Shown here: positions 1-64,000 of the stretch, one piece after another
Position numbering within the stretch: the first letter of the stretch is position 1
Layout: every line of letters begins with the position of its first letter
Source of the DNA: Rhizobacter sp. Root1238
GTDB taxonomy: Bacteria > Pseudomonadota > Gammaproteobacteria > Burkholderiales > Burkholderiaceae_C
Assembly (NCBI RefSeq): GCF_001425825.1
Contig: NZ_LMDM01000019.1
Coordinates: forward strand, 1-64,000
DNA length: 64,000 nucleotides
Direction: 5' to 3'
Notes under the pieces: model-generated
Databases searched by the model: none
Told to the model about the DNA's origin: nothing
Seen by the model: the letters and a program-made list of their open reading frames with translations, nothing else
Made by a program: the position numbers and the translations under genes

Positions 1-144
1 TCCGTAGCACGCGCGCGACGAGTCCTTCGACGTCGCGCCCGGGCCGGTGCGGAAGTAGCCGCCCCAATCGACGGCTTGTGCAGAGGTGGCGCTCAACAGA
101 CCCATCGCGGCGGCAACGGTTGCGAGCTTGAACTGACTCTTCAT
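1..144 (-). CDS. lamB: Maltoporin-like carbohydrate porin, N-terminal fragment
   Basis: Only the first 48 codons are inside the window. Residues 1-24 are a classic Sec signal peptide (Lys at 2 and 6, hydrophobic core, ATSAQA before the cut). The mature start VDWGGYFRTGPG resembles the LamB family, whose mature proteins begin with a D-hGYFRSG strand. A GAGGAG ribosome site lies 6-7 bases before the ATG at 144. LamB porins are outer-membrane trimers that admit maltodextrins and related sugars. The gene diverges from glucokinase, which fits a shared sugar-uptake role. Family assignment rests on a short N-terminus, so another carbohydrate porin (OprB-like) remains possible. Confidence 0.7.
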   Translation of the reverse strand, partial: MKSQFKLATVAAAMGLLSATSAQAVDWGGYFRTGPGATSKDSSRACYG

Positions 145-299
145 CAACTGACTCCTCAGAGGTTTTGCTTTGAAATGTGCCGAGCGCCTGGTCTGGGGGG
201 ACCCATTGCTGCAGCGGTTGGGGGAAACGGGCTGGGGCGAGCGGTTCGCAGTTCGCCCCGAATGGCTGGAAACGTGCGTTGTCTTCCTTGTGTCCAGCG

Positions 300-314
300 A
301 GTAGCACGGCTACA
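300..314. promoter_or_regulatory. Putative sugar-regulator operator, copy 1
   Basis: AGTAGCACGGCTACA contains the perfect inverted repeat GTAGC-ACG-GCTAC. It matches copies 2 and 3 at AGTA and CTACA plus the G at position 9. It overlaps the likely -10 of the porin promoter, which suggests repression. The 15-bp TGTA-N7-TACA-like geometry (read on the minus strand) resembles published HexR sites; that identity is inference. Confidence 0.6.
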
Positions 315-348
315 TCGTTGGCTGTAATGTTTTGTCAAGGTTGACTCT

Positions 349-363
349 AGTAATCCGACTACA
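349..363. promoter_or_regulatory. Putative sugar-regulator operator, copy 2
   Basis: AGTAATCCGACTACA shares AGTA-N4-G-N-CTACA with the other two copies. It lies 49 bp from copy 1, upstream of the presumed porin -35 box. Confidence 0.55.
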
Positions 364-471
364 GCCGGTAAACGCGGGTTTTCCCGTCGTTTATCACAAT
401 AACCACACCCATCAGGGAAGTCCCGAATGCCCGGCCGCCGATACTTTGCGGCCGGCTTGGCTATCATTAAA

Positions 472-486
472 AGTAGTTTGGCTACA
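472..486. promoter_or_regulatory. Putative sugar-regulator operator, copy 3
   Basis: AGTAGTTTGGCTACA repeats the dyad 123 bp after copy 2 and 153 bp before the glucokinase start. It sits just downstream of a weak TATCAT -10 candidate, a position suited to repressing glucokinase. A half-site TTGGCTA lies 21 bp upstream. Confidence 0.6.
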
Positions 487-639
487 AAGTCGAGCGCACG
501 GCTCAGGTGCATGGCGCACCGGCCGGGCCGCTCCGAGGGGCGCGCTTCGCGTCGGGAGGCCGCGCGCGAATGGTCGCGCAGCGGCGAGGTCCGTTGCCAC
601 GGGGTTTGCCTGCGGTGACTCGAACGAGAGAACGTTGAC

Positions 640-1614
640 ATGCAGGCAGATTCATATCCGCGATGGGTCGGTGACGTCGGTGGCACGAACGCGCGTTTCG
701 CGCTGCAGCTGGCGCCGGGTGCCGAGCTGAGCGCCGTCGACACGCTGCCGGCCGCCGATCACCCGACGCTGCAGGACGCGATGGCGCATTACCTGCGCAC
801 GCATTCGCCGGCGGTGAGCCCGCGCTGGTGCGCGATCGGCATCGCCAACCCGATCGTCGGCGACCGGGTGCAGATGACCAATCACCACTGGTCGTTCTCG
901 ATCGAGGCGGTGCGCCAGACGCTTGGCCTCGAGCGGCTGTTGCTGATCAACGACTTCACGGCGCTCGCGCTGTCGCTGCCGTCGCTGAAGCCGGCCGAGT
1001 TGCGGCAGGTGGGTGGCGGGGCAGTGGTCGAGGGTGCGCCGGTCGGGCTGATCGGCCCGGGCACCGGGCTCGGCGTGTCGGGCCTGTTGCGGGTGCCGGG
1101 CAGCGATCGGGTGGTGCCGCTGAACGGGGAGGGCGGCCATGTGACGCTCGGCGGCGCGACGCCGCGCGAGGATGCGGTGATCGCGGCGTTGCGCCAGCGC
1201 TACGGACATGCGTCGGCCGAGCGGGCCTTGTCGGGCCCGGGGCTGGTGAGCCTGTACGAGGCGCTGTGCCAGGTCGACCGCGCCATCGCGCAGCCGCTGA
1301 GCGCGGCCGAGGTCAGCGAGCGAGCGGTGGCGGCGAGCGACGCGCACTGCGTCGAGGCGCTCGACATGTTCTTCGCGCTGCTCGGCAGCGTGGCCGGCAA
1401 CCTGGCGCTGTCGCTGGGCACGCGCGGCGGGATGTACATCGGCGGCGGCATCGTGCCGCGCCTGGGCGACCGGATCGACCGGTCGACCTTCCGCGAGCGC
1501 TTCGTCGCGAAGGGGCGGTTCCGCGACTACCTGCAGGCGATGCCGACCTTCGTCGTGCAGGCCAGCACCTCGCCGGCGCTGCTCGGCGCGCTGCGGGCCC
1601 TCGACGACCTGTGA
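640..1614 (+). CDS. glk: Glucokinase
   Basis: Phosphorylates glucose to glucose-6-phosphate with ATP, feeding the Entner-Doudoroff/pentose pathways in the cytoplasm. At 324 residues it has the normal length of the bacterial Glk family. The N-terminal phosphate loop GDVGGTNARF spans residues 11-20, the catalytic Asp is D105 in LLINDFTAL, and GPGTGLGVS plus a C-terminal GGMYIGGGIVPRL segment complete the ASKHA fold. The ATG at 640 follows a GAGAG element and no upstream in-frame start extends the family signature. It is divergent from the porin gene and convergent with fabI, only 9 bases away. The three upstream dyads suggest carbon-source control. Confidence 0.95.
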   Translation: MQADSYPRWVGDVGGTNARFALQLAPGAELSAVDTLPAADHPTLQDAMAHYLRTHSPAVSPRWCAIGIANPIVGDRVQMTNHHWSFSIEAVRQTLGLERLLLINDFTALALSLPSLKPAELRQVGGGAVVEGAPVGLIGPGTGLGVSGLLRVPGSDRVVPLNGEGGHVTLGGATPREDAVIAALRQRYGHASAERALSGPGLVSLYEALCQVDRAIAQPLSAAEVSERAVAASDAHCVEALDMFFALLGSVAGNLALSLGTRGGMYIGGGIVPRLGDRIDRSTFRERFVAKGRFRDYLQAMPTFVVQASTSPALLGALRALDDL

Positions 1615-1623
1615 TGTGGCAGG

Positions 1624-2409
1624 TCAGACTTCGGTGATCCCGCCCATGGCGTGGCTGAAGCCGCCGTCGACATAGGTGATTTCCGATGTGACGCCTGCCG
1701 CCAGGTCGGACAGCAGGAAGGCCGCGACGTTGCCGACATCGTCGATCGTGACGTTGCGGCGCAGCGGCGCGTTCTGCTCGACCACGTCGAGGATCTTGCC
1801 GAAGCCCTTGATGCCGGACGCGGCCAGCGTCTTGATCGGTCCGGCCGAGATGCCGTTGACCCGCACCCCCTTCGGGCCCAGGCTGGCCGCCAGATAGCGG
1901 ACCGAGGCCTCGAGCGAGGCCTTCGCCAGCCCCATCGTGTTGTAGCTGGGAACGCTGCGAATCGCCCCCAGATAGCTCAGGGTCAGCAACGCGGCTTTCG
2001 GGGTCAGGCGCGAGGCGGCTGCCTTGGCCATCGCCGGGAAGCTGTAGCTGGAGATGTCGTGGGCGATCCGGAAACTCTCGCGCGACAGGCCGTCGAGAAA
2101 ATCGCCGGCAATCGCTTCGCGCGGTGCGAAACCGATCGAATGGACGAAACCGTCGAACTGCGGCCAGGTTTCGCCGAGCTGGTTGAACATCGCGTCGATC
2201 TGTTCGTCGCTCGCGACATCGCAATCGAACAGCAGCGTGGAGTCGAACTCGGCGGCAAACTCGGCCACGCGGTCCCGGAAGCGTTCTCCGACGTAGCTGA
2301 ACGCCAGTTCGGCGCCTTCGCGCCGGCAGGCACGTGCAATGCCATAGGCGATCGAGCGGTTGGACAGAACGCCGGTGATCAGGAAGCGCTTGCCGGCCAG
2401 GAATCCCAT
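1624..2409 (-). CDS. fabI: Enoyl-[acyl-carrier-protein] reductase (NADH), FabI type
   Basis: Catalyses the last reduction step of each fatty acid elongation cycle (type II FAS), using NADH. The protein has 261 residues, as usual for FabI. The dinucleotide site near residues 13-24 has the FabI-style [13 protein letters not shown] instead of the ordinary SDR GxxxGxG. The catalytic pair Y156 and K163 is spaced Tyr-X6-Lys (YNTMGLAK). A GGAGACTCC ribosome site precedes the ATG. It is divergent from the rimP operon across about 195 bp and its end faces the glk end. This is the target family of triclosan-type inhibitors. Confidence 0.97.
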
Positions 2410-2482
2410 GGAGTCTCCAGTCTGGTGTCATCAAAAGGGGGTGCTCATTCTGGCATGCACATGAGCTTGCCCGTCACAACCC

Positions 2483-2512
2483 TTGCCGCGTGCTCGCTCA
2501 GCGAGATACAAT
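2483..2512 (+). promoter_or_regulatory. Sigma-70 promoter of rimP-nusA-infB operon
   Basis: TTGCCG (2483-2488), an 18-bp spacer and TACAAT (2507-2512) give a good housekeeping promoter with a predicted transcript start near 2519. It lies about 85 bp before rimP, so the RNA begins just before the hairpin at 2535-2564. Confidence 0.6.
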
Positions 2513-2534
2513 GCGTCTTTCGCAAGAAAACTGC

Positions 2535-2564
2535 ATGGGCGGATTCTTCCAGCCCATTTTTTTT
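2535..2564 (+). terminator. Attenuator-like hairpin in the rimP leader
   Basis: ATGGGC (2535-2540) pairs with GCCCAT (2552-2557) around an 11-base loop and is followed by eight consecutive T (2557-2564). This is a textbook intrinsic terminator shape, but it stands between the promoter and the first gene, 40 bases before rimP. Partial termination here would set operon output. Since the operon makes NusA, a termination factor, autoregulation is plausible. Confidence 0.65.
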
Positions 2565-2604
2565 GCTTCTCCACATTTTCATAACCTCTGAAGACACTCG
2601 CTGG

Positions 2605-3153
2605 ATGAATTGGCAAGACGTTGTTGAACGCACCGTGACCGGGCTGGGTTACGACCTCGTGAGCTGCGATCGCAGTCCCAAGGGTTTGCTGCGTGTCTTC
2701 ATCGACCGGCTGCAAAATGATCCAAACGGCGAGTTCATCGTGGTCGAGGATTGCGAGAAGGTGACCCGCCAGCTGCAGCACGTGCTGGAGGTCGAAGGGT
2801 GCGCCTATGAGCGCCTGGAAGTGTCGTCGCCGGGGCTGGACCGGCCGCTGAACAAGCCTGCCGACTACCAGCGCTTCGCCGGCTCGGAAGTCGAGCTGAC
2901 GCTGAAGATGCCGTTCCAGGGCCGCAAGAAGTACCGCGGCGTGCTGGAGGCCCTGGGGGAGCAGTGGCGCCTGGTGTTCAACGACGGCAAGGTCGACCAG
3001 GCCCTGGAATTTTCGTTCGAGGAAGTGCGGGACGCCCACTTGGTGCCCGTCCTCGATTTCAAGGGCCGGCGCTTTGCGCAGCCGGCTGCTGCGCCGCACG
3101 ACGCCGACGTGCAGGCCGAAGATGTTGACGGAGATCCTAAGAATGAATCGTGA
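2605..3153 (+). CDS. rimP: Ribosome maturation factor RimP
   Basis: Assists maturation of the 30S subunit. The 182-residue protein starts [11 protein letters not shown] and carries the conserved [11 protein letters not shown] segment near residue 75, the family hallmark, followed by an SH3-like C-terminal domain. The reading frame stays open far upstream, but the ATG at 2605 gives the normal N-terminus and follows the leader hairpin. The C-terminal tail after about residue 150 is acidic and variable. The last 11 bases overlap the nusA start, indicating translational coupling. Confidence 0.93.
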
Positions 3154-4621
3154 ACTCTTGATGCTGGTCGATGCCATCTCGCGCGAGAAGAGCGTGGATC
3201 GCGAAGTCGTGTTCGGCGCGGTCGAGGCCGCCCTGGCCTCGGCCAGCAAGAAACTGCACGGCGGCGAGGTCGACATGCGCGTCACCGTCGACCGCGAGAG
3301 CGGCGAATACGAAACCTTCCGCCGCTGGCACGTGGTGCCGAACGAGGCCGGCCTGCAACTGCCCGATTCCGAGATCCTGCTGTTCGAGGCGCTCGAGCAG
3401 ATCCCCGACATCGAGGTCGACGACTACATCGAGGAACCGGTCGACTCGGTGTCGATCGGCCGCATCGGCGCCCAGGCCGCCAAGCAGGTCATCCTGCAGA
3501 AGATCCGCGACGCCGAGCGCGAGCAGCTGCTCAATGACTTCCTGTCGCGCGGCGAGAAGATCTTCGTCGGCACCGTCAAGCGCCTGGACAAGGGCGACGT
3601 GATTGTCGAATCCGGCCGGGTCGAAGGGCGCCTGAAGCGCAGCGAGATGATCCCGAAGGAAAACCTGCGCTCCGGCGACCGCGTCCGCGCCTTCATCGCC
3701 GAGGTCGATTCGACACTGCGTGGCCCGCAGATCGTGCTGTCGCGCAGCGCGCCCGGCTTCATGATCGAGCTGTTCGCTCAAGAGGTGCCCGAGATCGAGC
3801 AAGGCCTGCTGGAGATCAAGTCCTGCGCCCGCGATGCGGGTTCGCGCGCCAAGATCGCGGTGATCTCGCACGACAAGCGGGTCGATCCGATCGGCACCTG
3901 CGTCGGCGTGCGCGGTTCGCGCGTCAACGCGGTCACCAACGAACTCGCCGGCGAGCGTGTCGACATCGTGCTGTGGTCCGAAGACCCGGCGCAGTTCGTG
4001 ATCGGCGCGCTGGCACCGGCCAACGTGCAGTCGATCGTCGTCGACGAAGAGCGCCATGCGATGGACGTCGTCGTCGATGAAGAGAACCTCGCGATCGCGA
4101 TCGGCCGGGGCGGCCAGAACGTGCGCCTGGCTTCCGAGATGACCGGCTGGCGCATCAACATCATGACGGCCGAAGAATCGCAGGCCAAGCAGAACGAGGA
4201 GTCCGACAGCGTTCGCAAGCTGTTCGTCGACAAGCTCGACGTCGACGCCGAAGTGGCCGACATCCTGATCGCCGAAGGCTTCAGCAGCCTCGAGGAAGTG
4301 GCCTACGTCCCGATGCAGGAAATGCTCGAGATCGAAGGCTTCGACGAAGACACCGTCAACGAGCTGCGCACGCGGGCCAAAGACGCTTTGCTGACGATGG
4401 AGATCGCCCGCGAAGAGAAAATGGAAGACGTGTCGCAGAACCTGCGCGATCTCGAAGGGCTGGACCCGGCCCTGATCCCGAAGCTGACCGAGAGCGGGAT
4501 CAACACACGCGATGACCTCGCCGACCTGGCGGTCGACGAACTGACTGAAATTGCCGGCATCGGCGAAGACCAGGCCAAGGCATTGATCATGAAGGCTCGC
4601 GAACATTGGTTCACGACCTGA
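3143..4621 (+). CDS. nusA: Transcription termination/antitermination factor NusA
   Basis: Binds RNA polymerase and nascent RNA and modulates pausing, termination and antitermination. The 492-residue product starts [18 protein letters not shown], the usual NusA start; a longer in-frame opening upstream is not homologous. Order: N-terminal polymerase-binding domain (1-130), S1 domain (about 135-200, with [14 protein letters not shown]), two KH domains (about 230-350, with [13 protein letters not shown]), and two acidic C-terminal helix-hairpin repeats (about 360-490). It overlaps rimP by 11 bp and is followed by infB after 70 bp. Confidence 0.97.
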
Positions 4622-4691
4622 CATTGAACGACCTGATGCCCCAACGCCCGATCGAACGCTGCACTGCAAGTACCAAGCAAGGATATTCACA

Positions 4692-7616
4692 ATGGCTGTG
4701 ACCACCGTCGCCCAGTTGGCTGCTGAGCTCAATCGCCCGGCGGCTGCGCTGCTCGAGCAGCTCCAGTCGGCCGGCGTCGCGAAGGCGTCGAGCGACGACG
4801 CGCTGACCGAGTCCGACAAGGAGCGACTGCTTGATTACCTTCGCACTGCCCATGGCACGGGCGGGGGCGAGCGCAAGAAGATCACGCTGACCCGCAAGTC
4901 GACCAGCGAGATCAAGCAGGCCGATTCGAGCGGCAAGGCGCGCACGATCCAGGTCGAGGTGCGCAAGAAGCGCACCTTCGTCAAGCGCGACGAATCGGCG
5001 CCGTCCGAAGAGCCGGCAGCGCCGGTCGTCGACGACGCCGAACTGCAGCGCCGCGAGGTCGAGGCCCAGGCCCAGGCCGAGCTGCTGCGCCGCCAGGAAG
5101 AAGAACTGGCCGAGAAGCGCCGCCTGCGCGAGGAACAGGAAGCCCGCGAACGCGAGGCCGCCGAGGCCCGCGCACGTGAAGCCGCCGAGGCCGCCGCGAA
5201 GGCCGCGGCCGAGGAAGCCGCGAAAGCGGCCGCCGCCGCAGCGGCTGCCGCGAAGGCCGCAGCGGCTGCGCCGACCGCGCCGACGCCGGCACCTGCCGCG
5301 AAGGCCGCGGCCGCCGCGGCCAAGGCGGCACCGGCACCGACCGCCGCGCCGGTTGCTGCTGCGCCCGTCGCGCCGGCTGCGCCTGTCGAGCCGCCGAAAC
5401 CCGCGCTGCGCGTGATCAAGGCTGCCGACGTCGTCGACGAAGAGAAGCAGCGCGCTGCCGACCTCGCCAAGCGCCGCAAGGCCGCCGAGGACGAAGCCGC
5501 CGCGATCCGCGCGATGATGAACGCGCCGAAGAAGGTGCTGACGGCCAAGAAGCCCGAAGAGCCGCCGAAGCCGGAAGCCGGCAAGGAAGGCATCAAGGGC
5601 ACGATCCACAAGCCGGCTGCCGCGCCGGGGACGACCACGGCTGCCGCCGCCGCGAAGCCGGGCGACAAGCCGGGCGACAAGAAGTCCGTCAAGTCCGAGA
5701 AGCTGTCGTCGAGCTGGGCCGATGACGCCGCGAAGAAGCGCGCGCTGAAGACCCGCAACGACGCAGCCGCCCGTCCGGGCTGGCGTGCGCCGCGTGGCGG
5801 CCGCCGTGGCGACCGCAACGATTCGCAGGGCGGCAACTTCAACGCCCCGCCGGAGCAGCAGATCCAGGAAGTGCACGTGCCGGAGACCATCAGCGTCGCC
5901 GACCTCGCGCACAAGATGTCGGTGAAGGCGTCCGAGGTCATCAAGCAGTTGATGAAGCTCGGCCAGATGGTCACGATCAACCAGCAGCTGGACCAGGAAA
6001 CGGCCATGATCCTCGTCGAGGAAATGGGCCACAAGGCGTTCGCTGCGAAGCTGGACGACCCGGAAGCCTTCCTCGAGGACACCCAGGCCGAATCGACGCA
6101 CGAAGAACTGCCGCGCGCACCGGTGGTCACCGTCATGGGTCACGTCGACCATGGCAAGACCTCGCTGCTCGACTACATCCGCCGTGCCCGCGTGGCCGCC
6201 GGTGAAGCGGGCGGCATCACGCAGCACATCGGCGCGTACCACGTCGACACGCCGCGCGGCATGATCACCTTCCTCGACACCCCGGGTCACGCGGCCTTCA
6301 CGGCGATGCGTGCCCGCGGTGCCAAGGCGACCGACATCGTCATCCTCGTGGTGGCGGCGGACGACGGCGTGATGCCGCAGACCAAGGAAGCCATCTCGCA
6401 CGCCAAGGCGGCCGGGGTGCCGATCGTGGTCGCGATGAACAAGATGGACAAGCCCGAGGCCAACGTGGAGCGCCTGAAGTCGGAGCTGGTGGCCGAACAG
6501 GTCGTGCCGGAAGACTTCGGTGGCGATTCGCCGTTCGTGCCGGTGTCGGCCAAGACCGGAATGGGCATCGACCAGCTGCTGGAACAGGTGCTGCTGCAGG
6601 CCGAGGTGCTGGAACTGAAGGCACCGAAGGACGCACCGGCCAAGGGCCTCGTGATCGAAGCCCAGCTCGACAAGGGCCGCGGCCCGGTCGCGACGGTGCT
6701 GGTGCAGTCGGGCACGCTCAAGCGTGGCGACGTGGTGCTGGCCGGCTCGACCTACGGCCGCGTGCGCGCCATGCTCGACGAAAACGGCAAGCCGGCGACC
6801 GAAGCCGGTCCGTCGTTGCCGGTCGAGATCCAGGGCCTGACCGAAGTGCCGCAGGCCGGCGACGAGTTCATGGTGCTGGCCGACGAACGCCGGGCGCGCG
6901 AGATCGCGACCTTCCGTTCGGGCAAGTACCGCGACGTCAAGCTGGCCAAGCAGCAGGCCGCCAAGCTCGAGAACATGTTCGAGAACATGGGCCAGGGCGA
7001 AGCGCAGACGCTGGCACTGATCATCAAGGCCGACGTGCAGGGTTCGCAGGAAGCACTGGCCCAGTCGCTGCTCAAGCTGAGCACCGCCGAGGTCAAGGTG
7101 CAGATCGTGCACGCGGCGGTCGGCGGCATCAGCGAGAGCGACATCAACCTCGCGATCGCCTCGAAGGCCGTGATCGTCGGCTTCAACGTGCGTGCCGATG
7201 CCGGTGCGCGCAAGCTGGCCGAAGGCAACGGCGTCGACCTGCGCTACTACAACATCATCTACGACGCGGTCGACGACGTGAAGAAGGCGATGACCGGCAT
7301 GCTGGCGCCGGAGCAGCGCGAAGAGGTGATCGGCACCGCCGAGATCCGCACGGTGTTCGTGGCGTCGAAGATCGGCACGGTGGCCGGTTCGATGGTCACC
7401 TCGGGTGTGGTGCGCCGCAACGCGCGCTTCCGCCTGCTGCGCGAGAACGTGGTGGTGTACACCGGCGAAGTCGAGTCGGTGCGCCGCCTGAAGGACGACG
7501 TGCGCGAAGTCAAGGAAGGCTTCGAGTGCGGCATCAAGCTGAAGAACTACAACGACATCGCCGAAGGCGACCAGCTGGAGTTCTTCGAGGTGAAGGAAGT
7601 GGCACGAACGCTGTAA
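4692..7616 (+). CDS. infB: Translation initiation factor IF-2
   Basis: GTPase that delivers initiator fMet-tRNA to the 30S subunit. The 974 residues are long, as in other high-GC Proteobacteria. There is an IF2N domain (1-52), then a highly charged, Ala/Lys/Glu-rich linker to about residue 380 that includes long alanine runs, then a second IF2N-like segment. The GTPase follows with GHVDHGKTS at 483-491, DTPGH at 529-533 and NKMD at 583-586, then domains II to IV with the C-terminal tRNA-binding barrel. The start [15 protein letters not shown] follows nusA by 70 bp. The repetitive linker DNA is coding and not a mobile repeat. Confidence 0.98.
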
Positions 7617-7625
7617 AGCGGAGTG

Positions 7626-7694
7626 GGTCTCCCCCCCAAACCCCGCCTTCCGAAAGATGGCGGGGTTTGTGTTTGAAGAGAGTCTCGGGAGACC
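7626..7694 (+). terminator. Nested hairpin between infB and rbfA
   Basis: An inner perfect 10-bp stem, AAACCCCGCC (7638-7647) with GGCGGGGTTT (7659-7668), is enclosed by an outer stem GGTCTCCC (7626-7633) with GGGAGACC (7687-7694). The inner stem is terminator-like but is followed by TGTGTTT, not a clean T run. It probably causes partial termination or RNA processing between the large infB cistron and rbfA. Confidence 0.6.
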
Positions 7695-7722
7695 TCCCAC
7701 GCCCCCGGCAGGAGCCTTGAAC

Positions 7723-8088
7723 ATGCGACACAAAAGAGCCATTCCGAACCGCGGTTTCCGCATCGCCGACCAGATCCAGCGCGATCTGGCGGAGCTGATC
7801 CGCGACCTGAAGGATCCGCGCATCGGCATGGTCACGCTGCAGGCGGTGGAGGTCACGCCCGACTATGCGCACGCGAAGGTGTTCTTCTCGCTGCTGGTCG
7901 GCGACGTGAAGGAATGCGAGGAGGCCTTGAACGAGGCCGCCGGCTTCCTGCGCAACGGCCTGTTCAAGCGGCTGCAGATCCACACCGTGCCGACGCTGCA
8001 TTTCCACTTCGACCGCACCACCGAGCGGGCGGCCGAATTGAGCGCGCTGATCCAGCAGGCCAATTCGACGCAGGCCAAGGACGACTGA
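7723..8088 (+). CDS. rbfA: 30S ribosome-binding factor RbfA
   Basis: Small KH-fold protein that binds the immature 30S subunit near the 16S rRNA 5' helix and helps cold-phase maturation. The 121 residues match the family, including [10 protein letters not shown]-like [14 protein letters not shown] at the N-terminus, KDPRIGMVT and the [15 protein letters not shown]-terminal helix. A CAGGAG ribosome site precedes the ATG at 7723. An in-frame ATG 66 bases upstream lies within the hairpin and is unlikely to be used. truB follows after 4 bp. Confidence 0.95.
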
Positions 8089-8092
8089 TCCG

Positions 8093-9040
8093 GTGAACGC
8101 ACAACGCCCGCGCATTCCGCGGCGCGCCGTCCACGGCGTGCTGTTGCTCGACAAGCCGCTCGGCCTGTCGAGCAACGACGCGTTGCAGAAAGCCAAGCGC
8201 CTGTACCGCGCCGAGAAGGCCGGCCACACCGGCACGCTGGACCCGCTGGCCACCGGGCTGCTGCCGCTGTGCTTCGGCGCGGCCACCAAGTTCTCGCAGG
8301 TCAGCCTCGACGCCGACAAGACCTACCGCGCCACGCTGCAGCTGGGCACCACGACCACCACGGCCGATGCCGAGGGCGAGGTGCTGCAGCAGCGCGAGGT
8401 GAACGTGACGCGCGCGCAGCTGCAGGCCGCGATCGAGCGCTTCACCGGCCCGATCCGCCAGGTGCCGCCGATGCATTCGGCGCTGAAGCACGAAGGCCGC
8501 GCGCTGTACGACTATGCGCGTGCCGGCATCGAGATCGAACGCGAGGCGCGTGCGGTGACGATTCATCGCATTGCCATCGTGGACGACGAGACTGCCCAGG
8601 CCGAAGGCCGCTGGACGCTCGACGTGCGCTGCTCGAAAGGCACCTACATCCGCACGCTGGCCGAAGACATCGGCGAAGCGCTCGGCTGCGGCGCCCACCT
8701 GGCCGCGCTGCGCCGCACCGAAACCGGCGGGCTGACGCTCGGTCAGGCGCTCACGCTGGAGCAACTGGCCGGCATGGACGAAGCACAGCGCGAAGCCGCG
8801 TTGCTCGACGCCGATGCGCTGCTGGCCGACTGGCCGGTGGTGCGCCTCGGCGACGAAGACGCCGGCCGATTCCTGAGCGGCCTGCGCCGCCGCCTGCCGC
8901 TGGCAGATGCGGAGCAGGTCCGCGTGTACGGCCCCGACCCCCGTGCGTTCCTCGGCAGTGGCCGGGTGAATGCCGGAGAACTGATTTCGACGAGGCTCTT
9001 GAGCCCGGTGGAGGTGCAAGGCCTCCTGAAGACACCTTGA
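8093..9040 (+). CDS. truB: tRNA pseudouridine(55) synthase TruB
   Basis: Isomerises U55 in the T loop of most tRNAs. It has 315 residues with the motif [12 protein letters not shown], in which D50 is the catalytic aspartate, and KTYRA and the [16 protein letters not shown] segment that follow in the family. Translation starts at GTG (8093), 4 bp after rbfA, with the start context overlapping the preceding stop region. A small PUA-like C-terminus ends the protein. Neighbour order rbfA-truB is widely conserved. Confidence 0.96.
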
Positions 9041-9056
9041 ACGCAGAGAGCACGTC

Positions 9057-10874
<1,818 letters not shown>

Positions 10875-10885
10875 TCGCTGCCGCG

Positions 10886-11752
10886 ATGACTCACGGCCGT
10901 GCGGTGGCCGGCATGGTGCTGGTCACGCTGATGTGGAGCATCGCCGGCGTGGTGACGCGCCAGCTCGAGGCTGCCCGCAGCTTCGAGGTGACGTTCTGGC
11001 GCAGCCTGGCGACCTTCGTGTGCCTGGGCGCGTATTACGCCTGGGCGCATGGCCGCAGCACCTTTGCGCTGCTGCGCGCGGGCGGCCGGCCGCTGTGGAT
11101 CTCGAGCGCGATGTGGAGCGTGATGTTCACCTGCTTCATGGTGGCGCTGACGCTGACCACGGTGGCCAACGTGCTGATCACGATGGCGCTCGCGCCGCTG
11201 ATCACCGCGGTGCTGGCGCGCTTCACGCTCGGCCATCCGGTGGCGCCACGCACCTGGGCCGCGATCGTGCTGGCCGGGCTGGGCATCGCCTACATGTACG
11301 GGCAGGGCCTCAGCTCGGAGCCGCAGCACGTGATCGGCACGCTGGTCGCGCTGGGCGTGCCGGTCGCCAGTGCCATCAACTGGAACACGCTGCAGCGCAG
11401 CGGCACCAGCGTCGACCTGGTGCCGGCGCTGCTGCTGGGCGCGCTGATCTCGGCGATCGTCACGCTGCCGTTGTCGCTGCCGCTGCAGGCCTCGGTGCAC
11501 GATGTGGGCTTGCTCGGCCTGCTGGGGCTGGTGCAGCTGGCGATCCCGTGCGTGATCGCGGTGCGCCTGGCGCGGCACCTGCCGGCGCCGGAGATGTCGT
11601 TGCTGGCGCTGCTGGAGATCGTGTTCGGCATCGCGTGGGCGTGGCTGGGCACCAGCGAGCAGCCGTCGATGGCGGTGATGGTCGGTGGCAGCCTCGTGCT
11701 GGGCACCTTGTTCGTCAATGCGTGGGTCGGGTTGCGGGAGGCGCGGGCATGA
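10886..11752 (+). CDS. DMT-superfamily (EamA) membrane exporter
   Basis: About ten hydrophobic segments in two EamA repeats make this a small-molecule exporter of the drug/metabolite transporter superfamily; the substrate cannot be told. The first repeat carries WSIAGVVTRQLE and FWRSLATF, typical of the family, and the second begins after GLSSEPQH. From the ATG at 10886 it has 288 residues; a TTG at 10871 overlapping the typA stop is an alternative. Its end overlaps the next start by ATGA. Confidence 0.85.
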   Translation: MTHGRAVAGMVLVTLMWSIAGVVTRQLEAARSFEVTFWRSLATFVCLGAYYAWAHGRSTFALLRAGGRPLWISSAMWSVMFTCFMVALTLTTVANVLITMALAPLITAVLARFTLGHPVAPRTWAAIVLAGLGIAYMYGQGLSSEPQHVIGTLVALGVPVASAINWNTLQRSGTSVDLVPALLLGALISAIVTLPLSLPLQASVHDVGLLGLLGLVQLAIPCVIAVRLARHLPAPEMSLLALLEIVFGIAWAWLGTSEQPSMAVMVGGSLVLGTLFVNAWVGLREARA

Positions 11753-12846
11753 GCGGTTCGTCATTCGTCGTCGCGGAAGTGCAGGGCGGCATCGGCCTGC
11801 TGACGCTGAACCGGCCGCAGGCGCTGAACGCGCTGTCGCTGGCGATGATCCGCGACATCACGCGCGCGCTGCTGGCGTGGCGCGACGATGCGGCGGTGCA
11901 AGCCGTTGTCGTGCGGGGCGCGACATTGGAAGGCAAGGGCGTGGCCTTCTGCGCCGGCGGCGACATCCGCTTCTTCCACCAGGCGGCGCTGGCCGGCAAC
12001 CCGGAGCTGGAAGACTTCTTCACCGAGGAATACGCGCTCAACCACCTGATCCACACCTATCCGAAGCCGTACATCGCGTTGATGGACGGCATCGTGATGG
12101 GCGGTGGCATGGGGATCTCGCAGGGCGCCTCGCTGCGCGTGGTGAGCGAGCGCACGAAGATGGCGATGCCGGAGACGCACATCGGGCTGTTCCCGGATGT
12201 GGGCGGCGGCTGGTTCCTCGCGCGCTGCCCGGGGCGGTTGGGCGAATACCTGGCGCTGACGGGGCAGATCCTCGGCGCGGGGGATGCGATCGCGTGCGGG
12301 TTGGCGGATGTGTGCGTGCCGAGCGGCGAGTTGCCGGCGCTGGTCGAGGCGCTGGTGGATCAGCCGCATGAGAACGCAGAGCAGCTTCAGGCCGCGGTGC
12401 GTGCGCGGGCGATAACGCCGGCTGCGGCGACGGTGCTCGATCGCGCGGCGATCGACCGGCATTTCGCGGCGGAGTCGTTGATCGGCATCGTCGAATCGCT
12501 GCGCGGCGACGACGGCGACTGGGCTCGGACCACGCTGGCGACATTGACGAAACGCTCGCCGCTGATGATGGCCGTGACGCTGGAGCAGGTGCGCCGCGCC
12601 CGCACGATGACGCTCGCCGACGACCTGCGCATGGAACGCGACCTGGTGCGCCATTGCTTTCACCTGCGCCCCGGCGCGGCGAGCGAGACGGTGGAAGGCA
12701 TCCGCGCGCTGGCGGTCGACAAGGACCACAGCCCGCGCTGGAACCCGGCGCGCATCGAGGATGTGATGCCGGAGATGGTGGCGGGGTTCTTCGAGAGCCC
12801 GTGGCCGGGGTTTGCGCATCCGCTGCGCGGGCTCGCCGGCGAGTAG
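11749..12846 (+). CDS. Enoyl-CoA hydratase/isomerase family protein, 3-hydroxyisobutyryl-CoA hydrolase-like
   Basis: A 365-residue crotonase-fold protein, longer than ordinary enoyl-CoA hydratases (about 260) and matching the 3-hydroxyisobutyryl-CoA hydrolase subgroup used in valine breakdown. The oxyanion-hole segments are FCAGGDIR and MGGGMGIS. The subgroup signature MPETHIGLFPDVGGGWFL holds the Glu and Asp used for hydrolysis. The start codon overlaps the DMT gene stop (ATGA), so the two are probably co-transcribed. No other valine-pathway gene lies nearby, so the physiological substrate is inferred from family only. Confidence 0.85.
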   Translation: MSGSSFVVAEVQGGIGLLTLNRPQALNALSLAMIRDITRALLAWRDDAAVQAVVVRGATLEGKGVAFCAGGDIRFFHQAALAGNPELEDFFTEEYALNHLIHTYPKPYIALMDGIVMGGGMGISQGASLRVVSERTKMAMPETHIGLFPDVGGGWFLARCPGRLGEYLALTGQILGAGDAIACGLADVCVPSGELPALVEALVDQPHENAEQLQAAVRARAITPAAATVLDRAAIDRHFAAESLIGIVESLRGDDGDWARTTLATLTKRSPLMMAVTLEQVRRARTMTLADDLRMERDLVRHCFHLRPGAASETVEGIRALAVDKDHSPRWNPARIEDVMPEMVAGFFESPWPGFAHPLRGLAGE

Positions 12847-12914
12847 GGCTTCCCCCGAGCGGCGCGCAGCAATTGGCGCCCTAGCATCCGCCTCATCCCC
12901 CACGGGAGAGGCCC

Positions 12915-14447
12915 ATGAAGCAGCTGTCCGGTCTGGACGCGTCCTTCCTCTACATGGAGACGCCGGAGATGCCGATGCACGTCGGCGCGTTGCACGTGTT
13001 CGAGCTGCCTGCCGCCTACAAGGGCAGCTTCGTCGCCGACGTGCGGCGCCACATCGGCTCGCGGCTGCCGCTCGCACCGCCGCTGTGCCGCAAGCTGGCG
13101 TGGATGCCGTTCAACCTCGCCAACCCGGTGTGGGTCGATGCCATGCCCGACCTCGCGCAGCACATCGTCGGCATCAAGCTGCCCAAGGGCAGCGGTCTGG
13201 CCGAGCTCGACGAGCAGGTCAGCCGCCTGCATCCGGTGCTGCTCGACCGCGACCGCCCGCTGTGGAAGTTCCACGTCTTCGAAGGCCTCGCGCCCGGGCC
13301 TGGCAAGGCAAAGCGAGTCGGCCTCTACACGCAGCTGCACCACGCCGCCGTCGATGGCCAGGCCGCGATCGCGCTGGCCCAGGCCATCCTCGACATCCAG
13401 CCCACACCGCGCGACATCGACCACGAGACCCGTCCGGCGAAGAAGCTCGACATCGGCCTCGCCGGCCTGCTGAGCGGCGTGCTCGCGAACCAATTGCAGC
13501 AGTACGGCAATCTGGTGAAAGCCTTGCCGTCGACGGTGGGTGCGCTGTCGCAGGTGGCGGCGAAGGGCGCGCGCAGCGTGGCCGGTCGTGTCGCCAGCAC
13601 CAACGCCGGCGACGCATCGATCGGCCTCGCGCCCCGCACCCGGCTCAACGCCTCGGTGACCGCCGGCCGCGCCTTTGCCGGCGTCAGCCTGCCGATCGCG
13701 CAGGTCAAGGCGCTGCGCCGCGCGCACGATGCCACGCTGAACGACGTCGTGCTGATGCTGTGCGGCGGCGCGTTGCGACGCCACTTCCTGCAGCACGGCC
13801 CGCTGCCGCGCAAGTCGATGGTGGCGGCGGTGCCGGTGTCGACCCGCGCGGCCGGCGACACCACCGCGAACAACCAGGCCTCGATGACGGTCGTGAACCT
13901 CGGCACCCACCTCGCCGACCCGATGGAGCGCCTGCGCTACGTGCAGGCCGCGAGCGCCGCGATGAAGTCGACGCTCGGCAGCGTCAAGAGCCTGATGCCC
14001 ACCGATTTCCCGTCGCTCGGCGTGCCGTGGCTGATGAGCACCGTCACCTCGCTGTACGGCAAGGCCGGTGTCGCCGACCGCATTCCGCCGATCGCCAACG
14101 TCGTGATCTCGAACGTGCCCGGGCCGGCGTTTCCGCTCTACATGGCCGGCGCACGCATGCTGACCAACTACCCGGCCTCGATCGTCGTGCATGGCGTTGC
14201 GCTCAACATCACGGTGCAGAGTTATGACGCATCGCTGGATTTCGGGCTGATGGCGTGTGCGAAGGCGATGCCCGAGGTGGGCGAGCTCGCGACGCATCTC
14301 GAAGAAGCGCTGGCCGAGCTGCTGGCGCTGCCGGCCACCAGCGCATCTGTCACCAAGGTGACACTCGAGCCGACGCCCAAGCCCAAACCGAAGGTGCCCG
14401 CCAAACCTAGGGCCAAGGCTCCAGCCAAAGCCGCCGCCGCTCGCTGA
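12915..14447 (+). CDS. Wax ester synthase/diacylglycerol acyltransferase (WS/DGAT)
   Basis: Transfers acyl groups from acyl-CoA to fatty alcohols or diacylglycerol, forming storage lipids. The 510 residues start MKQLSGLDASFLYMETPEMPMHVG, a typical WS/DGAT beginning. The catalytic HHxxxDG motif is HHAAVDG at 142-148. A second conserved stretch VISNVPGP and the NYP region of the C-terminal half are present. The last 30 residues are a Lys/Pro/Ala tail, perhaps for anionic surfaces. A GAGAGG ribosome site precedes the ATG. Two alpha/beta hydrolases follow, suggesting a neutral-lipid synthesis and turnover cluster. Confidence 0.93.
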   Translation: MKQLSGLDASFLYMETPEMPMHVGALHVFELPAAYKGSFVADVRRHIGSRLPLAPPLCRKLAWMPFNLANPVWVDAMPDLAQHIVGIKLPKGSGLAELDEQVSRLHPVLLDRDRPLWKFHVFEGLAPGPGKAKRVGLYTQLHHAAVDGQAAIALAQAILDIQPTPRDIDHETRPAKKLDIGLAGLLSGVLANQLQQYGNLVKALPSTVGALSQVAAKGARSVAGRVASTNAGDASIGLAPRTRLNASVTAGRAFAGVSLPIAQVKALRRAHDATLNDVVLMLCGGALRRHFLQHGPLPRKSMVAAVPVSTRAAGDTTANNQASMTVVNLGTHLADPMERLRYVQAASAAMKSTLGSVKSLMPTDFPSLGVPWLMSTVTSLYGKAGVADRIPPIANVVISNVPGPAFPLYMAGARMLTNYPASIVVHGVALNITVQSYDASLDFGLMACAKAMPEVGELATHLEEALAELLALPATSASVTKVTLEPTPKPKPKVPAKPRAKAPAKAAAAR

Positions 14448-14499
14448 TTGCCCACTAAGATGCAAGCGTATTCACGACGGTCCGACGCGGCCTCTCACC

Positions 14500-15303
14500 A
14501 TGCCTCATGACGGCGCGCAGCAGTCCTCCCCCGACGCCCGGAATGACCTGAAGGCCCCCAACGCCTTGCTCCTGATGCTCGAAGGGCGCGCGCCCTGGGA
14601 GTTCGCCGCCATGCTCGCGTCGTCGCCGGTGCTGAACCGCGCACTCGACAAGCTGCCGCCGGGCGACGGCCATCCGGTGCTCGTCTTCCCCGGCCTGGCC
14701 GCAGCCGATTTCACGACCGTGCCGCTGCGCAACTTCCTGCGCGACCGCGGCTATGTGCCGTACCCGTGGGAACAGGGCTTCAACTTCGGGCCGCGCGAGG
14801 GCGTGCTCGAGCGCTGCGTCGAGACGGTCGACCTGCTGCACCGCCGCCACCAGAAGCCGGTCAGCCTGATCGGCTGGAGCCTCGGCGGCGTCTACGCACG
14901 CGAGGTCGCCAAAGAGCGCCCGCAGCACACCCGCTGCGTGATCACGCTCGGCACGCCGTTCACCGGCCACCCGCGCGCCACCAACGCCTGGCGCCTCTAC
15001 GAATGGGTCAGTGGCCAGAGCGTGCACGACCCGGCCTTGCTCGATCAGGTGCGCCGCCCGCCGCCGGTGCCGACCACCTCGATCTACTCGCGCACCGACG
15101 GTGTCGTCGCGTGGCAATGCAGCATCAATGAAGACTCGCCGCTGGCCGAGAACATCGAGGTGCATGCGAGCCACCTCGGCATGGGCGTGAACCCGTTGGC
15201 GCTCTACGCGATCGCCGACCGGCTCGCGCAGGATCCGGCGCACTGGCAGCGCTTCGCCACCGGCGGCGCGCGCAAGTGGTTCTTCAAGGCCGTCGGCGCA
15301 TGA
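14500..15303 (+). CDS. Alpha/beta hydrolase, lipase/esterase-like
   Basis: A 267-residue hydrolase without an evident signal peptide, hence cytoplasmic. The nucleophile elbow is GWSLGG. A likely acid is the Asp in YSRTDGVV and a likely His lies in ASHLGMGVN, giving a full triad. The motif VFPGLAAAD supplies the oxyanion strand. It follows WS/DGAT by 52 bp and its stop overlaps the next start (ATGA). A role in wax ester or triacylglycerol handling is inference from position. Exact substrate unknown. Confidence 0.8.
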   Translation: MPHDGAQQSSPDARNDLKAPNALLLMLEGRAPWEFAAMLASSPVLNRALDKLPPGDGHPVLVFPGLAAADFTTVPLRNFLRDRGYVPYPWEQGFNFGPREGVLERCVETVDLLHRRHQKPVSLIGWSLGGVYAREVAKERPQHTRCVITLGTPFTGHPRATNAWRLYEWVSGQSVHDPALLDQVRRPPPVPTTSIYSRTDGVVAWQCSINEDSPLAENIEVHASHLGMGVNPLALYAIADRLAQDPAHWQRFATGGARKWFFKAVGA

Positions 15304-16184
15304 AGCTCTCGGCCAACGGCATTTCGCTCGAGGTCGAGGACCACGGTTCACCGGACGGCGAGCCGCTGCTGCTGGTGATGGGCCTGGGCATGCAGCTCAC
15401 CGCCTGGCCCGACGAGCTGGTGCAGATGCTGGTGGCACGCGGCTTCCGGGTGATCCGCTTCGACAACCGCGATGTCGGCCTGAGCCAGGGCTTCGACCAG
15501 TTGGGCGTGCCGAACGTGGCAGTGGCCGCGATGAAGTTCGCCTTCCACCTGCCGATCCGCCCGCCGTACCCGCTGAGCGCGCTGGCCGACGATGCCGTCG
15601 GCGTGCTCGATGCGCTGGGCATCGCGCAAGCCCATGTGTGTGGCGCGTCGATGGGCGGCATGGTGGCGCAGCTGATGGCCATCCATCATCCGCAGCGACT
15701 GAAGAGCCTGACGCTGATGATGACCAGCACCGGCTCGCGCCGCGTGCCGATGGCCACGCCCGAGGTGCGGCGCGCCTTGCTGAGCCGGCCGGAGAACCCG
15801 CGCGACCCGGCGTCGATCGCGGCGCACCTGGGACGCTTCATGCACCTGATCGGCAGCCCGGCGTACCGGCCCGACCCGGCGTGGATGCAGGCCAGGCTGC
15901 GCGCGGCGGTCGACCGCGCGTACCGCCCGGCGGGCACCGCGCGCCAGCTGGTCGCGATTGCGGCCGATGGCGACCGCAGCCGGCGCCTGGCCGGCGTGAA
16001 GCTGCCATGCCGCGTGATCCATGGCCAGGCCGACCCGCTGGTGCCGGTGGGTGCGGCGCACGACCTGGCCCGCAAGATCGCCGGCTCCGAACTCGACCTG
16101 ATCGACGGCATGGGGCACGACCTGCCCTTGCCCTTGCTGCCGCGTTTCACGCAGGGCATCGCGCTGGCCGCGGGCCGGGCCTGA
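15300..16184 (+). CDS. Alpha/beta hydrolase
   Basis: A 294-residue alpha/beta-fold hydrolase. GASMGG forms the nucleophile elbow, the Asp in HGQADPLVP and the His in GMGHDLP complete the triad. The start ATG at 15300 overlaps the previous stop by ATGA, so the pair is translationally coupled; a longer in-frame opening from 15276 lies inside the previous gene. It resembles the esterases annotated next to storage-lipid genes, but the substrate cannot be deduced. It ends 8 bp before a convergent small gene. Confidence 0.85.
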   Translation: MKLSANGISLEVEDHGSPDGEPLLLVMGLGMQLTAWPDELVQMLVARGFRVIRFDNRDVGLSQGFDQLGVPNVAVAAMKFAFHLPIRPPYPLSALADDAVGVLDALGIAQAHVCGASMGGMVAQLMAIHHPQRLKSLTLMMTSTGSRRVPMATPEVRRALLSRPENPRDPASIAAHLGRFMHLIGSPAYRPDPAWMQARLRAAVDRAYRPAGTARQLVAIAADGDRSRRLAGVKLPCRVIHGQADPLVPVGAAHDLARKIAGSELDLIDGMGHDLPLPLLPRFTQGIALAAGRA

Positions 16185-16191
16185 GCGGCTG

Positions 16192-16434
16192 TCAGCGGCT
16201 GCACGGCAGCCGCGCATCGTTGCTGGCTTCAGCGCGCGCGTCGCGTTGATCGGACACCCCCTGCTGCAGCCATTCGAGCGCGGCCGCGCCGGGCTCCATG
16301 CCCTGCCAGTACGGCTCGGAGATCAGCGCCCACGCGAGGTGTTCGAGGTCGCTGCGGTCGACGCGCGGCCATTGTTCCTGCAGGCGCTCGGCGCACTTCA
16401 GCGCCCAGTTTTCGGAAGTCATGTCGGGGTTCAT
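16192..16434 (-). CDS. Small conserved-type protein of unknown function
   Basis: I do not recognise this 80-residue protein. It is acidic in the middle, Trp-rich for its size (five Trp, including WALKCAE, HLAWAL and YWQGM), has no signal peptide or membrane segment, and its composition looks genuinely coding. It is convergent with the hydrolase gene. A perfect 18-bp palindrome lies 45 bp upstream of its start and overlaps the place where a -35 box would sit, suggesting it is the regulated gene. Confidence 0.55.
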   Translation of the reverse strand: MNPDMTSENWALKCAERLQEQWPRVDRSDLEHLAWALISEPYWQGMEPGAAALEWLQQGVSDQRDARAEASNDARLPCSR

Positions 16435-16479
16435 CGCAGTCGTTCGGCAGAGTCGAGGAGCGATGCATCGTAGCGATTA

Positions 16480-16497
16480 ACTGTACGAACGTACAGT
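16480..16497. promoter_or_regulatory. Perfect 18-bp palindrome, TetR-type operator candidate
   Basis: ACTGTACG-AA-CGTACAGT is a perfect 8-bp inverted repeat around AA. Such symmetry and length suit a TetR-family dimer. A TACGAT -10 candidate (472-467 in the 16400s, minus strand) sits 17 bp from the TGTACG arm, so binding would block the small gene's promoter. No TetR gene is in the window. Confidence 0.6.
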
Positions 16498-16544
16498 ATT
16501 CCCGAGTGCTGTCTGCAGCTGTCAGTTGCGTGCCTCAAAACGCA

Positions 16545-17543
16545 TCACGGCGCGACCTGTTCGTTGCCGTAGGTCTTCACCAGGTAGTCGACGATGGCCG
16601 GCATGTCGGCGTCGGGGACGGGTGCCTTGAAGACGCCCTTCATGCGCTTGACCATCGCGTCCCAGTAAGGGCGCGCGGCGGTCGGCGGCTGGAAGGCCAT
16701 GTACTCGGCCGAGTGGCAGGCGGTGCAGTGGGCCTGGGCCTTCTCGAAGCCGGGCAGCGCACTCGGTTTGAGTTGCAGGCCGTCGGGCGGCAGTTCGATG
16801 TTCTTCGGCACCGCGGGCGCCGCCGTCGGCCACGCGGTGGCGAGTGCGGCGGCGAGCTTGACCGGGTAGCCGTTGAGCAGCGGGATGTCGGCGCCGTTCA
16901 TCTGGTAGGCGAGCATCACCTCGCCGTCCATCGCGTGGGCGATGTCCAGCGCCTTCACGAAGTTGCCGCCACCGAAGAGCGCGATGTCCAGGCCGTTGAA
17001 GCTGACCTGGCGTGCACTGTTCTTCGGTTCGGCCCGCGCCAGAACGTCCTTCAGCGGCACGCCCAGCCAGCGCGCATTGCCCATCGCGCCGTTGCCGAGT
17101 TGCCCGCCGGTGACGCGGGGGCTGAAGAAGCCGCGGCTGTTGCCCGAGCACTGGTTGACGGCGACGATCTCGGTCGGCTTGAACTGCGTGCGCAGCTCGC
17201 TCAACTTCAGCTCATGGGGCTTGGCGAGCGCGTTGCCACCGATCTTGATGATGTGCGTGTCGGCGTCGATCGAGGTCGGGATGCCGGCGTTGTGATAGCG
17301 CACGAAGAAGGCATCGTTGGGCGTCAGGAGGCCGTCGTTGAAGACCTCGAAAGGCGTTTCGAGCTGCGGCGGCCGCGAGGTCAGCACGATCAGCGGGCGC
17401 TTCTCGGGGAAGGCGACCAGCTTGCGCTTGCCGTTGACGAAGGGGAGGTCGACGGGCGTGGGCGCCTGCGCGAGGGCATGGCGTGCCAGCGTGGCACCGG
17501 CCAGCAGGCCGGCGCCGCCGGCGAGAAGTCTGCGACGTTGCAT
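16545..17543 (-). CDS. Sulfite dehydrogenase chimera: SorA molybdopterin half fused to SorB cytochrome c
   Basis: Residues 1-26 are a twin-arginine signal (RRRLLAGG, then a hydrophobic run to HALAQA). Residues 30-230 match the catalytic half of SorA-type sulfite dehydrogenases: C132 in VNQCSGNSRG is the molybdenum ligand, and AYQMNGADIPLLNGYPVKL is retained. At residue 230/231 the SorA sequence stops, where family members continue with the PGYYGT-type segment and a dimerisation domain. It becomes SorB-like: a remnant signal sequence ending TAAPA, then IELPPDG and a haem site CTACH at 273-277 with PTAARPYWDAM. At 332 residues it lacks roughly 150 residues expected of SorA. An in-frame deletion joining two neighbouring genes is the simplest reading. 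Function is doubtful. An upstream in-frame ATG at 17648 lacks the Tat start. Confidence 0.75.
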   Translation of the reverse strand: MQRRRLLAGGAGLLAGATLARHALAQAPTPVDLPFVNGKRKLVAFPEKRPLIVLTSRPPQLETPFEVFNDGLLTPNDAFFVRYHNAGIPTSIDADTHIIKIGGNALAKPHELKLSELRTQFKPTEIVAVNQCSGNSRGFFSPRVTGGQLGNGAMGNARWLGVPLKDVLARAEPKNSARQVSFNGLDIALFGGGNFVKALDIAHAMDGEVMLAYQMNGADIPLLNGYPVKLAAALATAWPTAAPAVPKNIELPPDGLQLKPSALPGFEKAQAHCTACHSAEYMAFQPPTAARPYWDAMVKRMKGVFKAPVPDADMPAIVDYLVKTYGNEQVAP

Positions 17544-17678
17544 GGGGCGTCTCCGGTATGGCGGCCACGCCCGGTGGGCAGCCTGTCGTGTGTGGACGCG
17601 GGTGATGGCGACCTGGCCTGCGAGGTGATCTGCAGCGACTGACCCCACCGCTCATGTCGCTCGTCGTTCTTTGGGACA

Positions 17679-18710
<1,032 letters not shown>

Positions 18711-18733
18711 CCGGGACGCCCATCCGGGAAATC

Positions 18734-19474
18734 CTACGGCTGCGGCGCCAGCGGGCACGCGCTGCAGTACGCCTGCGCCGGCAGCCGGTAGAACAGGCAG
18801 CACTGCCGGTGCAGCCGGATGTCGCGCGGCGCGTCGGCGTGCGGGCGCTGCCGCGGCCACAACGGGTTGGCCCGGGCGTCGTGCCACAGCGGCTGGTCCA
18901 GCAGCGTGTCGCGGTCGCGTGCGATCGGGGCCGCGTGCCCGGCCAGCGCCAGCGCCTGCTCGAAGATGCCGTCGAGCCGACGCGCCAGGTTGCCCCACAG
19001 GATCTTCGGCGGGAGCCGCGCGCGGCGCGCCAGTTGCGCGAACAGCGGCGCCAGGTGGGCGTCGATCAACGGCGCGAGGCGGGTCGCGCCATCGGCACCC
19101 GGATGCGGCGTGCCGATGTGCCCGATGTAGAACCGGCGCGGCACCGCCGCGGTGTCGTCGAACGCGACCTGCATCTCGTGCGGCGCGGTCGGGAACACCT
19201 GCTGCAGCACGCTGGCTGCCGCGACCACCGGCGGCAGCAGCGCATCGAGGTAGGCGAAGCACCAGCTCGACGCGGCCGCACGCAGGTCGGTGCCGTGCCG
19301 CTCCGCATGGCTCACGCCGAGGCGACACGCATGCCGGCGCAGCAGGTCGTCGAGCAAGTCGTCTTGCGCATCGATCAGCCGATGCACGCCGACAGCGCCC
19401 GCCGGTGGCCGCGCCGCGCACACCAGCGCCTCGCCGAGCGGCGCCCAGGCGCCCTGGAAAAGAGGTTCGAGCAT
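18734..19474 (-). CDS. Siderophore-iron reductase, FhuF-like
   Basis: FhuF proteins reduce ferric siderophores in the cytoplasm by means of a [2Fe-2S] cluster bound by an unusual C-C-X10-C-X2-C motif. Here that motif is C225, C226, C237 and C240 at the extreme C-terminus (QCCLFYRLPAQAYCSACP), exactly as in the family. The start ATG at 19474 gives 246 residues, close to normal. The open frame continues upstream but without homology. It is divergent from a cyclic-peptide ABC exporter, a partnership expected in siderophore loci, although no siderophore synthesis gene is in the window. Confidence 0.85.
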   Translation of the reverse strand: MLEPLFQGAWAPLGEALVCAARPPAGAVGVHRLIDAQDDLLDDLLRRHACRLGVSHAERHGTDLRAAASSWCFAYLDALLPPVVAAASVLQQVFPTAPHEMQVAFDDTAAVPRRFYIGHIGTPHPGADGATRLAPLIDAHLAPLFAQLARRARLPPKILWGNLARRLDGIFEQALALAGHAAPIARDRDTLLDQPLWHDARANPLWPRQRPHADAPRDIRLHRQCCLFYRLPAQAYCSACPLAPQP

Positions 19475-19556
19475 CGGGATCACGACTGAGCAGACGAACG
19501 GGGCAGGGCGGTGTTCAGCCCGCCACGCCGCTGAACGGCGGCACGCGTGGTTCGTC

Positions 19557-21272
19557 ATGCAAGCCATGAGCCCTCCTGTCCCGACCCCTTCCAACCCGCC
19601 CTTTGTCGACCGGCCGTTCGCCGAAGTCGCACGCCTGCTGCGGCCGTTCCTGCCGTGGCTGGCGCTGTCGGTCGTCACCGGCATCGCGGCCGGCGCGGCC
19701 ACCGTCGCGCTGCTGGGCACGATCAACCAGGTGCTGAACCGCAGCGGCGGCATGGCCGGCGGGCTGCTGCTGACCTTCGTGTCGCTGTGCGCGGTGGCGC
19801 TGGTCGGCCGCGTGACCTCCGACATGTCGACCAACCGGGTCGGCCAGCGGCTGGTGGCGCAGGTGCGCAAGTCGCTGGCGCAGAAGATCCTGTCGGCGCC
19901 GATCGACGCACTGGAGCGCTACCGGACGCACCGCCTGATGCCGGTGCTGACGCAGGACGTCGACATGATCAGCGACGCCGGCTTCGTGCTCGCGTCCACC
20001 GTGATCGCGCTGTCGATCGCGCTCGGCTGCCTGGGCTACCTCGCGTGGCTGTCGCTGCCGATGTTCGGGTTGCTGGTGGTGGCGCTCGCGGTCGGCGCCG
20101 CGGTGCAGGCGGTGGTGCTGACGCGCGCCGAGGCCGGCTTCTGGCGCGCGCGCGACGGCGAGGAGCAGCTGCACCAAGCCTATCGCGGCATCAGCGAAGG
20201 CGCGAAGGAGCTGCGCATGCACCGCGGGCGGCGGGCGCGGATGATGTCCGGCCAGATCGAGCGGACGGTCGACGGCATCCGCGCCGTCAACCAGCGCGCG
20301 ATCAACACCTACGTGGTCGGCAGCGCGTTCGGCTCGGCGCTGTTCTTCCTGCTGATCGCGGTGATCCTCGGCTGGGCCGCGGCGAGCACCGTGGCACCGG
20401 CGGTGCTGAGCGGCTTCGTGCTGGTGCTGCTGTTCCTGAAGGGCCCGATCGACCAGCTGGTCGGCGTACTGCCGAACGTCGGCCGCGCGAAGGTGGCGTT
20501 TCAGCGCATCGGCGACCTGTCATTGCGCTTCGCGACGCCCGAGCCGCACCTGCACCTGGACCGGCCGGCCGGCGAACTCGCGTTCACCGATGCGATCGAG
20601 TTGCGCGGCGTGCGCTATGCGTTCGATGCGCCGGAGGGGGGCGGTGAACCGTTCGAGCTCGGCCCGGTCGACCTGGTGCTGCGACGCGGCGAGCTGGTCT
20701 TCATCGTCGGCGACAACGGTTCCGGCAAGACGACGCTGATCAAGCTGCTGCTCGGGCTGTATGCGCCGCAGCAGGGCGAGCTGCGGCTCGACGGCCAACC
20801 GGTGACCGACGCGACGCGCGACGACTACCGGCAGCTGTTCACCACGGTGTTCTCCGATTTCTACCTGTTCCAGGACCTGCTGGCCGGCGAGGGCGGGGCG
20901 CCGCTGCCGCTGCCGGAAGCGGCGCGGCCGTACCTGGAGCGGCTGGAGATCGCGCACAAGGTGTCGGTGCGCGACGGCGCGTTCACCACCACCGACCTGT
21001 CGACCGGCCAGCGCAAGCGGCTGGCGCTGGTGCACGCGTGGCTCGAAGGCCGGCCGGTGCTGGTGTTCGACGAATGGGCGGCCGACCAGGACCCGGCCTT
21101 CCGCCACCTGTTCTACACCGAGCTGCTGCCCGAGCTGCGCGCGAAGGGCCACCTGGTGGTGGTGATCTCGCACGACGACCGGTATTTCCATGTGGCGGAT
21201 CGAGTGGTGCGGATGGCGGCGGGGAAGGTGGAAAGGCCGGTGAAGGAGTCGGCGGAAGCGATCGCTGCGTGA
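19557..21272 (+). CDS. Cyclic peptide/siderophore export ABC transporter (PvdE/SyrD type)
   Basis: A 571-residue half-transporter with six membrane segments (about 25-320) followed by an ATPase domain. Walker A is GDNGSGKTT, the signature is LSTGQRKRLAL and Walker B is VLVFDEWAADQDP, a form characteristic of the PvdE/SyrD group, with VISHDDRYF as the switch His. Such proteins export non-ribosomal peptides such as pyoverdine precursor. MQAMSPP at 19557 or the internal ATG at 19566 may be the start. It pairs divergently with the FhuF-like gene. Confidence 0.9.
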   Translation: MQAMSPPVPTPSNPPFVDRPFAEVARLLRPFLPWLALSVVTGIAAGAATVALLGTINQVLNRSGGMAGGLLLTFVSLCAVALVGRVTSDMSTNRVGQRLVAQVRKSLAQKILSAPIDALERYRTHRLMPVLTQDVDMISDAGFVLASTVIALSIALGCLGYLAWLSLPMFGLLVVALAVGAAVQAVVLTRAEAGFWRARDGEEQLHQAYRGISEGAKELRMHRGRRARMMSGQIERTVDGIRAVNQRAINTYVVGSAFGSALFFLLIAVILGWAAASTVAPAVLSGFVLVLLFLKGPIDQLVGVLPNVGRAKVAFQRIGDLSLRFATPEPHLHLDRPAGELAFTDAIELRGVRYAFDAPEGGGEPFELGPVDLVLRRGELVFIVGDNGSGKTTLIKLLLGLYAPQQGELRLDGQPVTDATRDDYRQLFTTVFSDFYLFQDLLAGEGGAPLPLPEAARPYLERLEIAHKVSVRDGAFTTTDLSTGQRKRLALVHAWLEGRPVLVFDEWAADQDPAFRHLFYTELLPELRAKGHLVVVISHDDRYFHVADRVVRMAAGKVERPVKESAEAIAA

Positions 21273-21283
21273 ATCACTTTTGC

Positions 21284-21297
21284 GCATCAGGTGATGC
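21284..21297. promoter_or_regulatory. Palindrome upstream of the VapBC-like pair
   Basis: GCATCA-GG-TGATGC is a perfect 6-bp inverted repeat 41 bp before the antitoxin start. TACATT follows directly as a -10 candidate. Autoregulation by antitoxin-toxin complexes through such palindromes is normal, so this is a reasonable operator candidate. Confidence 0.5.
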
Positions 21298-21337
21298 TAC
21301 ATTCAGTGCCCACCGAGGCAGCCCAAGGCGTTCACAC

Positions 21338-21538
21338 ATGCGAACCACCATCACCATCGACGACGATCTCCTGGCCAAGGCCACCAAGCTCACCGGGCCA
21401 CTGGACCGGTCGGCCATGGTGCGCGAGGGCTTGAAAGCGCTCATCGAGCGCGAGAGTGCCAGGCGTCTGGCTCGGCTCGGCGGCACGCAACCGCAACTGA
21501 AAGCTGCTCCTCGCCGCCGTGGCGGAGACGAAACTTGA
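21338..21538 (+). CDS. VapB-type antitoxin (ribbon-helix-helix)
   Basis: A 66-residue protein whose N-terminus MRTTITIDDDLLAKA is the standard beta strand and first helix of ribbon-helix-helix antitoxins of the VapB/DUF2191 kind. The strand binds DNA and the basic C-terminal tail (RRLARLGGTQPQLKAAPRRRGG) should wrap the toxin. The start has the ATG at 21338, and the stop overlaps the toxin start codon by ATGA-like TTGA. It follows the ABC exporter by 66 bp but has its own palindromic control site. Confidence 0.85.
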   Translation: MRTTITIDDDLLAKATKLTGPLDRSAMVREGLKALIERESARRLARLGGTQPQLKAAPRRRGGDET

Positions 21539-21912
21539 TCCTGGTCGATACCTCGGTGTGGGTCGATCACTTGCAGAAGGGTGACACCCATCTGGCCACA
21601 TTGCTTGAGCGCGGCACGGTGGCAATGCATCCCTTCATCGTCGGGGAGATCGCATGTGGCAGCCTCGCCGATCGGCGCAATGTGCTGGAGCTGCTGCAGG
21701 ACTTGCCGGCAGCTGTTGTTGCCGAAGGTGCCGAGGTGCTGGAGTTCATCGAGCGCCACACCCTTCACGGGAAGGGTATCGGCTATGTCGACGTGCATCT
21801 GCTCGCCTCGGCCGCTTTGACGCCGAATTCCACCTTGTGGACGCGCGATCGGAGATTGCGCGAAGCCGCCGAGCTGCTGGGATGTGCCCACCAGCCCGCC
21901 GGTGCTCACTGA
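21535..21912 (+). CDS. VapC-type PIN-domain ribonuclease toxin
   Basis: A 125-residue PIN-domain protein, expected to cleave RNA when freed from its antitoxin. The four acidic metal ligands are visible: D5 in ILVDTSVW, E38 in VGEIACG, D86 in GYVDVHLLASA and D105 in LWTRDRRL. Translation begins at TTG 21535, overlapping the antitoxin stop, so expression is tightly coupled. All catalytic residues are intact, so the pair looks functional. Confidence 0.9.
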   Translation: MILVDTSVWVDHLQKGDTHLATLLERGTVAMHPFIVGEIACGSLADRRNVLELLQDLPAAVVAEGAEVLEFIERHTLHGKGIGYVDVHLLASAALTPNSTLWTRDRRLREAAELLGCAHQPAGAH

Positions 21913-21994
21913 TTCCGGCTCGCTGACACACTTCGGGTTCGGCAACGAGCGTTCGAAAAGTTGACTTTGCCGTGGATTCAGGCGACATGTGCTG

Positions 21995-22732
21995 ATGCGC
22001 CGACTTCAGTTCATCACCTACCGCCACCGCTCGCACTCGACGAACCGGACCCTCGGGTTGCTGCTGGCCTTCAATGCCGGCGCGGTGAACGCCGGCGGCT
22101 TCCTGGTCCTGCACACCTACACCTCGCACATGACCGGCTTCGCGTCGCAGCTTGCCGACGGTGCCGTGCTGGGCAACGGCATGCTGTTCCTGAACGCCCT
22201 CGGCGCGATCCTCGCGTTCATCCTGGGGGCCGCCGTCTGCGCAGTGCTCGTCAACTGGGCACGCCAGAGCCGGCTGCGCAGCATCTATGCGCCGCCGCTG
22301 CTGCTGGAGGCGGCCCTGATGTTTCCGTTCGGCCTGATGGGCGCCATCACGCTCACCTGGACGACGCCGTTTGCCGTGCCGCTGACGGTGCTGCTGCTGT
22401 CCTTCATCATGGGACTGCAGAACGCCGTGGGCTCGAAGACCTCGGGCGGCAGCATCCGCACCACCCACATGACCGGCAACATCACCGATTTCGGGATGGA
22501 ACTGGGCAAGCTGGCGTACTGGAACGCGCGCAACACGCCTGCGGCCGCCATGGTCCGGCATGAACAGGCCCGGATGCAGCGCTCGGCCGGCCTCATCCTG
22601 ATGTTCCTGGCGGGCGGCGCGGCGGGCGCACTGGGCTTCAAGCACGTCGGCTTCATCTGCGTGGTGCCGCTGGCGGTGCTGCTGCTGGCGCTGTCGGTTC
22701 CACCGCTCGTGCGCGAGTTGTCCTCAGGCTGA
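21995..22732 (+). CDS. DUF1275 (YoaK) family membrane protein
   Basis: A 245-residue integral membrane protein with about six or seven hydrophobic segments. Diagnostic for DUF1275 are the repeated HMTG motifs: YTSHMTGFASQLADG near residue 45 and RTTHMTGNITDFGMEL near residue 165, plus FNAGAVNAGGFL. The family function is unknown; a transporter role is often guessed. ATG 21995 was chosen; a GTG at 21989 adds two residues. It is a stand-alone gene between the toxin pair and the KaiC-like gene. Confidence 0.85.
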   Translation: MRRLQFITYRHRSHSTNRTLGLLLAFNAGAVNAGGFLVLHTYTSHMTGFASQLADGAVLGNGMLFLNALGAILAFILGAAVCAVLVNWARQSRLRSIYAPPLLLEAALMFPFGLMGAITLTWTTPFAVPLTVLLLSFIMGLQNAVGSKTSGGSIRTTHMTGNITDFGMELGKLAYWNARNTPAAAMVRHEQARMQRSAGLILMFLAGGAAGALGFKHVGFICVVPLAVLLLALSVPPLVRELSSG

Positions 22733-22881
22733 TTTCCGGCCAATGTGGAGTTTTCCTACAGGGGCATCCGGGCTTCGCCGACGGCTGCCGCGTGGCACGT
22801 CGTGAATACTGTCTTCAACGAGGAGAGGCAGAAAAGGTGGGCACGGTGCCCGCCCACGGAACCCCACTGAAGGAAGATGAC

Positions 22882-24378
22882 ATGACCGACACCAGCGAGG
22901 CCGGGCCTGTTCGCACTTCCACCGGCGTCGCCGGCCTGGATGCCATCCTGGGCGGCGGGCTGACCCCGTCGAGGATGTACCTGCTCGAAGGCACGCCCGG
23001 AACCGGCAAGACCACCTTCGGGCTGAAGTACCTGATGGCCGGCGTGGCGGCTGGCGAGACCGGCCTCTACATCACGCTGTCGGAGACGGCCAGGGAACTG
23101 AGTGCGGTCGTCGCATCCCATGGCTGGACGCTCGACGGCATCCATATCCAGGAACTGGGCAACGACATCGGCCTGATGGCCGAAGAAGCCCAGACCATCC
23201 TGCATCCGTCCGAGATCGAACTCGGCGAAACCGTCAGGGCGATGACGCAGGAGGTCGAGCGGCTCAACCCGCGCCGGGTGGTCTTCGACAGCCTGTCCGA
23301 GATGCGCCTGCTGGCCCAGGACCCGCTGCGCTACCGCCGGCAGATCCTCGCGCTCAAGCACTTCTTCTCGGACCGCGAATGCACCGTCCTGCTGCTGGAC
23401 GACAAGACCTCCGAGCCGACCGACCTGCAACTGCACAGCATCGCCCACGGCGTGATCAGCCTCCAACAGGAAGCGCGCGAGTTCGGGGCCGAGCGCAGGG
23501 CGCTGCGCGTCGTCAAGATGCGCGGCACGAAGTTCCACGGCGGCTGGCACGACTTCATGCTCGACACCGGCGTCGTGGAGGTGTTCCCCCGCCTGATCGC
23601 TGCCGCGCACCACACCCCGTTCGACGCTCCGCTGGCCACGACCGGCTCGGCCCAGCTGGACACGATGCTCGGCGGCGGCCTGGCGGTCGGCACCAACATG
23701 CTGCTGCTGGGCCCCTCGGGCGCGGGCAAGACGACCACCGCCGTGCGGTGCATGCTGTCCGCCCTGGAGCGCGGCGAGAACGCCGATTACTACCTGTTCG
23801 ACGAAGGCGTCGCGACGCTGCTGACGCGCAGCCGGAACCTCGGCATGGCGCTGGACGAGCACATCGAGTCCGGCCGGCTCGTGGTCCACCAGATCGATCC
23901 CGCCTCGCTGTCTCCGGGCGAATTCGCGTCGCGGGTGGTCGGCGGCGTCTCGAAGCGAGGGGCGACCTTCGTCGGCATCGACAGCCTGAACGCCTACGTG
24001 CATGCCATGCCGGGGCAGAGCTTCCTGATGCTCCACATGCACGAGCTGCTGACCTACCTGAATCAACAAGGGGTCCTGACGCTGCTGATCGTGGGCCAGC
24101 ATGGGCTGGTCGGCGACGTCCACTCCGACATCGATCTCAGCTACCTCAGCGACGCGATCCTTCTCTATCGGTTCTTCGAGGCGCAGAGCGAGGTCCGCAC
24201 CGCGCTCGCGGTCTTGAAGAGCCGCACCACGCAGCATGAACGATCGATCCGCGAGCTTCGCCTCGGGTTGCCCTCCGGCCTCCAGGTCGGTGACGAGCTT
24301 CGAAACTTCGAAGGCATTCTTGCGGGCGCGGTCGCGTACACCGGATCGACGCCGCTGCTGACCGATTCGCAAGGCTGA
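22882..24378 (+). CDS. KaiC-like double RecA-fold ATPase
   Basis: A 498-residue protein with two KaiC/RAD55 domains in tandem. Domain 1 has Walker A GTPGTGKTT at 37-45 and Walker B RRVVFDSLSEM. Domain 2 has GPSGAGKTT at 277-285 and ATFVGIDSLNAY. Where cyanobacterial KaiC carries a Glu pair for catalysis, these domains read LSETARE and FDEGVAT, so the two may differ in activity. No kaiA or kaiB is present. A GAAGGA ribosome site supports the ATG at 22882. The gene runs 2 bp before a hybrid histidine kinase, a pairing that suggests a signalling switch in place of a clock. Confidence 0.88.
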   Translation: MTDTSEAGPVRTSTGVAGLDAILGGGLTPSRMYLLEGTPGTGKTTFGLKYLMAGVAAGETGLYITLSETARELSAVVASHGWTLDGIHIQELGNDIGLMAEEAQTILHPSEIELGETVRAMTQEVERLNPRRVVFDSLSEMRLLAQDPLRYRRQILALKHFFSDRECTVLLLDDKTSEPTDLQLHSIAHGVISLQQEAREFGAERRALRVVKMRGTKFHGGWHDFMLDTGVVEVFPRLIAAAHHTPFDAPLATTGSAQLDTMLGGGLAVGTNMLLLGPSGAGKTTTAVRCMLSALERGENADYYLFDEGVATLLTRSRNLGMALDEHIESGRLVVHQIDPASLSPGEFASRVVGGVSKRGATFVGIDSLNAYVHAMPGQSFLMLHMHELLTYLNQQGVLTLLIVGQHGLVGDVHSDIDLSYLSDAILLYRFFEAQSEVRTALAVLKSRTTQHERSIRELRLGLPSGLQVGDELRNFEGILAGAVAYTGSTPLLTDSQG

Positions 24379-24380
24379 GC

Positions 24381-26015
24381 GTGCAGCGCGACAGCAGCAA
24401 CCGCCGGCGGGTCCTCGTGCTCGCTCCCAGGGGCCGCGACGCCGCGGTGATCGAGCAGGTGCTGTCGGGGCTCGACATCGCCGTCGAGGTGTGCCCGAAC
24501 CTGGCCGAGCTGACGGCCGGGCTCGGCGACGAGACGACCGCAGCCATCCTCACCGAGGAGTCGTTGAACGAAGACGGGGCTTCGTCGCTGCAGCGCTGGA
24601 TCGAGAGCCAGCCGCCGTGGTCGGACTTTCCGTTCGTGGTGCTGGCGACCCGGCAGCCGGCGCGGCGGTCCGCCAACGCGGCGGCGGCGCTGGCCCGACT
24701 GGGAAACGCGGTGCTTCTCGAACGGCCGCTGAATGCCGACACGCTCGTCAGTGCCGCCAATTCGGCGATGAGGTCTCGCCGACGGCAGTACGACGCCCGG
24801 CGCCAGCTGGAACAGTACGAGGCCGTGGCCCTGGAGAACCAGCGGCTCTTCGAGGCCGAACGCCGCGCGCGTGCCGAAGCCGAGGCGGCCAACCGGGCCA
24901 CCGATGATTTCCTCGCGACGCTGTCGCACGAGTTGAGGACACCGCTGAGCGCGATCCTCGGATGGACCTATGTGCTTCAGCGGCGCCGCGGAGAACTCGG
25001 CGAGCTGGCCCGCGGCATCGACACCATCCAGCGCAACGCGAACTCGCAGGCACGGCTCATCGAGGACCTGCTCGACATGAGCCGCATCGTCGCCGGCAAG
25101 GTCAGCCTGGAGTTGCAGACGGTCGTGCCGTCGCAGTTGCTCGAACAGGTCGTGTCGTCGCTGCTGCCGAGCGCCCAGACCAAGGGGATCGAGCTCGTCA
25201 CCGTGCTCGATCCGGCGCTGACGCCGATCACCGGCGACCCGCAGCGACTGCTGCAGGTGTTCCGGAACCTGATCGTGAACGCGCTCAAGTTCACGCCGGG
25301 CGGCGGCGTGGTGCGGGTCGAAGCCGCCGTGGAGGGGGAGGCGCTGGTGGTCCGGGTGGTCGACAACGGCGTCGGAATCTCGGCCGACTTCCTGCCGCAC
25401 GTCTTCGAGCGGTTCCGGCAGGCGGACGGGTCGACGACCCGGTCGCAGGGCGGGCTGGGCCTGGGCCTGGCCATCGTCAGCCGCCTCGTCGAATTGCACG
25501 GCGGCTCGATCGCGGCGCAGAGCGACGGCATCGGCAAGGGCGCCACGTTCACCGTGCGCCTCCCGCCGATCGAGGCGGCGCAGCCGGTGCATGAAGCGGC
25601 GAACGACGCGGTGCACGGTCACCCGGGTGGGCGCGGGCGAATCCTGAACATCAGGATCCTGCTGGTGGAAGACGACCCCGACGGTCGCGAGATGGTCAAC
25701 CAGCTGCTGCGGGACGAGGGCGGCGAGGTCGTCGCCGTCGATTCCGCCGCGCGGGCCTTGTCGGCGCTGCGGGATGGCGTGTTCGACCTGATCGTCAGCG
25801 ACATCGGCATGCCCGACATCGACGGCTACGAGTTCATGAAACGCATCCGCGACGCGGGCAATCCGATTCCGGCCATCGCGTTGACGGCCTTCGCGCGCCC
25901 TGAAGACAAGGCCAGGGCGCTGGAGGTCGGGTATTCAGCGCACATCAGCAAGCCGGTCGAGCCGCCTGCACTGATCGCTGCGGTCGCCGGCGTGATGGGT
26001 TCGGGCCGGCGGTGA
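24381..26015 (+). CDS. Hybrid histidine kinase coupled to KaiC-like protein
   Basis: A 544-residue soluble kinase with no membrane segment. Residues 1-130 look like a degenerate receiver without clear phosphoacceptor. A coiled coil (140-172) leads to HisKA with H183 in LSHELRTPLSAILG, then the HATPase domain (NLIVNALKFTPGGG, DNGVGIS, GGLGLGLAI), and a C-terminal receiver (about 420-540) with D474 in IVSDIGMPDIDG and the Lys of SKPVEPP. Translation starts at GTG 24381, 2 bp after the KaiC-like gene. Input probably comes through protein contact with that ATPase; this is inference from coupling. Confidence 0.9.
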   Translation: MQRDSSNRRRVLVLAPRGRDAAVIEQVLSGLDIAVEVCPNLAELTAGLGDETTAAILTEESLNEDGASSLQRWIESQPPWSDFPFVVLATRQPARRSANAAAALARLGNAVLLERPLNADTLVSAANSAMRSRRRQYDARRQLEQYEAVALENQRLFEAERRARAEAEAANRATDDFLATLSHELRTPLSAILGWTYVLQRRRGELGELARGIDTIQRNANSQARLIEDLLDMSRIVAGKVSLELQTVVPSQLLEQVVSSLLPSAQTKGIELVTVLDPALTPITGDPQRLLQVFRNLIVNALKFTPGGGVVRVEAAVEGEALVVRVVDNGVGISADFLPHVFERFRQADGSTTRSQGGLGLGLAIVSRLVELHGGSIAAQSDGIGKGATFTVRLPPIEAAQPVHEAANDAVHGHPGGRGRILNIRILLVEDDPDGREMVNQLLRDEGGEVVAVDSAARALSALRDGVFDLIVSDIGMPDIDGYEFMKRIRDAGNPIPAIALTAFARPEDKARALEVGYSAHISKPVEPPALIAAVAGVMGSGRR

Positions 26016-26041
26016 CCGGGAGGGGTGCCCCCCTCGCCACG

Positions 26042-27292
26042 TCACCCGGCGACCGCCACCGGCTTGTCGGCACGCTGCAACCGCCACACCAGCAGGAACG
26101 ACGCGACCGAGGCCGCCACCACCACGTGGCCGACCCAGTCGAAGTGCTGCAGCCGCCCATCGGCCCCCGCCGTGACGATGTGGCCGGCCACCACCGACGC
26201 GATGCCGCCCGACAACTGCTGCACCGACGAGCTGATCGCGTTGAACGCACCCCGCTGCGCCGGCGAGGGCACGCCGGCGACCATGGCCTGGAACGGGATC
26301 ATCCGCGAGAAGATCCCGACGAACAGCACCGCGTTGACCGCGATCAGCACCGGCAGCGGCACCGGGCCGAGGTGCGTGTAGATCTGCACCATCGTCATCG
26401 CCAGCAGCGTGCCCACCGTGAACATGCGGAACTTGCCGAACCTGTCGGCGGCCCGCCCGATCAGCGGTCCGAAGACGATCGTGCACAGGCCCGTCACCAG
26501 GTACACCACCGGCAGGCTGTGCAAGTCGATACCGAGGTTGTTGACGGTGAAGGCGCTGCTGAACGGCATCAGCATGAAGCCCCCGGTGGTCAGCAGTGCG
26601 GTCGCCGCGAACGCCAGCAGGTGGCGCGGCACCGCCACCGTGTGCAGCAGGTGCGCGAAGGCGCCCCGTTCCTGCGGCAGCTTCAGGTGCCCGTCCACCG
26701 GCTGCAGGCGCCATGCCACCACCACGCCGCCCACGAGCCCGAGCGCGGCCATCGCGAAGAACGGCATGTGCCAGTCCCAGTGGTTCGACAGGTACAGCCC
26801 GGCCGGCAGGCCCAGTACCTGGCTGGCGGCGAACGCGGTCTGGATCACCCCCATCACGCGGCCGCGCATCGAGGCCGGGAACAGGTCGGTCGAGATCGCG
26901 AGCACGATCGAGCCGATCACGCCGCCGAACAGGCCGGTGACGATGCGCGCCGCGAGCAGGCTTTCGAAGGTCGGCGCAAGCCCGCACCACAGCGTGCCCA
27001 GCACGAAGCCGCCATAGAAGAACAGCAGCAGCTTCTTGCGGTCGAAGCGGTCGGCGAAGCCGGCCGTCAGCAGCCCGGCGGTGCCGGCGCTGAACGCATA
27101 GGCCGAGACGACGAGCCCGAACTGCTTCGGCGTGATCGACAGCGCCGGCATGATCAGCGCGCCGAGCGGCGCCATCAGCATGAAGTCGAGGATGACGGCG
27201 AACTGCAGGAACGCGAGCAGCCCCAGCACCACCTTCTGGTAGCCGGTGAAGACCGGGACGGCCACTGCGGTGGGGGCGGGAGCTGCACTCAT
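26042..27292 (-). CDS. MFS transporter
   Basis: A 416-residue major facilitator with about twelve hydrophobic segments. The cytoplasmic loop 2-3 signature is GFADRFDRKK, and RIVTGLFGGVIGS resembles the drug-proton antiporter motif. Substrate cannot be read. The start ATG at 27292 overlaps the preceding small gene's stop by ATGA, and both lie downstream of an ECF sigma gene on the same strand, suggesting the transporter is part of that sigma factor's regulon or operon. Confidence 0.87.
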   Translation of the reverse strand: MSAAPAPTAVAVPVFTGYQKVVLGLLAFLQFAVILDFMLMAPLGALIMPALSITPKQFGLVVSAYAFSAGTAGLLTAGFADRFDRKKLLLFFYGGFVLGTLWCGLAPTFESLLAARIVTGLFGGVIGSIVLAISTDLFPASMRGRVMGVIQTAFAASQVLGLPAGLYLSNHWDWHMPFFAMAALGLVGGVVVAWRLQPVDGHLKLPQERGAFAHLLHTVAVPRHLLAFAATALLTTGGFMLMPFSSAFTVNNLGIDLHSLPVVYLVTGLCTIVFGPLIGRAADRFGKFRMFTVGTLLAMTMVQIYTHLGPVPLPVLIAVNAVLFVGIFSRMIPFQAMVAGVPSPAQRGAFNAISSSVQQLSGGIASVVAGHIVTAGADGRLQHFDWVGHVVVAASVASFLLVWRLQRADKPVAVAG

Positions 27293-27642
27293 TCGGCGGC
27301 TCCGTCGCGATGGAACGGACCCGCGCCCATGCGGGACTCCATCTTCGAACGCAGGCCGCGGCGGAACTGCTCGCGCTCTTCGGGTGTCATCGAATGCCAG
27401 CGGTGGCCGAAGCGGTGGCCGTGCCAGCCGCCATGCCCGCGGAAGCCGCCGAACAGGATGCGGCACAGCACCAGCAGCCCGAGCGCGTGCGGGTAGTCGA
27501 TGACCTGGGCACCGCTCAGCAGCCCCGGGACGATCGCGTTCCACAAGCCCATCACCACCGCGCCGAGCGCGGCCACCGCGACCAGCATCAGCACCGCGCG
27601 GCCCAGGAACCTCGCCTTGAATCTCATCGTGTCTTTCATCAT
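27289..27642 (-). CDS. Small membrane protein between ECF sigma factor and MFS gene
   Basis: A 117-residue protein with hydrophobic segments at about 14-40 and 48-65, a His/Gly-rich stretch (FRGHGGWHGHRFGHRWH) and a charged C-terminus MTPEEREQFRRGL. I do not recognise a named family. The His-rich loop could bind metal. It begins 9 bp after the sigma gene and its stop overlaps the MFS start, so it is central to a three-gene operon. A role as membrane partner or anti-sigma factor is possible but unsupported by a known domain. Confidence 0.75.
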   Translation of the reverse strand: MMKDTMRFKARFLGRAVLMLVAVAALGAVVMGLWNAIVPGLLSGAQVIDYPHALGLLVLCRILFGGFRGHGGWHGHRFGHRWHSMTPEEREQFRRGLRSKMESRMGAGPFHRDGAAE

Positions 27643-27651
27643 GTTTCTCCT

Positions 27652-28245
27652 TCAGTCTTCCAGTTCGTCATAAATGGGTTGCAGGCGCGAGCGCAGGTAG
27701 AGCACCGCGTAGCGCTTGCGGGCCAGCAAGGTGTTGATGGGCACGCCGCTGCCCGCGGCCATGTCCTTGAAGCTGTGGCCTTCGAGCTCGTGCGCGACGA
27801 AGACCTCGCGCTGGTTCGCCGGCAGGTCGTCGAGCGCCTGCTGCAACGTGTTCAGCAGCACCGAGCGCGCATAGGCCGCCTCCGGCCCGGCGTCGGGTGA
27901 CGGCAGGGCCAGGTCGAGGCTCGACTCGTCGTCGTCGTCCAGGTCGTCGAAGTCGTGCAGCGGCTGCTCGCGCTTCTTGCGGAAACGGTCGACGATGCGG
28001 AAGCGCGCCACCCGGTAGAGCCACGCGCTGACCTGCTCGATCGCAGCCGGCAGCCGGTAGGCCTCGACGAATTCTTCCAGCACGTCCTGCAGGATGTCCT
28101 CGGCCTCGCCCGGGTCCCGCACGCGCCGCCGAATGAAATCGCCCAGCCGGCCGGACTCGCGCCGGACCGTGGCGGCGATGTCACGGTCGGGGTCGGCGCG
28201 GTCCGGGAAGGTCACGGCGGCGGCAGGCTGCGTTGGCGGGTCCAT
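27652..28245 (-). CDS. ECF-type RNA polymerase sigma factor
   Basis: A 197-residue sigma-70 family factor with region 2 (about 28-95; RDPGEAEDILQDVLEEFVEAYR and WLYRVARFRIVDRFRKK) and region 4 (about 135-190; LDDLPANQREVFVAHELEGHSFKDMA). An acidic linker DDLDDDDESSLD joins them. Region 3 is absent, which makes it ECF type. No zinc-type anti-sigma gene is adjacent. Upstream at about 28252-28257 the minus strand reads CGTCTA, the usual ECF -10 form, hinting at autoregulation. It heads an operon with a small membrane protein and an MFS transporter. Confidence 0.9.
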   Translation of the reverse strand: MDPPTQPAAAVTFPDRADPDRDIAATVRRESGRLGDFIRRRVRDPGEAEDILQDVLEEFVEAYRLPAAIEQVSAWLYRVARFRIVDRFRKKREQPLHDFDDLDDDDESSLDLALPSPDAGPEAAYARSVLLNTLQQALDDLPANQREVFVAHELEGHSFKDMAAGSGVPINTLLARKRYAVLYLRSRLQPIYDELED

Positions 28246-28284
28246 GCCTGGGTAGACGTTCGTGCCGCCCGAATATTGTGGAGG

Positions 28285-29976
28285 CTACGGTTGTCGGCCC
28301 CGGCAGGCAGCGAACAGGTCGAGATCGGCGCGGTACACGACCGTCTTCGCGCGCATGAAGCCCAACACGCTCGGCACCAGGTTGTCGTGGCTCAGCGCGG
28401 TGTCGCGCCGGCCTTGCAGGCAGCTCATCGCGACGCCGGTCGCAGCCTCGGTCTGCGGCGCGAGCCACACCACCAGCGGCACGTGCTTCTGCTCGCGCGG
28501 CGCGATGCCGTAGGGCAGGCCGTGCAGATACAGGTTGTTCTCGCCGAGCGATTCGCCATGGTCCGACAGGTACAGCAGCGCCGGGTCGTAGCCGCCGGCC
28601 TGCCGTCCCAGCCAGTCGATGGCCTGCCCGAGCACGCTGTCGGTGTAGGCGATCGAGTTGTCGTAGGCATTGAGCAGCTGCTGGCGGTCGCACTGCTGCA
28701 GCACGTTGGTCGTGCACTCCGGCATGAAAGGCTTGCGACCCGGCGGCGAGCGCTTCGAGTACGCCGGCCCGTGGCTGCCCATCTGGTGCAGCACCAGCAC
28801 CACACCGCGTGCGCGGCGTTCGGCCGGCAGCGCGGCCAGCCGCTGGTCGAGCCCGTGCAGCAAGGCCTCGTCGAGGCATTCGCCGCCATCGCACAACCCG
28901 GCCGGCATCGGCGCGGCACCAGGCGCCAGTCGGTAGGCGTCGTCATGCGGCACGCGTTCGCACAGGCCCTTGCAGCCGGCCTGGTTGTCGAGCCACAGCA
29001 CCGCGAGGCCGGCACGCTGCAGCACGTCGAGCAGGTTCTCGAAGTCCTGGTCGCGCGATTCGTAGGCCTGCTTGCCCAGGTGCGAGAACATGCAGGGCAG
29101 GGAGGTGGCGGTGCTGGTGCCGCACGAGGTGACGTCGCTGAAGCTGACGACGCCGTGCGCGGCCAGCGCCGGCGTGGTCGCGCGGCCGTAGCCGTTCAGC
29201 GCGAAATGATCGGCCCGCGCCGTCTCGCCGACCACCAGCGCGAGCAGCAGCGGCTTCGCGCCCGGCGCCGGGGGGGCAAGCGCGACATCGGTGCCGATCG
29301 CGACCGGCGGCCCGGCCGGCCGGGCGTTGGCGTCGTGCACCAGCATGCCGAGCGCGTAGAACGAATTCAGCGGATTGATCTTGTAGCGCAGCGTGTTGTG
29401 GGTGCGCATCGTCGACGCGAGGTCGGCGAACAGCGCGCCGGCGACGGCCACCATCACGACCACCGCGACCACCGCGCCCACCAGGTTGCGGCCCGCCTGC
29501 CGCAGCACGCCCGGCGCCTGCAAGGGCCGGCGCCACAGCCAGGCCAGCGGCAGCAGCGCGATCACGATGACGCTCACCGCCATGCGCAGGCTCAGCAGGT
29601 CGCGCGTTTCGCGCAGGTCGGTCTGCAGCACGTTGGTCATCATCGTGCTGTCGATCACGACGTTGTAGGTGCCCATGAAATGCGCACCGAACGCCGCCGC
29701 CAGCAGGAAGAGGCCGATCGCCGGCTTGATGCTCCAGCGCCAGGCCAGCAGCGCCAGCACCAGCGTGTTGAGGCACGCGACGATCACGCCGAACGCGACG
29801 ATGAAGAGCGTGCCGCGCGAGCCCTGCATCTCGGGCAGCGCCTGCAGCGATTGCCACAGCGGCCAGTTCGCGAGGGCGGCGATCCACACGCCGGCGAGCA
29901 CCGCGAGCGTCAGCGGATTCCAGGTGGATCGGTGCGGGGTGGGGGGGAACAGGGCCCGGTTGCGTCCAAGGTGCAT
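28285..29976 (-). CDS. Phosphoethanolamine transferase (EptA/MCR family)
   Basis: Inner-membrane enzyme of 563 residues that transfers phosphoethanolamine, typically to lipid A. Five membrane segments fill residues 20-185, then the periplasmic alkaline-phosphatase-fold domain. Metal and nucleophile residues are E251 in VVGETARADHF, T289 in CGTSTATSLPCMFS, and Asp/His in YLSDHGESLGE. Paired cysteines match the family disulphides (CGTST/PC, CKGLC, CDGGEC). Family members can lower polymyxin sensitivity; whether this one does is unknown. Start ATG at 29976; the frame is open upstream through the neighbouring gene region. Confidence 0.92.
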   Translation of the reverse strand: MHLGRNRALFPPTPHRSTWNPLTLAVLAGVWIAALANWPLWQSLQALPEMQGSRGTLFIVAFGVIVACLNTLVLALLAWRWSIKPAIGLFLLAAAFGAHFMGTYNVVIDSTMMTNVLQTDLRETRDLLSLRMAVSVIVIALLPLAWLWRRPLQAPGVLRQAGRNLVGAVVAVVVMVAVAGALFADLASTMRTHNTLRYKINPLNSFYALGMLVHDANARPAGPPVAIGTDVALAPPAPGAKPLLLALVVGETARADHFALNGYGRATTPALAAHGVVSFSDVTSCGTSTATSLPCMFSHLGKQAYESRDQDFENLLDVLQRAGLAVLWLDNQAGCKGLCERVPHDDAYRLAPGAAPMPAGLCDGGECLDEALLHGLDQRLAALPAERRARGVVLVLHQMGSHGPAYSKRSPPGRKPFMPECTTNVLQQCDRQQLLNAYDNSIAYTDSVLGQAIDWLGRQAGGYDPALLYLSDHGESLGENNLYLHGLPYGIAPREQKHVPLVVWLAPQTEAATGVAMSCLQGRRDTALSHDNLVPSVLGFMRAKTVVYRADLDLFAACRGRQP

Positions 29977-30011
29977 CCCGGAATTGTGGCAGCAGCCGGC
30001 TGAAGCGAGGC

Positions 30012-31688
30012 TCAGGGCGGGGCGTCGGCGGAGGCGACCGGCTCGGCCTCGGCAGGCGCGCCGCGCTCGCGCAGCGTCAGCGCACCGGCCTGGCGGCCCG
30101 AGGCCTGCCCGAGCGACGGCATCGCGCTGCCGGCGTAGCGGCTGCGCAGTGCCTCGACGCGCTCCTGCAGCGGCGCGGCATCGGCGATCTTCTCGTGGTG
30201 GCGCTGCAGCGTCATGCGCGCCATCTCGATCAGCTTGCCGTTCAGCGTGCGCTCGCCGTGCGCCAGCAGCAGCTGCACCGCGCCCCGGTGGTCGCCCGAC
30301 AGCGTGTGCGACACCGCCTGCTCGGCCATCTCGTTGATGCGCTGCTGCGCGTCGCGCACGCGCTGCGCATGCGGCGGGTGGCTCGAGGCGGTGCGCGCCA
30401 GCAGCTCGGCCAGTCCCTTCGCGCTCGCGAAACGCAGCGCCAGCGTGTCGACCCAGTCGTCGGCGCCGTCCAGGTTCAGCTCGGCGGCGGTGAGTTGCGA
30501 CACCAGGCTCAGCACGTTGCACGCCGCCTCCATGTCGAGGCCCGGCTCGCGCAGCTCGCGCGTGATCTCGCGCACCGCGGCGATGGCCGCACCAAGTTGC
30601 TTCTGCAGCATCAGGTTGAACACCTCGACGACCGCGGCGAAGCGCTGCAGGCGCCGGCTCTGCGGCGCCTTTTCCAGCGCATGCCGCAGGTTGTCGAGGC
30701 AGCGCTGCAGGCCCTTCGAGTCGCGCTGGTGGAAGCGCGTGAAAGCCAGCAGCACCAGTGTCTGGTGGTCGAACATCTTCGAGCTGATGCCGACCGAGGC
30801 GGCGCGCTCCAGCATGCGGCCGGCCTCGTCGCGGTCGCCCATGTAGAAGGCCAGCATGCCGTGCTTCTGCAGCCGGCTGATGGAGCCGGGCGTCAGCGCG
30901 GTGGCACGCTTGTAGGTGTCCAGCGCACTCTGCAGGTCGCCTTGCTCGACCTGCACGCGGCCCATCACGTCGTAGGCGTCGACGAAGCTCGGGTGGTCGC
31001 CGATCAGGCTTTCGAGCGTGCGCAGGGCGGGGCCCGACTGGCCGGCATCGAGCTGGCTGCGCGCGATGCCCAGGCGCGCCCACGGGATCGCGCCGGTCTT
31101 CTGCACTTCCTCGAACATCTGGCGCGCTTCGGCGTGCTTGCCGACGCGCAGCAGCAGTTCCGAGCCGATGCGCGCCGCGTACAACCAGTACGGGCCGCGC
31201 TGTTCGAAGCGGGTGGCGCACAGCGCGGCACCGCGCTCGAAGTCGCCTTCCTCGATCGCGAGGAAGATCTCGCCGAGCGATTTCTTGCGCCGGCGCGCCT
31301 GCATCAGTCGTTCGCCGAGCGCGGTCGCGGTGTGGGGTTTCAGCAGGTAGCTGTCGAGCGCCGATTCGGCGGCATCGGCGACCAGCGAGTACGAGGCTTC
31401 GCTGGTGACGATGATGAAGACGGTGGACAGCGGCAGCAGCTGGTTGCGCCGCAGGTCGTCGAGCAGGTTCTGGCCGGAGTAGCCGGTGGCGCTGAAGCTG
31501 TGCTCGCACAGCACCACGTCGAACGGGCGGGCTTCCAGCTGCTTGCGGGCGTCCTCGATGCGGCCGCATTGCACGACCGTGCCGACGCCGAAATCGCGCA
31601 GCTGGGCGGAAAGAATGCTGCGCGAGGTCGGGTTCGGGTCGATGACCATCGCCCGGCACTGCGCGATATCACGGTCAAGCGGAGCCAT
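30012..31688 (-). CDS. Pseudo-receiver/TPR response-regulator-like protein
   Basis: A 558-residue protein: receiver-like domain (about 10-125) followed by tetratricopeptide-type helical repeats (about 140-480) and a disordered tail. The receiver's phosphoacceptor position has Glu (E62, VVLCEHSFS) where Asp is expected, and the acidic pocket keeps only D17, while K117 (YLLKPHT) remains. It therefore probably cannot be phosphorylated and may mimic the active form. Family members with receiver plus TPR occur widely in Burkholderiales. It lies 55 bp after dnaJ and 35 bp before the phosphoethanolamine transferase on the same strand. Confidence 0.85.
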   Translation of the reverse strand: MAPLDRDIAQCRAMVIDPNPTSRSILSAQLRDFGVGTVVQCGRIEDARKQLEARPFDVVLCEHSFSATGYSGQNLLDDLRRNQLLPLSTVFIIVTSEASYSLVADAAESALDSYLLKPHTATALGERLMQARRRKKSLGEIFLAIEEGDFERGAALCATRFEQRGPYWLYAARIGSELLLRVGKHAEARQMFEEVQKTGAIPWARLGIARSQLDAGQSGPALRTLESLIGDHPSFVDAYDVMGRVQVEQGDLQSALDTYKRATALTPGSISRLQKHGMLAFYMGDRDEAGRMLERAASVGISSKMFDHQTLVLLAFTRFHQRDSKGLQRCLDNLRHALEKAPQSRRLQRFAAVVEVFNLMLQKQLGAAIAAVREITRELREPGLDMEAACNVLSLVSQLTAAELNLDGADDWVDTLALRFASAKGLAELLARTASSHPPHAQRVRDAQQRINEMAEQAVSHTLSGDHRGAVQLLLAHGERTLNGKLIEMARMTLQRHHEKIADAAPLQERVEALRSRYAGSAMPSLGQASGRQAGALTLRERGAPAEAEPVASADAPP

Positions 31689-31743
31689 CCCGCCTTATCG
31701 GATGGGGCGACGGCCGCTTGAGCGCCCGCGCCCGCGGACCGTC

Positions 31744-32904
31744 CTACTTGAACAGATCCTTCACATGGTCGGTCCAGCTCTTGGCATTCGGCGAATGCTT
31801 GCCGCCCGACTTGTTGAAGGACTCGTCCAGCTCCTTCAGCAGCTTGCGCTGGTGCTCGGTCAGCTTGACCGGCGTCTCGACGCTGATGTGGCAGTACAGG
31901 TCGCCCGGGTAGCTGGAACGCACGCCCTTGATGCCCTTGCCGCGCAGCCGGAAGGTCTTGCCGTGCTGCGTGCCTTCGGGCAGCTCGATCTCGGCCTTGC
32001 CGCCCAGCGTCGGCACCTCGATGCCGCCGCCCAGCGCCGCGAGCGTCAGCCCGACCGGCACGGTGCAGTGCAGGTCGTCGCCGTCGCGCTCGAAGATCTC
32101 GTGCTGCTTGATGCGGATCTCGATGTACAGGTCGCCGGCCGGGCCGCCGTTGGTGCCCGGCTCGCCGTTGCCGGCCGAGCGGATGCGCATGCCTTCGTTG
32201 ATGCCGGCGGGGATCTTCACCTCCAGCGTCTTGGTCTTCTTGATCTTGCCCTGGCCGTGGCAGGTGACGCACGGCTCGGGAATGATCTTGCCGGTGCCGT
32301 GGCAGTGCGGGCAGGTCTGCTGGATGCTGAAGAAGCCCTGGCGCATGTGCACCGTGCCGGCGCCATTGCAGCTCGGGCAGGTCTTCGCGCTGGTGCCGGG
32401 CTTGGCGCCGCTGCCGTGGCAGGTCTCGCACTCTTCCCAGCTCGGGATGCGGATCTGCGTTTCCTTGCCGCGCGCCGCCTCTTCGAGCGTGATCTCCATC
32501 GCGTAGCTCAGGTCGCTGCCGCGGAACACCTGCTGGCCGCCGGCGCCGCCGCGGCGCTGGCCGCCACCGCCCTGGCCGCCGAAGATGTCGCCGAAGATGT
32601 CGCCGAAGGCCTCGGCGAAGCCGCCGAAACCCTCGCCGCCCTGGCCGCCCGGACGGAAGCCGCCGGCGTTCGGGTCGACGCCGGCATGGCCGTACTGGTC
32701 GTAGGCCGCGCGTTTCTGCGCGTCGGAGAGCATCTCGTAGGCCTCCTTGACCTCCTTGAACTGCTCTTCGGACTTCTTCGCCCCGTCGCCCTGGTTGCGA
32801 TCGGGGTGGTGCTTCATGGCCAGCTTGCGGTAGGCCTTCTTGATGTCCTCGTCGGACGCGTTCTTCGCGACGCCGAGGATTTCGTAGTAGTCACGCTTTG
32901 CCAT
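31744..32904 (-). CDS. dnaJ: Chaperone protein DnaJ
   Basis: Hsp40 co-chaperone that delivers substrates to DnaK and triggers its ATPase. The 386 residues show the J domain (1-70) with HPD in KHHPDRN, a Gly/Phe-rich linker with [16 protein letters not shown], four zinc motifs ([32 protein letters not shown]) at about 140-215, and the substrate-binding C-terminal domains. It follows dnaK by 78 bp with a strong hairpin in between. Confidence 0.98.
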
Positions 32905-32929
32905 GGGTGCTCATGCTTGAAATGCAAAT

Positions 32930-32959
32930 CCCCCGTGCGCCTGTGACAGCCCACGGGGG
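32930..32959 (-). terminator. Hairpin between dnaK and dnaJ
   Basis: CCCCCGTG (32930-32937) pairs with CACGGGGG (32952-32959) around a 14-base loop. In the transcribed (minus) direction it follows the dnaK stop and is followed by ATTTGCATTTC, not a long U run. Partial termination here would give more DnaK than DnaJ. Confidence 0.6.
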
Positions 32960-32982
32960 TACCGCTCAGCGAACCGCCGGGC

Positions 32983-34944
<1,962 letters not shown>

Positions 34945-34981
34945 GTGGTTCTCCTGAATTCCGAAAATCTTGATGTTGTCG

Positions 34982-35009
34982 AGTTGTGGATAAGTCGGGC
35001 CGTTTCAAG
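34982..35009 (-). promoter_or_regulatory. Candidate heat-shock (sigma-32) promoter of dnaK
   Basis: On the minus strand CTTGAAA (35009-35003), a 13-bp spacer and CCACAACT (34989-34982) resemble the sigma-32 consensus CTTGAAA-N13/14-CCCCATNT. The -35 is perfect, the -10 agrees at five of seven informative positions. It sits 38 bp before dnaK. Confidence 0.55.
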
Positions 35010-35042
35010 GGGCCGGGCTTGTGGACAGCCGCCTGGGTTGCG

Positions 35043-35567
35043 CTACTTCGGAGCGGCCACCGTGACCAGCGCCGGGCGCAGCACGCGGTCGGCGATCAGG
35101 TAGCCCTTCTGCAGCACGGCCACCACGGTGTTGGCCTCCTGCTCGGCCGGCACCATGCTGATGGCCTGGTGGTGGTGCGGGTCGAACTTCGTGCTGGCCG
35201 GCGGGTTGATCTCGATCACCTTGCTGCGCTCGAGGGCCGCCGACAACTGGCGCAGCGTGGCATGCACGCCTTCGAGCAGCTGCTCCGGCGTCGCCGCCTG
35301 GATCGCGATCGCCGCTTCCAGGCTGTCCTTCACCGGCAGCAGGCTGTCGGCAAAGCCTTCGACCGCGAACTTGCGGGCCTTGGCGATCTCTTCTTCCGAG
35401 CGGCGGCGGATGTTTTCGGTCTCGGCCTTGGCGCGCAGGTAGGCGTCGGACATGTCGGCCAGACGGGCTTCGAGCGTCGGCTCGGCCGCTGGCGCGGCGG
35501 CAGCGCCGGCGTTGTCGGCCGGCGTCTCAAGTCCTTGATCTTGCGAAGAATTTTCTGGATTTTGCAT
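35043..35567 (-). CDS. grpE: Nucleotide exchange factor GrpE
   Basis: Dimeric exchange factor that releases ADP from DnaK. From the ATG at 35567 the protein is 174 residues: a disordered N-terminus (about 1-35), a long coiled helix with [16 protein letters not shown] and the C-terminal beta wing ending in [19 protein letters not shown], the family signature. An in-frame ATG at 35594 is rejected because it lies inside the -10 box of the heat-shock promoter. Next gene in the operon is dnaK, 98 bp on. Confidence 0.96.
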
Positions 35568-35592
35568 GGGTGGATCCTGTCGAATGGCGCGC

Positions 35593-35620
35593 ATATTGGC
35601 GCTTTGCCCCGCGTTTCAAG
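35593..35620 (-). promoter_or_regulatory. Heat-shock (sigma-32) promoter of grpE-dnaK-dnaJ
   Basis: The minus strand reads CTTGAAA (35620-35614), 13 bp, then GCCAATAT (35600-35593). This agrees with the sigma-32 consensus at all -35 positions and six of seven -10 positions. Transcription should begin near 35585, which decides the grpE start in favour of the ATG at 35567. Confidence 0.75.
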
Positions 35621-35710
35621 AGGGGCTTTCAAAATAATGCAGGCCCCCTCGCTGGAAGGCACGTGGGAGCGGGCGGGAGAAAGGCAAGGGCGGCCGACCC
35701 GCGCCGAGGG

Positions 35711-36142
35711 TTACTCGGGGTCGATGCTGGCGCTCCAGCGGTTCCAGTCGGCCAGGGTGCGCCGGTCTTTCTTGGTGGGGCGTCCCTGTTCGATGGCCAG
35801 CGCCGGTTCAGAGGCCAGCTTGCGCTGCTGCGCCGCCTCGTCCCGCCGCGCGATGCTCTCGGCCGTCTCCTCGTACAGCGCCTGCGCGACCGGCGCCGGC
35901 CCACGCTGGTGGCTGAGGCCGAGCACGACGATGCTGCGGGTGACGGGGCCCTGGCGCATCTCGAGGCGATCACCCGGCTTCAGCTCGCGCGCCGGCTTCG
36001 CGGCCTGGCCGTTCACCTGGATGCGGCCCTTGTCGATCTCCTGCGTCGCGAGGCTGCGGGTCTTGAAGAAGCGGGCGGCCCACAACCATTTGTCGAGCCG
36101 CACGCCGGCGTCGTCGGGTGTGCTGGAAGGTGTCTTCGCCAT
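35711..36142 (-). CDS. hslR: S4-domain RNA-binding heat-shock protein Hsp15 (HslR)
   Basis: A 143-residue protein with an S4 RNA-binding domain at about 14-60 (VRLDKWLWAARFFKTRSLATQEIDKGRIQVNGQ split over the S4 loop). Hsp15 binds stalled 50S subunits carrying nascent chains and helps recycle them. The C-terminus is basic and disordered. The ATG at 36142 is placed so that the S4 domain begins in its usual position. It lies upstream of grpE on the same strand but the strong heat-shock promoter lies between them, and no such promoter is visible before hslR itself. Confidence 0.92.
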   Translation of the reverse strand: MAKTPSSTPDDAGVRLDKWLWAARFFKTRSLATQEIDKGRIQVNGQAAKPARELKPGDRLEMRQGPVTRSIVVLGLSHQRGPAPVAQALYEETAESIARRDEAAQQRKLASEPALAIEQGRPTKKDRRTLADWNRWSASIDPE

Positions 36143-36195
36143 GAACGGTTCGGGGGAAGGGCGCGCAGTGGTCAGGCACCCAGTGTAGGCAGGAA

Positions 36196-37686
36196 TCAGG
36201 CGGGCGGCGGCTCGGTCGCGGGCCGGAAGCGCACTGTTGCATCCAGGCCGGCGAGGCGCCCGGCGAACTGCCGGTTCTCCAGCTCGATCGTCGCGCCGAT
36301 CGAATTGCAGATCTCGCGGCAGATCGACAGCCCGAGGCCGCTGCCCTGTGTCGGATGCCCGGTGTGGAACGGCTCGAACAGCCGCTCGCGAAACTCCGGC
36401 GCGATGCCCGGGCCGCTGTCGCTGATCAGCAGCTCGGCGTTCGCGACCCGCAGCAGCAGCTCGCCGCGCTTCGGCGTCTCGCGGATCGCGTTGTGCAGCA
36501 GGTTGCGCAGCAGCTCGCGCACCATCCATTCATGGCCGTGGACCAGGCTCGAATCGGCCTGCAGCTCGAAGTCGAGGTTGCGCTCGCCGATCAGCGGCGA
36601 CATGTCGATCGCCACCTCGCGCGCCAGCGCGCCCAGGTCGGCGGTGGCCGGCTCGGGCTGGCCCTGCACCTGCTCCACCTTGGCCAGCGCGAGCATCTGG
36701 TTGGCGAGCCGGATCGCCCGGTCGACGGTGGCGTGCATCGCCGGCAGGGCCGCGCTCGCATCCTTGCTCGGCGCGCACATCGCCGACTGCACCTGCGTTT
36801 TCAGCACCGCGAGCGGCGTGCGCAGCTGGTGCGATGCGTCGCGCACGAACTGCCGCTGGTGCCCGTGCAGCCGCTGCAGCCGCTGCATCAGCTGGTTCAC
36901 CGCGCCGAGCAGCGGCGACAGCTCGGTCGGCAGGTTGGGGTCGCTGACCGGCGACAGGTCGCGATCGCTGCGCGATTCGAGCTGTGCGCGCAGCGCCTCG
37001 ATCGGCCGCAGCGCATGGGCGACGACGAACCAGGTGATCAGCGCGACCACGCTGATCAGCAGTGCCTGGCGCACCAGCGTGTCCAGCAGGATCTGGCGCG
37101 CCAGCCGGCGCCGCACTTCGAGCGTTTCGGCGACCTGCACCAGCGCGACGCCGCGCGCGTCGGGGCTGGCGACGGGCTGGTACAGCGCGGCGATGCGCAC
37201 CGGCTCGCCGCGGAACTCGCCGTCGTAGAAATCGACCAGCGCGTCGTAGGCCGAGCGCTGCGGCGGCGTGCGGTCGTAGGCGGGGAAGTCGGCATAGCCC
37301 GACAGGAACTCGCCGTTGAAGCCGCTGACGCGGTACATCATGCGGGCGTCGCCGTTGTCGAGCATCTCGAGCGCGTTGTACGGCAGCTCGACGCGAAGCT
37401 CGCTGCCCTTGATCGACAGCAGCTCGCCGATGTTGCGCGCCGAGCCGAGCAGCGTGCGGTCGTAGGCCAGCGTGATCGCGTCGAGCGCGCGCTGGTACAG
37501 GCTGATGGTGTCGAACGCGATGAAGCAGGCGATCGGCAGCACGATCCAGCCCATCAGCCGGCTCCGCAACGAATAGGATGACGACCCCTCGACCGACGGG
37601 TACGTCGGCCGCTCCCCCGAGGGGAGGGCGGGCCGGCTTGGGAGCGGCCCGGCGCTCGGCCCGCCTTCGTGCTGCGATTCGCTCAT
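36196..37686 (-). CDS. tctE: Sensor histidine kinase, TctE-like
   Basis: A 496-residue membrane kinase: cytoplasmic Pro-rich start (1-42), membrane segment (about 46-66), periplasmic sensor domain (about 67-203), second membrane segment (205-225), HisKA with H286 in VRDASHQLRTPLAV, and ATPase domain with NLLHNAIRETP, DSGPGIAPEF and GSGLGLSI. The closest known group is TctE, which senses tricarboxylates such as citrate. Its start overlaps the tctD stop (ATGA) and the tctCBA genes lie divergently upstream, supporting this role. The long N-terminal extension leaves a later start, near residue 45, as an alternative. Confidence 0.9.
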   Translation of the reverse strand: MSESQHEGGPSAGPLPSRPALPSGERPTYPSVEGSSSYSLRSRLMGWIVLPIACFIAFDTISLYQRALDAITLAYDRTLLGSARNIGELLSIKGSELRVELPYNALEMLDNGDARMMYRVSGFNGEFLSGYADFPAYDRTPPQRSAYDALVDFYDGEFRGEPVRIAALYQPVASPDARGVALVQVAETLEVRRRLARQILLDTLVRQALLISVVALITWFVVAHALRPIEALRAQLESRSDRDLSPVSDPNLPTELSPLLGAVNQLMQRLQRLHGHQRQFVRDASHQLRTPLAVLKTQVQSAMCAPSKDASAALPAMHATVDRAIRLANQMLALAKVEQVQGQPEPATADLGALAREVAIDMSPLIGERNLDFELQADSSLVHGHEWMVRELLRNLLHNAIRETPKRGELLLRVANAELLISDSGPGIAPEFRERLFEPFHTGHPTQGSGLGLSICREICNSIGATIELENRQFAGRLAGLDATVRFRPATEPPPA

Positions 37687-38363
37687 GCGCCTTCAGCCGG
37701 GTCGGAGCGCAGCAGGTACCCGAGGCCGCGCAGCGTGATCAGCGAGACGCCGGAGCCGGCCAGCTTCTTGCGCAGCCGGTAGGCCACCACCTCGATCGCC
37801 TCGAATTGGATGTCGGTCTCCATCGGGAACACGACGCGGAACAGCTTCTCCTTCGGCACCGCATGGCCGGGGCGCGCGATCAGCGCCTTCAGCAGCGCCT
37901 GCTCGCGCGGCGTCACGTCGAACACCCGGCCGTCGAGGTAGAACGCGCCCGACGACAGCTCGAGCGTCAGCGCGCCGCAGGCGAGTTCTTCCGATTCGTT
38001 GCCCACGGTGCGCCGCAGCAGCGCCCGGATGCGGGCCTCGAGTTCGTCCAGGTCGAACGGTTTCGCGAGGTAGTCGTCAGCGCCGGCGTTCAGGCCCAGC
38101 ACCCGGTCGCCGACCGCGCCGCGCGCCGTCAGCACCACGATCGGCACCCGGATGCCCTCGGCACGCGCCCGGTGCAGCACCTGCAGGCCGTCGAGCCCGG
38201 GGATCGTCAGGTCGAGCAGCGCCAGGTCGGGCGGCTGGTTGCGCAGCTGCTGCAGCGCATCGCTGCCGTTGTGCACGACCGCCATGTCGAAGCCGCGCCG
38301 TTCGAGCGCCAGCTGCAGGGCCTGCGCCATCGCGAGGTCGTCTTCCACCAGCAGGAGTTTCAT
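37683..38363 (-). CDS. tctD: OmpR-family response regulator, TctD-like
   Basis: A 226-residue regulator: receiver (1-115) with acidic pair ED at 7-8, phosphoacceptor D51 in LALLDLTIPGLDG, and K101 in YLAKPF; then a winged-helix DNA-binding domain (about 130-220) with VTPREQALLKALI and VVAYRLRKKL. The ATG at 38363 begins MKLLLVEDD; an upstream opening is not homologous. It is translated before tctE with an ATGA overlap. Its expected target is the divergent tctC promoter region, where two spaced direct-repeat pairs are visible. Confidence 0.94.
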   Translation of the reverse strand: MKLLLVEDDLAMAQALQLALERRGFDMAVVHNGSDALQQLRNQPPDLALLDLTIPGLDGLQVLHRARAEGIRVPIVVLTARGAVGDRVLGLNAGADDYLAKPFDLDELEARIRALLRRTVGNESEELACGALTLELSSGAFYLDGRVFDVTPREQALLKALIARPGHAVPKEKLFRVVFPMETDIQFEAIEVVAYRLRKKLAGSGVSLITLRGLGYLLRSDPAEGA

Positions 38364-38417
38364 GGCCGCGAGTGTGCCCTGCCGCGCAAGGGGGTCGCGC
38401 CAGGGGCGAACCCGGCC

Positions 38418-38467
38418 TGACAGGCAGACGACAGCGCGATCGGCAGGGAATGACAGGCGTCTGACAG
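38418..38467. promoter_or_regulatory. Two TctD-type direct-repeat binding sites
   Basis: TGACAGGC-N3-CGACAG at 38418-38434 and TGACAGGC-N3-TGACAG at 38451-38467. Each has two TGACAG-like half-sites 11 bp apart, as OmpR-family regulators use, and the two sites are 33 bp apart (about three helical turns). They lie between tctD and tctC, so binding could activate transport and control the regulator itself. Confidence 0.65.
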
Positions 38468-38491
38468 CCTGATGCCGCGACCCCAGGGCTT

Positions 38492-38509
38492 GCCCGGATG
38501 TAACCGGGC
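38492..38509. repeat. Inverted repeat upstream of tctC
   Basis: GCCCGG-ATGTAA-CCGGGC is a perfect 6-bp inverted repeat 59 bp before tctC. It may be an operator or, if transcribed, a small stem in the leader. Confidence 0.4.
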
Positions 38510-38568
38510 GCACCTGCGCTCAGGATGGCGCCTCTGTTCAGTGCATTCCCTTTCAAGGAGACTCATCC

Positions 38569-39525
38569 ATGCGACGCCTCTTGCTCAAAACCCTGCTGTT
38601 GCCGCTGGCCCTTGCGTCCGCTTCCGCGGCCGTGTTCGCCCAGGACAACTTCAAGGTGATGATCGGCGCCAACCCCGGTGGCGGCTATGACCAGTGCGGC
38701 CGCGGCATCGGCAAGGCCCTGCAGGAAGCGGGCGTGGCTGGCTCGGTCACCTACGAGAACAAGGGCGGCGCCGGCGGCACGATCGGGCTGGCCCAGTTCG
38801 CGAACGCGTCGAAGGGCGACCCGAACGCGATGATCGTCGTCGGAGCCGTCATGGTCGGCGCGATCGTGCAGAACAAGCCGCCGATCACGCTGAACGACGC
38901 GACGCCGGTGGCGCGCCTGCTGGCCGAGTACAACGTGTTCGTCGTGCCGGCCAATTCGCCGCTGAAGACGATGAAGGACGTCGTCGAGCAGATGAAGAAG
39001 GACCCCGGCAGCGTCAAGTGGGGCGGCGGCTCGAAGGGCTCGGTCGACCACGTCAGCGTCGCGATGATCGCGCGCGAGGCCGGCGTCGATGCGACCAAGA
39101 TCAACTACGTGCCGTTCAAGGGCGGCGGCGAGGCGACGGCCGCGGTGCTGGGCGGCCACATCACGGTGGGCACCAGTGGCCTGGCCGAGTTCGAGGAGTT
39201 CATCAAGACCGGCAAGATGCGCGCGATCGGCGTCACCGCGCCGAACCGCATCCGCGGCTCGGACATCCCGACGCTGGTCGAGCAGGGCATCAACGTCTCG
39301 ATCGGCAACTGGCGCGGCGTGTACGGCGCGCCCGGCATCACGCCGGCGCAGCGCCAGAAGCTGGTCGACGCGGTCGCCAAGGCCACCAAGACCAAGAGCT
39401 GGGCCGAGACGCTGGCCGCCAACAAGTGGAACTCGGCGCTGATGACCGGCGACGACTTCGGCAAGTTCGTCGACGACGACACCGCGCGGCTGCGTGCGCT
39501 GATGCTGAAGCTGGGCATGCTGTAG
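38569..39525 (+). CDS. tctC: Tricarboxylate-transport substrate-binding protein TctC
   Basis: Periplasmic binding protein of the tripartite tricarboxylate transporter family, 318 residues, with a Sec signal peptide (1-25, ending VFAQD). Family features are MIGANPGGGYDQCGRGIGKAL, VTYENKGGAGGTIGLAQF and WRGVYGAPGIT. CAAGGAG precedes the ATG. It is followed by an intrinsic terminator and then tctB, so the binding protein is probably made in excess. Citrate or another carboxylate is the likely ligand. Confidence 0.95.
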   Translation: MRRLLLKTLLLPLALASASAAVFAQDNFKVMIGANPGGGYDQCGRGIGKALQEAGVAGSVTYENKGGAGGTIGLAQFANASKGDPNAMIVVGAVMVGAIVQNKPPITLNDATPVARLLAEYNVFVVPANSPLKTMKDVVEQMKKDPGSVKWGGGSKGSVDHVSVAMIAREAGVDATKINYVPFKGGGEATAAVLGGHITVGTSGLAEFEEFIKTGKMRAIGVTAPNRIRGSDIPTLVEQGINVSIGNWRGVYGAPGITPAQRQKLVDAVAKATKTKSWAETLAANKWNSALMTGDDFGKFVDDDTARLRALMLKLGML

Positions 39526-39553
39526 GCGCCCGACCGCAGGCTCCATGCAGTAC

Positions 39554-39591
39554 GGCTGGCCGGCGCTGTGCGTCGGCCAGCCTGCGTTTTT
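39554..39591 (+). terminator. Partial terminator between tctC and tctB
   Basis: GGCTGGCCG (39554-39562) pairs with CGGCCAGCC (39574-39582), loop 11 bases, followed by TGCG and five T. The 9-bp GC-rich stem ends transcription partly before the membrane genes and would keep binding protein levels high relative to permease. Confidence 0.7.
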
Positions 39592-39625
39592 GAGGGGCGT
39601 CGCCCATGACGCGAGGAGGTAGACC

Positions 39626-40135
39626 ATGAAGAAAACGAGCAAGCGGTCCGAGATCGGCATCGGTGCCGGCGCGATCGGACTGGGGGCCTTGATGGCCATC
39701 GGTGCGGCGCAGATCAAGGGCGAGGCAGGCTATTCGGGCGTCGGCGCCGGCTTCCTGCCGTGGCTGATGGCGGCCGCGATGACGCTGTGCGGCGTGCTGC
39801 TGATCGTGCAGGCCACCACCGGGGGGTTCCGCACGATGCCCGAGGGCAGCGACGACATCCCCGCGCCGCACTGGGTCGGCATGGCCTGGCTGTCGGCCGG
39901 CCTGCTGCTGAACGCGGCGCTGATCACGCGCGTCGGGTTCATCCCGTCGTGTTCGCTGCTGTTCGTGCTCGCGGCACGCGGCTTCCGGCTGTCGATGGGC
40001 GCCGGGCCCGCGACGCTGTCCGACTGGGTGCGCGACGTGCTGGTCGGCGCGGCGCTGTCGGCGCCGGTGTACTGGCTGTTCACGAAGTTGCTGGGCCTCA
40101 CGTTGCCTGGCCTCACCAGCTCCGGCTGGATCTGA
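39626..40135 (+). CDS. tctB: Tripartite tricarboxylate transporter small membrane subunit TctB
   Basis: A 169-residue protein with four hydrophobic segments (about 13-30, 45-65, 85-105 and 135-160), the normal TctB topology. [20 protein letters not shown]-like sequence near residue 35 is typical. It has a GAGGAGG ribosome site. It sits between the terminator and tctA, 14 bp apart. Confidence 0.92.
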
Positions 40136-40149
40136 AGAAGAGCATCACC

Positions 40150-41655
40150 ATGGATATCTGGAATTCGCTGCTGCAGGGTTTCATGACGGCGGGCACGCCG
40201 GTCAACCTGATGTGGGCGCTGCTCGGCTGCCTGATCGGCACCGCGATCGGCGTGCTGCCCGGCATCGGCCCGGCGCTGACGGTGGCGATGCTGCTGCCGA
40301 TCACCTCGCACGTCGAGCCGACCGCGTCGATGATCATGTTCGCCGGCATCTACTACGGGGCGATGTACGGCGGCTCGACCACCTCGATCCTGCTGAACAC
40401 GCCCGGCGAGACCGGCAGCATGGTCACCGCGATGGAGGGCAACCTGATGGCCAAGAGCGGCCGCGCCGGTGCGGCGCTGGCCACCTCGGCGATCGGGTCG
40501 TTCTTCGCCGGCACCATCGCCACCGTGCTCGTCACGCTGTTCGCGCCCGGCCTCGCCGAGTTCGCGCTGCGCTTCGGCCCGCCGGAATACTTCGCGCTGA
40601 TCCTGCTGGCCTTCACGACGGTGTCGTCGGTGCTCGGCCAGAGCACGCTGCGCGGCATGACCAGCCTGCTGCTCGGCCTGTCGATCGGGATCATCGGCAT
40701 CGACCAGATCTCGGGCCAGGCGCGCTTCACGCTGAACAACGTGCCGGAGCTGGTCGACGGCATCGAGGTGGTGCTGGTCGCGGTCGGCCTGTTCGCGGTC
40801 GCCGAGGCGATGTACCTGATGATGTACGAAGGCCGCCAGGACGAGACGCGCAACAAGATGTCCAGCCTGTGGATGACGAAGGGCGACTGGAAGCGCTCGT
40901 GGCCGGCCTGGCTGCGCGGCACGCTGATCGGCTTTCCGTTCGGCACCATCCCGGCCGGCGGCACCGAGATCCCGACCTTCCTGTCGTACGGCGCCGAGCG
41001 CAAGCTGTCGAAGCACCCGGAAGAATTCGGCACCGTCGGCGCGATCGAGGGCGTGGCCGGCCCCGAGGCGGCCAACAACGCGGCGGTGGCCGGCACGCTG
41101 GTGCCGCTGCTGACGCTGGGCATCCCGACCTCCACCACCGCGGCGATCATGCTGTCGGCCTTCCAGAACTACGGCATCCAGCCCGGCCCGACGCTGTTCC
41201 AGACCTCGTCGGCACTGGTCTGGGCGCTGATCGCGTCGATGTACATCGGCAACGTGATGCTGCTGGTGCTGAACCTGCCGCTGGTCGGGCTGTGGGTGAA
41301 GCTGCTGAAGATCCCGAAGCCGGCGCTCTACGCCGGCATCCTGATCTTCGCGACGGTCGGCGTCTACGGCATGCGCCAGTCGGCCTTCGACCTGTTCCTG
41401 CTGTACGGCATCGGGCTGCTGGGTGTCGTGATGCGCCGTTTCGACTTTCCGACCGCTCCGGTGATCGTCGGGATGATCCTCGGACCGCTGGGAGAGGCAC
41501 ATATGCGCAATGCGATGTCCATTGGAGAGGGCAAATGGACGGTGTTCATTGAACGGCCGTTGTCGGCGACTATCCTCGCTGTGTGCGTGGCGGTCTTGAT
41601 CGTCCCGCCGCTGTTGACCCGGTTCCGAAGCCGCCGCGCGGTGGCAACGGCCTGA
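40150..41655 (+). CDS. tctA: Tripartite tricarboxylate transporter large permease TctA
   Basis: A 501-residue permease with about eleven or twelve membrane segments. Family signatures are [17 protein letters not shown] near residue 35, [20 protein letters not shown] near 70 and [22 protein letters not shown] near 325. It imports tri- or dicarboxylates using an ion gradient together with TctB and TctC. ATG at 40150 after an AAGAAGAG element. A second tctC-like gene follows after 37 bp. Confidence 0.97.
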
Positions 41656-41692
41656 CCGGCCCTCCCTCACAGCAAGGCAGCAAGGATCCCCC

Positions 41693-42685
41693 ATGAAGTC
41701 GAACCGTCGTTCCGTTCTCCGCTGGATGGCCGCCTCCACGGCCGCCGGCATCGTCCCCACGCTGCCGGTGGCCAGCCTGGCCGCCACCGCCGCGGCGCCG
41801 CTCGGCAAGCTGCGCATCATGATCCCGGCCAATCCCGGAGGCGGCTGGGACGGCACCGGCCACGCGGTCGGCGACGCGCTGGTGGCCTCAGGGCAGGCCA
41901 GCGAGATCGTCTACGAGAACAAGGGCGGCAAGGGCGGCATCATCGGTCTGGCCGAATTCGTGGAGAAATACTCGGATTCCCAGGATTCGGTGATGGTCGG
42001 CGGCTTCGTGATGGTCGGCTCGATCGCGCTGAACCGCCCGGCCATCACGCTGGCCAAGGTGAAGCCGATCGCCCGCCTGACCAGCGAGGTGCTGGCGCTG
42101 GTGGTGCCGGCCGATTCGAAATTCCAGACGATCAAGGATTTCCAGGCCGCGCTGGTGAAGAACATCGCCGACGTGCCGCTGGCCGGCGGCGGGGCCGGCG
42201 GCGTCGACCACATGTGCGCCGCGCTGGTGGCGCGTGCGGCCGGGGCCGATCCCGGCAAGCTGGTCTACGTGCCGTCGAGCAGCGGCGCCGAGGTGATGCA
42301 GGCGCTGGCGGCCGGCAAGGTGGCGGCGGCGGTGTCGGGCTTCGGCGAGCTGAAGTCGGGCATCTCGTCGGGCAAGCTGCGGGCGCTGGCGATCAGCTCG
42401 CGCCGCGGGCTGTTCGGCATCCCGTCGTTCCGCGAGCAGCGCCTCGATGTCGACCTGGCGAACTGGCGCGGCATCTTCGCGCCGGCCGGCATGTCCGATG
42501 CGCAGGTGGCCAACATTCGCGCGTCGCTGCAGAAGGCCACCCAGCACCCGAGCTGGCAGGCCGCGCTGGTGCGCAACGACTGGCAGCCGAGCTGGCAGGT
42601 CGGCACCGAGTTCAGCGAGTCGATGGAGCTCGACAAGGCGATGGCGGATGCCTTGGTCTACATCCTGAAGCTGAAGACGGCCTGA
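41693..42685 (+). CDS. Second TctC-like substrate-binding protein
   Basis: A 330-residue relative of TctC, clearly diverged from the first copy in the same operon. The N-terminus MKSNRRSVLRWMAASTAAG carries an Arg pair suggesting a twin-arginine signal, unlike the Sec signal of the first. Shared features are IMIPANPGGGWDGTGHAVGDAL, IVYENKGGKGGIIGLAEF and WRGIFAPAGMS. One permease pair with two binding proteins suggests either two ligands or a sensor role for one of them. Confidence 0.93.
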   Translation: MKSNRRSVLRWMAASTAAGIVPTLPVASLAATAAAPLGKLRIMIPANPGGGWDGTGHAVGDALVASGQASEIVYENKGGKGGIIGLAEFVEKYSDSQDSVMVGGFVMVGSIALNRPAITLAKVKPIARLTSEVLALVVPADSKFQTIKDFQAALVKNIADVPLAGGGAGGVDHMCAALVARAAGADPGKLVYVPSSSGAEVMQALAAGKVAAAVSGFGELKSGISSGKLRALAISSRRGLFGIPSFREQRLDVDLANWRGIFAPAGMSDAQVANIRASLQKATQHPSWQAALVRNDWQPSWQVGTEFSESMELDKAMADALVYILKLKTA

Positions 42686-42711
42686 TGGGGTGATGGAGCC
42701 GGTGCCGGCGC

Positions 42712-43803
42712 TCAGGCGCCTGCACCCAGCTCCAAGGCGCGTCGCTGCTGCGCATCGAGCGCGGCCGCTTCCGGCGGGGCCGTCGTGTCCCATCCTTGCA
42801 TGTGGCGCATCGCGAGGGCGCTCAGCGCCGCCATCCACTCATGCTGGTCGTTCAGGCACGGGATGTAGTTGAACTCGGCACCGCCCGCCTGCAGGAAGGC
42901 ATCGCGGGCTTCCTGCGCGATCTCCTCCAGCGTTTCCAGGCAGTCGGCGGTGAAGCCGGGGCACATCACGTCGACGCGCTTGACGCCTTTCTGCGCCAGC
43001 GCAACCAGCGTCGGCTCGGTGTAGGGCTGCAGCCATTCGGCCTTGCCGAAGCGGCTCTGGAACGTGACGACCCATTGGTCGTCCTTCAGGTCCAGGCGCT
43101 GTGCCACGAGGCGTGCCGTCTTCAGGCATTCACAGTGGTAGGGGTCGCCGAGTTCGAGCGTGCGGCGGGGCATGCCGTGGAAGCTCATCACCAGCTTGTC
43201 GGGGCGGCCGTGCGACACCCAGTGGTCGGACACGCGCTTCGCGAGCGCCGCGATGTACGCCGGGTCGTCGTGGTAGCGGTTCACGAAGCGCAACTCGGGC
43301 AGCGCGCGCACCTTTTGCGCCCACTGGTAGATCGCGTCGTTGACGCTCGCGGTCGTCGCCGCGCAGTACTGCGGGTACATCGGCAGCACCAGGATGCGGG
43401 TCGCGCCCGCGGCCTTCAGCGCATCCAGTTCGGCGCCGATCGCCGGCGTTCCGTAGCGCATCGCGAACGCCACCTTGACGCGGTGGCCGCGCTCCCCGAG
43501 GTAGCCGGCCAGCAGCCGGGCCTGCCGCTGCGTCCACACCTTCAGCGGCGAGCCCTCGGGCAGCCACACGGTGGCGTATTTCGCGGCGGATTTCGCCGGC
43601 CGCACCCGCAGGATGATGCCGTGCAGGATCAGCCACCACAGCAGCTTCGGGATCTCGACGACGCGCGGGTCAGCGAGGAACTGGGCGAGGTAGCGGCGCA
43701 CCGCCTGCGGTGTCGGCGCGTCGGGGGTGCCGAGGTTGCAGAGCAGGATCGCGGTGGTCGGCGCCTGGCCGTGCTGGTGAGGGGGTTCGGCAGAGAAGCG
43801 CAT
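42712..43803 (-). CDS. hemH: Ferrochelatase
   Basis: Inserts Fe2+ into protoporphyrin IX, the last step of haem synthesis. The 363 residues contain AILLCNLGTPDAPTPQAVRRYL near the N-terminus, LVLPMYPQYCAATT-like VLPMYPQYCAATTASVND, the catalytic His in VMSFHGMPRRTL and the acidic helix region QPYTEPTLVAL. Start ATG at 43803; longer open frame upstream lacks homology. It lies convergent with the second tctC, 26 bp apart, and downstream of the large kinase gene on the same strand. Confidence 0.97.
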   Translation of the reverse strand: MRFSAEPPHQHGQAPTTAILLCNLGTPDAPTPQAVRRYLAQFLADPRVVEIPKLLWWLILHGIILRVRPAKSAAKYATVWLPEGSPLKVWTQRQARLLAGYLGERGHRVKVAFAMRYGTPAIGAELDALKAAGATRILVLPMYPQYCAATTASVNDAIYQWAQKVRALPELRFVNRYHDDPAYIAALAKRVSDHWVSHGRPDKLVMSFHGMPRRTLELGDPYHCECLKTARLVAQRLDLKDDQWVVTFQSRFGKAEWLQPYTEPTLVALAQKGVKRVDVMCPGFTADCLETLEEIAQEARDAFLQAGGAEFNYIPCLNDQHEWMAALSALAMRHMQGWDTTAPPEAAALDAQQRRALELGAGA

Positions 43804-43846
43804 CGGCCGGATTATGGCCGTGCGCCATCGGCGAAGCGCCCGCCGT

Positions 43847-46800
43847 TCAGCCGGCCAGCGCGGGCGATTGCAGCAGCTGGTCGATGTCGGCGACCACCGC
43901 GGCGATGTCGATCGGCTTGGTCCAGTAGCCGATGAAGCCGGCCTCGTAGGCACGCTGCACGTCCTCGGGCATCGCATCGGCCGAGCACATGTAGGCCGGC
44001 GCGCGGGCCAGGCCCGGCAGCTGGCGCAGCTGGTGCAGCACCTCGAAGCCGGTCATGCCGGGCAGGTGGGCGTCGAGCACCAGCACCTCGGGCTGCCAGT
44101 CGCGCGCGATCTCGAGCGCTTCCTCGCCGTCTTCGGCGATGCGCAGGTCGACGGCGCCGCGGCGAATCCGCAGTGCCTCCTCGAACAGGATCGCGTTGAT
44201 GCGGTTGTCCTCGACGTACATCATCCGCAATGCAGAGCGCGCGGCGGGCGCGGGCGCGGTCTCGGCATCGCCGGGCCCCTCGGCCAGCGGTGCCGGCGCG
44301 GAAGCCACCGGTTCGAGGTCGCAGACCATGTCGAGCCGCACGCAGGTGCCGTGGCCGAGCGTGCTGGTCACCTGCAGATCGCCGCCGATCGCCTGCATCA
44401 GGCTGCGCGCGATGATCAGCCCGAGCCCGGTGCCCTCGATGGCCGAGGTCTCCCTGCCGAGCCGTTCGAAAGGCTGGAACAGCCGGCCCATCTGCTCGGG
44501 GGTCAGGCCGGCGCCTTCGTCCTCGATCCGCAGCGTGAGCCGCTCGGGGCAGTCCTGGATCACCGTCCAGCGCACCGCGCCGCCGGGGCGGTTGTACTTG
44601 ACCGCGTTCGAGGCCACGTTCAGCAGCACCTGGCGCAGCCGCTGCGCATCGGCCTGCACGAACAGCGGCGACGGCACCGCGTTCTCGAAGCGAATGCCGC
44701 GCGCGTGCGCCATCGGCGCCAGCAGGTCGATCGTGCGTTCGACGACGTCGTCCAGCGCCACGCGTCCCATGTCCAGCGCCAGGGCGCCTTCCTCCACCTT
44801 CTGCAGGTCGAGCACGTCGTTGATCAGCGCCAGCAGGTGTTGCCCGGCGTCCAGCACGTGGTCGGCGTAGTCGTGCACCTTGGCGAGGTCGGCCTGGTCG
44901 ACGCCCATGCGCATCAGCTGTGAAAAACCGATCACCGCATTCAGCGGCGTGCGCATCTCGTGGCTCATGCGCGACAGGAACTCGCTCTTCGCCCGGTTGG
45001 CGAGCTCGGCGGCCTGCTTGTCGCGCAGCGCCTGCTCGGCCAGCTTGGTGCGCGTGATGTCGGAATGGGTGCCGACCACGCGGCGCGGGCTGCCGTCGGC
45101 ATGGCGCTCGACGATCTTGCCACGGTCGAGCACCCACAGCCAGCGGCCGTCGCGGTGCAGCAGCCGGTGCTCGGTCTCGTAGGCGTCGGTCTCGCCGCGC
45201 CGGTAGGCCTGGATCGCCCGCATCACGCGCGGCCGGTCGTCCGGGTGGATGCGACGCGACCACTCCTGGATGGTGTTGCCCACCTCGTCCTCGCGGTAGC
45301 CGAGCATTTCCTTCCAGCGCGGTGAATAGAACGCGATGTTGCGGTCTTCGTCGAAGTCCCAGACGCCGTCGCCGGCGCCTTCGAGTGCGAATTTCCAGCG
45401 CTCTTCGGCGGCCTTCAGCGCGCGCTCGGCGGCGCGCTGCTGCGTGACGTCGCGCGTCACGTACAGCACCCGCTCGCCGGCCATCGGCGACAGTCGCGCC
45501 TCGAAGCTGCCGGGGCGACCGCCGGCCGTCACCAGGTCGTACTCGAGGCGCTGCACCTCGCCGGTCCGCAGCGCGCGGCGGATCGCCGGCAGCACCTGGT
45601 CCGCCAGCTCCTGCGTGACGCCCTGCACGAAGGGCTGGCCGCGCACGCGCTCCCAGCGGTGCACCAGGAGCGGATGGTCCGGGTCGCTGCATTCGAGGTA
45701 GCGACCATCGGCATCGAGCACGAACCACAGGTCGGGCACCGCGGCCAGCACCGCGCCGAGCCGCGCCTGCGCCTCCTGCGCCTGCAGCTGCTGGCGCGTC
45801 AGTTCGAGCTCGGCGCGCTTGCGGTCGGTGATGTCGACCGACAGGTGCACCTGGCTGCCGTCGTGCAGCCGGCGGTCGTTGACGATCAGCCAGCGGTGGC
45901 GCCAGCGCAGCTCGTGCTGCGCGCGCTCTTCGGAGACCAGGCCGAGCCGCCACTGCACGAAGGCCTCTTCGTTGCCGACCGCATCGGGGTAGTCGCCGCG
46001 CGCCACCATGCTGCGCACCATCTCGGGCCAGGTCATCTGCTCGGCCGGGATGGTGCGCCCGATCGAGCGCCGCCACGCCGCATTCGACTGCACGACGCGG
46101 CCGTCCGGCGCGCTGATCATCACGCCGGCGTGCATGCTCTCGAGCGCGTCGCTCAGCAACTGCTCGGCACGCCGCGCGGCGCTCTGGGCCTGCAGGCGCG
46201 CATTGATCGTGGTGGCCGAGCCGCGGTGGCCGCGGAACCGGCCGGTGCTGCTGAACACCGGCACGCCGCTGATCGACAGCGTCAGCAGGCCGGACGGGGA
46301 AGGGCGGTCGGCGACCAGCTCGGTGAACGGCTCGCGCTGCGCGAGCGCCGCTTCGCAGCGCGGCCACGAGGCCGCATGCTCGCCGCCGTGCGGCTGGTAC
46401 GGCGCGAGGAAGCGGCGGCCCAGGTCGTTCTGCGGCGGCAGGCCGATGCGGTGCTCGAAGTTCTCGGACAGCCAGCTGAGCTGGCCCTGGTCGTCGGTCT
46501 CCCACAGCCAGCTGTTGCCGGATTGACTGGCGGCCCGCACCCGCGCCTCCTGCAGCCGCCAGCGCTGTTCGCGCAGCCGGGCGTCGAGCAGTGCGCTGGC
46601 CAGCAACGCGAGGTCGTGCAGCGCCTGCCGTTGCGCGGCATCCAGGCGTGCCGGGGCGGTGTGGATCGCGCAGACCGTGCCGATGCGCCGGTCATCGACC
46701 ACCAGCGGCACCGACGCATAGGCGCGGATGCCGGGGGCGCCGCTGACCAGCGGGTTGTCGCCGAAGCGCGGATCGACCCGTGCGTCGGCCACCTCGAAGG

Positions 46801-47056
46801 CGGCCGGCTGCAGGATCGCGTGCCCGCAGAACGATCGATCGCGCGGTGTCTCGCGCACGGCAAGGCCGACGGCGGCCGGGAACCACTGGCGCTCGGCATC
46901 GACGAGGCTGATCGCGGCGATCGGCCAGCCGGTGCGGGCGGCGATCTGGCGGGCCAGCGCGGCGAAGGCCGGATCGACGACGGTGTCGAGCACGCGGAGC
47001 TCGCGCAGCACGCGCAGGCGCTCGGGCTCGTCGGCGGGCAGGTCGGCCGGCGTCAT
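43847..47056 (-). CDS. Soluble GAF/multi-PAS hybrid histidine kinase
   Basis: A 1069-residue kinase without membrane segments. An N-terminal GAF domain (about 20-160) is followed by four PAS-type repeats (about 165-680, including VGTHSDITR and VGNTIQEWSRRIHPDD), then HisKA with H699 in SRMSHEMRTPLNAVIGF, the ATPase domain (NVASNAVKYNRPGG, DEGAGLTPEQ, GTGLGLIIA) and a receiver with D995 in VLVLDAHLPGMTG. No separate output regulator is adjacent, so the partner is unknown. It diverges from a HAD phosphatase gene. Confidence 0.92.
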   Translation of the reverse strand: MTPADLPADEPERLRVLRELRVLDTVVDPAFAALARQIAARTGWPIAAISLVDAERQWFPAAVGLAVRETPRDRSFCGHAILQPAAFEVADARVDPRFGDNPLVSGAPGIRAYASVPLVVDDRRIGTVCAIHTAPARLDAAQRQALHDLALLASALLDARLREQRWRLQEARVRAASQSGNSWLWETDDQGQLSWLSENFEHRIGLPPQNDLGRRFLAPYQPHGGEHAASWPRCEAALAQREPFTELVADRPSPSGLLTLSISGVPVFSSTGRFRGHRGSATTINARLQAQSAARRAEQLLSDALESMHAGVMISAPDGRVVQSNAAWRRSIGRTIPAEQMTWPEMVRSMVARGDYPDAVGNEEAFVQWRLGLVSEERAQHELRWRHRWLIVNDRRLHDGSQVHLSVDITDRKRAELELTRQQLQAQEAQARLGAVLAAVPDLWFVLDADGRYLECSDPDHPLLVHRWERVRGQPFVQGVTQELADQVLPAIRRALRTGEVQRLEYDLVTAGGRPGSFEARLSPMAGERVLYVTRDVTQQRAAERALKAAEERWKFALEGAGDGVWDFDEDRNIAFYSPRWKEMLGYREDEVGNTIQEWSRRIHPDDRPRVMRAIQAYRRGETDAYETEHRLLHRDGRWLWVLDRGKIVERHADGSPRRVVGTHSDITRTKLAEQALRDKQAAELANRAKSEFLSRMSHEMRTPLNAVIGFSQLMRMGVDQADLAKVHDYADHVLDAGQHLLALINDVLDLQKVEEGALALDMGRVALDDVVERTIDLLAPMAHARGIRFENAVPSPLFVQADAQRLRQVLLNVASNAVKYNRPGGAVRWTVIQDCPERLTLRIEDEGAGLTPEQMGRLFQPFERLGRETSAIEGTGLGLIIARSLMQAIGGDLQVTSTLGHGTCVRLDMVCDLEPVASAPAPLAEGPGDAETAPAPAARSALRMMYVEDNRINAILFEEALRIRRGAVDLRIAEDGEEALEIARDWQPEVLVLDAHLPGMTGFEVLHQLRQLPGLARAPAYMCSADAMPEDVQRAYEAGFIGYWTKPIDIAAVVADIDQLLQSPALAG

Positions 47057-47166
47057 GAAGCGCGGAAGGCGTGATTCATGGATGTCTGCTGCTCCGGGGT
47101 CGATCGACTGTAATGGAGAATCCAGGCGGTCGACGCGCTGTCGCCGCGTTGGAATCCACAGCTTCC

Positions 47167-47865
47167 ATGCCTGCTTTCCCTGTCAGTTCCCCGCTGGCCT
47201 TGACCCTCGACCTCGACGACACGCTGTGGCCGGTCTGGCCCGCGATCGAGCGCGCCGAGCACCAGCTGCACGGCTGGCTGCACCAGCATGCGCCGGCCAC
47301 CGCGCAGCGCTTCGACCCGCCGGCGTTGCGCGCGCTGCGCAACGCGGTGGAGGCCGAGCACCCGCATTGGCGCCACAACCTGAGCGCGATCCGCAAGGAA
47401 AGCATCGCGCGGGCATTGGCGATGACCGGCCACGACCCGCAACTGGCCGGCCCGGCGTTCGACGTGTTCTTCGCGGCGCGCCAGCGGGTGGACTTCTTCG
47501 ACGATGCGTTGCCGGGGCTGGCGCGGCTGGCGGCGCGCTTCCCGCTGTATGCGGTGACCAACGGCAATGCCGACCTGGCGACGGTCGGTGTCGCGCACCA
47601 CTTCCAGGGCAGCCTGAGCTCACGCGAACTCGGCATCGGCAAGCCGGACGCGCGGATCTTCCACCTGGCCTGCGAGCGCCTGGGCGTGCCGCCGGCGCAG
47701 GTGCTGCACGTCGGCGACGACCTGCAGCTCGACGTGCATGGCGCACGCGATGCGGGGTTGCAGGCGCTGTGGCTGCACCGGCCGGGTCATGCGGTGGGCG
47801 AATTGCCGGAGGGTTGCGGCCAGGCCGCCAGCTTGCTGGAACTGGCCGAGATGCTCGGCTGCTGA
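47167..47865 (+). CDS. HAD-superfamily hydrolase
   Basis: A 232-residue haloacid-dehalogenase-fold phosphatase. Motif I is LDLDDTLW with D15 and D17, motif II lies in AVTNGNAD, the Lys is in ELGIGKPDARIF and motif III is VGDDLQLDVHGARDAG. The layout suggests a small-phosphate hydrolase of the YigB/FMN-phosphatase type; the substrate is not certain. MPAFPVSS at 47167 is chosen because upstream in-frame starts (47071, 47113) would precede the fold by an unconserved tail. Confidence 0.9.
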   Translation: MPAFPVSSPLALTLDLDDTLWPVWPAIERAEHQLHGWLHQHAPATAQRFDPPALRALRNAVEAEHPHWRHNLSAIRKESIARALAMTGHDPQLAGPAFDVFFAARQRVDFFDDALPGLARLAARFPLYAVTNGNADLATVGVAHHFQGSLSSRELGIGKPDARIFHLACERLGVPPAQVLHVGDDLQLDVHGARDAGLQALWLHRPGHAVGELPEGCGQAASLLELAEMLGC

Positions 47866-47869
47866 GTGC

Positions 47870-48844
47870 TCAGCGGTTGAACTCGAAGGGAGCCTGCGGC
47901 TGCGTGTCGGAGAACTTCATCACCTCGAAGCGCACGCACGGCGAGGTGGGGTCGACCGGCGAGGCCCCCAGCCCGATCGCGCCGCTGCCGTGCAGCGTGC
48001 AGGTGCCGCGGCGCAGCTGGACGATCTCGGAATCGCTGGAGAAGCGAACATACGTGCCGTTGTAGCTGAGGTCGGTCAGCTGGAAGGCGCCGCCATGCCA
48101 GTCGATGCGGGCATGCGAGCGCGAGACGCGCGAGTCGTCGATGCAGTAGGTGGCCTGCGGGCTGCGGCCCAGCACCACCGGCAGGCTCGGGCCGGCATAG
48201 ACGCGGTTCAGGTCGAGCCACGCGAGGCGGATGCCTTCGGGTTCGGTCGCGGTGGGCAGCAGGTCGCCATAGGCAGTGGCCGCGGTGTCGCCGAAACGCC
48301 GGCCTTCGAGCAGGTAGACGTGCACCGGCTCGACGCGGCCGCGCAGCTGCACGCGGTCGAGGCTGCGAAAGCGCGCGCTGCTCTCGGCGTCCTGGGCCGA
48401 GAACACGGTGGCGGTGGTGAGCGTCTCGTTGTCGCCGGCATGGTCCAGCAGGCGCGCCGCGACGTTGACGGCATCGCCGAAGCAATCGCCCGACATCGCG
48501 ACCACTTCGCCGTGCGCCAGCCCGACCTGCAGCTTCAGCACCGGCGAGCGTTGCACCGCGGCCGGTGCGCCGGCGGCAGGCGCGGCCGGCGGCACGATGC
48601 GGTCCAGCGACTCGTGCATGCCGTCGGCGGCGGACACCGCCTCGATCGGGTTCTCGAACACCGCCATCAGGCCGTCGCCCAGCGTCTTGACGACGGTGCC
48701 GCGGCAGCTGGTCACCACATGGGCCAGCAGCGCGACGCTGTGCGTGACGACCGTCGTGGCCTCGGCGTTGCCCAGCGTCTCGTACAGCGCAGTGCTGCCG
48801 CGAAGATCGGCAAACAACACGGTGCGCTGCAGGATCTGGGTCAT
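47870..48844 (-). CDS. Class III nucleotide cyclase domain plus FHA domain
   Basis: A 324-residue soluble protein. The cyclase catalytic domain (about 1-190) keeps the metal residues D13 (VLFADLRGST) and D57 (TLGDGLMAVF) and FGDAVNVAARL. A C-terminal FHA domain (about 225-310) shows VLGRSP, SRVSRSHARIDW and DLSYNGTYV, the residues that bind phosphothreonine. It may link phosphoprotein binding to cAMP or cGMP production. Start at ATG 48844, in line with the cyclase core; an upstream opening runs through the rpoD terminator. No Ser/Thr kinase is nearby. Confidence 0.9.
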   Translation of the reverse strand: MTQILQRTVLFADLRGSTALYETLGNAEATTVVTHSVALLAHVVTSCRGTVVKTLGDGLMAVFENPIEAVSAADGMHESLDRIVPPAAPAAGAPAAVQRSPVLKLQVGLAHGEVVAMSGDCFGDAVNVAARLLDHAGDNETLTTATVFSAQDAESSARFRSLDRVQLRGRVEPVHVYLLEGRRFGDTAATAYGDLLPTATEPEGIRLAWLDLNRVYAGPSLPVVLGRSPQATYCIDDSRVSRSHARIDWHGGAFQLTDLSYNGTYVRFSSDSEIVQLRRGTCTLHGSGAIGLGASPVDPTSPCVRFEVMKFSDTQPQAPFEFNR

Positions 48845-48885
48845 AAGCGTGAAGTTTATGGCAACTTGGCGGCCGCCGAAGGCGC

Positions 48886-48921
48886 AAAAAAGGCCCCGAA
48901 AGCGGTGCTCGCGGGGCCTTT
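48886..48921 (-). terminator. Intrinsic terminator of rpoD
   Basis: In the minus direction AAAGGCCCC (48921-48913) pairs with GGGGCCTTT (48897-48889), and the stem is followed by a U run (six A on the plus strand, 48886-48891). It stands 44 bp after the rpoD stop and before the cyclase-FHA gene, so that gene has its own promoter or depends on read-through. Confidence 0.85.
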
Positions 48922-48964
48922 GCAGGGGACGTTGCAGCGGCGCTGCAGGCATCCCCTGGCGGGA

Positions 48965-51184
48965 TCAGAGATTGTCCAGATACGTGCGCAACTTGTCCGA
49001 CCGGCTCGGGTGCTTCAGCTTGCGGATCGCCTTGGCTTCGATCTGGCGGATGCGCTCGCGCGTCACGTCGAACTGCTTGCCGACTTCTTCCAGCGTGTGG
49101 TCGGTGCTCATCTCGATGCCGAAGCGCATGCGCAGCACCTTGGCTTCGCGCGGCGTCAGGCTGTCGAGGATGTCCTTCACCACATCGCGCAGGCCGGCCT
49201 GCATCGCCGCCTCGATCGGCGCGGTGTTGTTGGTGTCCTCGATGAAGTCGCCCAGGTGCGAATCGTCGTCGTCGCCGATGGGGGTTTCCATCGAGATCGG
49301 CTCCTTCGCGATCTTCATGATCTTGCGGATCTTGTCTTCCGGGATCTCCATCTTCTCGGCCAGCGTCGGGGCATCGGGTTCGAAACCGAATTCCTGCAAG
49401 TGCTGGCGCGACAGCCGGTTCATCTTGTTGATCGTCTCGATCATGTGGACCGGGATGCGGATCGTGCGCGCCTGGTCGGCGATCGAGCGCGTGATGGCCT
49501 GGCGGATCCACCACGTCGCGTAGGTCGAGAACTTGTAGCCGCGGCGGTATTCGAACTTGTCGACCGCCTTCATCAGGCCGATGTTGCCTTCCTGGATCAG
49601 GTCGAGGAACTGCAGGCCGCGGTTGGTGTACTTCTTCGCGATCGAGATCACGAGGCGCAGGTTGGCCTCGATCATTTCCTTCTTCGCGTCGCGCGAGGCC
49701 TTCTCGCCCTCGTTCATGCGCTTGTTGATCTGCTTCAGGTCTTCCAGCGGCACGACGGCGCGGGCCTGCTGGTCGGTCAGCTTCTTCTGCAGCTCCTGCA
49801 CCGGCGGCAGGTTGCGCGCCAGCACCGCGCTGTACGGCTTGCCCGCTGCCGCTTCCTTCTCCGCCCACTTCAGGTTCAGGATGTTGGGCGGGAAGTTCTT
49901 GATGAAATACTCTTGCGGCATGCCGCACTTGTCGACGAGGATCTTGCGCAGCTCGCGTTCGTAGCGGCGCACGTCGTCGACCTGCGAGCGCAGGATGCCG
50001 CACAGCTTCTCGATGGTCTTGACCGTGAAGCGGATCGTCATCAGCTCGGCGCTGATGGCCTGCTGGGCCTTGTTGTACGGCGCCGACTGGTAGCCGTCCT
50101 TCTCGAAGGCCTTGCGCATCTTGTCGAAGTTCTCGCGCAGGTTGGCGAGCTTCGTCAGCGCCGCACCCTTCAGTTCCTCGAGCTTCTTGGTCAGCGCCTT
50201 GCTGCCGCCGTTGCCGTCGTCGTCGTCTTCCTCGTCGAAGAAGTCGACGTCTTCCTCGGCCACGTAGTCGTCGGCCTCGTCTTCCGAGACGAAGCCGTCG
50301 ACGACCTCGGAGATCGTCATCTCGCCGGCGCCGATGCGGTCGGCATAGACCAGGATCTCGGCGATGGTGGTCGGCGAGGCGCTGATCGCCAGCATCATGG
50401 CCTGCAGGCCGCCTTCGATGCGCTTGGCGATCTCGATCTCGCCCTCGCGCGTCAGCAGCTCGACCGTGCCCATCTCGCGCATGTACATGCGCACCGGATC
50501 GGTGGTGCGGCCGAATTCGGAGTCGACGGTCGACAGCGCCGCTTCGGCGGCTTCCTCGGCCTCTTCTTCGGTGGCGGTGGTGGTGCCGCCGCCGGCGATC
50601 AGCAGCGTCGCGGCGTCGGGCGCCTGCTCGTAGACCGCGATGCCCATGTCGTTCAGCATCGACACGATGGCTTCGAGGATGTCGGCGTCGACCAGCTTCT
50701 CGGGAAGGTGGTCGTTGATTTCCTGGTGGGTCAGGAAGCCGCGCGTCTTGCCCATCTTGATGAGCGTCTTCAGCTCATGGCGGCGCTTGGCGACTTCTTC
50801 TTCGGTGAGCGCGGTCTCGTCGAGGCCGAACTCGCGCATCAGCGCGCGCTCCTTCGCGCGCGACACCTTCATGCGCAGCGGCTTGACCTTGGCAGCCTTG
50901 TCGTCGGTGCCGGCCGCTTCGGGCTCGGGCTCGCCTTCGAGCTCGGCTTCGACGTCGGAGAAGTCCTCTTCGGGCACTTCTTCCTTCTTGGCGGCGGCGC
51001 CGGCCTTCGGCTTGCGACCCGGCTTGCCCTTGGCGTCGGCGACGGTCTTGTCGGCCACCGCCTTGGCGGCCGGCTTGGCGACGGCCTTCTTCTTGTCTTC
51101 AACTTCGGCCTTGCCGGCCTTCACGGCTTTCGACGCAGCGGCGGGTTGTGCTGCCTTGGCGGGGGCGCTCTTCTTCGCGGTCAT
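48965..51184 (-). CDS. rpoD: RNA polymerase primary sigma factor RpoD (sigma-70)
   Basis: The 739-residue housekeeping sigma factor. A Lys/Ala/Pro-rich N-terminal extension (1-105) precedes region 1.1 (from about 110), as is common in Betaproteobacteria. Region 1.2 has [22 protein letters not shown], the non-conserved region includes acidic [18 protein letters not shown], region 2 has [41 protein letters not shown] split around its promoter-binding helices, and region 4 ends [13 protein letters not shown]. Transcribed from a strong promoter 320 bp upstream. Confidence 0.99.
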
Positions 51185-51533
51185 GCAAATCCTCGAATGG
51201 TGGTGGTCGTCACGTCGAACCGCGCCTCAGGGCCCATGCCCAGAAGCCGGATGACGGCGGCTCGGCAGGGCCTTGTTCAGCGGAGGTCCAAAGACGTAGC
51301 GAGGCCCGGATCAAGCCTTAGCTTGGGGCCGCAATCAATTGGGCAAGGTCGCGTGACCATCGAACGGAGTACAGCCCTTGCGGGATAGGGGTGGCCTTGA
51401 GGTGGGGACCCTGGGTCAGAGGGTGGCCGGGGCCCGGAGGTGCTGTCTTTGGAACCGTCTTTGCTGACTGTCTTGCCAGCCGGTCATCACTCTTGCCTTA
51501 CAACAAACCCTCGATTATCGGCGAAAGAACCTG
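51185..51533 (-). other. Long untranslated leader of rpoD
   Basis: No protein gene is convincing in this 349-bp gap. Transcripts from the promoter at 51514-51542 would carry about 322 untranslated bases before the rpoD ATG. The stretch is GC-rich with runs able to form stems, such as GGGC-CCAT-GCCC at 51228-51239. No known riboswitch is recognised. Confidence 0.55.
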
Positions 51534-51542
51534 TTACGTCAA
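51514..51542 (-). promoter_or_regulatory. Sigma-70 promoter of rpoD
   Basis: The minus strand reads TTGACG (51542-51537), a 17-bp spacer and GATAAT (51519-51514). The -35 is formed by the last codons of dnaG and the stop codon is within the spacer. Transcription should start near 51507. Confidence 0.75.
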
Positions 51543-53519
51543 AGCCGGTGGCTTCATTCCCTGCAGCCGAAGCCGGCGCTCGGCGTCGAGTTCACGCCAC
51601 CGCGCGAGCGCGGAGGGGTCGGTCGCGGCCTGCCGGATCAGGATTTCCTGGCGCGCCGACAGCAGCTCGACCCACATGCCGTCGACCACCCGGCGCAGGT
51701 CGGCGAACTGCATTTCGTCCTGAAGCACACCCGGCGGCACGAGGCGGCGGCTGTCGTCGGCCCATTCGCTGCCGTGCAAGGCCTGTTCGAGCACGGCCCA
51801 CGGCGTGGCACCGTGTTCGAGCAGGTGGCGCTCCAGCCAGGCGACCAGCGAGCCGTGCGGCGCGGGCAGCTCGTGCAGCAACTGGTGGTCGTCGGTGCCG
51901 AGCTGGTCCCACCAGTCGCTGTGCAGCAACAGCAGCCGCAGCACGGTGTCGGCCGGGCTGGTGGGAACCGTCCGCACCTTCGACTGCGGAGGGAACGGGC
52001 CGCTTTCCTCGTAGCGGTCCGGCGCGCCACGCTTGCCCTTCCAGTCCTTGGTCCATTCCTTGGTCCACTTGCGGCCGCCACCGCCGGTGCCGCCGTCGCG
52101 GCGCTGGAAGCGCTCGCGCGGCGCGGCGGGCTCGCCATCGTCCGGCGGGCCGTAGCTGTCGTCGGTCGGGGGCTCATGGCGGTTCGATGCCGAACCGCCG
52201 CCGTGCCGCGACGGCGCCGAGGCCTGCCACAGCTGCGTCAGGTCGGCCGAGCCGATGCCGCCTTGCTGCGCCAGTTCGGCCAGCAGCTGCAGCTTCAGCG
52301 CGCCGTCCGGCAGCGCCGACCACAGCGGCTTGGCATTGGCGAGGAACTTGGCGCGGCCCTCGGCGGTCGACAGGTCGCCGCCGTCGCGCGCGGCTTCGAC
52401 CAGCTGGCGCGACAGCGGTACCGCCTGGGCGACGCAGGCCTCGAAGGCTTCGGCGCCGAGTTCGCGCACATACGAATCCGGATCGTGTTCGGTCGGCAGG
52501 AACAGGAAGCGGACGGTGCGGGTGTCGCTCGCGAGCGGCAGCGAGGCCTCGAGCGCCCGGCCGGCCGCCCGCCGCCCGGCGGCATCGCCGTCAAAGCTGA
52601 ACACCACCGATTCGGTGAAGCGGAACAGCTTCTGCACATGCTCGGCCGTGCAGGCGGTGCCGAGGGTCGCGACCGCATTGTCGAAGCCGTGCTGGGCGAG
52701 CGCGACGACGTCCATGTACCCCTCGACCACCAGCGCATAGCCGCGCTTGCGCAGCCCGGCGCGCGCCTCGTGCAGGCCGTACAGCTCGCGGCCCTTCACG
52801 AACACCGGCGTCTCCGGCGAGTTCAGGTACTTCGGCTCGCCCTTGTCGAGCACCCGCCCGCCAAACCCGATCACGTCGCCCTGCACCGAGCGGATCGGGA
52901 ACATGATGCGGTCCCGGAAGCGGTCATAGCGCTTGCGTTCCTCGTCGTTCTCGCCCTGCGAGATGACGAGGCCGCTCTCCTCGAGCAGCGGGTCGTCGTA
53001 GCGCGGGAATACGCTCGCGAGCGCGCGCCAGCCGTCGGGCGCGTAGCCCAGCCCGAACGCCGCGGCGATCTCGCCGCTCAGCCCGCGGCCCTTCAGGTAG
53101 TCGATCGCCCGCGGACTGCCCTTCAGCTGCTTGCGGTAGCTCTCGCTGGCCTTGGCCAGCACGTCGCTGAGGGTGGCCTGGCGTTCCTTCAGCTCGGCGG
53201 CGCGTTCGCGCTCCTGCGGCGAGCGGTCGTCTTCCGGCACCGTGAGCCCGGCCTGCTGCGCCAGGTCGCGCACCGCATCGAGGAAGCCCATCCCCGAATA
53301 CTCCATCAGGAAACCCAGTGCGTTGCCGTGCACACCGCAGCCGAAGCAGTGGTAGGTCTGGCGGGTCGGGCTGACGGTGAAGCTCGGCGTCTTTTCGCCG
53401 TGGAACGGGCACAGGCCCTTGTGGTTGATGCCGGCCTTCTTCAGCTGCACGTGGCGGCCGACGACTTCGACGACGTCGATGCGGGACAGCAGTTCCTGGA
53501 TGAAGCTCGGCGGGATCAC
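51534..53519 (-). CDS. dnaG: DNA primase DnaG
   Basis: Synthesises RNA primers at the replication fork. The 661 residues show the N-terminal zinc finger (C37, H40, C58, C61), the RNA polymerase core with TOPRIM (ALVVEGYMDVVALAQHG and FSFDGDAAGRRA at about 255-320), and a variable C-terminal helicase-interaction domain preceded by a low-complexity Gly/Arg-rich linker (about 425-500). It starts at GTG 53519. The rpsU gene that often precedes dnaG is not here. Confidence 0.98.
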   Translation of the reverse strand: MIPPSFIQELLSRIDVVEVVGRHVQLKKAGINHKGLCPFHGEKTPSFTVSPTRQTYHCFGCGVHGNALGFLMEYSGMGFLDAVRDLAQQAGLTVPEDDRSPQERERAAELKERQATLSDVLAKASESYRKQLKGSPRAIDYLKGRGLSGEIAAAFGLGYAPDGWRALASVFPRYDDPLLEESGLVISQGENDEERKRYDRFRDRIMFPIRSVQGDVIGFGGRVLDKGEPKYLNSPETPVFVKGRELYGLHEARAGLRKRGYALVVEGYMDVVALAQHGFDNAVATLGTACTAEHVQKLFRFTESVVFSFDGDAAGRRAAGRALEASLPLASDTRTVRFLFLPTEHDPDSYVRELGAEAFEACVAQAVPLSRQLVEAARDGGDLSTAEGRAKFLANAKPLWSALPDGALKLQLLAELAQQGGIGSADLTQLWQASAPSRHGGGSASNRHEPPTDDSYGPPDDGEPAAPRERFQRRDGGTGGGGRKWTKEWTKDWKGKRGAPDRYEESGPFPPQSKVRTVPTSPADTVLRLLLLHSDWWDQLGTDDHQLLHELPAPHGSLVAWLERHLLEHGATPWAVLEQALHGSEWADDSRRLVPPGVLQDEMQFADLRRVVDGMWVELLSARQEILIRQAATDPSALARWRELDAERRLRLQGMKPPALT

Positions 53520-53609
53520 CCCGCGAGTCTATCGAACCGACTGGGGGAAGACCCCGAGGCGGCGACTTGTGCAGCTTTGCACGGGGCCGGTCTTGCGGGC
53601 TGTTACCGA

Positions 53610-53640
53610 TTGACGCAAGGGTGACCATGCTCGGTACACT
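53610..53640 (+). promoter_or_regulatory. Promoter of the TonB-domain gene
   Basis: TTGACG (53610-53615) and TACACT (53635-53640), spacer 19 bp, slightly long. A transcript start near 53647 favours the GTG at 53704 over the GTG at 53650. Confidence 0.45.
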
Positions 53641-53703
53641 TTTTGCACCGTGAAGTTCGATGCCGTGTCGTTGGGGCACGTCAAGACCCTCGGAAGGAAT
53701 CGT

Positions 53704-54555
53704 GTGCATCTCCACTCAACGCCGGAACAGGCGCGTTTGCGATTCTCGCCTCGCACACTCTGCCTCGCGCTGCTGGCGTCGGGGTTGATGGGGGCATGGC
53801 AGGCGGCCCGGGCGCAGGCCGCCTCCGCACCCGCGGCGAAAGAAGAGTCCGCGCCCAGCGAGCGCGCCAAGCGCGAGGCGGAGAACGTCTTCCGCTGGAT
53901 CATGATCCACTCGGACAAGCCCCGCAAAACGCGCGACGGCAAGGACGACAAGCCGGCCGCGCCTGCACCGGCGCCGGTCGCCAATGCACCCAGACCGGCA
54001 CCGGCCGCACGCGTCGCGAAGGCGGGCGAGGGCAGTGCCGAAGGCGCGGTGGCTGCACCCGTACCGGCACCTGCGCCGGCGCCCGCGATCCGCGCCGCAG
54101 CGGCGCCGGCCCAGGTGCCTGCTGCAGCGGCGCAGGCAGTGCCGGTCTCCACGGTCGACAACGAAGCGGCGCGCATGTCGAACAACGCCGCGGCGCTGGC
54201 TCGCGGGAACGGGGCAGCGGTCGGCAACGGCGGCGGCCGCACGGCCATGCCGGACGCCGCCGCGCCACCCGCGCTCGCCGCGGCGCCGGAACCCGAGCCC
54301 GAGCAGGAGTCGCTGGTGATGGTGTCCCAGGTGGAGCCGCAATTCCCGCGCGCGGTGATGCTCGACCTGCGTCGCGGCACCGTGCGGGTGCGCTTCGACG
54401 TGATGACCGATGGCACGGTGGCCGGGCAGACCGTCGTGTCCTCGACCAATGTGCGGCTGAACCGCGCAGCACTGGCCGCCGTCGGGCAATGGAAGTTCCA
54501 ACCGTTGCGCGAGGCGCAAGAGGGCATCGTCGAAGTGGGCTTCAACCTCGATTGA
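53704..54555 (+). CDS. Energy transducer TonB-family C-terminal domain protein
   Basis: A 283-residue exported protein. Residues about 10-38 form a signal peptide or anchor (RTLCLALLASGLMGAWQAARAQA), then a Pro/Ala-rich low-complexity region (about 75-190), then a C-terminal TonB domain (about 205-283) with SQVEPQFPRAVMLDLRRGTVRVRFDVMTDGTV in its usual order, ending VGFNLD. Classic TonB uses an uncleaved N-terminal anchor; here the AQA-A junction looks cleavable, and no exbBD genes are adjacent, so energy transduction is uncertain. GTG 53704 follows GGAAGGA; GTG 53650 is the longer alternative. Confidence 0.8.
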   Translation: MHLHSTPEQARLRFSPRTLCLALLASGLMGAWQAARAQAASAPAAKEESAPSERAKREAENVFRWIMIHSDKPRKTRDGKDDKPAAPAPAPVANAPRPAPAARVAKAGEGSAEGAVAAPVPAPAPAPAIRAAAAPAQVPAAAAQAVPVSTVDNEAARMSNNAAALARGNGAAVGNGGGRTAMPDAAAPPALAAAPEPEPEQESLVMVSQVEPQFPRAVMLDLRRGTVRVRFDVMTDGTVAGQTVVSSTNVRLNRAALAAVGQWKFQPLREAQEGIVEVGFNLD

Positions 54556-54579
54556 GCCGCTCCCGAGCGGCTGCAGCGG

Positions 54580-57500
54580 TCAGGCCGCGATGGTCCGCTC
54601 CGGCGCGATCGCGCCCCGGTACTGCCGCACCCAGTCGACCACCTCGGTCGACGGCATCGCGGCCGCGATGCCGTTGCCCTGGGCCATGTCGCAGCCGATC
54701 GCGATCAGGCGCTGCGCCTGGGCCCGCGATTCGACGCCCTCGGCCACCACCGTGCAGCCGAAGGTGCGCGACAGGCTGATCACGCCGGCGACGATCGCAT
54801 GGTCCTGCGGGTCGAGCAGCATGTTCTGCACGAACGAGCGGTCGATCTTCAGCAGGTCGAGCGGCAGCCGCTTCAGGTAGGTGAGGGTGGAATAGCCGGT
54901 GCCGAAATCGTCGAGCGCGAATCGCACGCCGAGCTTGCGGCACTCCTGCATCAGCTGCACCGTGTAGTCCACGTCGGCCAGTGCGGCGGTTTCCAGCACC
55001 TCGATCACCAGGCGCTGCGCCACCGGCGAGTTGTAGCGCGACAGCAGGCCGGCCAGGCGCTGCGCGAACAGCGGCTCCTGCAGGTGCCGCGCCGAGACGT
55101 TGATGCTGACCGTCAGGTCGAGCCCCTGGCGCTGCCATTGCGCGAGTTGCTCGATGCCTTGTTGCAGCACCCAGTCGCCGACGCTCGCGCTGAGGCCGGT
55201 GTGCTCGATCAGCGGCAGGAAATGCGCCGGCGCGATCACGCCGTGCTGCGGATGCTTCCAGCGCAGCAGCGCCTCGACGCCCATCACCGTGCCGTTGCGC
55301 AGGTCGACCTTGGGCTGGTAGTAGAGGCAGAACTCCTGCGCGTCGAGCGCGGTCTGCACGCGGCTGAGCGCCTCGAAGCGCTCTTCGGTGCGGCGGTTGA
55401 GCTCGGTGTCGAAGAACAGCGAGCCATTGCGGCCGGCCTGCTTCGCGCCGTACATCGCATGGTCGGCGTGGCGCAGCAGCGTTTCGGCGTCGGCGCGGTC
55501 GACCGGGTAGACGGTGGCGCCCAGGCTGGCGGTGACGATCACCGGTCCGATGCCCATGCCGAGGTTGTACGGCAGCGAGACCTGGCGCAGCACGCGCTCG
55601 ACGGTCGCCTGCGCGTCTTCGATCGTGGCGGCGCGCAGCAGCAGCACGAATTCGTCGCCGCCGAGGCGCGCGACCTCGTCGGTCCAGTGGTCCCAGCGCC
55701 CGAGCGAATTGCGCAGCCGCTGCGCCAGCTCGACCAGCAGCCGGTCGCCGGCCTCGTGGCCATGCGTGTCGTTGACGGGCTTGAAGTTGTCGAGGTCGAG
55801 GTAGCAGACCACCAGCAGGTAGCCATCGCGCTCGCTCGCGCGGATGGCCTCGCGCAGCATCTGCGCGAGGCGGGCCCGGTTGGGCAGCCGGGTCAGCTCG
55901 TCGAAATGCGCCTGGCGCTCGAGCTGTTCGCGGTGCAGCCGGGCCTGCGTGGTGTCCGACAGCACCAGCACGTGGTGGCGCAGTTCTGCGTCGGGGCCGG
56001 GGATCGCGGAGATCGTGACCTGCAGCGCGCACAGCTCGCCGTCGCGCCGCCGGTCGATGATCTCGCCGCGCCACGAGCCGGTCGATTCGAGCGCCGCCGC
56101 CATGCTGGCGCGTTGTGCGGCGCCCGGCTCGCCGTCGGCGGCCGGACGCAGCAGGGCCGGCACGGCGCCGAGCATTTCTTCGCGCGAGAAGCCGGTGATC
56201 TTCGTGAAGGCCGGGTTCACGTCGAGCACGCGGCAGGCCGCGTCGGTGATGATCAGGCCTTCGTGCAGGTACTCGAAGAGCCGCGTCGTCACGTTCTGGC
56301 GCTCCGCGGTGGCGTGGCGGTCGGTGATGTCGATCGCGGTGGCGATCACGCGCAGCGGCTCGCCGTCGGATGTGCGCTCGACAACGCGGGCATGGCCTTC
56401 GAGCCACAGCCAGCGCCCGTCCTTGGCCTGCAGCCGGAACTCGAACGCGTCGGCCTCGCCGGCCGGCGCCGTGCCGCGGCCGCGCGGCTGCAGCGCGCTC
56501 AGCAGGCGGGCACTGTCGGACGGATGGGTGCGGGCCAGCAGCCCGTCGATGCGGTGGCCGAACTCGACGCTGCCGTAGCCGAGCATGCGCAGCCAGCGGC
56601 GCGAATAGCCGATGCGGCCGCTGCGCAGGTCCCATTGAAGCGTGCCGACGCCGGCTGCGTCGAGCGCCAGTTGCCAGCGTGACTCGTTGGTCGCGGTGCG
56701 GCCGACCACGGCGCTGGCGAGCAGCGGCGTGGCGCACAAGGTGGCCAGCCAGCCGGACAGCGTGGCCGGGTCGGCCAGCGGCCCCGTGCCCGCGGCGACC
56801 GACCCGGTGGCGGCCCAGGCCGCGAGCCCTGCAGCGATCAGCAGGACCGTGGCCGAGGCCGGCAGCAGCCCGCGGCGCGCGGCCATGCCACCGACCAGCA
56901 GGTGCGGGATGCTGGCCAGCGCGAGCATCGCCGGGGTGTTGCCGTGGCGGGCGACGGCCCAGGCCGCGGCCAGCGCCCCGGCCCCCAACGCGGCGCTGGC
57001 CAGCCAGCGCCATTGCGCGAACGCCTGTTGCAGTGCCTGGCGCGACAGGGCCAGCAGCGGCAGTGCGAGCAGCATCGAAGCCAGCGCGTCGCGCGCTGCG
57101 GCGACGGCGCCAGGTTGCAGCCACACCTGCCGATCGAGCGGGCCGTCGACGGTGAAACAGACGAGGGCGTTGGCCACCGAGATCGAGGTGGGCAGCAACA
57201 CGCCGACACCCAGCATCAGCGCGGCATCGCGCCAGCCGTCGATGCGGCCGACGAAGCCGAGGCGGCGCAGCAGCAAGGCCGACAACCAGGCGCCGCCGAC
57301 CGTGCCGGCCGAGAGCGCCGCGGCTTGCCAGGGCATCAGGTCGGCACCCAGCAGCGCGAGGCAGCCGGCCAGCCAGAGCCCGGGGAGCATGCCGCTGCCC
57401 CAGCGCAGCAGCGCGGCCAGCATCAGGCCGCCGGGCAACCAGGGCAACGGAACCGCGAGCGACGCGAGGTTGAGCAGCGGCGTCGACAACCCCCAGCGAG

Positions 57501-57609
57501 CGAGGGCCACACACGCCAGCGACGCCAGCACCGCCTGCACGGCCCTGACGCTCAGGCGCGTGGACGGCAGCAGGATGACGGGCAGGGTGGGCAGGCGGAT
57601 GACGGGCAC
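54580..57609 (-). CDS. Membrane PAS-GGDEF-EAL cyclic-di-GMP protein
   Basis: A 1009-residue protein that may make and break c-di-GMP. The first about 320 residues form a MASE1-like membrane domain with eight or so segments. Two PAS domains (about 325-560) follow. The diguanylate cyclase motif is intact: GGDEF at 650-654. The EAL motif is intact at 779-781 (GVEALLRWKHP), with DDFGTGYSTLTYLKRLPLDLLKIDRSF in the second half split by the catalytic helix. Both active sites look usable. It stands between the TonB-domain gene and hns. Confidence 0.95.
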   Translation of the reverse strand: MPVIRLPTLPVILLPSTRLSVRAVQAVLASLACVALARWGLSTPLLNLASLAVPLPWLPGGLMLAALLRWGSGMLPGLWLAGCLALLGADLMPWQAAALSAGTVGGAWLSALLLRRLGFVGRIDGWRDAALMLGVGVLLPTSISVANALVCFTVDGPLDRQVWLQPGAVAAARDALASMLLALPLLALSRQALQQAFAQWRWLASAALGAGALAAAWAVARHGNTPAMLALASIPHLLVGGMAARRGLLPASATVLLIAAGLAAWAATGSVAAGTGPLADPATLSGWLATLCATPLLASAVVGRTATNESRWQLALDAAGVGTLQWDLRSGRIGYSRRWLRMLGYGSVEFGHRIDGLLARTHPSDSARLLSALQPRGRGTAPAGEADAFEFRLQAKDGRWLWLEGHARVVERTSDGEPLRVIATAIDITDRHATAERQNVTTRLFEYLHEGLIITDAACRVLDVNPAFTKITGFSREEMLGAVPALLRPAADGEPGAAQRASMAAALESTGSWRGEIIDRRRDGELCALQVTISAIPGPDAELRHHVLVLSDTTQARLHREQLERQAHFDELTRLPNRARLAQMLREAIRASERDGYLLVVCYLDLDNFKPVNDTHGHEAGDRLLVELAQRLRNSLGRWDHWTDEVARLGGDEFVLLLRAATIEDAQATVERVLRQVSLPYNLGMGIGPVIVTASLGATVYPVDRADAETLLRHADHAMYGAKQAGRNGSLFFDTELNRRTEERFEALSRVQTALDAQEFCLYYQPKVDLRNGTVMGVEALLRWKHPQHGVIAPAHFLPLIEHTGLSASVGDWVLQQGIEQLAQWQRQGLDLTVSINVSARHLQEPLFAQRLAGLLSRYNSPVAQRLVIEVLETAALADVDYTVQLMQECRKLGVRFALDDFGTGYSTLTYLKRLPLDLLKIDRSFVQNMLLDPQDHAIVAGVISLSRTFGCTVVAEGVESRAQAQRLIAIGCDMAQGNGIAAAMPSTEVVDWVRQYRGAIAPERTIAA

Positions 57610-57668
57610 GTGGGCGTCGCGAGGAAGCTTTTGAATGTACCCCGCGGCGCCTCCGCCAGACGCTGCGC

Positions 57669-57692
57669 GATACCCCGCATCTGCAGGGTATC
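57669..57692. repeat. Inverted repeat upstream of GGDEF/EAL gene
   Basis: GATACCC (57669-57675) and GGGTATC (57686-57692) with a 10-base loop. It lies 60 bp before the gene start and downstream of hns, so it may be an operator or a weak 3' structure of the hns transcript. Confidence 0.4.
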
Positions 57693-57768
57693 GGTCAGCC
57701 GATGGAATCGATACGGATCTCCGGGAAACGCACCGCGAAAGCGGCGCGCCGGGTCGCTTGCTCGAGAA

Positions 57769-58086
57769 TCAGAGCGCGAAGTCTTCGAGTTTCTTGCCCG
57801 CGGCAACGGCTGCCTTCAGCCATTTGGGTTGCAGGCCGCGACCGCTCCAGGTTTCGCCGGTGGCATTGTTGCGAAACTTGGCCGCGACTTTCCCGCCTTT
57901 GCTGGCGCCGGCTTTGCCGCCGGTTTTTGTGCTGCTCTTGCCGGTCAGGTCGGAAGGCGACAGACCGTATTCGTTCATCAGCGACTTGACTTTGGCAATC
58001 GCGTCCTGGCGTTCACGCTTTTGCGTGGCTTCGATTTCCTGCTCGAGGGCAGCCTTCTTGGCGAGCAAATCCTGCAACGTGGTCAT
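57769..58086 (-). CDS. H-NS family nucleoid protein
   Basis: A 105-residue H-NS-like protein: N-terminal coiled oligomerisation region (1-50, LLAKKAALEQEIEATQKRERQDAI), Lys/Gly-rich linker, and C-terminal DNA-binding motif in which TGETWSGRGLQPKWLK is the AT-hook-like loop that reads the minor groove. It silences AT-rich DNA in family members. A good promoter is seen at 58130-58159. Gene symbol not given because several paralogues usually exist in this group. Confidence 0.95.
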   Translation of the reverse strand: MTTLQDLLAKKAALEQEIEATQKRERQDAIAKVKSLMNEYGLSPSDLTGKSSTKTGGKAGASKGGKVAAKFRNNATGETWSGRGLQPKWLKAAVAAGKKLEDFAL

Positions 58087-58129
58087 CGGTGGTTTCCTGT
58101 TGAACCCGGCTATATCTGCCGGCGCCGGG

Positions 58130-58159
58130 ATTCTAATTCAGGAAACTGCGGAAAGCCAA
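58130..58159 (-). promoter_or_regulatory. Promoter of the H-NS-like gene
   Basis: On the minus strand TTGGCT (58159-58154), 18-bp spacer, TAGAAT (58135-58130). The -10 differs from consensus at one position. It gives a leader of about 40 bases to the ATG at 58086. Confidence 0.6.
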
Positions 58160-58206
58160 GCGCAAAACTGCCGGCCTCGAAACTGTCGGTTTCAGGGCCG
58201 ACGGGT

Positions 58207-58479
58207 TCAAGGCGTGGGGGGCACGTATCCCGCGGGTTGCTCGGCGCCTTCGCCAAAGAAGAATCGTTCCATTTGCCGGGCCAGGTACTGGCGGGCGCGC
58301 TGGTCAGCCAGGTTCAGCCGGTTCTCGTTGACCAGCATGGTCTGGTGCTTCATCCACGCCGCCCAGGCTTCCTTGCTGACCTCGTTGTAAATGCGCTTGC
58401 CGAGTTCACCGGGGTAAGGCGCGAAATCCAGGCCTTCGGCCTCTTTCTTCAGGTAGACGCATTGCACCATTCGGGCCAT
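58207..58479 (-). CDS. yggX: Probable Fe(2+)-trafficking/oxidative damage protection protein YggX
   Basis: A 90-residue protein with the compact YggX signature: [15 protein letters not shown] at the start (with the conserved Cys at 7), [22 protein letters not shown] split in the middle, and [21 protein letters not shown] near the end. Family members bind iron weakly and protect iron-sulfur enzymes. It follows argA on the same strand, 51 bp downstream, a common order. Start at ATG 58479. Confidence 0.95.
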
Positions 58480-58530
58480 GAGGTAACTCCAATCGAACTG
58501 TTTGTAATGTTGTGAGATGAAACCGGCGAA

Positions 58531-59871
58531 TCACGCCAGCTTCTTGACGAGGACCTGGGACCGCCGATCCCAGTTGTATTTGCGCTTGCGGGCCTCGGGC
58601 AGCCAGTCGGGATCGACCTGCTTGAAGCCGCGCTTGATGAACCAATGCATCGTGCGGGTGGTCAGCACGAAAATGCTGTCGAACCCGGCGCCGCGCGCGC
58701 GCTGTTCGATGCGCTTCAGTATTTTCTCGCCATCGCCTTGCCCTTGCACATTCGGGGACACCGTCAGCGCGGCCATTTCGGCGGTATGCGCCTCGGGATA
58801 CGGATACAAAGCGGCACAGCCGAAGATAACGCCGTCGTGTTCGATGACGGTGTAATGGTCGATATCACGTTCGATTTCGGTCCGGTCACGTTTGACCAGG
58901 GTTCCGTCCTTCTCGAACGGCTCGATCAGTTGCAGGATGCCGCCGATGTCGTCGGAGGTGGCTTCGCGCAGGCTTTCGAGTTTCTCGTCGACGATCATCG
59001 TGCCGACGCCATCGTGCGTGAACAATTCCATCAGCACCGAGCCGTCGACCGAGAACGGCACGATGTGCACCCGCTCGACGCCGTCTTCGCAGGCCTTCAC
59101 CGCGTGCTGCAGGTAGAACGCGGTGTCGGTCGGCTGCATCGGGTTGGGCAGGCCGGCGAGCAGTTTGCGGGCGTCGGCCAGGCCGAGTTCCTGGTCGATC
59201 TCGCTGTCGGGATCGAGCGGGTCGAGCGGGATGCCGCGCACCTCGGTCACGTAGATCAGCTTGTCGGCCTGCAATTCGCTGGCGGTGCTGGCGGCCACGT
59301 CTTCCATGCTGAGGTTGAAAGCCTCGCCGGTGGGCGAGAAGCCGAACGGCGACAGCATCGCGAGTGCGCCGATCTCGACCAGCTTGCGGATGCCGGTCGC
59401 ATCGATCTTGCGCACCAGGCCGGTGTGCTGGAAATCGATGCCGTCGACGATGCCGACCGGGCGTGCGGTGATGAAATTGCCGGAGACGACGCGGATCTGG
59501 CTGTGCGCCATCGGCGTGTTCGGCAGGCCCTGCGAGAACGCGGCCTCGATCTCGTAGCGCAACTGGCCTGCGGCTTCTTGCGCGCAGTCGAGCGCCAGCG
59601 GGTCGGTCACGCGCATGCCGTGGCTGAAACGCGAGGTGTGGCCCTTGGCGCGCAACTGTTCCTCGACCTGGGGGCGAAAACCATGCACCAGCACCAGCTT
59701 GATGCCCATCGCATGCAGGATGGCCAAGTCTTGCGCGAACGCGGACAGCTTGCCGGCGGCGATCAGCTCGCCGGCGATCGCCACCACGAAGGTCTTGCCG
59801 CGGTGCGCGTGGATGTGCGGTGCCACCGAACGGAACCACGGCACGAAGGTGTGGGGAAAGACGAGGTTCAT
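58531..59871 (-). CDS. argA: Amino-acid N-acetyltransferase (N-acetylglutamate synthase)
   Basis: Catalyses acetyl-CoA-dependent acetylation of glutamate, the first step of arginine synthesis. The 446 residues comprise an amino-acid-kinase-like domain (about 20-290; FVVAIAGELIAAGKL, LVHGFRPQVEEQL), which binds arginine as feedback inhibitor, and a C-terminal GNAT domain (about 300-446; VSPNVQGQGDGEKILKRIEQRA). Start MNLVFPHTFVPWFRSVAPHIH at 59871 is the family N-terminus. It diverges from hrpA across about 60 bp. Confidence 0.96.
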   Translation of the reverse strand: MNLVFPHTFVPWFRSVAPHIHAHRGKTFVVAIAGELIAAGKLSAFAQDLAILHAMGIKLVLVHGFRPQVEEQLRAKGHTSRFSHGMRVTDPLALDCAQEAAGQLRYEIEAAFSQGLPNTPMAHSQIRVVSGNFITARPVGIVDGIDFQHTGLVRKIDATGIRKLVEIGALAMLSPFGFSPTGEAFNLSMEDVAASTASELQADKLIYVTEVRGIPLDPLDPDSEIDQELGLADARKLLAGLPNPMQPTDTAFYLQHAVKACEDGVERVHIVPFSVDGSVLMELFTHDGVGTMIVDEKLESLREATSDDIGGILQLIEPFEKDGTLVKRDRTEIERDIDHYTVIEHDGVIFGCAALYPYPEAHTAEMAALTVSPNVQGQGDGEKILKRIEQRARGAGFDSIFVLTTRTMHWFIKRGFKQVDPDWLPEARKRKYNWDRRSQVLVKKLA

Positions 59872-59932
59872 GGCGTGGCCGCACGACCGGCCGCAGTTTG
59901 AAATAATCGACGATTTTGCACGAAGGCTTCGA

Positions 59933-62900
59933 GTGACCTCTGTCCCGCGCCGCGGTCCGCCGCCGGTGGCCAATCGGGTTGTTGCCAATCCGATTCCGCC
60001 GATCACCTTTCCCGAATCGCTGCCGGTGTCGTCCCGGCGCGACGAGATCGCGCAAGCCATCGAGGCGAACCAGGTCGTGATCGTCTGCGGCGAGACCGGC
60101 TCCGGCAAGACCACGCAGCTGCCGAAGATCGCGCTGACGCTCGGCCGTGGCAAGGGCGCCGGCGGCAAGGGGCTGATCGGCCACACGCAGCCGCGACGCA
60201 TTGCGGCTTCCAGCGTCGCCAAGCGCATCGCGCAGGAGCTGAACACGCCGCTCGGCGAGCACGTCGGCTTCAAGGTGCGCTTTCAAGACCGCCTGTCGGC
60301 CGGCGCGAGCGTCAAGCTGATGACCGACGGCATCCTGCTGGCCGAGACGCAGACCGATCCGCTGCTGAAGGCCTACGACACGCTGATCATCGACGAGGCC
60401 CACGAGCGCAGCCTGAACATCGACTTCCTGCTCGGCTACCTGCGGCAGATCCTGCCGCGCCGGCCCGACCTGAAGATCATCGTCACGTCGGCCACCATCG
60501 ATGCCGACCGCTTTGCGCAACACTTCGCGTCGCGGCACGGGCCGGCGCCGGTGATCCAGGTGTCGGGGCGGCTGTTCCCGGTCGAGCAGCGCTGGCGGCC
60601 GTTCGAGGAGTCGCGCGAATACGGCCTGAACGATGCGATCGGCGATGGCGTCGACGAGCTGTGGCGCGAGGGCGCCGGCGACGTGCTGGTCTTCCTGCCC
60701 GGCGAGCGCGAGATCCGCGAAGCGGCCGAGCACCTGCGCAAGCACCACCCGCCGGGTGTCGAGGTGGTGCCGCTGTTCGCGCGGCTCAGCCAGCAGGAGC
60801 AGGATGCCGTGTTCGAGCCGCACAGCGCGCGCCGCATCGTGCTGGCCACCAACGTCGCCGAGACCTCGCTGACCGTGCCGGGCATCCAGTACGTGATCGA
60901 TGCCGGCACCGCGCGCGTCAAGCGCTACAGCTACCGCAACAAGGTCGAGCAGTTGCAGATCGAGCCGGTCAGCCAGGCGGCCGCGAACCAGCGGGCCGGC
61001 CGTTGCGGGCGCGTCAGCAACGGCATCTGCATCCGGCTGTACGACGAGAAGGACTACAGCGAGCGGCCGCGTTTCACCGATCCGGAGATCCTGCGCTCGT
61101 CGCTGGCCGGCGTGATCCTGCGCATGAAGTCGCTCGGGCTCGGGCTGGTCGAGGACTTTCCGTTCCTGGAGCCGCCGCCGCGCCGAGCGATCGCCGACGG
61201 CTACCAGCTGCTGCACGAACTGGGCGCGGTCGATGAGCAGAACGAGTTGACGCCGACCGGTCGCGAGCTGTCCAAGCTGCCGCTGGATCCACGCGTGGGC
61301 CGCATGATCCTGGAGGCGCGCAACCGCGAATCGCTGGCCGAGGTGCTGGTCATCGCGTCGTCGCTCAGCGTGCAGGACGCGCGCGACCGGCCGATGGAGC
61401 ACCAGCAGGCCGCCGATGCGGCGCACAAGAAGTTCGACGACGACCGCTCGGAGTTCGTCGGCACGCTGAAGCTCTGGAAGTGGCTGGAAGACGCGCGTGG
61501 CGGCAGCAAGGAGCACAAGCTGTCGCACCGCAAGCAGGAACAGCTGCTGCGCGACAACTTCGTGTCGCCGCGCCGGGTGCGCGAATGGCGCGACATCCAT
61601 TCGCAGTTGCACACCGTGGTGGCCGAGCACGGCTGGCGGCTGAACACGCTGCCGGCCACCTACGACCAGCTGCACCTGGCGATGCTGGCGGGGTTGCTGG
61701 GCAACATCGGCCAGAAGAGCGACGAGGACGACTGGTACCTCGGCGCCCGCGGCATCAAGTTCTACAAGCACCCGGGCTCGCACCTCGGCAAGAAGCCGGG
61801 GCGCTGGATCGTTGCGGCCGAGCTGGTCGAGACCACGCGGCTGTTCGGCCGCGGCATCGCCAACATCGAGCCGCAGTGGCTGCCGGGCATCGCCGGCCAC
61901 CTGATCAAGACGCAGCTGCTGGAGCCGCACTGGGAGAAGAAGGCGGCCGAGGTGATCGCGCTCGAGCGGGCGACGCTGTACGGGCTGGTGATCTACAGCA
62001 ACCGGCGCGTCAACTTCGGGCGCGTGGATGCGGCGGCGGCGCGCGAGATCTTCATCCGCGAAGCGCTGGTGAACGGCGAATGGGAGACGCGGCTGCCGTT
62101 CCTGGCGGCCAACCGCAAGCTGATCGCGCAGGTCGAGGAGCTGGAGCACAAGTCGCGCCGGCAGGACGTGCTGGTGGATGACGAGCTGATCCACGCGTTC
62201 TACGACCAGCAGCTGCCCGCCGATGTGTGCAGCGGCCACAGCCTGGAGCGCTGGTACCGCGAGGAGAGCCAGCGCCAGCCGAAGCTGCTGTTCCTGACGC
62301 GCGAAGAATTGATGCGGCACGAGGCGGCCGGCATCACGACGGCGTCGTTCCCGAAGACGCTGCGGATGGGCGGCGTCGACTGCCTCGCGACCTACCTGCA
62401 CGACCCGGGCGACCCGAAAGACGGCGTGACCGTCACCGTGCCGATCTATGCGCTGAACCAGGTCAACGACGAGCGCTGCGAATGGCTGGTACCCGGCATG
62501 CTGAAGGACAAGGTGCTGGCGCTGGTGAAGACCTTGCACCAGCGTCCGCGTTCGCGGCTGGTGCCGTTGCCCGACTATGCGCAGGGTTTCGTCGACCAGG
62601 TGCACGAGGCGCATGGCTTCGGCGCGGGCAGCCTGGTCGACGTGCTGCTGAAGGCGGTGCGCGACAAGACGCAGCTCGACGTGAAGCGGGCGGATTTCAA
62701 GCTGGAGCAGCTGTCGCCGCACCTGTTCATGAACTTCCGCATCGTCGACGAGAACGGCCGGCAGCTCGGGCAGGGCCGCAACCTCGCGAGCCTGAAGGCC
62801 GAACTGGGCGTGCAGGCGCGCTCGGCGTTCCAGGCGCTGGCGGTGCTGCGGCCGACGGTGGCGGTTGCGCCGGCGGCACCTGCGGCTGTGGCGGGTGCAG

Positions 62901-63820
62901 CGGGGGCTGCGAACACGATCGTCGTCAAGACGGCCCCGGGCCGTGCGAGTGCACCGGCGGCCGACGTGGCCGATCCGACCTACACCGACTGGACCTTCGG
63001 CGAGCTGCCCGAATTGATGGAGGTGAAGCGCGGCAACCAGGTGCTGGTGGGTTTCCCGGCGCTGATCGACCGCGGCAGCCATGTGCAGATCGAGGTGTTC
63101 GACGAACCGGACGTGGCGGCGCACAAGCACCGGGCTGGCCTGCGCCGGCTGGTGGCGCTGCAGATCCGCGACGCGCTGAAGTACCTCGAGAAGAACATCC
63201 CCGACCTGCAGAAGATGGCGGTGCTGTACATGCCACTCGGCACGGCGGAAGAGCTGCGCGAGCAGATCATCGACCTGGCGCTCGACCGCGCGTTCCTGGC
63301 CGACCCGCTGCCGGCCGATCCGCAGGCTTTCCGGCGCCGCATCGACGAAGGGCGAGGGCGCCTGACGCTGATCGCCAACGAGATCGCCCGCAGCGTGATC
63401 GTGGTGCTGACCGAGTTTGCCGCGGCGCAGCGCAAGCTGAAGGATGCACGGGCGCCGAAGGAGGTGGGCGATGACGTGCAGGCTCAGCTGGCGCGCCTGA
63501 TGCCCAAGCGCTTCGTGCTGGCAACGCCGTGGGCGCAGCTGGCCCACCTGCCGCGCTACCTGAAGGGCGTGACGATGCGGCTGGACAAGCTGCGCGCCGA
63601 TCCGGCCCGCGATGGCCAGCGCCTGGCCGAGCTACGCCCGCTGGAGCAGCGCTACCTGCGGATGATGGCCGACCGCAAGGGCGTGCACGACGCGCGGCTG
63701 GAGGAGTTCCGCTGGCTGCTGGAGGAGCTGCGCATCAGCCTGTTTGCGCAGGAACTGCGCACGCCGCAGCCGGTCAGCGTGAAGCGGCTGGAGAAGGCGC
63801 TGGGGGCGTTGACGGTGTGA
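59933..63820 (+). CDS. hrpA: ATP-dependent RNA helicase HrpA
   Basis: A 1295-residue DEAH-box helicase that unwinds RNA and helps rescue stalled ribosomes. Motif I is GETGSGKT at 53-60, DEAH at 154-157, SATID is the coupling motif, and QRAGRCGR the motif VI. The helicase-associated domains follow, and the large C-terminal HrpA-specific region makes up the last 600 residues, with a short Ala/Pro linker near residue 980. It starts at GTG 59933 after GAAGGC; longer in-frame openings run back into argA antisense. Confidence 0.96.
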   Translation: MTSVPRRGPPPVANRVVANPIPPITFPESLPVSSRRDEIAQAIEANQVVIVCGETGSGKTTQLPKIALTLGRGKGAGGKGLIGHTQPRRIAASSVAKRIAQELNTPLGEHVGFKVRFQDRLSAGASVKLMTDGILLAETQTDPLLKAYDTLIIDEAHERSLNIDFLLGYLRQILPRRPDLKIIVTSATIDADRFAQHFASRHGPAPVIQVSGRLFPVEQRWRPFEESREYGLNDAIGDGVDELWREGAGDVLVFLPGEREIREAAEHLRKHHPPGVEVVPLFARLSQQEQDAVFEPHSARRIVLATNVAETSLTVPGIQYVIDAGTARVKRYSYRNKVEQLQIEPVSQAAANQRAGRCGRVSNGICIRLYDEKDYSERPRFTDPEILRSSLAGVILRMKSLGLGLVEDFPFLEPPPRRAIADGYQLLHELGAVDEQNELTPTGRELSKLPLDPRVGRMILEARNRESLAEVLVIASSLSVQDARDRPMEHQQAADAAHKKFDDDRSEFVGTLKLWKWLEDARGGSKEHKLSHRKQEQLLRDNFVSPRRVREWRDIHSQLHTVVAEHGWRLNTLPATYDQLHLAMLAGLLGNIGQKSDEDDWYLGARGIKFYKHPGSHLGKKPGRWIVAAELVETTRLFGRGIANIEPQWLPGIAGHLIKTQLLEPHWEKKAAEVIALERATLYGLVIYSNRRVNFGRVDAAAAREIFIREALVNGEWETRLPFLAANRKLIAQVEELEHKSRRQDVLVDDELIHAFYDQQLPADVCSGHSLERWYREESQRQPKLLFLTREELMRHEAAGITTASFPKTLRMGGVDCLATYLHDPGDPKDGVTVTVPIYALNQVNDERCEWLVPGMLKDKVLALVKTLHQRPRSRLVPLPDYAQGFVDQVHEAHGFGAGSLVDVLLKAVRDKTQLDVKRADFKLEQLSPHLFMNFRIVDENGRQLGQGRNLASLKAELGVQARSAFQALAVLRPTVAVAPAAPAAVAGAAGAANTIVVKTAPGRASAPAADVADPTYTDWTFGELPELMEVKRGNQVLVGFPALIDRGSHVQIEVFDEPDVAAHKHRAGLRRLVALQIRDALKYLEKNIPDLQKMAVLYMPLGTAEELREQIIDLALDRAFLADPLPADPQAFRRRIDEGRGRLTLIANEIARSVIVVLTEFAAAQRKLKDARAPKEVGDDVQAQLARLMPKRFVLATPWAQLAHLPRYLKGVTMRLDKLRADPARDGQRLAELRPLEQRYLRMMADRKGVHDARLEEFRWLLEELRISLFAQELRTPQPVSVKRLEKALGALTV

Positions 63821-63902
63821 GAAGCCGCGAAGTGCGGACGGATTCAGCGCGAGGGCGATCTGTTCCGGTGGGCGAGGACCCCGAATCGACGCCTGCGCTG
63901 GT

Positions 63903-63908
63903 TACAAT
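63903..63908 (+). promoter_or_regulatory. -10 box of tRNA-Pro promoter
   Basis: TACAAT ends 9 bases before the mature tRNA 5' end. The GC-rich bases GCGTCGG between it and the likely start site resemble the discriminator of stringently controlled stable-RNA promoters. No clear -35 is seen. Confidence 0.5.
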
Positions 63909-63917
63909 GCGTCGGTT

Positions 63918-63994
63918 CGGGGTGTAGCGCAGCCTGGTAGCGCAACTGGTTTGGGACCAGTGGGTCGGATGTTCGAATCATCTCACCCCGACCA
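63918..63994 (+). tRNA. tRNA-Pro (anticodon UGG)
   Basis: The 77-base cloverleaf is complete. CGGGGTG (63918-63924) pairs with CACCCCG (63984-63990). The anticodon stem ACTGG/CCAGT flanks loop TTTGGGA with anticodon TGG at 63952-63954. The T arm contains GTTCGAATC and the 3' CCA is encoded (63992-63994). Confidence 0.97.
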
Positions 63995-64000
63995 TCAACT

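Follow-up and report, generated by a model that had tools for sequence, protein, structure and literature searches.

An in-frame SorA-SorB chimera in Rhizobacter sp. Root1238: very probably a recent deletion-fusion pseudogene of a sorAB operon

The chimeric frame and its retained parts

The minus strand of the window, by which we mean the whole stretch of 64,000 nucleotides analysed (contig C19 of the 6.5-Mb, 50-contig genome of the soil bacterium Rhizobacter sp. Root1238), carries at positions 16545-17543 a frame of 332 amino acids (P0001) that combines parts of SorA and SorB. Residues 1-332 match the genome of origin in a single frame with zero stops, and the protein consists of SorA residues 1-230, followed by the last part of the SorB signal peptide and the complete SorB haem domain. 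Translation, NCBIfam matches and alignment to the congener Rhizobacter sp. SG703 bear out the coordinates, strand, frame, both halves and the junction at residue 230/231 that a sequence-only reading of this DNA had given.

The SorA-derived part (residues 1-230; 16854-17543, minus strand), delimited by alignment to sorA of SG703, by PF00174 and by NCBIfam, comprises a putative Tat-type signal peptide, assigned by appearance without a prediction tool, and a truncated molybdopterin domain. The NCBIfam SorA profile (NF052245) matches residues 3-231 with its positions 1-227 of 396 at 346.7 bits, and the chimera fails the cut-off of 600 bits. Pfam reports PF00174 alone (profile positions 3-144 of 169, ending at residue 233); the dimerisation domain PF03404 was not found in the chimera by this search. 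The SorB-derived part (16545-16853, minus strand), delimited by the SorB profile and SorB of SG703, contains the signal-peptide end (approximately residues 231-243) and the full cytochrome domain. Its profile (NF052246) matches residues 245-325 over positions 2-80 of 80 with 105.1 bits and passes the 93-bit cut-off. This moiety has neither its own start nor a complete signal peptide: the first 13 codons are deleted and it is fused to SorA, with no separate chain. The solved SorA (2BLF), which we take to originate from Starkeya novella, aligns with residues 31-232, and the solved SorB with residues 246-325.

Several functionally important residues are present in both halves. Cys132 (17148-17150, minus strand), listed as a kept Mo ligand in the sequence-only reading, indeed aligns with position 104 of chain A of 2BLF, where Cys104 is presumably the Mo ligand of the solved SorA. 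Arg82 and His84 (17292-17300, minus strand) correspond to positions 55 and 57 of the solved SorA, at which the solved sequences 2ca3 and 2ca4 deviate; we assume that these Arg and His counterparts have active-site roles. The retained SorA part departs from no column that is at least 97% conserved among 81 SorA sequences. In the SorB part, the CxxCH haem c attachment motif (residues 273-277; 16713-16727, minus strand) is kept, with C273, C276 and H277 each found in 77 of 77 SorB sequences, and each of the 16 positions that reach at least 95% conservation in these sequences, the motif and Met301 among them, is unchanged.

The intact counterpart and the deleted stretch

The closest congener in our comparison, SG703, possesses ordinary separate sorA (401 aa) and sorB (115 aa) genes that adjoin dusA at the collinear place, and both products exceed their NCBIfam cut-offs (SorA 663 vs 600 bits, SorB 107.6 vs 93 bits). 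Around the locus the window is collinear with 40 kb of the SG703 genome, with 90.6-96.5% nucleotide identity in the aligned pieces, and the retained halves of the chimera share 94-97% amino acid identity with their SG703 counterparts. In an offset scan the chimera tracks SG703 sorA to base 688-690 and from there the SG703 sequence 566 bp onward, with 47 mismatches in 999 bases. The junction (16853-16856, minus strand) thus lies at base 688, 689 or 690 of the coding sequence, and the blastn pieces of window and SG703 meet at 16854/16855. Counted at base 690, the missing 566 bp comprise 516 bp of sorA (codons 231-401 and the stop), the 11-bp spacer and the first 39 bp (13 codons) of sorB. Because the ambiguity of the break, and with it the homology at the join, is just 2 bp, no repeat points to a homologous deletion or to a collapse in the assembly.

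The loss is larger than first thought: some 150 residues had been estimated to be missing from the dimerisation half of SorA, and residues are indeed missing there, but the full count is 171 (231-401 of 401), of which about 28 belong to the molybdopterin-binding domain. In SorA of SG703 the Mo domain (PF00174) reaches residue 258 and the dimerisation domain (PF03404) starts at 285, both at full length; the deletion therefore reaches beyond the dimerisation half into the end of the Mo domain. Among the 81 SorA sequences, 53 of the 203 retained mature positions are invariant versus 27 of the 171 lost ones, i.e. conservation is weaker in the deleted half than in the retained one. The invariant positions lost include V232-P-G, G237-T-Y-W, K242-H and Y263. 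The last of these, invariant in all 81 sequences, aligns with position 236 of the solved SorA (Phe in 2c9x), and since it lies within the deleted stretch, the chimera is devoid of the active-site Tyr236. We take Tyr236 to correspond to Tyr322 of sulfite oxidase. In a computed reaction of the latter enzyme, Tyr322 forms a hydrogen bond with the equatorial oxygen in each of the five states (PMC5856855).

Predicted structures reached a mean pLDDT of 52.9 for the chimera (73-row alignment) and of 58.7 for intact SG703 SorA (12 rows), and the prediction did not discriminate; in both models pLDDT drops below 50 around the Mo ligand (129-155 and 129-156), and neither is strong enough to support a fold search. 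The intact model, itself of low pLDDT, has predicted strands at 229-233, 239-243 and 246-250, which would fall mostly into the lost stretch.

Distribution of the fusion and of sulfite oxidation genes

A match to the SorA half was found at 111 loci, 87 of which also match the SorB half. Apart from the window's own locus, and with the SG703 locus (present three times) counted once, 84 loci with both halves were available for comparison, mainly from the best 80 of 171 relatives; they include some distant family members and at least two pairs with identical SorA, and the fusion occurs in none of them. Residues 1-332 were likewise found in one piece only in Root1238 in a family sample (399 genomes, 44 with a match at 1e-40) and in an order sample (399 genomes, 37 with a match at 1e-30), which overlap partly and in which up to five candidates were scored per genome. 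The same short fusion in relatives, which the sequence-only reading had held would tell against its view, was therefore found at none of these 84 loci and, Root1238 itself apart, in none of the 399 family and 399 order genomes. As the examined relatives with both halves have two genes, the fusion is derived in the lineage of the window.

Plasmid records yielded 278 matches, 14 of which cover at least 80% of the query; among the 20 of 278 that were listed, 19 are made up of two joined pieces, while the match of the remaining one is limited to the SorA half. A short SorA frame of 366 codons in one family member (G331) was considered as a second chimera and rejected, as its SorA is frameshifted and its SorB a separate frame. 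This locus (L117, 733-2432), with a frameshift-split sorA beside a separate sorB frame, represents either independent decay or a sequencing error. A literature search over titles and the beginnings of abstracts found no report of a SorA-SorB chimera, which is no proof of absence.

Among 11 genomes of the genus, a clear SorA-type match is confined to Root1238 and SG703; the best matches in seven others are 32-36% identical, and the remaining two gave nothing at E 1e-15. Two of the seven congeners with weak matches were checked and both pass the SorT cut-off. The only other match in the Root1238 genome is a SoxC-type protein on contig 5 (TIGR04555, 517.7 vs 420 bits). The genome has no SoxB match above its cut-off, and the search with the chimera as query recovered no SorT, although the SorT genes of congeners match that query. 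The chimera suggests that its lineage has lost SorAB sulfite oxidation, while the two checked congeners carry a different type, SorT.

The SoxC-type gene (L119, approximately 6590-11525; contig 5, about 44.6-49.5 kb) lies together with a small gene with a CxxCH motif amid an arsenic-resistance-like cluster, whose neighbouring frames we regard as ArsR-like, arsenate-reductase-like (two), transporter-like and ArsH-like. The two genes may form a distinct Mo enzyme pair with a link to arsenic or sulfur.

Origin and fate of the chimera

We are confident that the locus is a recent, lineage-specific deletion-fusion pseudogene of an ordinary sorAB operon. The starting state would have been the sorAB sulfite dehydrogenase operon of a Rhizobacter lineage. 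One illegitimate deletion event, involving little or no microhomology, would have excised 566 bp, running from within sorA through its 3' end and the spacer into the beginning of sorB, the reading frame being kept by chance (one in three). The product would begin with a Tat-type signal peptide and end with an intact SorB haem domain; the molybdopterin domain between them would be truncated, and both the active-site tyrosine and the dimerisation domain would be lacking. Judged from its sequence, such a product is most likely unable to hold a working Mo centre or to oxidise sulfite, which would make the locus a young pseudogene. The single in-frame deletion, a 'pseudogene in disguise', had been among the proposals of the sequence-only reading and gains support from the intact sorA and sorB of a collinear congener, from which one 566-bp deletion suffices to derive the chimera, and from the lack of any other case in the genomes examined. 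Conserved parts are lost relative to an intact syntenic homologue, as is expected of a pseudogene. Counting against a pseudogene are the absence of accumulated stops or frameshifts, the unchanged state of the highly conserved positions that were kept, the lower conservation of the lost half, and substitution counts that do not differ significantly between the branches.

These counts rest on codon changes polarised with up to 25 nearest outgroups per site. In the SorA part, 7 nonsynonymous and 5 synonymous changes fall on the window branch, compared with 5 and 9 on the SG703 branch; in the SorB part the corresponding numbers are 3 and 5 for the window and 1 and 6 for SG703. One further synonymous difference was left unpolarised. 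Pooled, this amounts to 10:10 in the window versus 6:15 in SG703, an excess that is not significant (two-sided p = 0.21). Three substitutions in the SorA part of the window affect positions with a narrow choice of residues: D194N (80 outgroups: D 59, E 21), S113K (S 47, T 32, K 1) and Y110H (no H). Together with the branch counts they lean towards relaxed selection, without amounting to proof. Pairwise dN/dS against SG703 is 0.244 for the SorA part and 0.104 for the SorB part, compared with 0.058 for dusA (330 of 343 codons aligned), 0.226 for the gene at 12915-14447, 0.132 and 0.117 for two hydrolases and 0.113 for an 80-aa frame; that the SorA part slightly exceeds the highest of these five usable neighbours proves nothing. 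The scarcity of visible decay would be due to the recency of the deletion. The open frame and the intact conserved positions fit a recent deletion, and they also fit some retained function.

An assembly error, in which the cells have intact sorA and sorB and the 566 bp were dropped in assembly, is an improbable alternative. A frame kept open and highly conserved positions intact in both halves are what a living operon would present; on the other hand, a collapse would need a repeat, and the absence of one beyond 2 bp at the join makes it unlikely. Furthermore, the join lies inside an 88-kb contig of an assembly in 50 contigs that is listed as 100 complete and 0.02 contaminated. The deletion is thus most likely real in the cells.

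We see equally little chance that the deletion made a working single-chain protein still used by the cell, be it a Tat-exported cytochrome or a monomeric Mo-haem electron carrier. In the first of these variants the SorA part would be dead, and the chimera, exported by the signal peptide, would serve as a periplasmic c-type cytochrome through its SorB domain. The retained CxxCH, Met301 and the full set of 16 highly conserved SorB positions agree with such a repurposing, as do the open frame and the SorB-part dN/dS of 0.10, but this ratio does not stem from the time after the deletion alone. Haem c attachment follows export, and a protein whose Mo domain is misfolded would probably not be exported by way of its Tat signal. 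With no second case in the loci and genome samples examined, we consider the repurposed cytochrome quite unlikely.

That the chimera is a minimal self-contained sulfite dehydrogenase, in which Mo domain and haem share one chain and electrons are transferred internally without the dimerisation half, is hardly credible: Cys132, Arg82 and His84 are kept, and a join at this position is not absurd, because in the SorAB crystal the N-terminal arm of SorB wraps the Mo domain of SorA (PMC4760952), but the chimera lacks both the active-site tyrosine and the invariant end of the molybdopterin domain, and the fusion is confined to one genome among the loci and samples examined, so that this proposal of the sequence-only reading is left with no positive support.

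Compared with SorAB (sulfite:cytochrome c oxidoreductase; 2BLF; NF052245 and NF052246), the chimera has both its halves from sorA and sorB and keeps the signal peptide, the Mo ligand, the haem motif and the genome position; it differs in being one chain instead of two subunits and in lacking 171 SorA residues, the spacer and 13 residues of SorB. Pseudogenes formed by deletion and fusion of neighbouring bacterial genes are a known class, in which, as here, a single deletion links the two genes in frame and removes essential parts; the chimera is no different in kind, its frame merely happens to stay open. Vertebrate sulfite oxidase also unites haem and Mo parts in one polypeptide, with an N-terminal b5-type haem domain. 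However, neither its Mo domain nor its dimerisation domain is truncated, and the origins of the two fusions are not shared.

The locus would be a case of ordinary gene loss that one could easily take for a new enzyme. It cautions that a frame-preserving deletion can leave, in place of an operon, a single clean open frame, which would be annotated by its domains as a fusion enzyme. If the chimera did oxidise sulfite, the need for the active-site tyrosine and the dimerisation half would be overturned.

The flanks of the chimera also differ from SG703. No RNA family reached its gathering score in window positions 15000-20000. Upstream, a stretch at 17601-17626 diverges strongly and SG703 is 44 bp longer; the promoter region of the chimera may be altered too. 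On the other side, the window has a single copy of CCTCAAAACG (16533-16542), a 10-bp repeat that in SG703 bounds both sides of an additional segment (about 1.27 kb) immediately downstream of sorB (contig 1, approximately 20479-21744), with a frame that we take to be methyltransferase-like. This difference reflects either an insertion in SG703 or a loss in the window. Farther away, window positions 21563-26041 (about 4.5 kb) are absent at the corresponding place in SG703; the frame at 22792-24378 presumably encodes a KaiC-like ATPase, and near 21.5 kb lies what appears to be part of a small PIN-like pair of toxin-antitoxin type.
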